Source: Ilex aquifolium
Lineage: Eukaryota > Streptophyta > Magnoliopsida > Aquifoliales > Aquifoliaceae
Direction of reading: 5' to 3'
Length of the DNA: 64,000 nucleotides
NCBI GenBank assembly: GCA_951799425.1
Contig: OX637396.1
Span: 32,728,701-32,792,700 of the forward strand
Below, in pieces: positions 1-64,000 of this stretch. Positions within the stretch are counted from its first letter, which is position 1, and each line of letters begins with the position of its first letter. The notes below the pieces were generated by a model that searched no databases, was not told the DNA's origin, and worked only from the letters and a program-made list of their open reading frames with translations. The translations under genes and the position numbers were made by a program.

Positions 1-1200
1 TGTTAGGTTTTTCTACCACTAAAAAGGACTTCATAACAAGTATTGGCCTTGATACTTTAATTTTTTCTCAAGGTAAAATGATCAATTCACTGTATCAATC
101 AACCTTACATTATGGATCAAAAACAAAATGACTAGTGGCTTTTACGTAATAGGCTTACACTTAACATGATTTTAAATATTTTTCGATTTGTGTACGTTGA
201 AATTGGTAGTCTAAATGAACGATGACGAGAGAAAAAGAGTGGAAGGAAAAAAAAGAAGAAGATCAAACCATGGACATGCCATTGGACACCCGATGTCCAT
301 AGTGAAGTGCATTGCTTGACTTGAAAAAAGAAGAAGTTTGATAATTTCTCGATTCCTTCTTGAAGGAATTTATGTCAATGAACATATGTCATTGTCACAT
401 GTGAGATGGATCGAATTTATTCAAAATCAAAAAAAAAAAAAAAAGAGAAGGAAAGAAAAGAGGAAAGGAAGAGAAATCTTATGTCGAGGCCAAGTGCAAG
501 GTTTTCCAAGAATTGAGGGGCCCTAATCAAATTCATAAAAAATATGAGGGCATCATTGCAAAAGAAAGAAAATTCTAAAGGACAGACTTTGAATCCTATT
601 TTCTTATTGATTCTCAAATTAGGAGGTAGGTAATATTTGGTCGGATTGAGACACTAAAAATGGCAAAGAAACGATACCATTACCACCTCCACCATCTCTC
701 TCAACCTTCCATTTGTTAGGTCTGTCAGTAGTTTTAGGAGCCAAGCCCGGAGACAGAGAACAATGTGGGTGTTGAATCTCTGGTTCATACCCCATCAATC
801 AAAGAAAAAAGAGTTGAACAAAAAAGTTAGTAAAAGAACATCAATGAAAACAATCTTCAAACAAAGAAAAAGTCGGTCATTGGTGGTTCCTTTCCAACCT
901 TTTGCTTTTCCATCAATCTAACAGCTTCTATTTTCGAAAATCTCAAACACCCATTTCGCCAAAAAACACAGAAACACACGCCCATTTTGGCGTGTCAATA
1001 GAGAGATTCATTGCTGGTTGTGTTTGGTTCTGAACCCATTGTTGGGTCTCTGGGTTGTTGCAGAAATGGTGGTTGGTTTGGTCTTGAGTTTCACATTGAT
1101 GCTACAGAGACAGCTTGATCTTGGTTAAGGAAGAAAACCCAGAAAGAGAAGGTGGAGAAGGAAGGTTTTCTAGAGAGAGAAAGTGTGAAGGAGAGAGAGA
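1..1200 (+). promoter_or_regulatory. Upstream region and probable 5' UTR of the PIP5K gene
   Basis: No gene is visible here. The sequence is AT-rich with an A run near 427-443. From about 1130 to 1200 it turns purine-rich with GA repeats that run directly into the ATG at 1201, which is common in plant leaders. I could not assign a convincing TATA box or transcription start. Confidence 0.4.
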
Positions 1201-4200
1201 ATGAGCAAAGAACTGGGTGGCATTGTGAAGGCCTGGGAAGTAACAGTACGTAAATCACAAGCAGTTGCAAAGAAAAGGTCTAATAGCATTTTCCCCACAA
1301 TGTCAGTGGCTCATGTGGACGACGACGTTTGCGACGCGGGTCCTGGCGAAGTCTATCATGCCGAGAAGGTGTTCGACAATGGGGACTGGTACACAGGTCA
1401 GTGGGCTGATAATTGCCCCAATGGCCATGGAAAATACTTGTGGGCAGATGGTTGTATGTATGTTGGTGATTGGCAAAGAGGGAAGACCAATGGTAAAGGT
1501 AAATTCAGCTGGCCTTCTGGTGCCACCTATGAAGGCCAATTCAAGAATGGGTATATGGATGGTGAAGGGACTTATACGGGGTCTTCCAATGATACTTATA
1601 GAGGGTATTGGGTAGTGAATATGAAACATGGGAAAGGGGTTAAGAATTATGCCAATGGGGATCACTATGAAGGCGAATGGCGCCACGGTTTGCAAAATGG
1701 ACAAGGGAGGTACCAATGGAATGATGGTAATCAGTATATTGGGAGATGGAAGAATGGGAAGATGAATGGCAATGGAACATTGATTTGGGCTAATGGGAAT
1801 AGATATGATGGGTGTTGGGAGGATGGATTGCCTAAAGGAAATGGTACATATAGATGGCCAGATGGGAGTTTTTATGTGGGTGTTTGGAGTAAAGACCCAA
1901 GAGAGCAGAGTGGGACTTATTACCCTTCAAGTTCACAGATGGGTCATTTTGATTGGGATCCTCAGGAGGTCTTTCTGATTGATTTGAGTGATTGTAAGGC
2001 TTGTCCCGGTGAGAAGATCTCGATATTTCCTTCGCAGAAGATGGTTAATTGGACTAATATTGAAGGGGAGATGTTGCAGAAGCAGCCAATATGGAAGAAT
2101 TCAAAAGGGAGTGGTGCGAGGCCAAGGAGAATGTCAGTTGATGGGAGGCTTAGCAATGGTGATGCATATAGTTGGGGCTCTGATGCTGATGTTGGTTCTG
2201 ATGACATTGGTTCACATTCACTGGGAGGAAGAGAAGACGTTGGTTTGGGGAATCTCCAGCTTGATGATGTGGAAACAGCAAGAGGGATACCAATTAGAAT
2301 ACGGGCGATGAAAAGACAGGGGGAGACGATATCAAAAGGTCATAGAAATTATGAGCTCATGCTCAATCTGCAGCTTGGAATAAGGTAATAAGAGTGGAAC
2401 AATGATAGTTTGTTACCGATTTTTGTCATCATTGTTCTGCTATAGTTCAGAAACATGGTCGTAGAAATGTTTCATACATGCTTGTGGCATTATACATTCA
2501 TATGGATTTGGTTTCCTAATAAAATTACTGCTCATGCTCAATCTGCAGCTTGGAATAAGGTAATACTTGGACGATTATACTATGTTTTATTTTTTTCATA
2601 AATGTTCTGCTGTAGTACAGAAGTATGGTCATAGAATTTGGTTTCATTCATGTTTGTGGCGTTTATATATTCATACAGATTTGGTTTCCTAATGTAACTA
2701 GATATTGCATAGGTTACGTGAACGTAAATTGAGGGATTCTAGTGTCAAATTTTCTTCAATTGATTTGTTTCAATAGTCTAAAGTTTAAGTTATCTTCTAT
2801 ATAGTTCAGACAAATCAAATGGATTTTAGACACCACCGAAGATATTTGTGTATAATCTTGTTCAACTGATAGTGAATGAATGCTTTTAAATCTGTAGATA
2901 AATTTCTCACAAAAACAGAATTTCTATAAATTCAATTACATAACTTCTGTTATATTTATGTGTTTCTGTGATCATAGATGATTTTTGGGGGTGTGGGTGG
3001 TGCCTAGGGGACCATTACCCCTCTCAAAATTTCAAAATATTTCCTTGTTTTATGTATTTTACAAAATATCCCTATGATACCTAAATGTTGGTCCCCTCAG
3101 TTTTTTCTGTAAATTCTATTGAGGGCTCAAAATTTTCCTTTCGAAGTTTTAATCTACCTATAGCAACACTTGTTTGGTTTGGTCAAATTGGTGATAATGG
3201 GTAATTAAGTTAAAAATATCGTTCCTAGTGCACAACCTTCCCACTATAACAGGCGTTTTGCAGAGCTAATTGATAGGCAATCTTACCCCATTTTGGGTCC
3301 AAGTAATCTGGTTAAAAAATTTGTTTATCTAGAAGGAAGTTCCTGTTTGTAATTTCTTTTGTAGAGCTCTTAAGTGATATAAATACTACGTGGTACTTGG
3401 TCTCCAGCTAGGATGGCTTTAGTGAATGCTCCCATTTTTCTCTCTCTCTCTCTCTCTCTCTCCCTACACAGACCTGGATCATGTTTGCAGTCAATATGAT
3501 GATATTTTCACATCTTTATCTGTATATGTTAGTCTTTCCATTTGCAACTAATCTAAGGGTGCCACTAAACAGACATGCTGTAGGAAGGCCCGCCCCAGCA
3601 ACATCGCTTGATTTGAGGGCTAATGCTTTTGATACCAAGGAAAAATTATGGACCAGATTTCCTCCAGAGGGATCCAAACACACACCACCTCATCAATCAT
3701 GTGATTTCAAATGGAAGGATTACTGTCCCTTGGTTTTCAGGTCAGGTTTGGGACACTTCATTTTCCATGAGATCAACTCATATGGGTGTTTATGTGGATG
3801 TGTGTGTTTGTACAATAAGAGTTTTTTGTTTTCTGGATGGTGTGCCTAAAATAAGAATCAAGTCACCTTCTATTTTGATGGTATGCCTGTGCCACCGAGC
3901 TGCAAGGACACTCGCCTTTTGGCCATCTTTGAACATAAGTAATTCTATTGTTAGTCGAGTTCTGCCATTATTGAAGTACATTATAGAAGTCCCAAATCTA
4001 TTTTGCATTCCTGCCTTTTCATTTGTTTCCCCCCCCCCCCCCCCCCCCCCCGCGGGGGGGGGGGGGGGGGGGCGCAGAAATACAGTTAGGAACTGCACAT
4101 AGCAAGTTCCACAATGTTTTTACAAGACACATAACTTTCATGTAGCTGTGCGAAAGTGATTGTCCATGAGCATGCTTCACTCATTTGATACATTGGGCAA

Positions 4201-7200
4201 AATCAAATTATTATGGCCTGAGATGATTGATGATAAATTTGTTTTCAGGACTCTTAGGCAATTGTTTAAGGTGGATCCAGCTGATTACATGATATCCATA
4301 TGTGGGAATGATGCCCTACGGGAACTCTCATCCCCTGGAAAAAGTGGAAGCTTCTTTTACTTGACCAATGATGACAAGTACATGATAAAGACCATGAAGA
4401 AGTCAGAAGTAAAAGTAAGTTTGTTTTTTTGTTTGCCTGCATCGATGATGAGTTTTTCGAGATCTGATTCATTTTCTACTCATGCTATTTCAGTCACTGA
4501 AAGCAGCTTGCTTAATGTTTGGGAACTCCCAGAATTTTGCCTGATATTGAATTATGGAAATAGTGTCTAATACAGCACCAAAATTTTGAATTTATGATCA
4601 ATTCAGACAGGACAAATTTTGGAACTAATTCAGTTGATAATATAAATTAATCAGCAGTTGGAACTTAAAAGTTATTTTAATCCTTCCCCAGATATGTGCC
4701 AAAATTTTTAATGCATTTATATTTCAACACTTCCCCGCAAAATTTTTGACAAGACTTTCACAAGTAATGGCAGAGATATAGATGGCATGTGATACACTAT
4801 AGCAATCTAATTTTACTCGGTCGATGCCACTGCAGGTTCTCAAAAGGATGCTTCCAGCCTATTACAATCATGTTCGAGCCTTCGAGAACACTCTAGTTAC
4901 CAAATTTTTTGGTCTTCACTGTGTCAAGTTGACTGGGTCTGCCCAAAAGAAAGTAATATTGGAATTTCTGAAAAAATCACTTTATAAATTTTAAGTTTAT
5001 GTCAATGTTGTGAACTTTGAAATCCATGTCTGCGCTTATATCTTTGAATTTATGAGCAGGTGCGGTTTGTCATAATGGGGAACTTGTTTTGTACCGAATC
5101 TGCAATTCACAGAAGATTTGACTTGAAAGGTTCTTCCCATGGTCGAACCACTGATAAACCTGAATCTGAAATTGATGCAACAACTACCCTCAAGGACTTG
5201 GACCTCAATTTTGTCTTCAGATTACCAAAGGTTTGGTTCCAAGAGTATTGCAGGTGATTTGCTTTCTTGAACATTTTGTATTCACTTTTCTTCAAGAAAC
5301 CAGATATAGTGGACCATTCCTTGAAGAGTGAGTGTGTCTGTGCTGGCTTTCCAAACATTAGAAAATAAGTATGAGGTTGTACAAAGAGTGAAAGATCATT
5401 AGATCAAGTTTTCGAGCAATTAGCTCAAAGGATACTTCAAAGAGATCGTAGATGAGTTAGAGCCAATTCCTGCTTCTCCCTCCATATTTTTGCTCAAATT
5501 TCTATGGAACATAATCATTTACATTTTTATAAAATTGACTGTAAAACTCTAATGCCAGTGACATATATGCTATGTGAAATCAATTGACTGTACAAGTACA
5601 TGAATTAAAAACTGATTAATGAGTTAAGTTAGTTGTTATTTGGTGAGTGAGTTGATCTAGTTTATAAATCTAACCTTGGGGATACACATGGGTAGTAAAT
5701 GGCACAGCATGCTCTTGCAGAGTTTTTCTTCACACATAAAGAAATTCACTCTGTCACTTTATGCTTCCAAATACTATCGTAAACTGCAGATTATAGTGGA
5801 GTTAGGAATTGTTGCTAATATGCACTTTAATATTTCCTCTTTTATGGTAAGCTGAAGTATTCCTCCATGCAGGCAAGTGGACAGAGACTGTGACTTTCTT
5901 GAACAGGAGAGAATCATGGATTACAGTCTTTTGCTCGGTGTTCATTTTCGAGAAACCTCAGACAATAGTGAAACAATCACGACTGAGGCTCGTTCATCTG
6001 GAGTTCGTACTCCTACTGGTTTATCTCTAACCTTTCTTGAATTACTCTCTCTCTTTACAATATTATTTGCCGAAGAGATGAAATATGTTTTAAGCTTCAC
6101 TTTCAGGGACTGGTGACACAAATAATGAAGGAGCAGCTCCTAGACTTTCGAGAGCTAACATGGATCTTCTTTCTGATCCTACGCGGTAAAATATAATTAC
6201 GAAGACTCTTGTTTATAGAACTCTTAGAACATTCCAAAACAACTAAATTCACCAGAAAAAAAGATATATTTTGCAGTACATGTAAGATACCTGTTAATGG
6301 CTCAAAAAGTATTAATCCATATTTCAAATTTCGACAAACTGTTGAATTCCTGAATGAAGAAAATACTCATTCTGTCTGCCTTGGATTGTTTTTCCTTGAG
6401 TTCATCCGGCAGCCCACTCACAGAACACCTACAAAATTGTTGCTGAAGCTTGATTCTCAATGTGATATTGATTTGTTTTTGAGTACATCTTCTCAGCAAA
6501 CAAAGGAAAAGAGAAAAAAAAAATCCCTACTATAAAGCTCCTAAGTAGATTGTCGGGGCAAAAAATTCCAGCAAGTATCGCCAATTACAGAACCAGGATT
6601 CTATCTTGAGGGGGGCCAAACAATAATAAAGTTAAGAATTTTATTCAACTAGATAAGTTTTTAGCCATACAAAACCTACTAAAAATTAAATTTTATCTAA
6701 TACCATTGTAAAATTCAGTTTGGGTCATAAGACCCAGAAATCGGTTCTTACCATCATAAAACTTAGTTTGTGACAATGTCATGATCCACTTATTCTCTTG
6801 TTATGATATGATGCAATGACTGAATAAATTGTCCTAACAATATTTGTTTCATGCAATACCATCATAGAAGTAAGTTGTGAATAAAAGCATTACTTTTGAT
6901 ATAAGCAAAATATGTAGTCCGATTTTACAAAAAAATGCACACTTTTTTAATTTCCTTTGGTCACCATACTCATCCATGTGATTACATCTTCATAAGACTA
7001 TTAGATAACAATTAATTGGTCTTTTTGTATTCACTAAGTGACTAGGCTATATATATAATGCTTTTTTAAACTTGAGGAAAAACATGGGATTTTTCAAAAT
7101 GAGGTGTTATAGAGATTTTCATAATGTGATAAGGCGCCTTCTTGGTTCCGTCAATGAGTATCGCTGTACTTATGCAAGAATTATCTCAAATTCACTTGTA

Positions 7201-7549
7201 GCCTTCGTAGTAATTGATATGTTTTCATGTTTCTCACTATTTATCAATTGAAATTTGCAGGTGGGCATCCATTAGACTAGGTGTGGACATGCCAGCACGG
7301 GCTGAGCGAACAGTGAGAACAAACGATTCTGAGTCTCAGTTAGTTGGAGAACTAACAGGAGAGTGTTATGATGTCATCCTTTTCTTTGGCATAATCGATA
7401 TACTACAGGATTATGACATTAGCAAGAAGCTTGAACATGCTTATAAATCGATACAATATGATCCAACTTCAATCTCTGCTGTTGATCCCAAGCAGTATTC
7501 CAAACGTTTTCGTGATTTCATATTCAGAGCTTTTGCAGAAGACACTTGA
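1201..7549 (+). CDS. PIP5K: Phosphatidylinositol 4-phosphate 5-kinase with MORN repeats, 8 exons
   Basis: Spliced exons are 1201-2384, 3573-3740, 4249-4414, 4836-4952, 5060-5253, 5873-6018, 6107-6185 and 7261-7549. All introns are GT-AG, phases agree, and the product is 780 aa, usual for plant type-I/II B-class PIP5Ks. The enzyme phosphorylates PtdIns4P to PtdIns(4,5)P2 at the plasma membrane. The N-terminus (MSKELGG, then KAWEVTVRK) leads into eight MORN repeats at an exact 23-residue spacing (Y-x-G-x-W/F cores at residues 64, 87, 110, 133, 156, 179, 202, 225), a lipid-binding and regulatory region. The kinase core starts near residue 380 ([17 protein letters not shown]). It has the glycine-rich SPGKSGSF loop, catalytic Lys498 in MIKTMKK, DLKGSS, MDYSLL and IIDILQDYD. 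The activation-loop segment ([15 protein letters not shown]) is intact and the protein ends FRAFAEDT. No lesion was seen. The domain order fits Arabidopsis PIP5K4/5/6-like proteins; the exact orthologue is not assigned. Confidence 0.97.
2350..2700 (+). repeat. Tandem duplication of exon-1 end plus splice donor
   Basis: The last ~30 bases of PIP5K exon 1 and ~145 bases of intron 1 (about 2350-2525) are repeated directly downstream (about 2527-2700). The second copy carries the coding end (CAGCTTGGAATAAG) and a second GTAATA donor at 2560, 175 bases beyond the real donor at 2385. Copies diverge mainly in the intronic part. Use of the distal donor would read an immediate TAA and truncate the protein after the MORN region. 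Confidence 0.9.
3439..3462 (+). repeat. (TC)n microsatellite in PIP5K intron 1
   Basis: A pure TC dinucleotide run about 110 bases before the intron-1 acceptor at 3572. It may act as an extended pyrimidine tract, but it lies far from the splice site. Confidence 0.9.
4029..4075. repeat. C23/G19 homopolymer palindrome in PIP5K intron 2
   Basis: A run of 23 C is followed by GC and then a run of 19 G, giving an almost perfect inverted repeat. It lies wholly in intron 2 and does not touch coding sequence. It could form a strong hairpin, or it could be a sequencing or assembly artefact. Confidence 0.85.
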
Positions 7550-7926
7550 AGTTACAGATAGGCTCAAGTCTTTCACTTACTGCTAGTAGGCATTCATGTG
7601 GAGCAGATCTCTGGTGGAGACGACTGTGCTCACTCAGTGAGAAGTCACAATTTGGCTATATGATGAGGCCCTTGAAGGATGAACTGTGGCTGCCAGTGTT
7701 ACACAATTGTGGTATTTTGGCATTGCCATCTCTGTTTTATTTATCTGCACAGGCATATGATATGTTTCACCAAAAGGTACACAACACTGTTGTAGTTAGA
7801 GCTACTCAAGCCTGTTCCAATTGTAAATGAAATATAGCTAAGGGTTAAGCTGAGAGAATTCATTTTGTACCCAAATTTTTTGTCCCAGAAGGTTTAAGAG
7901 TCTTTGGGATTTCTGCAGTGAATAAA
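7550..7926 (+). other. Probable 3' UTR of PIP5K
   Basis: No coding signal follows the TGA at 7547-7549. An AATAAA polyadenylation signal lies at 7921-7926, about 370 bases after the stop, so the transcript probably ends shortly after it. Confidence 0.6.
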
Positions 7927-9098
7927 AATGTACAGAAGGAAACAGAAATGCAATCAACAAAAAAACTCCCCCTCCCCTCTTTAATGAAGTGTTTATTCTA
8001 CTTGTACGAGTCTATTTGTGATTTCATTTTACCATGAACAAGTGTTGGTGTTCTTGGCTGTCATTTCCCTTAAGTTATTTGACCAAGGATTGACTCGGAG
8101 ACAACTTAGACGACTCGGGATAATGGTATCGACTGTGAAGGTACTGTGTCGGATACGATTCGACCGACTCGTATTAGTATCGGCTAATACTTTGAACCAT
8201 GCAAGGGATGGTCAGTCCTTAGCGTGGGAATATTTTCTGGCAGCAGGACCCTATCTTCTTCCCAGTTTATGGGTGCACTCTTTATCTTGTGTGGAGTTTG
8301 TAAGTCCATTATTGGGAAGAAATGAAGCATATTAGAATGAGATGTGGAACTAGCAGTTCAGGGACAAAGGTCAGATTTGGATTTCATTATTGCAAATATG
8401 ATATTGATTATGAATTATGATCATTCATAACCATTGAATTGATAGTAAGTCTTAGTATTTGTTGTGATCTGCAACTGATCTAATAGTTGTGATGAATTAA
8501 ATTCGTAAATTATATTAACAAATTAGATTCAAGTAGCATTATTTTTCCGAAGCAGATTGGAGTCCACCATAAGGGGAGAATTTCTAGGTTGCTTGGCCAA
8601 CCATTGTTTGATTGAAAAGCGAACAAATAAATGCTTAAAAATTGGGTTAATTAGAGTCAAGGTAGTCACGTGAATGGATTTTATTTGGTGGACCTTATCC
8701 ACTTATTTATTTAATATTGGACGATTATATATTACATCAGCTAACAATGGTCGAAGATTACTGCCAGTGTAGCCTTACCCTAAATCAAAGATCCTATAGA
8801 ATAGCATAATTTACAGTTCACAATCTCCAAGTACGAAAATATCTTTTTTGCCTAGGATAAATTTTTTTTTTATTTTGTTTCATTTAATTGTGACACAAAG
8901 AAAATCATAAGAGACCGGGATTTGAGAAATACACATATATAGAAAGCGAAATACCGATATATTTGAGAGAAAAAGACATTTTTTGTTGGACACATATCTA
9001 TTCTCTATGCCCGAGTAACGAGGCTACTTTGGTAGAATAAATTATCATCTTGGATTCAAAGGCTGAATTACAACTTGATCAACACTTAGATAGTGGAA
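7927..9098. other. Intergenic region, no gene seen
   Basis: AT-rich spacer. A segment near 8075-8205 with repeated GACTCGG and GTATCGRC-like motifs looks like a decayed miniature element, but I could not define its ends. Confidence 0.4.
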
Positions 9099-9112
9099 TG
9101 ATGTTTCAATTA

Positions 9113-9338
9113 ATCTTAAGGGGTAGTTCAAGTAGTAGTAGGAACGAGCTATAAAACACTCGTCCTGAATTCGAATCTTGACAATTTTTTGGGGTCAGGC
9201 CATGAAGAATTTATCTTTCATGAATACTCTAGTCTCGACATGGATGAGCTACATTTGATCGGATTGAGAAGGGAATTAGTCGAGATGCGCGTAAACTGTC
9301 TTGGACACTCCAGACGTCGAAAAAAAACAAAAAAGAAG
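9113..9338 (+). mobile_element. SINE (family 1), full length
   Basis: A tRNA-like head with a B-box-like GAATTCGAATCT is followed by a body containing the family-specific GATTAGTCGAG-type motif at 9275-9300 and an A-rich tail. It is flanked by 14-base direct repeats, TGATGTTTCAATTA at 9099-9112 and TGATGTTTTAATTA at 9339-9352, with one mismatch. Similar bodies occur at 19955, 20398, 22735, 25420 and 28880. Confidence 0.8.
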
Positions 9339-9709
9339 TGATGTTTTAATTAGAATTTTAGAGACCAAATCAAAACTAAGGGCATACTTAAGGGTATAAA
9401 GTATAAATTGCCACTATTTATTATGAAAAAGTCTGCATATTTGAATTCCATTCAAACTTGTTAGCTTAAAAAAAACTTCTTTTGATTGTTATCCAATTCT
9501 TTGTTATTCAATTCAAACACAAACTTACAAGATCCCGAAAATTCTGAATGATATGATCTGGTCGGATCTATCCAAACTGTCAGTATCTTGCATATCTCTG
9601 GGTCCTCATAAAAACTGTCAAACACCACCAAAAACCATTCATTATGAGGCCAATATCGATCCTATGTGTTTAGTTGTACTGGGTTGTGTTCTTCATGGGC
9701 TCATTGACA

Positions 9710-12700
9710 ATGGGTGGGGTGGTCGCGGATTCACAGTTTCATGTACTGGCAGTTGATGATAGTCTTATTGACAGAAAACTGATTGAGAGGCTTCTCAAGA
9801 TCTCTTCCTATCAAGGTATATAATATTAATGCTTACACACACACACACACACACATTATATATATACTGTGTATTCTAGAAAAGATAGATCATCGTTGGC
9901 TTGTTTTGTACTGGTTTTACTTATTTCTGATGGATTTTTTTTCTGGGTGTTTTTATTTTCTTGAATAACAGTGACTACTGTGGATTCTGGGAATGAGGCT
10001 TTGAAGTTTCTGGGTTTGCAAGACGAGGAACACAAAGATTCAGACCCTCCCTCCGTTTGTACAGCACACCACAATCATCGAGTATGTTTTTATCTCTAGT
10101 TGTTGCTTCAATCTTCTTCTTTCTTGTTCTCTCTCTCTTTCTCTATATATATTGTTACTTTTTGGTAACCTTTTTTTTCACCAGAAAATTTTCATTAAAT
10201 ATTAAATTTCTTACAAAAAAATTCATATTGGATTACTAGCTATTAATAAAAGTGATGTATATATGTGATTCAGAAAGTAAATACTACAGTTTTATATGTG
10301 TCTCTGTCTACATACAATTAAGCTTGGAGAGAAGAGTAAAACTGGATAAAGTAAAAACAAAAATAACAAAAACAAATGTTATTTAGATTGGTTCGATAAC
10401 TTTTTGTTTGTGTTTTTAAAAAAATAAAAATAAAAAAAAAATATATTTTTTTTTGTGGTAAAAACTAAAAAACATAAAACATAATTGATAGTCATTTATA
10501 TTTAAAAAATTATAAAAACAAAAATAAAAACACATGTTTGGTATTATACCAAAAATCCATCACCCAACGCTCCTATAAAACCTACCACTCAACACTCTTG
10601 CAAAACCCACCACCCAACAACCGAAAACTCATCATCAACACCCCTGAAAACCCACAACACACCTCCCTCCAAAACCCACCACCCAACCCACCAACGAACA
10701 CCACCAAAAATCCACCATTGAAAACCCACCATTCAACACCTCTGAAAACCCACCACCCAACCACAAAAAAATTAGACAGAGGCGAGAGAGGGAGACGGGA
10801 AAAAAGAGGAAGTGAAAGGGGGTATTTTTATATTCAAGAAAGAAAACTCATTTTTTTTTGTTGCCAAGGAGGATTGAAGGCAGAATCTCATTAATTCTAG
10901 GATGAAGCCTCCGCGTGTTTTTGTTTTTTGGTGTTTATGAAAATGTCTTTTTTTGTATTTTCAATTTTTGGCTTTGTTTTTAAAACAGAGTTCCTAAAAC
11001 AAAAAAAACATCACAAACACATTTTTTTTTTTTGGCAAAAATTGAAAACAAAAACATAAAAAAAAGCAACAATAGGTTACCGAACACAACTTTAGTGTAG
11101 GTGGGGAGTTAAACTAGAGTCAACACACGTGTTCGATGTCTGTGACACAAAAGAGATTAGTGGAAAAGATGGTTTGATATGAAAGAACTCAAACTGCCTA
11201 TTAATGAAGGGATCCGATATTTGGACAACAGGATTCTCGGGAGGTGAAGGCAGCTAAAGGCACTTCCACCAGTCAGATGACCGTAGTCTGAACATAGAGT
11301 CTCAGATTAGAATGCCAATGGGTCGCTCTCCACATCTGTGGATCAATCTTAGAATGCTCAAGCCAATGTGTGTACCACACAGGTAATTGGGTTGTCCGGG
11401 CTGCTCATACTGGCTATCACTAGCTGCCTTTGCACACAGTCAATGATGCCCTCGGACACTGTGCATACCTACAACCACCTCAGCCACTTTTGTACAGAGC
11501 TCTCACAATGCGTGCTGAGTGTCTCGGCATTAATTAGACAGATGTAATATTTTAAGGATACAACATGGATACGATTCTCGAGGAGGTTCAATCTATGAGG
11601 TTGAGGTGGTCATGGAGGTAGAAGAGTTGCGGACTGGGTTCCTGCGGTACTCATGACCATGGTGCTCCTAGGCCATGTATACCGCGAAGCCTCTCTTAGA
11701 GAACTCCTCCGAGTACTCGCCAAGATGCCCGCTCAAGGAACATTATAGTTTCGTTTCTCTAGTCTCCAATCCATATGTCCTAACATCTCATATGTTGATT
11801 CAGACCATTAACCTCATTTATCTTAGGAGTCCATTTGGATCCAAGTCAAGTACAAGCTAGTCAGCAATGAGTCATACACTAGGAGGCTTGCTCGAGCAAA
11901 TTAAACCTTCGAAGCCCTGCCCGAGATTGAGGTTGACAATCATGCTCGTCTGCCCATTCCTCAATTCTCCCTTAAGAAGGGTCATACTTCTTTATCTCAA
12001 GGCGGGATCTCTTTTCTTGGGCCAGTTGAGCATCGATATACAATTTGCCATGGATATACTTTCCACTTTTCGTAGGATCCTAGGTATGTTCGTTTACCAT
12101 TTCTGCAGCGAGGGAGACGGATTGCCCAAGTCACACCATGATTGTCCCCAAATGCTCGCAATACCACTCTTGTCATTTTGGATAAGGATCCATTTACCAT
12201 TTTGTGATAGTATACTTGTGGTGCCACTCTCGTCTCTTGGACGAGGATCCATTTGTCATTCCGCGGCGCTATGCTTGTGGTGCCACTCTCGTTTATTGGA
12301 CGAGGATTTATTGGACAATCCCATGATAGTATGCTCGTGGGCCACTCTTGTCTCTCGGACGAGGATCTATTTACCATTTGTTGCATTAACATGCTCGCAG
12401 GCCACTCTTGCCTTTTTGGACAAGGAATCATTTTGCCGCTTCCACGGTAATGGGGGAGTGCCCCTCCCTCCGCGGTGCCTGACACTCTCGTAGTCCCGGA
12501 CACTTTCTGCGGTTCTTGACCCCTTCTACGGTGCTTGCCCCCCTACCAATTGCAGGGTCTTGCTGGGACCCACCTAGCCACGTCAGCTCATGACCCTATG
12601 CCATTTATCCTCTACAGTGTGGACACTTGTCCTGATTCGAAAACGAAAAGAGTATTAAAACAAACTCTATCAAACTGAACCATGGTTTTTCACTATATAT

Positions 12701-14376
12701 ATGTTTCTATATCTATATTTGTTTTCATAAATTATTAGGTTTTGTTTTTAAACTTTTGCCATTGCAGGAGGTGGAAGTGGATTTGATTATTACAGATTAC
12801 CGTATGCCTGGAATGACGGGCTATGATCTCTTGAGAAAGATTAAGGTTAGTTAATAAAGTTGACACTCCTATACTCAATATTCAATTCAATGATTTAATA
12901 ATTTTAGTATACTTGAGCAACCAATTTCCTTCCATGTTAGCTAATTAATAATTGTGTTACTTAGTAATTAATGCATTTGGGAAAAAAAAAAAATTATCAA
13001 AGAGGAAAAATATGTGTATTCATCTGTATATACCATATGAAACAAAATTAAAATCTTAATTTTATAGTAATAAAAAAGGTTATTAACATAGTTAATAAAA
13101 GAAAAAAATTTCTTACAAAATTCGAATAACCCCATTAACTTTATTCTAGAAATTTTATCGGATGAAGGTACGAGGTCAATTTATAAGGTTGGTGAGAAAA
13201 AATATATCGACATTTTATCATTTAATGTAATTTTCTTCACTAGTACAATTCATACAGATAAATTTGTATGAATTCAAGTAATTGAATTTTAATTAGAAAG
13301 GCCAAAATAAATTATGGGGGTGAATTTTGGACAATTTCTACATGGTTTACTTTCAAGAGTGATCTTATTAACTTGAGCTTTTATGTGATATATTGCAGGA
13401 ATGTTCATCTTTAAGAGACATACCAGTTGTAATAATGTCCTCTGAGAACATTCCTTCAAGGATTAACAGGTAATTAAGAAAGAAAACTTACACAACTCTT
13501 TAGCTCCTTTAATTCTGCCTACAAAACGACAATTCAATGCACAAGGCTTCTGTTATTACACGGGATTTAGGAAGGGTCATATGTAGTGACAGAACTATGT
13601 ATAAGCCTTGCCCCTTCGCATTCTGAATAATCCCCGAAAACTGTCATATGTTTCTAGAAAGTTTTATTGTTAAAAGATTAATGACTTCAATTTAATAACC
13701 AAATGAGGGATATAATTACATGAATCGATGAGTACTGCTCTTACTGACGAAGATACTTGTTTGGTTGATTCTGATAATTATAGTAAAAAAAAAAGTAAAG
13801 TTTTTTTTAAAATGGAGTTACAAATGTGACTTATATCAAAAATATGTATTGGCTCGTGATTCATTTTTACGAAGTATCATGTGAAACTATTATTTATGAG
13901 GATAATTTATTTATAACCATAAATTTATATTTATTATTATATGAGAAAAAAAAGACGGTGATATTGTCACAAACTAAATTTTATTATGGTACGAACCAAT
14001 TTTTGGGTTTTGTAAACCAAATTAATTTTTACGATGACATTGTACAAAACTAATTTTAATAGGTTCTTTATAAATTAAAATTTGTTGTTAACTATAATCG
14101 TTGAATAACTCCGTTAAATAAATTTTTTGTCTATGTCATAATTTTGGCTCTCCTCAAGATAAAATTTTAATTCCGTCCCTGACCATATGTATGCAATATT
14201 ACTCTTTCTTGTTGACAAAAAATTGAGACTGAACCTGGATTGCTTGGTTGATATGATGGATCAGATGCTTGGAACAAGGGGCAGAAGAGTTCTTTCTCAA
14301 GCCAGTTCAACAAGCAGATGTGAATAAACTTAGACCACATTTACTGAAGGAAAGGTTAAGGAACAACAATCATTGA
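9710..14376 (+). CDS. RR: Type-A two-component response regulator, 5 exons
   Basis: Exons are 9710-9815, 9972-10081, 12768-12845, 13399-13469 and 14265-14376, all GT-AG and phase-consistent, giving 158 aa. It is a receiver domain with a short tail, as in type-A regulators, which accept phosphate from histidine phosphotransfer proteins and dampen cytokinin signalling. The acidic pair is Asp16-Asp17 (HVLAVDDS), the phospho-acceptor is Asp82 ([16 protein letters not shown]), and the conserved Lys134 lies in EEFFLKPV. No GARP DNA-binding domain follows, which rules out type-B. An in-frame ATG at 9695 would add five residues (MGSLT); I chose 9710 because [17 protein letters not shown] resembles the usual short N-terminus, but either is possible. 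The protein ends shortly after the domain (KERLRNNNH), which resembles the ARR8/9 or ARR16/17 groups. An AATAAA lies at 14398-14403. Intron 2 is 2.7 kb because of repeats. Confidence 0.95.
9834..9854. repeat. (CA)n microsatellite in response-regulator intron 1
   Basis: A CA dinucleotide run of about 20 bases just after the intron-1 donor. Confidence 0.85.
10380..11090. mobile_element. Fold-back miniature element carrying a minisatellite
   Basis: The left edge (near GGTTCGATAACTTTTTG) and right edge (near GGTTACCGAACACA) are inverted relative to each other, with A/T-rich runs just inside. This resembles hAT-type miniature elements. The interior (10555-10770) holds a degenerate ~27-base tandem repeat built on AAAACCCACCACCCAAC. 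The boundaries are approximate and no target duplication was confirmed. It lies in intron 2 of the response regulator. Confidence 0.5.
11091..12660. repeat. Higher-GC insert of unknown type in response-regulator intron 2
   Basis: Base composition is clearly less AT-rich than the flanking intron. Apparent ORFs on both strands (11867-12503) follow a tandem repeat and match no family I recognise. It may be a fragment of a non-autonomous LTR element, but I found no long terminal repeats or target duplication. Confidence 0.4.
12150..12460. repeat. ~59-base tandem repeat, about five units
   Basis: Each unit starts with CCACTCTTGT or CCACTCTCGT, continues with TTGGACGAGGAT and ends in ATGCTCGTGG-like sequence. 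Five diverged units are in register, at about 12165, 12222, 12281, 12340 and 12399. Both strands stay open across much of the array, which explains the spurious long ORFs there. Confidence 0.8.
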
Positions 14377-14403
14377 AGAATGTCTTGGAAGTCGACCAAT
14401 AAA

Positions 14404-14884
14404 GAATGAAAATTTTCAGTAGTTTAAAGCCAGTCCAGTCCAGTCCCTCTTTGTTTGTTTTTCTTTCCTTTTTTTTATTTATTTATAGTTAAAGTTAATG
14501 CTTTGAATTATATACGTTCAACAGACTGATTGATTCATTTATAGAGGAAAGTAGTATCTTCTTTTTCTGTAAATTGACCAAAAAAAAAAAAGAAAAAAAA
14601 AATCCAATTTTGTTGGGTAATATTTAACTGGTGTATTAAAGGAATTTTCATTCTCTATTGCTAGGATTTTTAAATTATTTTAGACACGTTGCTGGCTTTA
14701 TTTTTCATTGTTAGGATGTTTAAGGGGTGTTAATTACGTTCATATTGTTTATATGAACATTACTCTTTTTTTATTTATTCGGGTCTGGGACCAACTTTGC
14801 ACAAGAGTACATAGACATAATTTTTTTAAACAAACAAAAAAAAAAACATAGACATTATTTTTATGGGTGTTATTAGGCCTGTCA
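14404..14884. other. Intergenic spacer after the response regulator
   Basis: AT-rich sequence with several A and T runs. I see no gene or defined element. Confidence 0.5.
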
Positions 14885-14898
14885 ATGAAGCAGATTTT

Positions 14899-15096
14899 TA
14901 ACCATCGAGCGCATAGATCAGCTAGCACGGGGCTGTTCTAATTTAACCAAGGTCCTCGGTTCGAGACTTAAAAATGCAACTGCGTTGAATACTCGGTAGG
15001 GAGAGTTTTGTTACTCTTGTGGTCCTGCCCGACTCGAATTTGGATTAGTCGGAGCCCGTTGTGACTACTGGATACCGGATGGTCTAGACCAAAAAT
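14899..15096 (+). mobile_element. SINE (family 2) with target duplication
   Basis: The head contains TAGATCAGCTAGCACGGGG and a B-box-like CGGTTCGAGACTT. The body is flanked by 14-base direct repeats, ATGAAGCAGATTTT at 14885-14898 and ATGAAGCGGATTTT at 15097-15110, with one mismatch. It differs in sequence from the SINEs at 9113 and 25420. Confidence 0.75.
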
Positions 15097-15110
15097 ATGA
15101 AGCGGATTTT

Positions 15111-17217
15111 AATTTGAATCCAAATCAATTTAACTGAAAATAGATTAATATTTTAATCTACATACCCGAATCTGAATAATTTTCTTTAAACAAATTTGGA
15201 TTTGAATACATGTAAATTCGATTCTATAAAAGTTCGATCCGGTATATATATATTAATAATAGAGAGAAATTATTGCACATATGTACATATTTAATTAGAT
15301 TACTAATGAGATTGACATGAAATTAAACATAAATTGTTGAGGTTAAAAGTTAACTTAAATTTGGTAAAATTATTAATTTTTACATTTAAATTTTATTAAG
15401 ATTCAAATGTTCAAACCGGATTGAATAATCGGATCGTATATCTGATTATTAACGTATTTAGATATAGATTAAAATTTTAAAATTTGTCGTATAAATGAAT
15501 CGGATTCAAAACTCATTTAGATTTAGGCAGGTCAAGATTCAATTCTACATTGTATCAATTATCAACACCTTTTTCCTTTGTGTTGTACATTTGGAAATAT
15601 ACACATATATGGTCCTTCAAAAACAAATAATTTTTTAAAGGAACATCACAGTCAATCTTCATTAGATTTATAGGAATTCGTACGGTACCCTCTTAGTTTT
15701 TGAAATTATGATGTACCCCTTTTTTTTTTTCCTTTAATTTTCTCTCATGAAGTGCCTTTGTGCGTGTGTTTTATTTACTGTATTATTATGCGTTTATATT
15801 AAATTTTTAATTATTTTATGAGTTAATGAGTTTAATTCAATTCGTTATAATTTAATCCATTATAACCCGTTCATTAAGTAGGTTAAAAATAGATTAGATT
15901 TGTTTTGCAATTCAACCCAATTTAAACCAACCCAACTCGTCCAGTTGTCACCTCTAGATTTGACTATGGCATCGCTAAAAAAAAAAAAAATCGGTGTTGT
16001 AAAAAAAATTAATTTATAGTTGGATATTTTTGTTTTATTCATTATCAAATAAGTGGGTCCCATTAATATTCTATGATGGATATTGTACCATATCACTTAG
16101 AATGAAAAACTTGGTAAATACAACATTATTATTTTTCTTATGCACTTAGGCCGAGTTTTAGATTCGGAGTTAAGACCCAACCATTGGGAATATGCAAAAC
16201 CGGTGTTACGTACGTGGGATTAGATTAGTTTAGCCCCATACGAAATCTTAATGTTCAAACCAAACATACTCTAGTATCATGTATATTCACATCAAATTCA
16301 TAAAACGGAGAAGTGTGCAATCTTGGTACGACCTAGTAGTCTCGATTTTTGTAATTTTCAATATATGAATTCTCATATTGGACTTGCTTATCTTGTTCCA
16401 CATTCCTACAATCCGGAAAGGACAGGAAGGGTCTGTTTCGAGAATTCAGATGCTCGAAGAGACAATCTAATGTAGACCGAATTGTAACACATTATTTGGA
16501 TCGCTAGAATAGATATCAAGACAGATGGAATTGGTCAAGTGAGTTGACTTTTTTGGAGCCATTTCTACATACGTGAATTTTTAAACACTCATGTCTAGTT
16601 AGGAACGACGAGACAAAATGATCTCCTCGTATCCCTAATAAGGGTGCGATGACCTGGGATGAATTTCGGACAAATTCCTTTAATTTAGAGACTGAAAATT
16701 GCATTTTACCTTTTTAGTAATATTTTGTAGTTAAATAACTTCAATGCATTAAATCAGAATTGATCGCTGTTTGTTTTGACTTAATTTTGGTGATTCATAT
16801 TTTTTAGCAGTATAATTAGTTTGAAAATTTTCTTTTTTGGAAAAATCTGTATTAATGGTCTAATTACGTGATTATCGATAATTCGGTTACTTTTGATAAT
16901 TTTCTAATTAGTTTTAGAGTTTTAGTACCATTTAAACTCTTGTAAGCGGCTAAGCAGCTTTTGATTATTCAATACAATTGAGAGAGTTTCTCTTTTATTC
17001 TTAATTCTTCTGGAATCAATAGAGTTATTGAAGCCTTTATAACTAACATTCTTTGTGAATCAACATGCGTAGAGTAAGAAAATAAACCGGTATTTATGAA
17101 CAAATCAAGAGTTTATTTTCATTATTCATTTTTTTATCATCATATCATTATTTTTACCCGCTTCCCAGAAGCCCAACAAGATGAAAAGCCACTAGGTATA
17201 TAAACATTACATAAATT
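15111..17217. other. Intergenic region between response regulator and NPF gene
   Basis: No gene seen. 15110-15545 has repeated GGATT-, GAATC- and ATTCAA-type motifs like a decayed fold-back element. 16780-17050 ends in sequence reminiscent of a plant LTR (CAATACAATTGAGAGAG near 16970), but no partner repeat was found. Confidence 0.35.
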
Positions 17218-17331
17218 TTTATTTAACTAAGCAGCAATATTTAACAGACTCAATAGGCATACAAGAACAGTTTAATAACCATTCTAACTCTTGATATCAC
17301 TCCCTCGACATGTCTTCCAGAGTCTCAAAGA

Positions 17332-20300
17332 CTATGCATCTGTGAAACCAGGAAAATTCACCTCTCTCTCAGCATCATCCCATTCAAGCTTCTTGTAAAC
17401 AAAACCCTTTGCAACCCAGGCAAAAACACACAAATTCAGAGCACTCAACCCTGCCAAAACCCAATAAAAGTCATCAAGATGTGCACCATTAAGATTATCA
17501 CTCAGCCATTCATGCCCCAATCTTGAGCTAATGGCCTGCACAGCTGTTATAACACCAGTGCTCATGAAGCTCCCGACCCCGATTGCGCTAAGGTACGCTG
17601 CTGCACCCATGCTTCTCATCTCCTCAGGCATTTGATCATAAAATAGTTCCTGCATTCCCACAATTGTGAACACATCAGACAGCCCACACAGCATGTATTG
17701 TGGGAGTAGCCACCACACACTCATAGGGACAGTCGATTTTGGCGAATCCTCGAGCCCATGGGACTGTGCAATTCCGACCCTTTTTGCCTCTACTAGTGCT
17801 GATACAACCATGGCCAGTACTGAGAAAAAAAATCCAATGCCCATTCTTTGTAACATTGTTATGCCAGAAGGGTGTTTGGTGATGGTTCGGGTTAGGGGGA
17901 CGAGTACTCGATCATAAATTAGAACCGAGACCAGTATAGTGAGGCCAGTGAACACTTGGAGTGACGCCGCGGGGACCTGGAAGTTGTGCCCGATTGACCT
18001 GACCATTGTGCTGCCTTGTTTGGTGAAATAGGTGCTTTGTTGGGCTATCACAACAGTAAACATTAAGCAACTTAACCATATGGGGATTAGGCGGATAAGA
18101 AGCTTCACTTCCTCAACTTGATTCACAGAGCTGAGCCTCCATGGATTTCTCTTCTTGGTTGATGCATCGATATCATCGATAATCATCGCTTTGTCCAAAA
18201 TTCTGAAGATTTCAAGTTTCCGAGATTAAACATCGAAGTTACAACCCACAAATAAGAAATGAAATTGATATTGTATTAGCGAGTTTATGTTTAATTTTGA
18301 GTTTATGAGATCAAACACTAAACTTTTTTTTTTTAGCAAGCTAGAGAGAAACTACACCAAAAGCTGTAACATATGTTAAAAGTTATACAAGCTTGATTTT
18401 AGTTCAAGAAGAGTGCTCTTTTTCTAGAATAGTTGTTATTGGCACAGGAAACAGAACCTTCTAATAGTTTAGTGTAAACTAAAGATTGACAAATTATGGG
18501 GTCCATGGGCAGCCAATAGCCCAAAGGTTAGGGCCCTGGGCCATTTTTCAGCCTACTAGGTCTATCCTATTGGCCTATAAATGATAATGGGCCCTAATTT
18601 TTTTAGGTGAGACTAACCTGGCCCATTAACTAGTTAAAAGCCGACGGTCAAGGCTGTGACCCCACCTCAGACATTTTAATATTTGAAATATTACATACAA
18701 ACTTCTTAAAGTTTGTACTCGCATAACACTTAGACCCCTGCTATAAATATATTCATTAATAAATTACACTCAGATCCCCTAAAATTTGTAAACATAAATT
18801 ACTTAGACCTCTTAGGTTTAAAATATTATACTTAGACAAAAAATACTTCAATCAAAGATAGAATATCAAATATATTAAAATTTTCAATTAAAATTCATGT
18901 TATATTATATCATTTATTAAAATAAAATCAAAAATAAAAAATCAAATTTTTCTTAAAAAATCATAATGAGTATACAATTATATTGTCTATTATATAATTT
19001 TTATTTTTGATCGTAAAATTTGAAATATTTGATATTCTATCTTTAATTGAAATATTTTTAGTCTAAGTATAATATTTTAAACTTAAGTGGTCTGAGTATT
19101 ATATGCTTACAAACTTTAAGAGGAGTAGGTGTAATTTATTAACTGATATATTAGCAGCAGGGTCTAAGTGTTACGCACGTACAAACTTTAGGGAGTCTGT
19201 GTATAATATTTCAAATATTAGGAGGTTTTAGTGATTAAATGACAAACCTCAGGAGGTCTGGATATAATTCCCCCTTATATAAATCAGTAGATCACTATTA
19301 CAATAAAAAATCGATTCCTACAAAACTTTCACATAATACATATATAGCAGAAAAGAAAACACTCGTAGATGAGGGAAGAGAAATTCAAAAGAGGAAACAG
19401 TAAAACCGCAAAAGAGTGGGACATAAGAAATCAAGCCTTAGTTTTAATAAGGATTGAATAAGGATGGACCCTTATATCTCTTGACTAAGAAAATCTCGAG
19501 AGAATTAAAGATGACCAACTAAGTTCGACCCAATTAATTAAACGTCCGCGTGACGAGATATACCAAATCCATCAAAATCCTCCATATCCATGCTATTCAA
19601 AATTCCAGATAGTTGGCTCTTTAATGGCATCACTGACCACTTTACATCACTATTTGATTTATATATATAGATATATATCATTTTGGTGTAGTGCAAAAGG
19701 TCTAAGGTTGAATGGTTATCCACAATTTAGGTGAAAAAGGTGAGTATTGGATCATCCATTAAAGATAAGTGTGACACAAACCTTTCTTTTTGACAATTAC
19801 TTGTGCCGACACACTACAAATTGTTTTATAAAAAAAAAAGTCTAAACCATAGCTGTATCTATACATTGGACTCTGCCCCAAAAAGTCTAACTCTTACCGA
19901 GTATTATTGGTCAATAAAGCAGTGACGATTCCTCCAATTAACCAACTATTTTTTTATTACCACCAACTTTCGTGACTTAGTGGGATAAGACTATATTGTC
20001 AACTATAGTCAATGGTCTGTCCATAATCGGATCGGGAAAGAGATTAATCGAGGTGCGTGTAAGATGATTCGAACATTTTTGACCATTGAACCCAAAAAAA
20101 AAATAATATTTTGATATAATAACAAAAAATGAATTCGCATCGTAAATCTATGTTTCATATATATTTAGTCATTGATTGCGAAAATAATAAAGTAGAGTGA
20201 AATCATTAAAAAAAAAAAAAAAAGATATTTGAAAGGGACGGAGTTATTTCAATCTACATCTCCCACGTGGATGGAAAGAATTTAGTCCCCATCTAGGTCA

Positions 20301-23300
20301 ATGAAATTCTTTGTCAATTAGGTTACCTTATCCTTTTCTACAGGTTTCAAACATTTTATCCTTAAATGAATATAAGAGTTGTTTGAGCACGTAAGTGTTT
20401 TTTTTTGTTCAAAAGTCAGGGGTGTCCACTTCAGCTTACGTGCACTTCGACTAATCTTTTTCTTAATTTGATCAAAAACAGATCACCCACGCCTGAACTA
20501 TAGAATATTCATGAGGAATGAATCTCTCATGATCTGATTGTAAGACATTGTCAAGATTCGAATTCAAGATATCGAAATTTACAGTTCATCCCTATTGTTT
20601 AGCATAAATTTTGACTAAATTTAGTATTATATTGTTAGCTGGCTTCTAGACCCGATGGACTGGGCCGTGAACCCACATTTTTAGATTGGTAGAGCCATGA
20701 TCCGTTGGGCCATAAAATCGGGTCATGGGCATAACTGGTGCTAAAAAGTGGTGATTTTGACATGACACATACCTAAAACAATTTGTACGACCAAACGTAT
20801 AAACCCCACCCAAAAACCCTACTTGGCTGCCGACTACGACCTGTTTCTTACTGCGTCACAATGACCATTAAAAAAAGAAAAGAAAGCAAAATGATTGTAA
20901 CTTGAAGTCATACACATATTCATTGTCACAAATACTATATAGCTCACTCAACCAATAAACCCATGAAGAGGTGATGATTTGTGACATAATGTACCACGTG
21001 ACATGAATTCGATAGTTTGATTTTGACATGACAAACCTATTTATTATTATAAGGTCACAACTGTATTGTGTCGAGTTTTGTTTCGGGTTGGTGTCAAGTA
21101 CTAGACAACTCTAATTCAACCCGTTTAACTAATCGTGTTGTGCGTGTCAATCTATTTATTTTCATATCGTGTTCATGTTGATTCATATAACTATCTCTTA
21201 ATCAAATCTATGCTCATGTTAATTTTTTATAAATTAAAAATTAACTTAATAAATATAATAATAAAAATGAATAACAATATCTTTTTTTTGTACCAGAATT
21301 AGGTTATCACTTGATAAAATATAATAAAAAATTAGCATTTTATTCTTGTAATACTACTTAAACGTATTAATCGTATCAATTTTCTATTATTCGTATTTGA
21401 CACTAACTCAACTCATTTATTATTTGTATTAAACGGGTTGTGTCATATATGAGTTTGTGTTGAAAAAGGATCAATCCTAACTCGCTAATTTCGTGTCGAT
21501 TTCAAGTCGTACTTTCGTATTGTGTCAGAAATTGTCACCCCTATTTACTAATATTATATGAAATGTATGATTAATTTTTAAATTTCTTAATGAAATATTG
21601 TATAAATCAATATGTTGTATAGAATTAAAATGATGGTTTTACTAGCATAAAATATCAAGTGGATTGTTCAAGTTGTTACAAAGGGGGTGGTAGGTTTAGT
21701 TAAGTGAAAAAAGGAATTCTGGTGTTGGATTTTTGTTTTACTGACCATTCATGTTTAATCCGAATACAACACAATTAATAACTAGGTGGGATTAGTATTA
21801 TTACACCTAACATGATTAATCAAATGACTTAAAATAAAGTTAATAAATATTTAATACTAATTTAAAATGACACGATTCAAATAAAATTACCTGAATTGAT
21901 TAGTACGTGCCAAAGTCCGGACCCTGGCTCGACCATCCACTCCAATCTCTATACTCTCATCTTCATAACAAATGCCATGACCACCATACGCCTCCGACAA
22001 GCGCCACTTCCTTGCGGCGGCAACCACCACTTGCGCCACCCTAGTAAAAGGGCTACCAACCGGCGCTTGTTTTCGATATGTTCCAATACCCAACACAAAT
22101 ATTGCAAGAGCAATAGCCACAACAACTGCAGGCATTCCGAATCCAACAGCCCACCCCACATAGTCCTGTACATAGATCACCACCAGCACCGCCGCCGTGG
22201 CGCCGCACACAATCCCCAAGTACCACCAGTTGAAAAATGAACTCTTGGCCGCCTTTTCCTCGGGAAAATTCTCGTCAAATTGATCTGCGGCAAAAGTTTG
22301 GACACATGGCTTGTGCCCACCTTCGCCAATTGTCAATATGTAAAGTGCTACAAAGAAAAATGCTCTGCTGTGTTCTATTGGAGTTGCTGATACTGATACA
22401 GTTAGCAGAATTAGCCCCTGTGAATTTAGCAGGAATCCATGATCAGAGAAGCATTCTAATTCTAATAAATTCATAATACAACAACAAATAGCGGTTGGTT
22501 TAATGATTATTGTCATCATTTTTAAATTTTAAAATCACGGATTCAAATCGCGTCGTCACCTCTATAGTAATAATGTCTTAATAGTGTCTGAAAAAAAAAA
22601 AATTATATAAACAGGCAAGACTACCATAATTTTTGTACCGAATTTACAATTTTCAAAAATCAATTGACATTTTCTTTTTGAAAATTAAATGTCTAGGATG
22701 CAAAAAATTTGAATAACGTAACTTTTTAGTACTAAAAGTCTTACTTAGTCTATCTTTCGGATTAGCTTACGCGCACCTCAATTAATTTCCTCCCAGTCCG
22801 GTAAAAAACAGACCATCCATACTGAGATTTGGGTATTCATGGACTGGTCCCAAGAAGTTGCTGAGATTCGAATTCAAGATGTCTGAATTTACAGTTCGTC
22901 TTTGTTATCACTTAAACTATCCCTTATGATTATCTATTTATAAAAGAGGTTGATAATTTATCACGTCGGGTGTCTTTCCATATGGATAAGTCTATGGTAC
23001 CCAAGAAGCTTGGTATTACATCGTACATAGTTTGTAATCATAGATCTTGATTTGATCATTTATATAAATTAATTGTAAAAATAATATAATTAGATAACTT
23101 TACTTTTATCACATTTTATTAAATTAAGTGAAAGCATAATATCAAAAAATAATTTTTGGACCGCTATCTCTCTCTAATCTACACATGTGCAGAGTCCGAT
23201 TAGGAAAATGCTATTTGCACCTAATTTGAGCACCTAATTTATGAACAACCATTCGATTGATTGTGGGCTCCATCTAACGTTGAAACTCATAACTAATCTA

Positions 23301-24122
23301 ATGATTATATTAAAACCACATCATTAAGTTCTTAAATTAGATCCCCATAACATTACTCATCCGATTATAGCATCAAAATATCACTTTCGATATCCTACTT
23401 CCACTTTTCATTCAATAAAAACACGTCGCTATTTCGGCACGGTATGGTAGCCTTTTCTGTATATATATATATAACTCTATAATGTATGGACAAAATGGCT
23501 TACTCATACTCGACGTTTGATGGTTTATGAGGTATATACGTGTATGAGTTCATAATATATGGACAGAATGGCTTTGTTCGCACAAGAGGTTTGATAGTTT
23601 ATCACGTCTCTCTCTCTCTCTCTCTCCTCTCTCCTCTCTCTATCTCTCTCTCACCTATCACTGGAAAGTAGAAAGGAAGATTGAGATTGAAATAGAGTTA
23701 AAATGAAAGGAAAAAGGTGAAGAAAGTGAACCCACGATGAGATATATGATGGAGGAGATAAGGATGGTATTGAATCGACCCAAGTAAGAATCAGCAACAA
23801 AAGCACCAATCAGTGGAAAGATTGCAGAGACGCCATGCCATGTATTCACATTCTTCGCAGCCGTAGCAGTTGGTTCACCAAGAACATTAGTCAGGTAGGT
23901 GATGAGATTCCCCGAGACTCCATAGTAGGCGAATCTCTCAGCCACTTCCACAACTGCATGAATAAATAGTTAATACTTTACTTCTAGAGAGAGAGAGAGA
24001 GAGAGAGAAGGAAGCTTACAGATAATGAAAATGGCGGATTTCCAGGGACCCTTGGAAGGTTGTTTTTTGACAGAGGTGTTCTGATGATCATCACCATTGA
24101 CTGGGGCTACAGTGTTATCCAT
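17332..24122 (-). CDS. NPF: NRT1/PTR family (NPF) transporter, NPF5-like, 4 exons
   Basis: On the - strand the exons are 24122-24020, 23953-23736, 22417-21891 and 18202-17332, phase-consistent, giving 572 aa, normal for this proton-coupled major-facilitator family. The protein starts MDNTVAPVNG, then GPWKSAIFII. The ExxER proton-coupling motif is intact (E37-V-A-E40-R41), followed by AYYGVSGNLITYLTNVLG. GEGGHKPCVQTFAADQFDE and SSFFNWWYLG are typical of the family. The central loop ends RTNQFRILDKAMI at the exon 3/4 junction, and exon 4 encodes the last six membrane segments (VEEVKLLIRLIPIWLSC, STYFTKQGSTM, FTIVGMQELFYDQMPE). The overall pattern fits the NPF5.10-like group. Substrate is not predictable from sequence, since members carry nitrate, peptides, hormones or glucosinolates. 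Introns 2 and 3 are 1.3 and 3.7 kb and hold SINEs and inverted repeats. The donor of intron 2 is GTGGGT. Confidence 0.95.
18677..19220. repeat. Long inverted repeat (fold-back element) in NPF intron 3
   Basis: Two arms of about 230 bases face each other. The left arm begins AATATTTGAAATATTA and the right arm ends with its complement. They share blocks such as AGATAGAATATCAAATAT and its reverse complement, with an AT-rich centre at about 18900-19010. A single-stranded transcript could fold into a very long hairpin. This is probably a miniature inverted-repeat transposon. Confidence 0.8.
19955..20103 (+). mobile_element. Truncated SINE (family 1), 3' part
   Basis: Contains the family 1 tail motif (GATTAATCGAGGTGCGTGT) followed by an A run at 20094-20103. 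The tRNA-like head is missing. It lies in NPF intron 3. Confidence 0.6.
20398..20605 (-). mobile_element. SINE (family 1), reverse orientation
   Basis: Read on the - strand it has a head with GAATTCGAATCTTGACA, the TCATGAATATTC region, the GATTAGTCGAAGTGC motif and a poly-A tail (poly-T at 20398-20406 on the + strand). It lies in NPF intron 3. No target duplication was identified. Confidence 0.7.
20606..21059. other. NPF intron 3 sequence without defined features
   Basis: Mixed AT-rich intronic sequence. I see no ORF or repeat with clear ends. Confidence 0.4.
21060..21545. repeat. Probable fold-back element in NPF intron 3
   Basis: Motifs such as AACCCGTTTAA near the left end (~21118) and AAACGGGTTGTG near the right end (~21431) are inverted copies, with GTGTCGA- and GTGTCA-type sequence on both sides. 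The ends are approximate. Confidence 0.5.
22735..22930 (-). mobile_element. SINE (family 1), reverse orientation, in NPF intron 2
   Basis: The - strand has the GAATTCGAATCTCAGCA head, TCCATGAATACCC, and the AATTAATTGAGGTGCGCGT motif. It is diverged from the 20398 copy and has no clear poly-A. Confidence 0.65.
23608..23652. repeat. (TC)n microsatellite in NPF intron 2
   Basis: An interrupted TC run near the donor end of intron 2. A matching (GA)n run lies at about 23984-24009 in intron 1 of the same gene. Confidence 0.85.
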
Positions 24123-24208
24123 TGGAGCTTGATGGAAGAATCTTGAAGAGAAGAGAAGAGAAGAGAAGAGACTAAATGAAACTTGAGAAAATTGAGTGGG
24201 TTTTGCCT

Positions 24209-24217
24209 CTATATAAA
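24209..24217 (-). promoter_or_regulatory. Candidate TATA box of the NPF gene
   Basis: The - strand reads CTCTTTATATAGAGG, centred about 90 bases upstream of the ATG at 24122, a plausible distance for a short 5' UTR. Confidence 0.5.
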
Positions 24218-25419
24218 GAGGATTTACTGTCTACTTCTCTTTATAGTCAGCAAGCCTTGTAGATTCCTTATTGGTACTCCCACATTTCTAGGCTTAGGCT
24301 CTAGAACCATGGTTGGCCACAGCCCACTTGGTAAGATTTCAATTGACCTTTACTTTGTGTTATGGGCAATAATGATACCTCGACTCAATCTGCAGACTCA
24401 ATCCTTTATAAAATTTTGAGTAAATATTGGATATAACAGTGGCATAACTTTCTCCATTTAATACAAATAAGAGTAATTCGTAGTTGAAAATATGGTGTAA
24501 TGTGAATAATTTTGAGAAAAATGTTAGCGGCTGTTGGATGAATCTATTTGAGACCGTTGAATAGATTTATTGAAACATGTCCTTGTTTAATATTATAGAT
24601 AACTATTCCATGTATAAAAGTGAGGTTTATTTTATCTACTTAATCATTTATTATTGGATAGTGACATTACGTTACGATAATAAAATGGTGTCACCATTAC
24701 ATCCACTATTTACTCAATTACGAGCCCCCATAAATAATAGGGGTTCATTATCAATTTAATCTCATTATGAATGATTAACTAAATAAATTAAATTCAAATA
24801 ATATTTCTTTCTTTTGTGGGACTCATTTAGTATCATCTCATCTCAATTTTTGACTTTATGCAACAATCCAACATAAAATCGAAGGAAAAGTTTTACGCAA
24901 ATGCAATTCTACACGAGAAATTCAACAATACATACGAACTTGACTATACATGATTATTAATATTACCATGTATCAATTGAACAACACAACTTAGATACTA
25001 CACAAGCTTAACACAGTCTGATTCATCATCAATCTTAGCAAAAACTATAATGAGTATATACAAACAATAATGTTGCATATACTAAAATTTTCTCTCTCCA
25101 AATGCTTAGATACTGGATGACGTGGTAAAATGTTGATCTTTTGAATATTAGTGTGGGAAGGAGGTGGAACCCACCAATTAAATTGTTGACTTTACTTTGG
25201 TATAATTTTTTTTTGATAATTCTGAAGAGTGTGGAAGGAGGCGGAACCCACCTTCGTGAAGATATCATGTATGTGCCGTTAGATCTTTTGAACTTCATTG
25301 TAATATCAATATTTTTGGATCAATAAAATTATTTATCTTTCGAAAAAAAGAAAATGTTCAAATTCAAGTATTCATGGGAGCTTGATTAAAAGATGTATAA
25401 AACAAAGATTAAAGTTCAA
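24218..25419. other. Intergenic region, no gene seen
   Basis: AT-rich. 25135-25350 contains two GAAGGAGGYGGAACCCACC copies about 70 bases apart and ends in an AATAAA-like signal plus an A run, which may be the 3' tail of a retroposed transcript or LINE. No coding sequence is recognisable. Confidence 0.35.
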
Positions 25420-25640
25420 AGGTAATTCAAGTAGTAATAGAGACAAATTGTAAACCCAGATCTCTTGAGTTCGAATCTTGACAACCTCTTAGAGTTAGGT
25501 CATGAGAGATTTATTCCTTATGAATACTTTAGTCCCGGCATGAATGATTTGCCTTTGACTAAACTAGGGAGGGGATTAGTCGAGTACGTGTAAGTTGATT
25601 CATATATTCCTGACCGTTGAACTGAAAAAAAAAAAAGAAG
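25420..25640 (+). mobile_element. SINE (family 1)
   Basis: Has the AATTCAAGTAGTAATAG head, the GAGTTCGAATCTTGAC B-box region, TCATGAGAGATTTATT, GGGGATTAGTCGAGTACGTG and an A tail at 25624-25635. It closely parallels the 9113 copy. Target duplication unclear. Confidence 0.75.
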
Positions 25641-26029
25641 TAAGGATCCAATTTTGATATCGAAAAATAATTTTTTCATATTATACTTTAATTTTTCATG
25701 TAATAAAAATATAATATATGTAAAATAATTTTATTTTCTGGATAACTCGAGAGATTTTTTTGGCACTTCACATAATTTTAGGCTTAGGCTGTTGTAGCAC
25801 AGCCCCAAGGTTTGGTCACAACCAACTTAAATGATGCTGGACTCCACTGATTTAGTCAGTCAGTCTATGTCAAATCAGCCTCTTTTGATCAATGGATAGA
25901 AAACAAAACGCTTTTAAATAACTGCTACTGTTTTACAATAGTGTCCTCCAAAAAGACACTTCACTTTTTTAATTTCCCCCAAAATTTTGAAGAATCATAA
26001 GTAGTAGATAGAACCAATAATTTTTTTTT

Positions 26030-26350
26030 GGGAAAATCTCATTTTATCCCTGAACGATACAAAAATTCTCAATTGCCCCACGAATGATTAATTTTTATAT
26101 ATTGCCCCCTCAAAAATAAAAAATGTTACAATGTGGTCTACCGTCTTATTTCCGTTTAGTCATCTATTTGTTTTGTGATTTCCTGATTAGTTGATTTGAT
26201 ACAAAACATATGGACGACCAAGTAAAAAATAAGACGGCGGATCACATTGTAACATTTTTATTTTTTTGAGGGGCAATGTGAAAAAATTAATCATTTGGAA
26301 GGCAAACTGAATTTTTTTTTATCTTTCAGGGGACAAAAAGGAATTTAACT
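26030..26350. repeat. Miniature inverted-repeat element, ~320 bases
   Basis: The left arm (GGGAAAATCTCATTTTATCC, then ATGATTAATTTTTA, then AATGTTACAATGTGGTC) is repeated inverted on the right (GATCACATTGTAACATT, AAAATTAATCAT, ending GGACAAAAAGGAATTTAAC). The arms are about 140 bases and the loop contains a GTTTAGTCATC region. There is no coding potential. Confidence 0.8.
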
Positions 26351-26617
26351 TTTTTTTTTTTTTTTTCATTTTTTCCCACTATAATGAATTAGATCGGGAC
26401 ATTAGATTTATCTCTCTATATCAAATATTAAAAATTTATAATCATAATTAAATTATATGTACAAATAAAATTCAAAAGTTATCAACAAGAGGTGAATTTA
26501 AGACGTACATTTGAGGTTATAATGTGCATTAGAGTTCAATTCTCTATTGAACTATCCGTGCGGGTACGTAAAAATAATTTTAGTATAGAATTGACATTAA
26601 AATCCAGGTAATCGTGG

Positions 26618-27028
26618 CTAAATGTGAGCCATTCCTCCTCCATCGACTTTGGAAGACACCCCACTTCTCCCACAATTAGGTCTACTAAGATTCAAGATGG
26701 TTCTAAATAGTTTGTATAGGTGTATTACTATACCATATTGAGTGGTAATGGAATTTTCTAAATTGGAATATTGTAAGATTCGGTAGAAATCCAATCTCTT
26801 AATAGAACTAATTGTTGCTTCCGTCGTTGTCACGTAGATACAAAATTGGTCATCTTTATCCAATTCTTCACATAGAAGAAGTAGAATATCATAAGCAACG
26901 GCAGGGTTGTTATTAGGCAGTATGCCAGTAGAATGAACATAGGGTTGAGGTTTTATATTAGCAGCAATGATTAAGACTGCCACAACTTCAACACCCAACA
27001 TTAGGGTGTGACGTTTTCCATTGGTCAA
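26618..27028 (-). CDS. Unrecognised open frame, 136 codons
   Basis: An uninterrupted frame starting MTNGKRHTLML with a mixed, non-repetitive composition (for example EELDKDDQFCIYVTTTEAT). I recognise no domain. The frame has no visible promoter, splice partners or homologous copy in this window. It could be a fragment of a decayed gene or transposon, or a chance frame. Confidence 0.2.
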   Translation of the reverse strand: MTNGKRHTLMLGVEVVAVLIIAANIKPQPYVHSTGILPNNNPAVAYDILLLLCEELDKDDQFCIYVTTTEATISSIKRLDFYRILQYSNLENSITTQYGIVIHLYKLFRTILNLSRPNCGRSGVSSKVDGGGMAHI

Positions 27029-27712
27029 GAGGAAGGATAGGGGCGGCTCGAGATATTTTAAGATTTAAACTCAAATTTTTATACCCGGATAGAAATTTTC
27101 TTGTTGACACGTTATAAATGTATCATCAACAAAGTAATAAAAAATATAAAAAACAATCTTTTAAAAATATAATATAAGCTTGAAATTAAAAAAAGAAAAA
27201 AACCCTAAAGGTATAGAATAATGTAACCTTATTCATCACACTTATTCCCAATATTCGGTTATCACCATTATAGCGGACTAGCCCTTAGCTTGTGTGCCAG
27301 TTGCCAAGCTGAATGTGAAGGGATTTTGTATGAGATTTGAAGGATCGGTTTTTTACAAGAGCAAGATAGATATCTGGCTTTGTGTCATCGAGAGAGTGTA
27401 TGGAGAGAGAATGATACTAAGATGTGTTTTATATTTTAGAATTTTAAGTGTGTGTGTGTGAGAGAGAGAGAGAGGGAGGGGGAGAGTTTGAAAATTATGA
27501 CTTTTGAGTAGCATTAGCATTTTTCTTTTGTCTAAAACTTTTGATTTTAGGACCTTTAATTTCATGGGGTAAATTAATGGGTCCAACCTATTTAATTAAT
27601 TAATTTATTTTTTGGTGCTGTATTTAATTTATTTTTAGTTTCGACTTAACCTTGATTTTTTGTGGTGCTTATTTTTTATGGATTCAGATATTTTATTTAG
27701 ATTATTTCAATA

Positions 27713-28200
27713 GACTAGCAATGCACGACGTGTGTTACACGTGAATATATTTAAATAAAATTTTTTTATAAAAAAATAAATTATATGTTTAATTAAGTTG
27801 ATTAATAAATTATATAATTTTAATTTTAATTTTTGTCAAACATAATTATTGATCTATTATACCCCTTTTGAATATCTAATATGTTATTTGTTTAGACATC
27901 TCTCCAACCTTATAAATATTTCCTATTTTGTTTGTAATGAATATTTATTGGAAGATTGTCATTATTGAGTATTTGCGTTACACGTGAATATATTTAAATA
28001 ATATTTTTTTATAAAAAATTTAAGTTATAGGTGTAATTAATTAGAATAATAAATTATTTAGTTTTATTAATTTTTATTTTAATTATTGCCAAACATAATT
28101 ACTAATCTATTCTACCCTACTTTGAGTATATAACAAATTTATTACATTATTTGTCAACAAAATTGATTAAATTGTAATACTATTGTTTGTATTATAATAT
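27713..28200 (-). mobile_element. Helitron-like 3' terminus with internal ~245-base duplication
   Basis: On the - strand the end reads a short CACGTGTAACACACGTCGTG palindrome, then CATTG and CTAG followed by T, which is the Helitron 3' pattern and resembles the better-defined end at 33772. The sequence from about 27735 to 27970 is repeated at about 27975-28200 (both contain TTACACGTGAATATATTTAAATA). The 5' end was not found. Confidence 0.45.
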
Positions 28201-28870
28201 TATGATATTGTTGTATATCAAAAAATCAACTATAACATATATTGGACTATAAATAATATAATATAGATTGAACTTATTTTTTTTTATATAAATATAGACA
28301 TAGGTCTAGAAAATTGTATGCAAGTGTACTACTAATAAATAAGTCCAAAATAATTTAAAAATAAATACTATTAATAAAAGAGTCTAAAAAAATTTAGAAG
28401 TCAAATATGCATAGGAAATAAAAATTGAATAAAAGTAATATAGAATTTAAAAGTCAAATACTGTTAATAATAGAGTTCAAAATAACTTAGAAATAAAATA
28501 GGTATAAGAAATATAAATTATAGGAAACTAATATATGAATATCATTGACTTTATAATAAGGCCCCGTGGATGGAGATGAAATCGATTTTGACATTATTTT
28601 TTTATCTTATTTTTACAATTGATATTGAATAGAAAATGAATTTCAGTATTAACTCGAATTCACTGTTAATATGACAATAATAGGAAAACGAGTCAACAAA
28701 TTAAATTCGAGTAACAATGTTGTACTTATTCACATGCAACTAATGAGAAGTTCAACACCACATTCGAGTGGGGTGGACTTTTCTTCGAGATTACTCAAAT
28801 TGAAAACAAGTGCTTGTGGAAATTTGGGCTTTGTCGGCCAAGGGTTTATTTGTAAAATACCCTCTTCTCA
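28201..28870. other. AT-rich intergenic sequence
   Basis: Degenerate repeats of AATACTATTAATAAAAGAGTC-like sequence at about 28330-28500. No gene seen. Confidence 0.4.
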
Positions 28871-28879
28871 AGTGTATTG

Positions 28880-29035
28880 AAAATTTTTTGGTGCCAGGTC
28901 ACGAAGGGTTTATCTCTCATGAATACCCTAATCTCAGCGTTGATGGTTTGCTTTTGACTGGACCAGAGATGGAATTACTTGAGGTGTGCGTAAACAAGCC
29001 CGAACACCCCTAACCTTAAAAAAAAAAAAAAAAAA
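28880..29035 (+). mobile_element. Truncated SINE (family 1)
   Basis: Starts in the body (GGTGCCAGGTCACGAAGGG), continues through CTCATGAATACCCTAATCTC and GGTGTGCGTAAACAAGCCC, and ends in a 17-base A run at 29018-29035. The tRNA-like head is absent. Confidence 0.7.
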
Positions 29036-30008
29036 GAACTTGAATGATGTCAAGAAGAATAATGTTTTTGAAACCTAAAAAATTGATCGGTTTATTGTAA
29101 CTATTGAATTACCATCAAGTTTTAATGTTTAATGAATCCCACGGTTAATCCCATAGTTATAATGAATTAGGTTAAGAAATTAAGTCTCAATATCATTGCT
29201 CAAGAAGAAACATGAAACAAATACATATTTAATGCTATCCTTACGTGTAGTCTCTAATAGAGGTATCGAGGATTGTCTGTTATGATAATATGTTAACTAA
29301 TCGACTTCTCAATAATGTAAATATTTACAAATTATACCAAGAGATCACAATTTTGCTTAAAGGTAACTTGTTAAACACAACATGTTCTATGTGTAGAATG
29401 GATGAGGAAAGCATTGATAATTTATAATAGAGAAAATCTGGATTCAAAAAACCCTTGTTTGGCCGCCATTTTACTATTTATTGAAGGAAAAAAAATAATA
29501 GAATATTCAAGAATGTTTTTTAAGAATAACGCTAATTAATGCTATTGAAATACAATTTAGAGATATTAATTTGGGAAGTTCATGCATTGTTACCATAATA
29601 TTTGTAGTGGACTTTAGTTGGTAGTGGGGCTCACTTAAGTAATTTCACCACTTAATTAACCGTATAAGTAAAAACAAAGAGAGAGAGAGAGATGAGAGAG
29701 AAGAAAACCATCACTACTACTACTGTCATCTCACTACTGGCAACACCACCACTTACTAATAAAACCAACCACCATCTGCCGTCACACCTGTCACATCAAC
29801 ACATTTCCTAAATTTTTTTTAAAAGAAAAGTGCCACAAAAGAAAATATTAATGCATTCCTTGATGTCCCTCATATTATTTTTATTTTGTATTTTTATGTC
29901 CATATTTTGTTCCAATTATTTTAAAGTAAAGGACTATCCATATACATTTCAATATGAACATTTTCACAGTAAATCATCTACCATTAATACACATGGGACC
30001 TGGTGGAC
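29036..30008. other. Intergenic region, no gene seen
   Basis: AT-rich, with a short GA run near 29680. I see nothing else that can be supported. Confidence 0.4.
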
Positions 30009-30275
30009 TTAGGGATGATAATCGAGTTGAGCCTGTTAATATCGATTTTTTAAACGAACTTAAAAAATTGTTCAAGTTCGACTCGTTCAAAAAACGAGTC
30101 GAGCCCAAAACGAGCTGAACTTGAGCCAAGTCTGAATAGCTCAATTATTTTATATATAAACGAGTTAAGTCTTTTAAGCTCGTTTTCTAAATGAGCTTAA
30201 AAAACTATTCAAGTTTGGCTCGTTTAGAAAATGAGTCAAACCCGAGTCTAAGTAGCTCGGCTCGATTATCAGCTC
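30009..30275. repeat. Fold-back miniature element
   Basis: The left end GATGATAATCGAGTTGAGCC and the right end GGCTCGATTATCAGCTCC are inverted copies. The interior is a set of repeated AACGAGTYGAGCC and AGCTCGTTT motifs in both orientations. It resembles hAT-type miniature elements. Target duplication not resolved. Confidence 0.6.
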
Positions 30276-32560
30276 CACTGATAGGTCTCTCAACGATTAC
30301 AATGAATAATCTACCATTGAGTTAAATTGAAAAAAAATATAATGAAGAAGATCTCAATCTCCACCCTTAATTAACAATTAAAATTATTTACCTAAATTCG
30401 GATATGTATAAGTTTCCAATCTCAACAAAAAAGTAAAGAAAAAGAAAAAGTAATGCCAATATCAAAAGCTGACAGGAACATGGCATAATAATAGCTGTAG
30501 GCTCCAATCGAATTCTTCGAAGAATCGTTTTTCAACCAATGAGGGATTAGAAGTGGCCGCCAATCATCTACTTTTCACCATATATATTCTTCTAATGACA
30601 TGATTGATTTAGGTATAGTATAGGATGAGATTGGACAATTGATTTCATTGTAATCCATTCATGTTGTAATAATTAGATTATTATTTTATCCTAGTTAAGT
30701 TATATCTTTTTTGTATCAAGATTTGGATATGCAAACCCATTGTTTTAAAATCGATCCCAAAATCGAAACCGTAGATTGATAGATGGTTTACACAAGAATT
30801 GGTTAAGGCTAAACCAATGTATCTCTTTTGGTAGATTATCAGTTGGTGACGAGTTTTGCTCTTTGTCTTTTTTGGTGGATTTCTTAGAGTGGATTAGCTT
30901 ATATCTGATTCATTGGATTGTTATTTGTATTACTCCCTACTTTTTCGTGTTTTCGAAAGTTAATGATGTTGATTGTTTGTTAAAAAAAAAGAGACAAAAA
31001 CACCCTATATTGATGCATGACTCTCTCTCCCTTTACAGTCTTGAAAAACTACAATTCGAACAATACTAATTCAAAGTCCAAATGTTCTCACCGTGTTGGC
31101 GCTACGTAATTTGTTTTGTTTAATTCCTCGACGAAATCGATATTTTAGGAAGATACAGAGAAATTATTTTTTGGTACATACAGTAGTGGTGCTTATATGT
31201 ATAAGGTAGGTGCACTAGTGCTTTCCAAAATGCAGGTTCAGATGCTTCTAGTTTCATAGACATAAAGGTACATACATGCACTGCTTGCCAAAATGCAGTT
31301 TCACCCAAGCCAAAGCTATAAGGTACATTGCATTGCATTGATTGCCAAAGTGCAGGTTCAATCTAGCAATTGGTACATATTGAATCTAGCATGAACTTCC
31401 AACATTCTCTTTCATAAGCTCTCTCAAGTAAATCAATCAAAGCAACATACAAAAGGGTCCATCTTCCACATTGTGGGGTTGCTAAAACGAAAGTTTATAT
31501 TTTCATTCCATTCTTGTCTGCTAGATGCTGGGCATCATATTGCAAAGCCACTGGTTGATAATACTAGCACCTATGTCCAGGGGCCTCATGGTCTCACCTA
31601 TGTCAAACCCAATGTGTCGAATGCCTATTGGCTTACAAATTACCATACTAGGATTTTTTTCCAGGTAAGTACAATACTAGAATGTTGAAGAAGAGATTGA
31701 ATGTTGTAACTTTATTTTGCAGTTTAATGTACTGTTTGAAAACGTTTTTCAAGTAACTTTTTATAAGCCAAAATTTGATTTCGGTAAACAATTAAGAAAA
31801 TGTATGATTACTAGTTCATTCCTCATTCATTCATTCAAATCAAAGACCCTATTTGGGCATGAGCCCTAGTACACTGGCCTCTCGCAGACCCGAAACTCTA
31901 GTTTTTGGCTATTGAAAAATCAAATCATAGAGACGAACAAATCCATATAGATTATAAAATATAAAATTAAAAATGAAAAACAAAATATACTTGTTAAAAA
32001 GGTACTTAAAAAGACTATCAAACAACACATAAACTAGTGCACTTTGCTTGCCCTCAAGCTGGGGTACATGTATTAATCACCAACTATTCCAAAGGTGAAC
32101 GGCAGAGAAGGATGAAATTTAAGTATTTATATATTACTCTCTTTTACATTATATCGTTTAGTAAGAGAGGTGTTTCTGGTTGTAATTTGAACCTTAAGGC
32201 TATGATACTTCGTTGGATTAAGGCATAAGAAAGAGAAATACTTGTTGAACCTAAAACCCTAATCTAATATCATTACTTGATAAGAAATATTTCAATTGCT
32301 CACCCAATAAATAGGTTAGAGATGTTGCACTTATATCGTGATGAGTTACAAATACGTTCATGATATACATGAACTAATCTAGTTATACAAGATATCGTGA
32401 AGTCAGCCAATTGAGATTGAGAGCGATCAAATTTGAGCAAACAAATTTGACTTGAAAAGTAATCTTGGTGATAAGACAACACACAAAGTAACAATCCACT
32501 ATTCATTTGGCATCACTAAGGTTATACATTGAATAAATATCAGATTGGATATAGGTGTAT
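30276..32560. other. Intergenic region, no gene seen
   Basis: AT-rich spacer. 30770-31000 ends in a T-rich segment and an A run that could be a LINE tail. 31150-31400 contains three diverged ~75-base repeats around TGCAGGTTCA and TGCAGTTTCA. No coding sequence is recognised. Confidence 0.35.
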
Positions 32561-32564
32561 GAAG

Positions 32565-32975
32565 GTATTGATAAAGCAAGTAATACCATCATGAAGTTGT
32601 CATCTGCAAAGTCTATTCGGCATCTATTGTAGAGCGAGACATTGTTAGTTATTTCTTGGAACCCTGGGATACAAGATTTAAGGGGGTTACGATACGTTTG
32701 ATAGCTTGGATATAATCTGTTTGTTTGAAAATGTTAAAATTTATAGACTTGATTTACGGAATAACATAAGTTCGAGTGATTATGATGAATTGAAGATCCC
32801 CCAACGAGATTCCAATACTCATTTGGGTCAGATAATGATGTGTTGTTGTTTCGTGACATCTTAGAACATGATACGACAGACCTGTGACATGCTTTGCAGC
32901 CAAAAAAGGTTAAGTGTATACTTGTTTTGAGAGTGAAGTGTAAGGCCAAAGGGATTTTCAGTTGTTTCAATGCCT
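32565..32975 (-). mobile_element. Ty1/Copia remnant (RT to RNase H region)
   Basis: On the - strand the frame reads SDPNEYWNLVGG, then SNLCYSVNQVYKF, matching the Copia block usually seen as P-x-E-Y-R-x-x-V-G-x-L-x-Y-L. Further on come QAIKRI and SKKxLTMSRSTIDAE, the Copia RNase H signature. Stops and deletions interrupt it. No LTRs are present. A related remnant lies at 60545. Confidence 0.7.
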
Positions 32976-33117
32976 AAAAAAGAAGTGGAGATCATCCCAA
33001 GCTTCTGAGAAGCTTAAAAGACTTTGCTAATGAGGTGATCTGCTAACGTTCAGAATTGATTGCATTATGTGTGTGCGTGTGTGTGAGATAGAGAGAGAGA
33101 GAGACAGTGACAGAGAG

Positions 33118-33762
33118 AGAGATGATAAGGGCCTAAACACATGGGATGCCTCAACCAAACACATGGGATGCCTCAACCAAATCCAAGTCCTTTTCAAGAA
33201 GGTGCATGTACACAAAACCCAATATATATCCTTCCCTGGTCATACTAGTCACTGACACAAACCCAGTCTGTCCACCCCATGGGAAATGATACGACCCAAT
33301 ATGGGGTCGTCCCATCTAAAATCCATCTCTAATTAGGTCTTTATAATATTTTTACTATGACTTGCTTTGGTTGATGCAAGTCGACTAGCCCAAGAAAATG
33401 TTCCATCCCTGATCCACCACAATGCCCATCTTTCATCTCATGCTATGGTCATCACCCCCTCGGCCACAATGTTCCATAGAAAGGCTGTGAAAGACTCAAG
33501 TTTGCTTCTCCTGCAACCGTTGGAACTAGCCTCCGATTGGAGGCAGTCGACTCCCTCGGATGTGATGTAGTAAATGCCACTAATGAGGTGATCTTCACGG
33601 GGCTCGAGATCTTTTGGTCGTGGTGGCAGCGATGACAGAAAAACGTACATATAATCAATGACTTTGTCAGATTAACCTGAGCGTCAGAAATTTGAAGAGT
33701 GAGATACAAGTTTTCTTCGAATAATTTGTGCCCAGGTTACCACATCTAAGGTCGTCACCTCT
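33118..33762 (-). pseudogene. CFAT-like BAHD fragment, copy P
   Basis: A decayed copy of exons 3 and 2 of the gene at 40548-52897. The C-terminal part (HVFRPL region, DFGWG-equivalent, GGQTG) runs from 33118 to about 33335. It then jumps from within exon 3 (near 33405) straight into exon 2 sequence, so intron 2 and parts of both exons are deleted. The HxxxD catalytic segment is lost by another deletion near 33740. A 24-base tandem duplication (ACACATGGGATGCCTCAACC units) sits at 33137-33185. It cannot encode an enzyme. Confidence 0.85.
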
Positions 33763-33771
33763 TTCATTTAA

Positions 33772-35197
33772 CTAGCAATGCACCACGTGCGTTGCACGTA
33801 TATTATTTTCGTGTATAAAATTAAATAAAAAAATTTAGCTATATGTGTATCTAAATTAAATATCATCTCAAGTTTTCAAAAATTATGTTTTTATCGCTCG
33901 TATTATATTATAAAATTTGAAAAATTTTATCTAATCCCAACGATTCGTTGTTCTAACTATAAGAAAAAATAATTAATTTTGAAATTCATTTAATTAGGTT
34001 TTAACTTATAATTCATTGAATAAAATAATAATATTCTAATCAATACTTATTTTTAAAGGTAACAGAGTCAATTAAAAAATTTCATAGATATTGATATTTA
34101 TACATAAAGAATAGAGAATTAAAAGAGATGTTAAGGGTAATGTGAAGATTTAAACACAAAGGAGATGATGGTAATTTAGCTATTTAACTATAGAATTATA
34201 ATGTGGTATTTAAAATTCGTGTACACGTGCACGTGGACTTTTTGAGTTATAGTTTTGCTTTTGAAATAATTAAATAAATATAATAGCAAATACCTACTTA
34301 TAAATCTAACCTTTTGAATATTCCTATTATATAGTTTTTATAATTTGTAATGGACATAAAACTGAATATTTGCATAATGAATATTAGTTTTTTATTGTTT
34401 TATTTTCTCTTAAGTTTTGATGAATTATCTTCTTCTAAACTCGTGCCCTTAAAATTTACAAATTTTTCACGTGAAATTAATTATTTAGATTAATTTTATT
34501 TGCAACATCATAGTAATTGTACAAATATATTTTATAGTGTGTGGGTATACATAACTAAAAAGTATCGTAAACACTTATTAAATTATGAAAAATACAGAAG
34601 TGAACTATTTTAAGTTATGATGGTCATTTAATTATAAACAATTAGTTGAACAAATTTAAAAAGTTAAAGTTGTGATAAGTAATTTAATGTGAGACTAACC
34701 ATATTCGTAACATTGCTAATCGATACAAATAAAATGGTTTCTAGTATTGCCAATAAACATAACTAAAAATGATTTATTAAAACTACAACATAAAAAAGAA
34801 GAAAATGAAAAGTTAGGGTTTTATAATCTTATCCAAATTATATTAAAATAAATCTTATATTAAGTGACACTCTAATGCATTTATTCAATTTTATTTGAAA
34901 ATCCAGAACTTGTCATCAATTAATGAAAATAGATAAACATAAATAAAAGTAAATTTAATTATTTTAACAATTAATTTTTGTCTTTTAAAAGAAAGAATAT
35001 GAAAAGGCTAGATATGTGTAATATGTGTAATATTAATGAAGTTTTATTAATATTAATTAAAAGTTTAACATCAATCAAATCTTATTAATATGAATTCGAA
35101 ATTAAATAAGGCTAGTACTGTCTTTATATATTATTTTAGAGTTAAAATTGTCAATCAAAATTTTTTCTTGATAGTGTACTTTTATTAGTAGTATAGA
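33772..35197 (-). mobile_element. Non-autonomous Helitron, 1426 bases
   Basis: On the - strand it begins TCTATACTACTAATAAAAG (35197 downward) and ends with a CGTGCAACGCACG hairpin, a ~10-base spacer and CTAG at 33775-33772. It is flanked by A and T as expected for Helitron insertion between A and T. There is no Rep/helicase coding capacity. It sits in the first intron of CFAT copy P. Copy Q at about 61155-61195 shows the site without the element. Confidence 0.85.
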
Positions 35198-35252
35198 TTA
35201 TAATGAATCAGCTAGATGAAAACTTTGATTATGAGCATGATAATTATATATA

Positions 35253-36079
35253 GGGAAAATTTCAACCACACCTCCTCTAGATAAGTATATATTCAATGAG
35301 ATCCCCTCTAGGTAAGCATATCTTCAATGAGACCCCCTCTGTTTTCTAATTTTTTTTACGTATTAAAATTCGAGTGAATTAAAATTCGATTCAAGCTAAT
35401 TAAAATTTATTTTTTTACATATTAAAATTTGAGCCAATTAAAAATTATATTTTTTACGTATTAAAATTTGAGCTAATTAAAATTCTATTTTAGCCAATTA
35501 AAAATTATTTTTAATCAACTCAAATCAAATTTTAAACAACTCGTATTGAATTTTAATCAGCCCAAATTTTAATACATAAAAAATATAAATTTTAATTGAC
35601 TCAAATTTTAATAAATCGAGTTTTAATTGACACGAATTTTAATAAGTAAAAATATATAAATTTTGATTGACTCGAAAGCGAATTTTAATCAGTGCTAACA
35701 ACTCGGGTAGAGTTCAAATCGACTAAAATTTTAATATGTAAAAAATAAATTTTAATAGGTTCGAATTTTAATACCTTAAAAAAAAAATTTATTCAACTTC
35801 AATCGAATTTTAATTGGTTCAAATTTTAATATGTAGAAAAATAAATTTTAATCGGCTCGAATTTTAATAAAATTTTATGTAGAAAAATTACTTGAGGTTT
35901 ATGTAGGGGCATTTTTAGTATTTTAGATTAATTTTTTTGTTAGAAATGATAGTTTAATGGTAAGGAGTGTTAGTGATGTTCAAATATAAACTAGAAGGAG
36001 TGTCAGTGATATTTTTGATAATAGATGGGGTGTCTTTAAAGATATAGTAAACTAAGAGGAGTGTGACTGAAATTTTCTC
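35253..36079. mobile_element. Mutator-like miniature element (family M), 827 bases
   Basis: Ends are GGGAAAATTTCA and its near complement (TGAAATTTTCTC). Flanking 9-base duplications TTATATATA lie at 35244-35252 and 36080-36088. Subterminal parts carry TCAATGAGA and CCCCTCT blocks. The interior (35350-35870) is an array of ~33-base units containing AATTTTAAT / ATTAAAATT palindromes. No coding capacity. Confidence 0.8.
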
Positions 36080-36088
36080 TTATATATA

Positions 36089-37723
36089 CAATTTTGAACT
36101 TATACAAAATCGATACAGGATTTGTGGGTTTCGGTTTAGTTTTAACATATTTGGGAGTAAATGATAGTCACGTCATGTTTGGCAGATAAATGAGTGGTTG
36201 GTCCCTTAGAAAAAATAAGTCAACATAGATTTGATAAAACATCACACGAGCCTTAACTAAAAACAACTTGTTTACCATACGTCTTTAATAACCGTAAGAT
36301 TTCATTTATGCAAATTAGACCTACAAGGGTTCCCCAAGAAAGTTAGAGACACCCTATCTATGTAGAATCTTAATGGATGTATAAGTTGATCCAGTATCAC
36401 TGTACCTGATGAAAAAATAATGTTACATAAACTTAAAAAATAAATTTTTTGGGTGAAAGTGATGTACTTCTCACCAATATTGATTGATTTCGTCCATGCT
36501 TGAACTTAACAAATGCACGAAACAGTTGTATATATCAATTTTCTAAATTTCTATTTTTTTGTCAAAATATTTAATTGGAGTAAGCCAATGGTATTGACAT
36601 AGGCCGAGCATCCGGCAGTTGTGCATGAGTCGGTGAAAGTCGTACCCATCTTGAAACTTTCTATTATAATTTTACGATAACATGATTCTAATGTCTTTAG
36701 GTCAACCTGAGTTGTCAGAGTTATCATTATTGAATGGACCCATAATTTTAGGCTATAAATTTCGATCTTTAATTAAGAATATCTCTAATCTTGATTCGAA
36801 TTTTTATTTAAATTTGTATTAACATTTTAGGAAAAAAATTGATTTGATACAAAAAGTTCTAATGAATAAACTCAAATTTAAAGAGGGTGAAATATGGTTA
36901 TTGAATCTTTAAAAGAGAATGACATTTGACCATTGGTGATTTAAGTAAAAAAATTAAGTCTTTCATGAATTGGTATGAATTTGGGTATATGATTCGAAAA
37001 GTTTTTTGGGTTATTTTTATTCAAGTTTTAATTTAGGTCTAAAAAAGAGTAAGAGCCGGAAATTCTCTAAGAGCGTGCAAACATTCATATTTTGCATTTG
37101 AGTATGGCTATGATACCAAATTGGTATCATCTCAAAATCCATCTCCAGCAGTTGATTTTGATTTGAATAATTTGTAATCATTGATTGAAAAAAATGATAA
37201 TATACAGACAAAATTAAATAATTTTACACATGTTAAAATTTTATTGGTTGAAAAATGAAGATAGCTTATCGGAAGCCCATTCCATTCAATTCAAAACATC
37301 TCTATTACCAAAAAAAGAGAAAAGAAAAAAGAAAAAAGACATCTATATATATTTTGCATCACCTCATTGAAGAGGTCGGAGCTAAAAGTAACAATTTTGT
37401 TGTTTCATTTATTCTACCAACAATTTCACTAAAAAAACGTTGAGAACCACTTAACTTGGAGAAAATATCCTTAATGTTAGGAAAATTAGTTTCAGGCAAG
37501 TGAAAAAGGGGACAATTGATGGATTTGAGACACGTGAAATGACTTTCTTTAAACCGATATAATTTCCTTCTACTCTAACAGTTTGTTAAAAGTGTTTTTG
37601 GCAAATCACTTTCGCGATATAACAAAACCATAAACTAATTCTGTAGATAATAATTTTGAAATAATTACTTATTATCTTTTTGAGTTGTTCGATTTAATAT
37701 AGAGGTAGGTATAAAAAAATTAA
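36089..37723. other. Intergenic/intron-derived sequence, no gene seen
   Basis: 36089-36190 matches 63017-63120 (GGGTTTCGGTTTAG region) and is part of the duplicated CFAT intron. The rest is AT-rich without recognisable features. Confidence 0.45.
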
Positions 37724-38805
37724 GGGTAAATTTTATTGAAATCCCCAGAATTTAAGTTATATTTCATTGACACCCCCTCTAGTTTATGAAATATCACTGT
37801 ATGCCCCTATCAATTTTTGTCTGTTAACAGACCAAACAGAATACGCAATTTTATTAAATTACCTTTACTAGAACTATCATTTTACTTAATTACATTTACT
37901 CAAATTAACACAAAATTAATCTATAATTTTATCAAATTAACATTAAATTGACCATTAATTTTGTTTGTTTACTATTTAATTTTATTAAATTAATACCAAA
38001 TTAATATTGAATTTCATCAAATTAACACAAAATTAACATTAAAATTCATCAAATTAACTACCAAATTAATATTCAATTTGATCTAATTAACACCAAATTA
38101 ACTATCAATTTTAGCAAATTAACATTAAATTTCAACAAATCAATACAAGATTTTACCAAATTAACGTGAAATTCATCTTAAATTTTATAAAATAATAATT
38201 TCATTTCAGCAAACTAATGCTCAATCTCATCAAATTGATATTTAGTTTTGTAAAATTAACACTAAATCAATATTCAATTTCATCAAATTAACCCCAAATT
38301 AACATTTAATTTTATCAATTTAACATCCAATTTATCAAACTAACATCATTTTTTTGATTGAATTTTAAATTAACTTTCAATTTCATTAAATCAATACCAA
38401 ATGATCATTCAATTTTATAAAATTGACATTCAATTTTTTAAATTTAATATTTAGTTTTATCAAATTAATATTATTTTTTAAAATTAACATTTTGTTTGAT
38501 CTATTTTTTTATAGGAAACATTTTATTAAATCTAATTAGCATTTAATTTAATTAAATTAATATTAAAAGGATGTTCCTACTACTTTAAGCTTATTTTATA
38601 TGACCAAGGATAAATTTGACAATTCATAAGAGAATAAACCATCACATTAAACCTTTTTTTTGCTTCTCAATAATGGCATTAGATGGTAGGGGTAATTTGT
38701 GAAGCATGTCTATAAATTACATGGGTGTGCAGTAATATTTCAGAAACTAGAGGGGGTGCTAGTGAAATATAACTTAAATCCAAGGAGTGTTAGTGAAATT
38801 TACCC
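37724..38805. mobile_element. Mutator-like miniature element (family M), 1082 bases
   Basis: Starts GGGTAAATTTTATTGAAAT and ends in the complement (GTGAAATTTACCC). The ~85-base terminal inverted repeats include CACCCCCTCTAGTTT and its reverse complement. Flanking 9-mers AAAAATTAA and AAAAATTAT differ at one position. The interior (37860-38570) is a degenerate array of AAATTAACAYYAAATTAA units. Confidence 0.7.
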
Positions 38806-38959
38806 AAAAATTATAGTTTTCCATCTAGAACCAAAAATTGAAAAAAAAAAAAAAAAAAACTTTTGAAAATGAAGCATTCTGCTTAACCCTAAAAGAATAA
38901 AAAATAGTTTAATCACTAAACGGTATAGATAAATTTTGGTATTTTTTGACAACATATAT

Positions 38960-40140
38960 ATATAGTAATTTCCATTTGCACCTCATTTAATTTCTCATTA
39001 TCAAACTACCAAGCCCACTCCTTTTATACCCATCCATTAATAACTAAGCTCACCTCATGCTACATACACCCCCTTTAATAAGTAAACCCACTTTATATTT
39101 TGTCATAATTAGTGTTTCATTCTCTATCTCTTCTCATGCACTTACAAAAACACTTTTTTAATATTAATTTTTTCTGTGAGATACAAATTAATATTACTTA
39201 TCAATTTAATTCTATATTTGATTTCATGTTTGTTGTATGGATTTTTATTATTTTTATTATATTTTGATATCTCTGTCAAGTTTAATAATTTTTTATTAAA
39301 ATTTATGTGTGTATATATATGTATGCTTTTATATTATTTGTTTTTTTTTATCTTGTTTAGGTTTTACATTTATACTTTTTTTTTCTTCTTTGATTTTGTG
39401 TCTGTACTTGAAACTTGTTTTTTTTTTTTTTCATATTTGATTTTGCGTATCTTGTGGTTTTGCGTCTTGTAATTTTACTTGTTCTTTTAATCTTTGTTTG
39501 GTTTTTTTTTTTGCCTTCTTATTTCGATTTGCTTTTTTTTTTCTTTTTCTTCCTTGTTTTGTTCTTTTCTTTTTTCCTATTTTGGTATGTTTCTTTCTCT
39601 TTTTTTTTTTTTTTTTTGTTTCATTCTTTTCTTTTTTGTTGTTTTAGTTTAGTTTTTTTTTTTTTTTTTTCTTATTCTTGTTTCGTAAGTATATTTATGC
39701 ATTCAAATTAATTGTCTTCTTTCATTGTTTTTTTTTCTTACGATGACTTCTTTTTCTATTTTTTTTGATGTCATACTTTCTTGTGTTTCTTTTGGGCTTT
39801 GATAGATTCCGTGTGTGTGAGATTATCGGACCAGAAATTCCAATACTATGAGGTCTGCAACACAATTCCCAGATACAATAACTCTTTTTATTCCTAATGT
39901 CATTGATTTCCCAAGAGATGGACATTGAGAGTTCGGGTGTTTGCTCGATTCTTGGAGATGGGGGATGATATATGGTCGGAAATAAGTGAGGATATACTTG
40001 TTAAATGAGTTGAAGACATTTAACATTGATTATTACTGGGGTGAATGTAACATGTAGTGGACTTAGTTATTAATGAGGTGGATATAAAAAGAGTGAGCTT
40101 TAGTTTGATCGTGAGAAATTAAATAGGGTGAGAATAGCCT
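38960..40140. repeat. Fold-back element with a T-rich core
   Basis: The left side (ACCTCATTTAATTTCTCATT, then CCATTAATAACTAAGC) is mirrored on the right (GCTTTAGTTTGATCGTGAGAAATTAAATAGGGTGAG, read inverted). 39330-39680 is an extreme pyrimidine tract with many T runs. The open frames there encode only Phe/Leu-rich low-complexity sequence and are not genes. Confidence 0.6.
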
Positions 40141-40547
40141 CACTCATATGGCTTTCTTTTCACTTATTTCATTGTCCCCTCACCCCCTCCCCACCTTACG
40201 ACCAAGTGGGTTTTGTAAAACAACTCATATTATTTTGTTTTCTAAGGAGAGCCAGCTAATGGTTACTAAGAACCATATATATATATATAGTTGGGTAAAC
40301 CTCTACCCCCTACAAATTTAGAGGATATCAATTCATACTGTATTGTTTGTGTTGGAATGGAGAGGACAAACACACGCACACACACAAATATAAAGGAAGA
40401 GACTTAGATTGGAGAAGGTAAGAGCTCTTTTATTATCACTTAGATGCAACATAATTTAAGAAAAAAAAAAAATTTAAGAAATACAAATGAGAAATCTATA
40501 TATTTATGACAAACTGCATGAAATGTCATACATTTATCATCTTAATT
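40141..40547. other. Region 3' of the CFAT-like pseudogene
   Basis: Contains a candidate - strand polyadenylation signal (TTTATT on + at 40429-40434), about 115 bases after the stop. A CACACA run sits at 40370-40386. No gene. Confidence 0.4.
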
Positions 40548-41770
40548 TTAGTAGTCATCTCTGAATTTCAGATAAGCAGGAGTTAAGGGCCTAAACACAT
40601 GAGATGCCTCCTCCTCAACCAAATCCAAATGCTTTTCAGGGAGGTGCATGTACACAACCCAATCTCCTTCCCTGCTTATACTAGGCATTGGCATCACATA
40701 CCCAGTCTGGCCACCCCATGGGAAATAGAACGACCCGAAATCCGGTCGTCCCCATCCAAAGTCCATCTCTGATACTATAAAGCGTTGTCCTGATGACACG
40801 ACAACCGCTGCTTCATCATTGCTCTCTTTGAAATATACTTTTGGTACTGTTTGCTCTGGTCGATGCAACTCCACCTAATCAATCAGTCCGAGAAAATGTT
40901 CCTCCTTGGCACCTTCCACACATTTGTGGACAGCATCTGCAACCTGATAGAGCGCCATCATCTTGATTTCACCTACGGGAACGAGTAAAATTATAAGTTC
41001 GTTATCATACCGAAATATATGAAGTTGTTGACAATAAATTGACTAAAAAAGACGTGCACTGTTCAATGCAAACAAAGTACTAATTTGTAAAGTTAGCATC
41101 GATTCTAAATGTTAGAATCAATCTCGAACACAATTCTATCTTATTGTAACTTCACCTAATTGAATCATACCCCAACCTTATTTTGGTAATAACTTTAAGT
41201 ATGCCATAAAAAAGTAACTCATCGGTACCATAATCGTAACTCACCTACGCTTGCCTCATCATATGGAATGGAAAGAAAGTTTCCAAAATAATTCTCCAAT
41301 GACAAAGCTTTGTCTAACCTCCCGCGTCCATCCACTACAATACCCATTTTGCATTTCTTGCTATGATCATGGCCCCCTTCGGCCATAATCTTCCACAGGA
41401 AGGCCGAGAAAGACTCAAGTTTGCTTCTCTTGGATCCATTGGAACTGGCCTTGGATTGGAGGCGGTCGATTTCCTCGGCTGTGATATAGTAGATGCGACT
41501 AATGAGATGATCTTCATTGGGCTTGAGATCTTTTGGTGGTGGTGGTGGCAACGATGACAAAAAAACGTACATATCATCAATAGCCTTGTCGTATTGACCT
41601 GGGCGTCGTGGATTAAGCATTGAACGCCTGAAAATTGGAGTGTGAGATAAAGATTTTCCTCGAGCAATCTGTGCCCATGCAACAAAGAACATGTTGGCTG
41701 AATAAGCGTCGGCTACTCGATGATCGAATGAGCATCCGATCACTAGACCACCACATTTGAGCTCGGTCAC

Positions 41771-42122
41771 CTGTTTGGTTCAATTATTATCAATTAGGTT
41801 AGGGGCGGAGATAAGGTTCCACATGGGGTAAAATACAAATAATTTTTTTTTTTTTTGAAGTTCAAAGACGATTTAAGACTAAATCATTATGAAAAATAAA
41901 ATTGTTACCATTAAACCTTAACTAAATATGGACAAAATAGACACCAAATAACTTTAACATTGTAGATTTCAACTTAGTCATGTTAAAGCGGCACATAAAA
42001 TTCTTTCAAATCACAAAAATTGTCTATGCTTTTTATAGGTTAAATTTCTTAGCATTTGATTCTTATTTTCTTATGAAGCATAGTTGAGTTGTTGTAACTA
42101 TTTTTATCACTTTTATTTGGTA
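41771..42122 (-). other. CFAT-like intron 1, acceptor-proximal part
   Basis: Ordinary AT-rich intron sequence. 42085-42122 is nearly identical to 63735-63773, just before the same transposon in copy Q. Confidence 0.5.
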
Positions 42123-43248
42123 GGGTGGGGTTATTCCCACCCCACAAATATCAATTTCCACCCCATTAAACTCTAAATCATAAAATTACTAAAAACACCT
42201 CTTCTATAACCAGCCCCTTGATAACTAAGGCCACCACATTCTATACCCACCCAACTAAACTTATCTCAATCTTCACCTTTAGAGTTTCTTTCTATACCCA
42301 TCTCAAACAGTGCATACGAAAATATACTCAACTTGATTATCTAATATAGATCTCTCAAATGATATTCAACACCAATCTCATATGCATTATATGATTTATA
42401 TCTTCGTTAATTATTGGTTCATCTCTAATATTGTATTACTTATTGTGGAAATGTGGTTATTGACAATGAGAAACTGTTCATTGGGTGGTGAGACTACTAT
42501 TAGACGCCGAAGTGGTTGTCGTTGAGGAAGGACCTCATAGTAATAATATCCACATATTTGTTCTCTGTATAATTACCGCCTTTGATACCCACAAAGTTTT
42601 TATACATATAATGTTAAATACATGTATAATTATGTGTGTGTGCATATATAAAAATATACAAACTTAACTCTTTTTTTTTAGAGAAATTCGTATATAATGT
42701 TTAGGGAGAAAGCGTATCTATTTTTTTGGTAACATTCAATACAAACTTGAGTATCACTTGAGAGATCGATACTAAATAATCACGTTGATTATATTTTTGT
42801 ATAAACTATGTGAGATAGGAAAAAATATTCATTACAATGGTGATACCACGTGGCAAGGTGATATGGTATCACCAATCAATAATACTAAAACAAATAAGTA
42901 GATGAATCCCACAAAAATCTATAACTACCCTACTATGTAAGCAAATAATTATCCACCCTTCTGCAATGTAAGCCCAAGTGCGATTCACCTTTCTTATTTG
43001 AGGTTTTATTATTGGTTGGTGATACTATGTCATCAACGGTGACATGGTATCACCGTTGTATTCAATATTTCCTCGTGAGATAGAGTATAAAAGGAAACCA
43101 AAAACAAAAAAGATTGAGATGAATTTAATAATTAGGGGGTTGGGTATAGAATGAGGTAGATTTAGTTACTAGTGGAGTTAGTAGTTTTATGATTTAGAGT
43201 TTAACAGGGTGGGAATTGAGATTTGTGGAGGTAGGAATAGTCTCACCC
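42123..43248. mobile_element. Mutator-like miniature element, 1126 bases
   Basis: The left end GGGTGGGGTTATTCCCACC and the right end (complement GGGTGAGACTATTCCTACC) form ~160-base inverted repeats that include TTAAACTCTAAATCATAAAA. It is flanked by 9-base duplications TATTTGGTA at 42114-42122 and 43249-43257. No transposase. A second copy of the left end begins at 63774. Confidence 0.8.
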
Positions 43249-43529
43249 TATTTGGTACTACAACAGTAATACAAATTCTTACAAAAATGATAAATGTCGA
43301 TATGGTACCAAAATTTTTTTCCGGTACCATAGACAACTCCTATGATATTTTGTCAATAATAGAACTGTGACACTCTAACTTGGTACTAGATATGTTTATA
43401 ACTTTTAATAAAAGCAAAGATGTTTTTGTTTCAAAGTTCAAATTCATTTGGGTGAATGGGATGGGCTAACTACTCACCACAATTGATTGATTTTGTGGTG
43501 TGGTCTCAGCAAATAGGGGTGTCCATGCT

Positions 43530-45500
43530 AAAAAAAATAGGAAAATTTGGAGGCCGATTATCTTATATGGACTTTTTTGGACTTAAGTCGGCCAATGAAA
43601 CTTATTTGTTATGCAGTCCGTTTTTTTTGTCAATTTTACCGGACTATTCATTCCATTTAGAAGTGAAATAAAACTAAAAATTAAAAACTCCTAAATTTTA
43701 GGAGTTTGACTAACATTAAAAAATTTTATTTCTCAGATCTATCTATATCCATATATAGGTTAGGACTATATATCTCTCTCTCATATATATATATAATAAC
43801 GTTAAAAATAAAAAATAGTAACATTCAAATACAAAAAAAGTTATCATTTAAACACAAAAAATAATAACATTTAAACACAAAAAAATAGTGACATTTAAAC
43901 ATAAAAAAATAATAGCATTCAATAGTAATATGTTCAACAAAAATAGTAACATGCTTAACAATAATTATCTGTATCATATCTATATATATCCATATATAGA
44001 ATAAGACTATTTGGGCTCGTTTGGTAGACGTATTATGAGGGGCCTAAATATTGGATTGTACTATTTTTTATTTAATCGGGTTTAATACTTTGTTTGGTAA
44101 GCAAATTTGATACTGTATTAATTTCAAAAACGTATATTAAACGTATATTTATCGTATATTTTTTATACGATATACCTATATTATGGAGGTTTTTCAATAC
44201 CACCAAGAAATGTGGTATTATCATCCAACTCAAACGTATTATTCTGCACATTTACTATTATAACTCCCTAAGTTATAAAATCAAGCTGTGATCAATGTAA
44301 CAAATACTGATTGAGGGTATTTTTGTTAATTCAACATTAATACGATGAAATAATTCTCTAATCAAACAATCGATTAGTTTAAATAATTATTATCCAATGC
44401 TTATATTGTGTATTGTCAAACACTAAATAAAATTACGTATTATTCTAATATCATATTTAATCTTGACTTTTATCCATATGTATTGTATTAGACTGTATTA
44501 TTTTATCAAATTCATTCATTTTTAATACGGTAATCAAACAAGCCCTTTATGTATATGTATATATATATAGTAACATTAAAAATAAAAAATAGTCAAATTC
44601 ACATAAAAAATATTACAATTTAAAAACAAAAAAATAGTAATATTAAAAAAAAAATATAGTAACAATGAATATTAATATTTAGGAAAATAATAGTAGTAAT
44701 ATGCTCAACAAAAACAATAACATGCTCAAAATAATAGTAATATGAACAGTAATATACTTAACAAAAACAGTAACATGAATAGTAACATAGTAAACAAAAT
44801 AGTAACATGAAACATTCAAGCCTAAAAAATAATAATATTTTAAAAAAAACATGTAACATATAATCGGCATGATAGTGGATAGACGAGAAAACAAAATCAT
44901 ACTCAACAAAAAAATAGTGAAAAATTGAACAAAATTGGGGCAAATACTCGGTGCAAAGGAAATGAATATTTGACAAAGATTTCGGAGTTTAATTTTATCA
45001 AAACCTTTAACAAAGTTCAAAGCTGTCTACCTAATCCACCAATTTTTTCAAAGGGGTATCAATGATCCAATGATCCACCAGTTTTTCAAAGGGCCTTCTT
45101 GTGCTAAGCCGTTGAATCTATCGAATCCAAAGACGCACATAGATAGATAATATGAAACAACAATTTGAACTTTAAGAAACAAAGAAAGAACAGACAAATG
45201 ATTTTTTTTGAAACCTTAACCATATATGTGGAGGCGAGTGAAAAAGGTCTTCTTGTGCTAAGTTGTGAACCAGTTCCTCGATGGATTCAACATTGCTTGC
45301 AACCATGACAATGTCACCCCTAGCTGGCCAGAGAGAGAGAGAGGGAGGGGGAGCTTTGAATTTTAAATTTATGATAGAAATATTTATTGGCATATTTAAT
45401 TGACATTGAATTAAAGGATAACAATTTCCAAGATAGGAAATTGATTTAATCTCCTTTCAAGAAAGAGTATTTTGGAGTTAAAAAAAAAATAGTGGATTTA
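43530..45500. repeat. Composite repeat block A in CFAT-like intron 1
   Basis: Opens with GGAAAATTTGGAGGCCGAT, continues through TTGGACTTAAGTCGGCCAA and AGAAGTGAAATAAAACTAA, then arrays of AGTAACATTYAAACACAAAAAATA units (43785-43990 and 44560-44830), and ends with a GA run and GCTTTGAATTTTAAATTTATGA (45330-45480). Block B at 47005-50540 has the same order, so both derive from one repeat. Confidence 0.7.
44013..44545. mobile_element. Miniature inverted-repeat element nested in block A, 533 bases
   Basis: The left end GGGCTCGTTTGGTAGACG and the right end CGGTAATCAAACAAGCCC are inverted copies. Interior repeats include ATACGTATTA-like motifs. The flanks share only TTT, which would suit a PIF/Harbinger-type 3-base duplication but is weak evidence. 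It interrupts the AGTAACATT array of block A. Confidence 0.65.
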
Positions 45501-45856
45501 ATTACTTATTACTATGATTAAAAACGGACTTATCCCAAATAAGTTTAATTGACGGACTAAACTCATTATAAGTCTCGTGAGGAGGACTCAATCTCAATTT
45601 TCAAAAAAACAAATAGGCGTGAAACATGATAGGTATGATAGTTGACATGCCTAAGCTCGAATCCAATATCCTTCAAGAATAGACTTAAGTCTACCCTCAA
45701 ACTCATTATTCGGCCCGAAAGCTGGCTTAATAACACGCCCGCAAAAAGTCAGTTAAAATCCAGCCCAATGGGCCCGCCTGCCCAACCCAGTCAAAACATG
45801 GAAATAAGTCCCTCCATGTCAGAATTCGAAATTTAGAAATTTAGATATTATAAATA

Positions 45857-46750
45857 GGAAAAATTTTAGTCATACCCTTTCACGTTTACCATATCTTGAA
45901 GGATACTTTTTTTAGTTTCTGAATCTTCACTGACACTCTTTGTCAGATTGAAGACCTTAACTAGAATATCATTTTACTAAATTACTCATGATATATTTTA
46001 GAAAAAATTTCATCTACTTCCCTCAAGATGGATATATCTTCAATGAGACTCCCCTCTCTTTTATAAATTTTTTATGTATTAAAATTCGGGCCGACTAAAA
46101 TTCGATTCGAGTTGAATAAAATTCATTTTTAATAAGCCCCGAATCATATTTTAATCAATTCACATTGAATTTTAATCGGCCCGAGTTTCGATACATAAAA
46201 AAATCTAAAGTTTAATCAACTGAAATTTTAATACATAAAAAATAATTTTTAATCAATTTGAATCGAATTTTAATTGGCACAGATTTTAATAAGTAAAAAA
46301 ATATAAATTTTAATCGACTTGAATTAAATTTTAATCGACACTAACAACTCAGGTTGAGATCAAGTCGACTTGAATTTTAATATGTAAAAAAAAAGAAATT
46401 TTAATATGCACGAATTTTAATATGTAAAAAAAATTAAAATTTAATCAGCTTGAATCGAATTTTAATCTGGTCAAATTTTTATATATAGAAAAAATTGATC
46501 AACTCGAATTTTAATATGTAAAAAAATAAATTTTAAATGGCTCGAATTTTATATAAAAAATTATTAGGGATTTATGTAGGGGCAATTTTAATATTTTATA
46601 TAATTTTTTTTATTAGAAATGAGTTTAATGGCAGGAGATGTTAGTAATGTTTAAATATAAATTAGAAGAGGTGTCAGTGATGTTTTGGATAATACAGAGA
46701 GTATTCTTGAAGATATGGTAAACTAAAAGGGGTGTGATTGAAATTTTTCC
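45857..46750. mobile_element. Mutator-like miniature element (family M), 894 bases
   Basis: Starts GGAAAAATTTTAGTCATACC and ends GGTGTGATTGAAATTTTTCC. It has 9-base duplications TTATAAATA at 45848-45856 and 46751-46759. The interior (46070-46560) carries the same ATTAAAATTCG and TTTTAATCGACTYGAA palindromic units as the 35253 copy. Confidence 0.8.
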
Positions 46751-47297
46751 TTATAAATAATGTATATTTTTCTTTTTCATGTATTAAACATGCATGCTTT
46801 GAATGGTAGAGTTTTACAAATGATAGATAGATGGGTAGGTGCCAACCTAGTTAGGATGTGTTCATTCTATTGTCATGCAGTTCCTCCCCTATCTATAAAT
46901 AAAATTATTCGTTATTTACTTTTTGTCTATTTTTGCTCTACTTTTAATTTAAAAATACAATTTACAAAAATATTCATTGTTTATAAATAAAGTTATATAT
47001 AAAAAAGGGAAATTTGGAGGTCGGTCCCCCTATATGGACTTGTTTGGACTTAAGTCCGTCAAAGAAACTTATTTGTTATGAAGCCCGTTTTTTGTCAATT
47101 TTACTATACTATCCCTTCCCTTTAGAAGTGAAATAAAACTAAAAATTAAAAACTTCTAAATCTTAGGAGTTTGACTAACATTAAAATCTTTTCTCGCTAA
47201 TATCTATCTATATCTATATATAGGTTAAGAGTTTGATTGACATTAAAATTTTCCATCTCTCTTATCTATTTATATCCATATATAGATTAGATGTATA

Positions 47298-48741
47298 TCT
47301 ATATAATAAAATAGAACGAATTTGAATTCAAGAGACAAAGAGAGGTTCAGATCATTTCAAAATCAAAAGACATCATCCAACGACCGATGATATTTTAAAC
47401 TGTCTCAAGCTATTGACGTCTCAGATCGTTTTGATCTAACGTACCATATTAGCTCTTAAAATTTTTTTGCCGCTCAAAACTTTTAGTTTCCAAAAATAAC
47501 ATCCCTAAATTTAATTCCCCAACCCAATCAAATTCGGCAATTAAGCGATCTCTCATTCCTCAACTCTGTCTCTCTCTCTCCCTAAAATACAGATTACAAC
47601 TCTTATCATTATTTTCCTGATTTTATTTCTTATGTTAAGAGATCACTTTCTATACTGAGACATTGATTGTCTCTCATACTCTCATCTTTCATGATTATCT
47701 TTCCAAACTAAGACACATGTCTCCCTAAAATTCTATCCTAATGCAGTTGTTCTTCATCTTTACTGTTCATATCACACACACATCTTTACTGTATATATAT
47801 ATAGTACAAAGATCGAAGACATACTATATCTAAATGTTATATCTAGGGAAAGTTTCATCTAAACATCATGTAGTTGAGTCTAAATTCAATGACAACCCAT
47901 ATAACAATAACTTTTGTCTCTATCAGTAGATAAAATAATGATTTAACTAAATATTTTGTGAAAATAGTAAAATTACACTTTATTATATAAATAGACTAAA
48001 ATGTCATCAATTCTTTCCCCATTATATATGCGCTAGCCAGCCAACAAACGTAATTTCAATCATTATATTATCCAAATGAATTTTTTTATTTTAAGACATT
48101 GTATTATAATTTTGTTATAATATTAGTCATCATATTATCACTCATTTAGTTACATAATCAAGTTTTTATAACTTTTTGTCACAATATAGTTTAATTTAAT
48201 AAAATTGAATGTCAATTTGATGTTGATTTGATAAAAATAAATAATAACTTACTATTAAATTAAAGAAATAATATTAATTTGATGAAATGAAATATTAAAT
48301 TAATATTACTAAATGCTAATTTGATAAAATTAAATATCAATTTTGTGTTGATTTGATGAGTTGAAATATTAATTTAGTTTAAATTAAATAAAGAAAATTA
48401 ATTTGATAAAATTGAATATTAAATTGATAAAAATAAAGGCTAATATAATAGAACTAAAAGGAAGTGCTTTGAAATTTCAAAATCAAGAGAATGTGTTGTT
48501 AAAGTTAGATCTATTTACAGGGAGTGTTGTTAAAGTTAGGTTTATTTATAAGGGGTGTGGATAAAATTTACCTTATAATACTCAGGGATATTTCTATAAA
48601 TCAACCATCCTCATTAACGGTGTAACTTGACAATCACTAACAGGGAGTGACAGTGAAATTTCAAAATCGGAAGGAGGTGTCATTGAATTTAGACCTAACT
48701 AAAAGGAATTTGGATGAAATTTTCCCTTATATCTATACAAA
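47298..48741 (+). mobile_element. Helitron 5' portion, interrupted
   Basis: Begins A|TCTATATAATAAAATAG, a Helitron-type 5' end, at the point where block B departs from block A. It is interrupted by the family M element at 47846-48726. Another Helitron 5' end follows at 48742, so this one appears to lack its own 3' end or to share the one at 49621. Confidence 0.5.
47846..48726. mobile_element. Mutator-like miniature element (family M), 881 bases
   Basis: Starts GGGAAAGTTTCATCTAAA and ends GGATGAAATTTTCCC, with inverted subterminal TTGAGTCTAAATTCAATGACA and its near complement. Perfect 9-base duplications TTATATCTA lie at 47837-47845 and 48727-48735. It is nested inside Helitron sequence. Confidence 0.85.
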
Positions 48742-49621
48742 TCTATATAATAAAACACATAGGAAGTTGAATTTTATACCCTATACATTCCCTCCTCCCC
48801 CCAAAACCATTACATCACTCATTTCCACCACATTCTCAACCATTTAATATTTGATTAATTTGTAATTTAACATAATTTTTATTTCAGATATTATCCATAC
48901 ACGATAGTATAGATCTGTTAAAAAAATTTATCGAATTACATATTTTGAGAAAATTTTGTCAATATCTTTAGAAAATAATGGGTAGAAATAAAATTTGAAT
49001 GATTTAATCAAATACATGAAGGAAAGAAAATTTATTATTTAATATAGTGATATCGATTTTTTAGAACTCGAATTTTTTGTCCTATTGTGCCTTCAGGCAG
49101 AGGTTATGACGAATAGAGTGTTATGAGGAATAATTGTTTGGAAGAATAGAAAAAAAAATTATATTTAGAGGTACGAACATTCTCTAAACTATCAACATAC
49201 TATGAGGAAAAAAAAGTGTAATTTAACCGGATACAGTGTTAAAAATTTAGTTTTAATTGATTTAGGTTTGTTGATGTTGTTTATTATATTTTTTGTTGCA
49301 ATTCATCTCTTAATCTCCCTTCCTTGCTTTCTATATCATATTTATTTGATTGTTTTCGGGCAACAATGATTTTTGAATTTACTATCATTTGGATATCAAT
49401 CAATAATTAAACGGTCATTGAACAATGTTTGAGATTATTTTGATTTTTATTCTATCAATTTTTAAAAAAAAAATAATGGGCCCATATTATATTTATCAAT
49501 ATTTTTTTTTTAATTTTTCTAATTAGCAATTTTTTATGGCATACAGTCTCTTAATGCACATGTATTTGCTTTCGATTTTTTTGTTTGTTACGCCGTGCCT
49601 TCAAGCACGGGCAATTTCTAG
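48742..49621 (+). mobile_element. Non-autonomous Helitron, 880 bases
   Basis: Starts TCTATATAATAAAACACATAG after an A. It ends with the hairpin CCGTGC-CTTCAA-GCACGG, then GCAATTT and CTAG at 49618-49621, followed by T. These are the canonical Helitron termini. There is no Rep/helicase coding capacity. Confidence 0.8.
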
Positions 49622-50172
49622 TATATATATATAGTAACATTAAAAATAAAAAATAGTAACATTTAAATACAAAAAAAAAAGTTATCATTTGGACACAAAA
49701 AATAATATATTTAAACACAAAAAAATAGTAACATTTAAACATAAAAAAAAATTGAAACATTCAATATTAACATTTTTAAAAAATAACAATAGTAAAATGT
49801 TCAACAAAAATATTAGCATGTTCAACAAAAATAGTAACATACTTAACAAAAATTGTAACATACTTGACAATAATTATTTCTCTCAAATTCAAATGCAAAA
49901 AATAGTACCATGCAAACACAAAAAATAATAATATTAAAAAAAAAAAAATTGTAACATTGAATATTAATATTTAGTAAAATAATAGTAGTAACATACTCAA
50001 CAAAAACAGTAACATGCTCAACATAATAGTAATATGAACAGTAACATACTCAACAAAAACAGTTCATGAACAATAACATAATAAAAAAAATAGAGATTAA
50101 ATTTTAAATTTATGATATATATATAAAGAGAGAGAGAGTTTTGAATTTGAATTTTAAATTTATGATAGAAAT

Positions 50173-50175
<3 letters not shown>

Positions 50176-50205
<30 letters not shown>

Positions 50206-50218
50206 CGCTTTGAATTCG

Positions 50219-50278
<60 letters not shown>
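50176..50278. repeat. (AT)n(GA)n compound microsatellites
   Basis: Two AT-then-GA runs, 50176-50206 and 50219-50276, separated by a short GCGCTTTGAATTCG segment that is also part of block B. Confidence 0.9.
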
Positions 50279-50279
<1 letters not shown>

Positions 50280-50540
50280 TGAATTTGAATTTTAAATTTA
50301 TGATGGAGATTTTATTGACATATTTTAATTGACCTTGAATTAAGGGATAACAATTTCTAAAATAGGAAATTAATTTAACTTCCTTTCAAGGAAGGGCATT
50401 TTTGAGATAAAAAAAAAAGTGGATTTAAGTCATTACATATAATTTTAAACATGGATTTAGCCTCTTATAAGTTTCCTTGCAGGACTTATCTCCAAACAAG
50501 TACATCTAGGGGGACTCACTTCCAATTTTCACTATAAAAA

Positions 50541-51295
50541 ATCCGTCTAGTAAATACGTCTGCAGGCCCTTCCAACAGGCCGTCTGTATACCTACCTAGT
50601 GAGTGGCGGGTTGCGAAGCCCAACCCAACCCTCGTGAATAAGGACTTAGGTTTACTCTTCCCATACCCAACCTAAAAAATATTGCACGGGCCGGGCCGGG
50701 CCGGGACACCCCCAATGAACAAATGGTATTGAAGTTCAGAAGTTGGCAGAAAAATTCGACGGCTGTGCATGAGTCCTTTGCCACCATGTGCAAGATATCG
50801 GTTGATGGATATATATGACTCAGTCGAGTCATGCGATTCGACGAGTCATTTGAGTTATTATTACTATTATTATGGAATTGGTCATGGTGTTCAACGGCAC
50901 ATGAAAATTACTAAAATCTCTGGAGAAGTTCATTTTTTTATTAGTATTTGTGCAAATTCCTATTTTAGTATATCAACAACCGATCAATATACCTTAGCTT
51001 GTTCAAAATCAATCAACAATATTATGATATTGAATCATGCATGCTATCGAAGGGTTTTTGGCCTTTCTCCTTTGCATGCCAGCATAGATACGAGATAATG
51101 GTTGCAGTCCACACGTCTCATTTTGTTGTAACAATAGTATTCATTTTTTACACAGCAAAGTGTCACTCACTCGAAATTAGTAGGGTTATGATGACTAGTT
51201 CTTGAGTTCGAAAATAATACGATGAATAGAATAATAGTCCATCCGAGTAATTGCTAAACATAATCCAATTTTTGACATGACAGAGACGTTTAACC
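50541..51295. other. CFAT-like intron 1 sequence, no gene seen
   Basis: Includes a short GC-rich GGGCCGGGCCGGG stretch at 50690-50706, possibly a decayed miniature element end. The remainder is AT-rich. Confidence 0.4.
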
Positions 51296-52281
51296 AGTGT
51301 TATCAGAATCGGATCGGACCGACCGGTTGGACCGGTGAACCAGTGAACCGAGACCTTCAACAGTCCGATTTACTAAAAAGACCATTTGGGTATATGAACC
51401 GTTGGAGAATCGGAAAACCGGCCGATTTAGAACAAAAACTGATGAACTGAAGATCAAAACAACCGGCGGTTCAAAACCATTCTTCGTCTTCTCCAAATCA
51501 GCCTTCATCTTCTCCAAATCAAGCACTCGAACAGCAGCACACGACACGACACGACACCACATATCTAGATCTTGAACACCAAACTTCCTCCACTCTGTCT
51601 TCTTCGTCTTCTCCAGATCGAGCTCTCAAACAATGACACACGACACCACAAATCTAGATCATCTCGAACACTAGATTTCGAAGTCTCGAACATCAGAATT
51701 TTTCTTCTCCCCTCTCTCTCCACGTAGACACACACTCATAGTTGGTGGGTATTGCCTCACAGTTGGTGGGGTGGTGGGTATTGCCTCACAACATCAGATT
51801 TTTTTCTTCTCCTCTCTCTCTTTTTCTCTCTCCACGCAGACACACACTCACAGTTGGTGGGGTGGGTTTTTGCTGGGTATTGCCTCTCTCTCTCTCTCTC
51901 TACATGCGCGCAGTACACCACACACAGATTACTCTATTTATTTTTTTATCAACACTAACCAAATTTTAGGATCAAATTAAGAGCCCAAATGACATGACAG
52001 TTGACTTGGACTTCTTTATTTAGTGCCATGTCATTTGAGCCCCAATAAAAAGTTCAAATAATATGCTGTCATCTCATTTGGTCTTTTAATTGGTCCAAAA
52101 ATTTGGTCAGCGTATCATAACTGTTTTTTTATTGTGATTATGAATTTTTTAGTAAAATTATTATATTTTATTTTTTTTTATTATAATACCGGTCCGATCA
52201 GTTGATTCATTGGTTGAATCAGTGAACCATTGATTTGGTCCCTCTACTGGTTCAATGTCCGGTCCAATTTTGATAACATTG
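51296..52281. mobile_element. Mutator-like element, 986 bases, with internal duplications
   Basis: The left terminus contains GTGTTATCAGAATCGGA and the right terminus its near complement (CCAATTTTGATAACATT). 9-base duplications CGTTTAACC are at 51287-51295 and 52282-52290. Subterminal ACCGGT-rich segments face each other. The interior carries two diverged copies of a ~100-base segment (CACGACACCAC..., then CACAGTTGGTGGG...TATTGCC). No transposase frame. Confidence 0.75.
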
Positions 52282-52962
52282 CGTTTAACCGATAAAATCT
52301 GAAGAAAACAGAGATGTTTTTCATTTTTTTTTCCCATTTCTTGATTTAGGATTGTAGGAATAGTTGGAGAGTTAAGAGAACCATAAGAAAGGCTTGTTTC
52401 ATCAACCAAAACACGACCCGATTATTAATTATGTCAACTTACTGTCAAAATGTTACTACCGACACAAATCCGAAATGATTATACGGAAAAATAAAATAAA
52501 TAAACAACTCACCTGAACGGCAAGCACACCATGCTTCTTAATGGGGACCAATTTCCCATCAACGGAGTCATCAGGGTGATAGAGGTCGAGGTCTTTGAGC
52601 TCCACATTTGCATAAGCTAGGGCAAAATCGACGCCCCGGTTGTTGCAGAGCAGCTCAGGCTCGCCGAGGCGGTTCTTAACTACTTCTCCGGCTAATGCAT
52701 AGATTCTTGATTGTGTTCACCATGTTTTCGAACTGTTCTTGGTCAGTTCTTTTCTTGTAGCAGAAGAAAACTCCCACGTCCAACGGTAGTAGAAGCAAAT
52801 CCAGGTTTGACATTGGTAACCAATGCTCCTGCGTTGACAGCACCGCTGCCACCACCTCTCTCTTCTTTATGATCACAGAAAATCCACAAGAACCCATCTT
52901 ACTTTTAGAGAGAGGGAGAGATGACAGTGGTCAAGGTGCAAGATGATGAACTTGTGGGCAGA

Positions 52963-52970
52963 TTTATATA
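52963..52970 (-). promoter_or_regulatory. TATA box of the CFAT-like pseudogene
   Basis: The - strand reads GTTATATAAATC; TATATAAA lies 66 bases upstream of the ATG at 52897, leaving room for a ~35-base 5' UTR. The promoter core therefore survives although the coding sequence is broken. Confidence 0.6.
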
Positions 52971-53239
52971 ACTCGGATTCAAAGTGTAGTTAAAGCCTAA
53001 TATGTTCGAAACACACATCATCAGGCTAGCATCAAACTAGAGTTAAGAATGGTCGTGCTGACTTGGCAGTGTATCAAAGTTATGTTGTGTTAAAATTTAA
53101 TGGAATCATACATAATATTTTTATCACCCTGTATAGCTAAGTTTTAATCTGTGTAGTGGATCCACTCATACCATACGAGCAGTAAATCTCTATGGGAAGC
53201 AAAACCTACTTAATCCTGCTCATGGAATTGGAGGTGTCT

Positions 53240-54118
53240 GTTGAATCTCCAAGAAGTTTTCAAGTCTCTAATGGTCCACATCATTGGAGATGATCAGAAT
53301 ACTGGGACCATCATTGGAGATGATCAGAATACTAGTCTCTGGTATGACAACTGGCACCCCTTAGGTCCCCTCTTGCAAACCAATGAACAAAGGCTAATCC
53401 AAGTCACTAGAATTCCTAAGGAACTAAGGAAGCCATGGTTAGTACGATTGTGACTGGCAACCAATGGGACGGGTCTGATGCTGACTCAGAATATTTGCAA
53501 GCAATTGCCAACTCAATGCCAAACTATTCACCAGATCAGAGCAGAGCAGACTCGGTAAAATGGATTCCAAGTCCTTCAGGAAAATACTCAGTAAGTTCCA
53601 CTTGGGCACATATCAGGGTTATGGGTTCTGCAGTCAGATGGCATAAACTCATCTGGTTTGGGCAAAACATACCTAGAATGGCTTTCACTTTCTGACTTGC
53701 TGTCAAAAATATGTTGAGCAGAAAGGATAGAATCTTGGCGTACACTAACCAGTAATGGCGCTGAATGCATCTTATGCATGCAGGCTACAGATTCTCACCA
53801 CCACCTCTTCTTTGAATGTGAATTCTCCCACAAAGTCTGGACATCTATTCTCCTCATCAGCAATATCCACTAGCAGCAGAGGTTGTGGAATGAATTCATA
53901 CTACACTCCTATACATGCACCTCACAGCTAGTGTTTTACTTTCTTGTTGTTTTGCTACCTGACTCAGTGGTTTTGCATTCTGGTGGGAAGTACTAGCTCA
54001 AGGACTATACTCCCCCTAAAATGCAAATCATAAGTTAGGCTTTTGTAAGTTTATCTTCGCTCATCACTTGTATAGATTTTGCCTATCAATGAAATTTTAC
54101 CTTCCAAAAAAAAAAAAA
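53240..54118 (+). mobile_element. Degenerate LINE 3' end (zf-RVT region)
   Basis: Pieces in shifting frames give SLWYDNWHPLGPLL, then VKWIPSPSGKYSVSSTW, then RWHKLIWFGQNIPRMAF and LAVKNMLSRKDRI. This is the zinc-binding C-terminal region of plant L1-type reverse transcriptases. There is at least one frameshift near 53430 and an in-frame TGA near 53694. A 30-base direct duplication (ATTGGAGATGATCAGAATAC) is at 53280-53335. It ends with TATCAATGAAATTTTACCTTCC and a poly-A at 54107-54118. Only the 3' end is present. Confidence 0.8.
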
Positions 54119-54278
54119 GATTTAATCTTCGCTCATCACTTGTATACACTGTAAGCCTTGTTTAGACTATTATTATTATTAGTATTATCATTTTGTAGTT
54201 GTTATTGTTGTTGTATTTAGTTCATTTTGTGTTAACCCATTTATTTAATTAATCTAACGGGTCTTATCTATTTACCAG

Positions 54279-54863
54279 TGATGATACCTAGAAAAAAGCT
54301 CTAAGTATGAGCTCGGACATTGAGGTCAGACAAGGAGGTCAGACACAGTAACCAGGGCTCCGCAATCCAGACCTCAAGCTCTGCTCAAAGAAAACAAATG
54401 GGAAATTGAAAGGGAAACAGCTGGCTGGTGAATGGCATCCTCAAAGCAATGGAAAGCTAGAATCAAGGCACAAAACTCTCAACTAACCAAGATTCTCTCC
54501 CAAAAATCAAGGAAGATCCCACGGATGAAGGGCAAAGATCTCGGTAAAAATCCCTTAGAGATAGGAATTACACTATAAATATTGTACATCGCCTCAATCA
54601 AGGGGCAGAGAACCCTACTGGCATCAAAGACATCTTGTAAAATATTTTCTAGATGAATATAGATTCTTGGAGCAAGAGACTCCATTGAAGAGTGGACTAG
54701 CCGAGCTCAATAGCCGGTGAACCACTATATTTCTATGTGTTACACACACCGCACCTCAGATAACTAGAGCACTCACACACAATTTCATGAGCCTCGTAGC
54801 TCAGATCCATCCCATACCATCGAACCCAAACTCATTGCACATTCGTGTAAAATTACATCATCA
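54279..54863 (+). repeat. 5' LTR of the gag-only retrotransposon
   Basis: 585 bases, TG...CA, with the AAAGACATCTTGTAAAATA and AATATTGTACATCG segments shared with the 3' copy. Differences seen: GGTCAGACA here against GGTCAAACA, and TTGCACATT against TTGCTCATT. Confidence 0.93.
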
Positions 54864-54925
54864 GTTTGGCGTCGTCTGTGGGAACGACAGTTCTTGTTAC
54901 AAATATACTGATTTTTCAGTGATTG

Positions 54926-56185
54926 ATGGTTTCTACACGAAACATGAGTAGAAGTCAAATAAATCCACCACGAGTGACAGATCAACATGACGCCACCGAC
55001 GACGGACAGCCTGAGAACGTCCAGGAGACGAATCCTCCCAGGGGAGTTCCCCCCACCAACAATGAGTTGGCAACCCTTCGCCAAGCCAACGAGCGCTTGA
55101 TACAACAAAATGAGGAACTCTTGAAACACTTGCACTGCCCACAGGAGGCACAACGGGCCCAAGAAGGCCAGAATAACCCCCCACGCAGGGAGCAGCAACA
55201 CCCCAACCCCCTCAGAGAAGCCGACGAAAGGTTGGAAAATAGCCAGACCATGGGGGAAGTCCCTCATCAACCCCTTAGGAACGGCCACAACGAAGAGGTA
55301 CAAAGTCAGAACGATGGGGGCGAGAGGGACGATTTTTTTCCCTATCAGTAGGACAAGAGAGAACAACACTGGGAGCAACGTTTTAAGGACATCCAGCAAA
55401 AGCTCAGCCACATGAAAGAGGCTATAAAGAGCAAGACTCCGGTTACAATGGACGCCCTAGTACAACAGACTAAGTCCCCATTCACCACTGGAGTGCTGCA
55501 CTTTCCTCTCCCACCAAAGTTCAGGATGCCTCAGATAGAGGTCTTTGACGGAACGAAAGATCCCGTAGATCATCTCAACACTTACAAGAACCAGATGGAG
55601 CTGCATGGATACCAGGATCCTGTACGTTGCAGAGCTTTTGCCATCACGTTAAAAGGCTCTGCCCTGGCCTGGTTTCACAGTCTCCCACCAGCCTCGATCT
55701 CATCCTTTAGAGAGCTCTCCATAGCTTTTGTATCTCACTTTATAGGAGCTCGGATATACAGAAAGCCGAGCTACCACCTGTTGAATGTAAAACAGGGACC
55801 CAACGAGAACCTACGGTCTTATGTCCAAAAGTTCAATTCAGAATCCCTGAAGATAGATATTCCAGATGAGAAGTTTGCTATCACTGCTTTCATTGCTGGA
55901 TTAGGAGTGAAATCGAAAGATTTGATATTTTTTATATCAAAGAACCCGCAAGCAAGCATGGCAGAGGTGTTGGCTAAAGCAGAAAAATATATTAATGGCG
56001 AGGAAGCCCTTCTCTCAAAGGTAGGGAGCTCATCCTCACAGAAGGAAAAAGTGAAGGAAGAAAATAAGAGGGATCGAAGTCCTAGGAAAGAAAGAGGACG
56101 AGATAGGTCCCCAAGAAGATACAGGGATCGCTCCCCCAAGAGAAGGGAAGATGTCAGAGAACAAGACGAGCTCTTCAGCTTATGA
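54926..56185 (+). CDS. Retrotransposon gag, with one in-frame TAG
   Basis: The frame runs from MVSTRNMSRSQ to DVREQDELFSL with a TAG at 55349-55351, about 140 codons in. Before it lies a Gln/Asn/Glu-rich, probably coiled segment. After it lies the retrotransposon gag (capsid-like) domain: FRMPQIEVFDGTKDP, then HLNTYKNQMELHGY, LKGSALAWFHSLPP, FVSHFIGAR and NENLRSYVQKFN. The tail is Arg/Ser-rich (RDRSPRK, RRYRDRSPKRR). No CCHC zinc knuckle is visible. The last codons overlap the first hairpin repeat. The TAG either kills the copy or is read through; I cannot tell which. Confidence 0.85.
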
Positions 56186-56192
56186 ACATCAT

Positions 56193-56408
56193 ATGAGCTC
56201 TTCAGCTCATAAATTTAAGATGAGCTCTTCAGCTCATAAACTCAAGATGAGCTCTTCAGCTCATAAACTCAAGATAAGCTCTTTAGCTCATAAATTTAAG
56301 ATGAGCTCTTCAGCTCATAAACTCAAGATGAACTCTTCAACTCATAAACATCCGATGAGTTCTTCAGCTCATAAATTCATGATGGGCTCTTCAGCTCATA
56401 AATTCACG
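56193..56408 (+). repeat. 27-base tandem hairpin repeat, eight units
   Basis: Unit ATGAGCT-CTTC-AGCTCAT followed by nine bases (AAATTTAAG or AAACTCAAG). Each unit contains a 7-base stem with a 4-base loop. A partial unit already occurs at 56167 inside the gag end. The unit is a multiple of three, so one frame reads a 9-residue repeat (MSSSAHKFK). Confidence 0.9.
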
Positions 56409-56808
56409 ATGAACTCTTCAGTTCATCACTTGAGCCACGCAGCTCACGATGAACTATTCAGTTCATAACTTGAGCCAAGCAGCTCACGATGAACTCTTCA
56501 GTTCATAACTTGAGCCACGCAGCTCACGATGAACTATTCAGTTCATAACTTGAGCCAAACAGCTCACGATGAACTCTTCAGTTCATAACTTGAGCCAAGC
56601 AGCTCACGATGAACTGTTCAGTTCATAACTTGAGCCAAGCAACTCACGATGAACTCTTCAGTTCATAACTTGAGCCACGCAGCTCACGATGAACTATTCA
56701 GTTCATAACTTGAGCCAAGCAGCTCACGCTGAACTCTTCAGCTCATAATATGAGCCACGTAGCTCACGCTGAACTATTCAGTTCATGATATGAGCAACAC
56801 AGCCCACG
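56409..56808 (+). repeat. 40-base tandem hairpin repeat, ten units
   Basis: Unit ATGAACT-CTTC-AGTTCAT, AACT, then TGAGC-CACGCA-GCTCA and CG. Each holds two hairpins. Loop bases alternate between neighbouring units (CTTC then ATTC; CACG then CAAG), which points to an 80-base higher-order unit. It follows directly on the 27-base array and shares its palindromic core. Confidence 0.9.
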
Positions 56809-57081
56809 AAGAACTCCAATAGTTCAGAAAAGAGCCTAGGAGCTCGGAATGGGCTATTTAATTCCTAAAAAGAGCTCAGCAGCTCATAAAGTCAATAATT
56901 GTGCTTTAAGAAGCACTGAAGTACTTCTCGAAGCAATGGGAACTCGGCAACCGTAGGAAAAGCAGCAGCTCTCTGCACCTCGAGCTCATGCAAATCGAGG
57001 TCGATGTGTGGAAGTCTATCTCAATTCAGCATCGACTCAGCCCCTGCCCAAGCTCGCTTGGGCCAAGGGCTGGGGGGCAAC

Positions 57082-57666
57082 TGATGATACCTAGAAAAAA
57101 GCTCTAAGTATGAGCTCGGACATTGAGGTCAAACAAGGAGGTCAGACACAGTAACCAGGGCTCCGCAATCCAGACCTCAAGCTCTGCTCAAAGAAAACAA
57201 ATGGGAAATTGAAAGGGAAACAGCTGGCTGGTGAATGGCATCCTCAAAGCAATGGAAAGCTAGAATCAAGGCACAAAACTCTCAACTAACCAAGATTCTC
57301 TCCCAAAAATCAAGGAAGATCCCACGGATGAAGGGCAAAGATCTCGGTAAAAATCCCTTAGAGATAGGAATTACACTATAAATATTGTACATCGCCTCAA
57401 TCAAGGGGCAGAGAACCCTACTGGCATCAAAGACATCTTGTAAAATATTTTCTAGATGAATATAGATTCTTGGAGCAAGAGACTCCATTGAAGAGTGGAC
57501 TAGCCGAGCTCAATAGCCGGTGAACCACTATATTTCTATGTGTTACACACACCGCACCTCAGATAACTAGAGCACTCACACACAATTTCATGAGCCTCGT
57601 AGCTCAGATCCATCCCATACCATCGAACCCAAACTCATTGCTCATTCGTGTAAAATTACATCATCA
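57082..57666 (+). repeat. 3' LTR of the gag-only retrotransposon
   Basis: 585 bases, preceded by a purine-rich tract and followed by the ACCAG duplication. Almost identical to the 5' LTR. Confidence 0.93.
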
Positions 57667-57671
57667 ACCAG

Positions 57672-58399
57672 CTAAACTTACTAAGTTTTTTTGAATTTTA
57701 TAATGAGTTTCCAGATGGTCTCTCGAATTACCTAACCTACTCAAATGACATAAAGTTCCATAGGATAAGGTCTCTTGGTATCAAAATATGCATCTTACTA
57801 AAAATGGAAGGGTAATGTTATTGTGATATTTAAAATTGACATAATGATGTATCAACTGTTAAAGTTTCAATGAAGAAGTGTAAGGATTACAATCACAACA
57901 CTACTATTAGACTATGTCATTGTTCATGATGCACAAATTGATTTGTACACCACCTGTCAAGTAAACGGTAATAAATGCAGTAGTAAAGTAGAGAGAGATA
58001 GAAACACAAGGATTTATAGTGGTTCGGTCAACGTGACCTACGTCCATTTTGAATGGCTAGGGTCGCCGAGTATTTTATTACTTCAAGTGTGTAGGGAGAG
58101 CAGGGAATTACAAGTTGAGAGAGATAGGAGAGTTGTGCTCGACTAAATGTGATTTGCCCCCCAAGTGTTGGAGGGGCTAACAATTTATAGTCGCCTCTTA
58201 ACAGATTGTGGCGACTTAATAGTAACTAAATGGCTAATCTTGTGGAGCTGGTGACTTCTTCTCAATGGATGAGGTAGTTGCGGTGCTCTCCATAAGATTC
58301 GGTCAAAGGATGAGATGGGGGTTGACTCTTTCCAAGGCGGGGAGGATGAGACTCTTGGATGACCATGCATGCTCCTTTGCTGATGTAGCTCTTTGAACC
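57672..58399. other. Intergenic sequence with a repeat fragment
   Basis: 57945-58190 contains ATTTATAGTGGTTCGGTCAA and a GTGACCTACGTCCATTTTG segment that resemble plant LTR-derived repeats, but no ends or coding parts are visible. No gene. Confidence 0.35.
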
Positions 58400-58407
58400 C
58401 TTATGAG

Positions 58408-59669
58408 CAGTGGCGGAGCCAAGCTTCTCTCACAGCGGGGGCAACATAAAATTCAAATAAGAATAAGAATATTTATTTTTGTAAAAATAACTACATAAAA
58501 AAGTAATGTTAAAAAAAAAAAAGACACACTATAAAAGCTATTCATAAATGCCAATTAAGATCATACGAGTAAACTCATTTCTTGAATTGAACTTTCATTA
58601 TTATCCAATTTTCTAAGAGATTGATCATTGTACATAATATTCCAAAGAGATCGATACACTCAATTCAAATCCAAATGGTCATAGCTGCTAACTGTTAGCC
58701 AAAAAAAAAAAGAAGTAATAATAACATAACTCTAATTATAGTGCTAAGAAAATTAAAAAAAATCGAAAAACTGTCGAAATTATAGAAATTGTTTATGCGT
58801 TATCTCTCATAATAGCTTTGACAGAATTTCTCATTTTCTTTAAAGCTATCCACTCAATGTATTAGCTAAACGCTAATAGAATCAAAAACGAATTGACGAA
58901 AAGATTAAAGAGAAAAGATAAAAAGAGAGAAAAAAGAATAAGAGGATACCAAAAAAGAAAAATTATGAGAAAATAATGTTTACAATCATGTATAGTTATG
59001 CTAATATCTTATTAGGCTTGCACTATGTATCAATTATGTTTAATAAGAATGTGTTGTGTTTATCTATGTTCGTGTCGAATCATTTATTTGGGAGATCTAA
59101 TGGGTCCATTCACCCAAATCTATTAAGATTAAACCACCATAATTCTGAGTTAATTTTGTGACATATTTATGAGCCACATTAAAATTGTTAGCATTATAAT
59201 ACTTAATTAAAATTATCCAAATAAAGAAAATTGGATGCCACTAGCCTATAAAGATCGAGTGTGACCCAAAACAAATGCAAATTCGTTGGAATTTTAATTA
59301 AATGTTTGTTTCATTCAGAATCATTAGATCTAAAAGTGAGGACATATACGGTTAGGATCACTTTCTATTTTTGTTGGAGACTTTTTTTTTTTGGGATCTG
59401 ATTTTACTGGAGTGAGAACAAATCTGTATTTTTGATGTTTCATTTTAGCTCTATAGTCCCCAAATATGTAGAGCCGACACATGGATCCCAGTCAACATGT
59501 AAGTCTACCAAATTTGTAGAAATTCATATTTAAAATACACAAATACCACTAACTTTTTTACAATATTTCAATGGGGGCAAGATCCTAAAATTTTGAAAAT
59601 ACTAAATGTATCCCAATTTTTTTCAAAATTGCAGTGGGGGCAACTGCCCCCACTGTGGCTCCGCCCCTG
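58408..59669. mobile_element. Non-autonomous hAT element, 1262 bases
   Basis: Termini CAGTGGCGGAGCCA and (complement of the right end) CAGGGGCGGAGCCA form short inverted repeats. Perfect 8-base target duplications CTTATGAG lie at 58400-58407 and 59670-59677, the hAT length. Subterminal GGGGGCAA motifs occur on both sides. The interior is AT-rich without a transposase. Confidence 0.9.
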
Positions 59670-59677
59670 CTTATGAG

Positions 59678-60544
59678 CTTGATTGGGCATGGACTACTTT
59701 GGGCTAGACTTGTTGAATTTCTCTTAATTCGGTCTCTTAATTTAAACTGGACTTATAATATAAGTTGGGCCCTTGGGCCAGGCCCATCAATTGTCACATC
59801 TAGGATTGTCAATAGATCAGATTCTGATCTGAATTCGATTAGCCAGGTTTGGATTAATATTTTTTTACCGATAATTTGAATTCGAATCTGAATCCCATAT
59901 TTTATATTTCACGAATTCGGATTTGGATATACCTAAAATATTTATAGATTTTTATATAAATATTTTTAAAAAAAAAGTGATTATTTAAATAAATTTAGTT
60001 AAAATTTAGGCATAATTTATTAAAATTTAATTAATTAAATTATTTGAATCGAATCGGATTGTTAACGGATTCGGATATGGACCACAAAGATAAAATTCGT
60101 CAAATTATCGGATCAAAGTTTTAAAAAAGAATTTGGATTCGGATTTAGATCACTCAGAATCCAATTCAAACTCGGTCCGTTGATAAACCTACTCACATCA
60201 TTAAGTCAATTTTTGTAGGTACCACTCAATAGAATTACTCTGGAAGAGAAGAGTAGTTAGATTAAGGAAACACACACATTTGAACAAGTCCAAGGATGGA
60301 TATATCCCATTCAACTTAAAACCTAATTTTATTTTATTTTTGTCAGTAAGATTGTTTCGTTGATTAGAAATTTTGGATAATTCGAAATAACTCAAGACAT
60401 GCCCGAAGGCTCCGATCCGAATAACTGTTAAAACAAAGGTATGGTGGTTGTCTAATGCAATAGATTATGGAGATAGTTCACATTTTAAAATGTAATTAGC
60501 AAGTTTGACACTTGTCTAGTCTAGCACAAATGACGAGGCCAAAA
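59678..60544. other. Intergenic sequence with a fold-back element
   Basis: About 59805-60195 has inverted ends (ATTGTCAATAGATCAGATT and, inverted, TTATCAACGGACCGAGTTT) with GGATTCGGAT motifs inside, like a hAT-type miniature element. No gene. Confidence 0.45.
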
Positions 60545-60785
60545 TCGAGAGAGATTCTTTGATGTAGCGTATGATACATTTGATAGCTTGGAGATGATAT
60601 GTTGCTTGAGAACGTTGAAATTGACAAACTTGATGCATGAAATAACGTAAGTCCAAGTGATTATGATAAACTGAAGAGTACCAATGAAATTTCAATACTC
60701 ATTTAAGTCAGATAATGATGTGTTATCGTTTTGTGATATCAACATGATATGAGAGACATATGACATGCTTTGTCGCCAAATATAT

Positions 60786-60786
<1 letters not shown>
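60545..60786 (-). mobile_element. Ty1/Copia remnant, second copy
   Basis: Closely matches 32695-32905 (shared ATTTGATAGCTTGGA, ATACTCATTTRRGTCAGATAATGATGTGTT and GACATGCTTTG). It sits in the same position next to a GA run and a CFAT-like fragment, so it was copied with them. Confidence 0.65.

Positions 60787-60787
<1 letters not shown>

Positions 60788-60835
<48 letters not shown>
60788..60835. repeat. (GA)n microsatellite
   Basis: About 48 bases of pure GA, directly joined to the 3' end of CFAT-like copy Q. A shorter, interrupted GA run sits at the same place in copy P (33087-33120). Confidence 0.95.
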
Positions 60836-60840
<5 letters not shown>

Positions 60841-61158
60841 AGGGCCTAAACACATGGGATGCCTCCTCAACCAAATCCAAATACTTTTGAAGAAGGTGCA
60901 TGTACACAAACCCAATTTGGTGGTGGTGGCAGCGAAGACAAAAAAACGTACATATTATCAATGGTCTTGTCATACTGACTGAGGCATCAAGGGTTGAGCA
61001 CTGAGCGCCTCAAAATTGAAGAGTGAGATGTAAGTTTTCCTCGATCTATTTGTGTCCATGCAACAAAAAACATGTTAGCAGAATGGGCATCCGCTACTCG
61101 ATGATCAAATGAGCACCCAATCAGTAGGCTACCACATCTGAGCTCCGTCACCTCTTTA
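60836..61158 (-). pseudogene. CFAT-like BAHD fragment, copy Q
   Basis: The C-terminal ~80 bases of exon 3 are fused at about 60920 to exon 2 sequence (GGTGGTGGTGGCAGCGAAGAC), so most of exon 3, intron 2 and the 3' half of exon 2 are deleted. The exon 2 start is retained with the HxxxD-coding segment and the acceptor near 61158. Exon 1, if present, would lie beyond the window. Confidence 0.85.
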
Positions 61159-61220
61159 ATTTAATTATTATAATAAATAAGCTAGATAAAAACTTTGATT
61201 ATGAGCATGATAATTATATA

Positions 61221-61472
61221 CAGGGGTATACAGGGGTGACTCAAGCCAATTTGAGACCTAAAGCGAAAACATTAAATGGAGGCCTTTTAATTTTTAGTAT
61301 TTTAAAAAAAAAAAAATTAATTTATTTTTTATTTTTTATGTGAGAGGGACACAAAAGAAGATGTGTTAATATTGTCGAGAATGAGATTTCAACTTTTGTT
61401 TTTGATTTTTACTACAGAGAGGGAGAGAGAGTGTTTAATTTCAATTTTTGTTTTTATTTTTTATTTTTTTGC

Positions 61473-61511
<39 letters not shown>

Positions 61512-63008
61512 GGTGGGTGGGAGTAAATATGAGTTGACTTTTGACTTTTTTATTTTTTTAATTTCCAAGTTTTTAATGTTGTGAATTGGATTATAGGCCC
61601 AAATTATTGCAATAAAAATTTTGATTGTATTTAATTTTTTGGGGTTTTTTTTGTAGGGCTTAAAATTTAGGGTAATTTAGAAGCCGGTACAAAAATTTAA
61701 ACTTATTTGAGCTAAACTACATTAAAAAAACTTATTTGGCCCTAAGTGCATTTTTTTGAAAAAAGACTAAAAGGGTATTTATTACTCAATTACTCTCTCT
61801 CTTCTCTCTTCATTGCTCTTTCACTCTCTCTTTCTTATTTTCTCTCTATCTATTTCTCTCTCTCTCTCTCTTATATTGATAATTTTTTTTAAATATGTAA
61901 AGATTTGATTTAATTTTTTCATCTCTCTCTCCCCTTATTTTTTTTTTTCTATCTCTCTCTCACTCCTTCTTCCCTTATTTCCTTATTCTCTCTCCTTATA
62001 TCAATGTTACACAACACAATTATACTAATCAGTTACACCAATTAGTTACAATTACCCTATAATATACTAAACAGTTACTCATGTGTTCTAATAAACTAAA
62101 CAGTTATACTAAACAATTATATGAAATTACAATACCAACTTAATTTGTCATTTTGTTATTTACATAAATCAAATAATTACATCATTTAGTATCACGACAT
62201 GGTTACATCAATTATATACACCAAATTGGGTTTATCATTACACAAAAAACTTTATCATTATACTAAATTTGATATATATGATTGGTGTAACGATGTCGCG
62301 ATACTAAATAGTGCAACTATTAAGTTTATGTAAACAACTGAATGACAAATTGGGTTGATATTATAAATTTGTGTAATTGTTTAGTGTAACTGTTTGGTTT
62401 ATTAGAATGCATGAATAACTGTTTGGTGTATTATAAGACAATTGTAACTGATTGGTGTAACTGATTATTGTAATTATGTTGTTCTAATGTTGATATAAAT
62501 AAAGAGAGAAAATAGGGAGAGAGAGAAATGGTTACAGAAAATAAGGAGAGAGAGATAAAATAAATTATCAATGATAGATATAGAGAGAAAATAGGGGAGA
62601 GATAGGGAAAGTAAAGGGGAAAGAGAGAGAGAGAGATGGAGAGAAAATAGGGGAGAGATAGTGAAAGAATCTAATGAAATCTTTACATATTTGATTAGAT
62701 ATATAACTGCCAATTAAGAATGCATAATTTAAGGGAGGGTGTTTAGGTAAAAAAGATTTTAATTCATTTGAATTTTGTATCTAAACACAAAAAATTTTAT
62801 AAAAATTGTACTTAATGAAATAAACAACTTATTCATACACTTTTACTTAAATAAGTCTAAAAAATTGTACCCACACCTAAAAAACCCTAAAATTTAATAG
62901 ATTTAATTTTTTTTGTGGACTAGTGATATACCTAAAATTATAGGGCCTTCTAAAAATTTGGGGCTTAGAGCCCATGCTTTTTTTTTCTATACTGATGGGC
63001 CGGCCCTG
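61221..63008. mobile_element. Non-autonomous hAT-like element, 1788 bases
   Basis: Starts CAGGGGTATACAGGGGTGAC (the terminal CAGGGGT is duplicated) and ends GGGCCGGCCCTG. 8-base duplications ATTATATA are at 61213-61220 and 63009-63016. GCCTTTTAATTTTTAG-type and AGGGCCTTCTAAAAATTTG-type subterminal sequences face each other. The interior holds GA/TC microsatellites (61471-61510, 61853-61871) and no transposase. It lies in the intron of CFAT-like copy Q. Confidence 0.75.
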
Positions 63009-63016
63009 ATTATATA

Positions 63017-63300
63017 TACAATCCCGGACTTATATAAAATCGATACAAGATTTGCGGGTTTCGGTTTAGCCTTAACATATTTGGGAGTAAATGTAGGCAC
63101 ATCATGTTCAGCAAATAAATAGGAGCAATGCATTAAATGTTAATATTGTCTTTGATCAATATAGGTTAGGACAATTCACATTTTTTGTATCATTTTTCCC
63201 CTTCCAAATTCATCGTTTTTCACTTTCGTTGCATCCTACCTCCACGGTTTATCCTTATATTTGGAGGATTTACAAACTCAATGGGGTCGAGCGCCCCCCC

Positions 63301-63331
<31 letters not shown>

Positions 63332-63734
63332 ACACCCCGGGGCCCCAACAGACAAACGTAGCTCCGCCCCTGATTTGGTGGGTGAGAAGTCTCATTGTGG
63401 TTAGTTCTAGTGTCACTTCCAAAATATAAAGAAGATTATAAGCCTAAAATTTATTGTAACCCGAAATTTGGTCCGAGTATCCTTGTAAAAAAAATTATAG
63501 AGTCTTGGACTTGACGTACCGAATTTTTTTTCAAAATTTATTATTTTTATGATTATTTTTATAATTTTTTTTTTTATCACTGTTGTGGATGATTTTTTAT
63601 TTTTGTAGATATTTTTATTATTTTTGTGAATACTTTTACTATTGTTGTGGTAATTATTTTTACCACTTTTTTAGGTACAAAAAAAATTACCATTTTTATA
63701 GGTGATTTATCACTTTTGCGAGTATTTTTACCAC
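63017..63734. other. CFAT-like copy Q intron sequence
   Basis: 63017-63120 matches 36089-36190. A C run followed by a CA run and CCCCGGGGCCCC lies at 63294-63346. GTAGCTCCGCCCCTG at 63358-63372 looks like a lone hAT terminus. The rest is T-rich with ATTTTTACCACT-type repeats. No gene. Confidence 0.45.
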
Positions 63735-63773
63735 TACTGTTGTTGTAACTATTTTTACCACTTTTATTTGGTA

Positions 63774-64000
63774 GGGTGGGATTATTCCCACCCCACAGAT
63801 CTCAATTCCCACCCCCATTAAACTCTAAATCATAAAATTACTAAAAACACTTCTTCTATACCCACCCCCTTGATAACTAAGGCCACCACATTCTATACCC
63901 ACCCGACTATACGTATCTCAATCTTCACCTTTAGAGTTTCTTTCTATACTCATCTCAAGCAGTCCATACAAAAATATACTCAACTTGATTATCTAATATA
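63774..64000. mobile_element. Mutator-like miniature element, left part, cut by window end
   Basis: GGGTGGGATTATTCCCACCC and the following ~225 bases match 42123-42350 closely. The preceding TATTTGGTA and ~30 further bases also match, so this is the same insertion carried in a duplicated intron. Confidence 0.8.

Follow-up and report, generated by a model that had tools for sequence, protein, structure and literature searches.

A short dyad recurring in the tandem arrays and the LTR leader of a gag-only retrotransposon of Ilex aquifolium

The window, a stretch of 64,000 bases of Ilex aquifolium DNA (GCA_951799425.1, contig OX637396.1, positions 32,728,701 to 32,792,700, forward strand), carries a young 3.4 kb gag-only LTR retrotransposon that is bounded by a 5-base target duplication (Table 1). 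Two LTRs, the target duplication, a primer site region and a purine tract give it the structure of a TR-GAG element, and both Pfam and BLAST analyses indicated gag without pol. Eight of the larger among 17 frames were scanned with Pfam, and the gag part alone gave a match above cut-off (Retrotrans_gag, 9.7e-15); no pol part of the element aligned by BLAST with L059 and L060, two relatives with longer frames. An earlier sequence-only reading of the locus, which had proposed a gag-only element whose array is flanked by gag on one side and by the purine tract on the other, was borne out in this respect. TR-GAG elements were reportedly described by Chaparro in 2015. Directly to the left of the element, at 53560-54040, lies a possible fragment of another retroelement, as judged by eye, and elsewhere in the window a tandem repeat with a 59-base unit (3.6 copies) occupies 12164-12378.

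Table 1. Positions in the window of the features of the gag-only element.
Feature	Position	Strand	Remarks
LTR element, whole	54279-57666	+	3,388 bases
Left target site duplication, ACCAG	54274-54278	+	right copy at 57667-57671
5' LTR	54279-54863	+	585 bases; 2 mismatches to 3' LTR
Leader dyad, TGAGC-CTCGTA-GCTCA	54788-54803	+	in 5' LTR; second copy at 57591-57606 in 3' LTR
Primer binding site region, TTTGGCGTCGTCTGTGGGAAC	54865-54885	+	named by place and resemblance
gag	54923-56185	+	broken in the window copy by an in-frame TAG at 55349-55351
27-base hairpin array	56165-56407	+	9 units; corresponds to the array that follows pol in L059 and L060
40-base array	56408-56807	+	10 units, each with two dyads, ATGAACT/AGTTCAT and TGAGC/GCTCA
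Two decayed 40-base units	56808-56887	+	GAGC-N6-GCTC dyads still present
Polypurine tract region, AAGGGCTGGGGGGCAAC	57065-57081	+	
3' LTR	57082-57666	+	585 bases

The 800 Mb genome was searched with the array DNA (40 of 1602 candidates scored, 82 matches) and with a 257-residue part of gag (148 of 11767 candidates scored), and 41 distinct gag-only copies were compared, namely the window copy, 20 copies from the search loci and 20 further copies. Both arrays were present in all 41 copies, some of which had been picked through the array itself, and also in all 13 copies that were found by gag and lay outside the 40 scored loci of the array search. Absence of the arrays from most copies, the outcome that the sequence-only reading had named as telling against itself, was thus not observed. 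The number of units, as counted by a parser, ranged across the 41 copies from 3 to 19 in the 27-base array and from 9 to 37 in the 40-base array. LTR pairs could be compared in 20 of the copies and differed by 0 to 7 mismatches over 376 to 585 bases; identical 5-base flanks were found in 18 of these 20. Among the gag-search matches listed, none that combined a longer frame with closer kinship was conspicuous, and such a relative may exist.

The 3' part of gag (55412-56185) is open in the window copy and ends in an RS-rich basic tail. The site of the in-frame stop is CAA in 16 of the 41 copies, CAG in 13, TAG in one and not found in 11, so that among the 30 copies in which it was found the stop belongs to the window copy alone, the other 29 having CAA or CAG. 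A 734-base piece of gag, outside of which this TAG falls, contained no stop in 33 of the 41 gag-only copies and a stop in the remaining eight. Substitution rates were calculated on the same piece (Nei-Gojobori method with Jukes-Cantor correction, stop codons skipped and insertions dropped, gaps in 4 of 43 alignments). Within the 41 copies dN/dS was 0.32 and dS was 0.046, while comparison of the gag-only copies with L059 and L060 gave dS values of 0.99 and 1.11 and a dN of 0.04, and the dS between L059 and L060 was 0.40. Judged from the open frames and the dN/dS, gag has been kept open in the family, as in TR-GAG elements, and is under selection.

In all 41 copies the gag frame ends inside the first array unit, after the RS-rich basic tail. 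Comparison of window positions 56120-56185 with L059 and L060 showed that the gag-only Gag keeps this tail and that its stop precedes a cysteine/histidine stretch; the gag frame of L059 and L060 runs on to CDYHRDHGHHTDDC, which we take to be a zinc-knuckle stretch. The strict C..C....H....C pattern had no match in this stretch of the two relatives. Since the gag-only Gag is without the presumed zinc-knuckle stretch, RNA binding of its own is uncertain.

Pfam domains for gag, RT, RT-type RNase H, a second RNase H and integrase were identified in L060, and the same set was identified in L059, with gag detected by BLAST and the integrase core just below the cut-off. In both relatives the second RNase H lies between RT and integrase (RVT_3/RNase_H beside RT_RNaseH), and an antisense Transposase_28 domain lies downstream of pol and the array (1.5e-9 in L059 and 7.2e-10 in L060). 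A dual RNase H is a hallmark of Tat elements. An antisense gene is given as typical of Retand in the relevant part of a survey of these elements (PMC11963269). On both features L059 and L060 are classified as Retand/Tat type; stops or shifts interrupt the frames of both, and activity of either is not implied. The window element is judged from its relatives to be of Ty3/gypsy type, and its gag and array match those of the Retand/Tat-type relatives in sequence. Compared with L059, it is without everything from the basic tail of gag to the post-pol hairpin array, and with this stretch missing the array abuts gag and is followed by the 40-base array and the purine tract.

Directly 3' of pol, L059 and L060 carry a hairpin array with a period of 55, built from two alternating units, one of 27 bases (ATGAGCT/AGCTCAT) and one of 28 bases (ATAAGCT/AGCTTAT). 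Eight further relatives were taken from the low end of the gag-search matches, and 1.4 kb was examined in each at the same distance from gag; these eight are counted as relatives by their longer frames, of 447 to 1170 codons, pol being known in L059 and L060 alone. The sequence-only reading had suggested a search for the array in an autonomous Gypsy relative with the same LTRs. Nine of the ten relatives had a hairpin array of this kind, while no partner with matching LTRs came to light. The 55-base array was present in L061, L063, L065 and L066. L067 and L068 had a 41-base array containing GAACT/AGTTC and CGAGC-N6-GCTCA, L062 had a 40-base array, and no hairpin array was found within the 1.4 kb stretch of L064. 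Nearer its 3' end, L060 has a short second 40-base array (8992-9112) with GAACTTTCAAGTTC hairpins.

In the window copy, Tandem Repeats Finder placed the 27-base array at 56164-56426 (9.8 copies) and the 40-base array at 56404-56816 (10.3 copies). The sequence-only reading had described an array of 18 units at 56193-56808, and 18 units do lie inside this interval, with less uniformity than had been described. The 27-base stem ATGAGCT/AGCTCAT is perfect in four of the eight units of its type in the interval, two others having A-C mismatches and two a G-U type pair. The 40-base stem ATGAACT/AGTTCAT is perfect in eight of ten units, as is the second hairpin TGAGC/GCTCA, and the alternation with a period of 80 bases is nearly but not fully regular (first loop base C,A,C,A,C,G,C,A,C,A). 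At up to three mismatches the hairpin core was matched 21 times, whereas shuffles gave an expectation of 0.33; two of the 21 matches represent the opposite strand of units already counted. Over 726 bases, 14 local stems of at least six pairs were found, and 10 shuffles averaged 1.5. In RNA folding, single units formed the expected hairpins, as had been drawn, but when the array was folded in full the minimum-energy structure consisted mostly of pairings between arms of different units and not of 18 separate hairpins. The full array folded far better than its shuffles (z -14.2, 20 shuffles), as would any tandem palindrome. Comparison with known RNA families gave only MIR8706, below threshold (22.5 bits, with a cut-off of 95). 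An open reading frame of 105 codons (56151-56468) spans the 27-base array in a frame that differs from that of gag. DUF6470, the only Pfam match obtained for a coding repeat, was below cut-off (14.5 bits against 28.9).

The hairpins of the arrays and the hairpin in the LTR leader are versions of one dyad, GAGC-N6-GCTC. The arm versions AAGC/GCTT and GAAC/GTTC occur beside it, so that three coexist at one spacing. In the window, GAGCCNNGYAGCTC had nine occurrences, of which two lay in the LTRs and seven in the array, and 100 shuffles contained none. When distinct contexts of GAGC-Nk-GCTC were counted in the element and its relatives, 41 were found at k = 6, with 26 different loops, against no more than five for each of the remaining spacings between k = 2 and k = 20; at k = 6 there were 13 for AAGC/GCTT, 17 for GAAC/GTTC and 0 to 3 for six control arm pairs, counts which are not independent, as contexts inside one array are related. 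The leader dyad was found at up to two substitutions in 9 of 11 LTRs (the window element and ten relatives), the exceptions in the LTR alignment being an insertion in L073 and decay in L076. Among the gag-only copies it was present in the 5' part of all 41 at no more than one substitution, and 32 were identical to the window copy. The second dyad of L067 and L068, CGAGCCATGTAGCTCA, resembles the leader dyads of L059 and L060 (CGAGCCTTGTAGCTCA and CGAGCCTCGTAGCTCA).

Constraint on the arms was examined by comparing unit majorities between lineages, for the 27-base unit in six relatives and the gag-only family and for the 28-base unit in the six relatives. None of 28 arm sites was variable, against 10 of 27 other sites (Fisher p 0.0003), a contrast that stems from six arrays of one type, among which those of L061, L063, L065 and L066 are close kin, and that leaves out L062, L067 and L068, whose arrays differ, and L064, with none in the stretch examined. 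The same counts were obtained when units were sorted by length alone, and with the three arm sites used for sorting dropped they were 0 of 22 against 10 of 27 (p 0.001). Comparison of L059 with L060, which are separated by a gag dS of 0.40, gave 0 of 28 arm sites and 8 of 27 other sites, and L059, L060, L061 and the gag-only family alone gave 0 of 28 and 9 of 27. Similarity of the arrays as such could be maintained by exchange between lineages, but this would not make arms more alike than spacers. Conservation of the arms relative to other sites between lineages, as expected of an RNA hairpin, was thus found in one array type.

The spread of variants within arrays was also examined, in an analysis that was designed after the data had been seen and whose outcome depends on the cut. 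Among variants in at least three units, multiplication, defined as two units per carrier, was reached by none of 30 pair-breaking variants, 3 of 17 paired variants and 8 of 51 non-stem variants; when the cut was lowered to two units, one pair-breaking variant out of 35 had spread. The Fisher test of paired against broken variants gave 0.03 to 0.10 and the rank test 0.09 to 0.12, and addition of the non-stem variants gave Fisher values of 0.007 to 0.044. The ratio of shared to private variants did not differ significantly between stems (46/17) and elsewhere (53/10; p 0.19).

Matched arm changes recur between array types, but as few events. The change that the sequence-only reading had noted between the 27-base and the 40-base unit, at pair 5, was confirmed, and a second case was found in the relatives, at pair 3, where the 27-base and 28-base units (ATGAGCT/AGCTCAT against ATAAGCT/AGCTTAT) alternate unit by unit. 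Pair 2 was C-G in three units near array ends (L061, L063 and L065), and the first pair of the second dyad was C-G in one unit of L062. In the 40-base array of L029, six units read GAGTC/AACTC, the last pair of the second dyad having changed from C-G to T-A, and the G-U intermediate of this change was present in 28 of the 41 copies. The 27-base and 40-base stems may or may not share an origin.

The sequence-only reading had also taken the paired changes to suggest that the fold is kept, and in this it failed within the gag-only family. Compensatory pairing above chance was not found in any of the three stems in the arrays of the 41 copies: the paired fraction was 0.854 against 0.855 shuffled for the 27-type (39 distinct cores), 0.850 against 0.853 for the 40-type (58 distinct cores) and 0.922 against 0.918 for distinct 40-mers (n = 138), where 151 of 2000 shuffles reached the observed value. 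Covariation in the gag-only and 55-base arrays pooled was strong (0 of 2000 shuffles), and since it rests on few old events it is not counted as many. We reasoned that under strand-symmetric mutation in a palindrome G-U and A-C cells should be equal, an excess of G-U indicating selection on the sense RNA. For distinct units of the gag-only arrays, G-U and A-C cells numbered 20/30, 66/33 and 20/34 in the three stems, one leaning to G-U and two to A-C, and 106/97 in total (70/62 in private and 36/35 in shared units), and thus no preference for G-U was seen overall. Nor was one seen in the 55-base arrays of the relatives, with 13 distinct G-U cells and 21 A-C cells. This speaks for DNA or for no function, as a sense-RNA fold under selection should show such a preference.

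The reading that we favour, tentatively and at less than even confidence, is that the dyad is a cis-acting RNA hairpin. On the genomic RNA a single copy would lie in the 5' leader and a large number close to the 3' end. As the RNA is packaged or the particle assembled, Gag or some other protein of the particle would recognise the hairpin, the strength of the recognition coming from the number of hairpins; the step from the dyad to recognition of the RNA is one that we infer. A gag-only element has to bring its cis-acting signals itself, and every copy examined has retained the arrays; the reading would account for this retention despite the loss of pol and of the antisense gene. Arm versions that coexist at one spacing suit recognition of shape, and hence an RNA hairpin in the leader and the 3' array, and redundancy among many units would explain why single units drift freely.

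A serious rival, which we hold to be almost as likely, is that the arrays are instead neutral, having grown by slippage or template switching in reverse transcription, with palindromes favoured as hairpins that stall the enzyme, and have no function for the element. Such arrays are described, in the passages that treat them, as common, family-specific and variable in number among copies (PMC11963269, PMC7004042), and the ranges of unit number in the gag-only copies, together with pairing no better than chance within the family and the lack of a G-U preference, are as this explanation would predict. It accounts less well for arms that are identical to the letter between lineages while neighbouring sites change, since stalling would favour any paired arms, and growth of arrays leaves the leader dyad, which lies in the LTR outside the arrays, unexplained.

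A less likely but still serious rival is that the dyad is a palindromic DNA site, repeated for strength, to which a protein of the element or of the host would bind, in the manner of VANC proteins and the repeated motifs of VANDAL elements. The antisense Transposase_28 domain encoded downstream of the array in L059 and L060 could supply such a protein, having been predicted by others to bind DNA (PMC11963269, in the part that concerns it), and symmetric half-sites at fixed spacing without a G-U preference would suit DNA. Three arm versions at one spacing would, however, be awkward for a single sequence-specific dimer, and the Transposase_28 gene was not found in the window element, so that the protein would have to act in trans. 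That the 27-base array codes for the extension of a protein with a 9-residue repeat, a possibility raised by the sequence-only reading on the strength of an open frame that does exist, is hardly credible, because that frame is not the frame of gag, gag stops inside the first unit in 41 of 41 copies, and the period of 55 in six relatives is not a multiple of three.

A broader proposal may also be put forward, although we consider it unlikely. Retand arrays would be amplified copies of the leader hairpin, forming a 3' multi-copy signal by which RNAs compete for particles, and gag-only parasites, reduced to hardly more than the leader, a truncated Gag and the signal, would compete with their helpers by hairpin number.

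Neither gag-only elements nor arrays in this position are new. In the parts of the 2025 Retand survey that concern arrays (Vicient 2025, PMC11963269), arrays between pol and the 3' LTR are reported for about half of recently active elements, and their origin and eventual function are called unknown. As here, the arrays of the survey adjoin pol or the 3' LTR and vary in copy number, and the antisense Transposase_28 gene and second RNase H of L059 and L060 are further points of likeness (PMC11963269). Size, place and number are the terms in which the survey describes its arrays; its text contains neither "hairpin" nor "inverted" nor "secondary structure", and "palindrom" occurs only in a cited title. 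The incomplete clusters in Table 1 of the survey still have internal regions of several kilobases, whereas the window element has gag alone and a length of 3.4 kb. Tat-lineage arrays have been described as a source of satellites (PMC7004042), and semi-autonomous wheat elements that encode Gag have been described as well (PMC9744471), in the passages concerned.

The window element resembles TR-GAG elements, as characterised in the relevant passages of PMC8704663, in its LTRs, single gag gene, lack of a detected pol and multicopy state. Another TR-GAG, an ATCOPIA63 element, has been seen to transpose in Arabidopsis ddm1 (PMC8704663); in contrast to it, the window element is of Ty3/gypsy type, has a Gag that ends before the presumed zinc knuckle, and carries hairpin arrays. 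The VANC/VANDAL anti-silencing system, as outlined in the corresponding parts of PMC5735166, is similar in that a short motif with one-base versions is tandemly multiplied in non-coding parts of a plant transposon, but VANDAL belongs to another transposon class, its 9-base motif is not palindromic, and binding was established there by experiment, whereas the dyad described here is known from sequence. For Ty1 and Ty3, signals at the RNA ends suffice for transposition with proteins supplied in trans, a further likeness, and the passages that state this describe no tandem hairpin array (PMC4974528). Among titles and abstract openings on hairpin, stem-loop or palindromic arrays in such elements, in which subscription papers were sparsely covered, none describes a dyad common to leader and arrays, and a description may exist elsewhere in print.

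In conclusion, the Retand-type arrays studied here reduce to one dyad, which is also located in the LTR leader and whose arms are conserved between lineages. The outcome is a concrete, testable motif, together with a minimal natural element, consisting of gag plus dyads, in which it may be tested.
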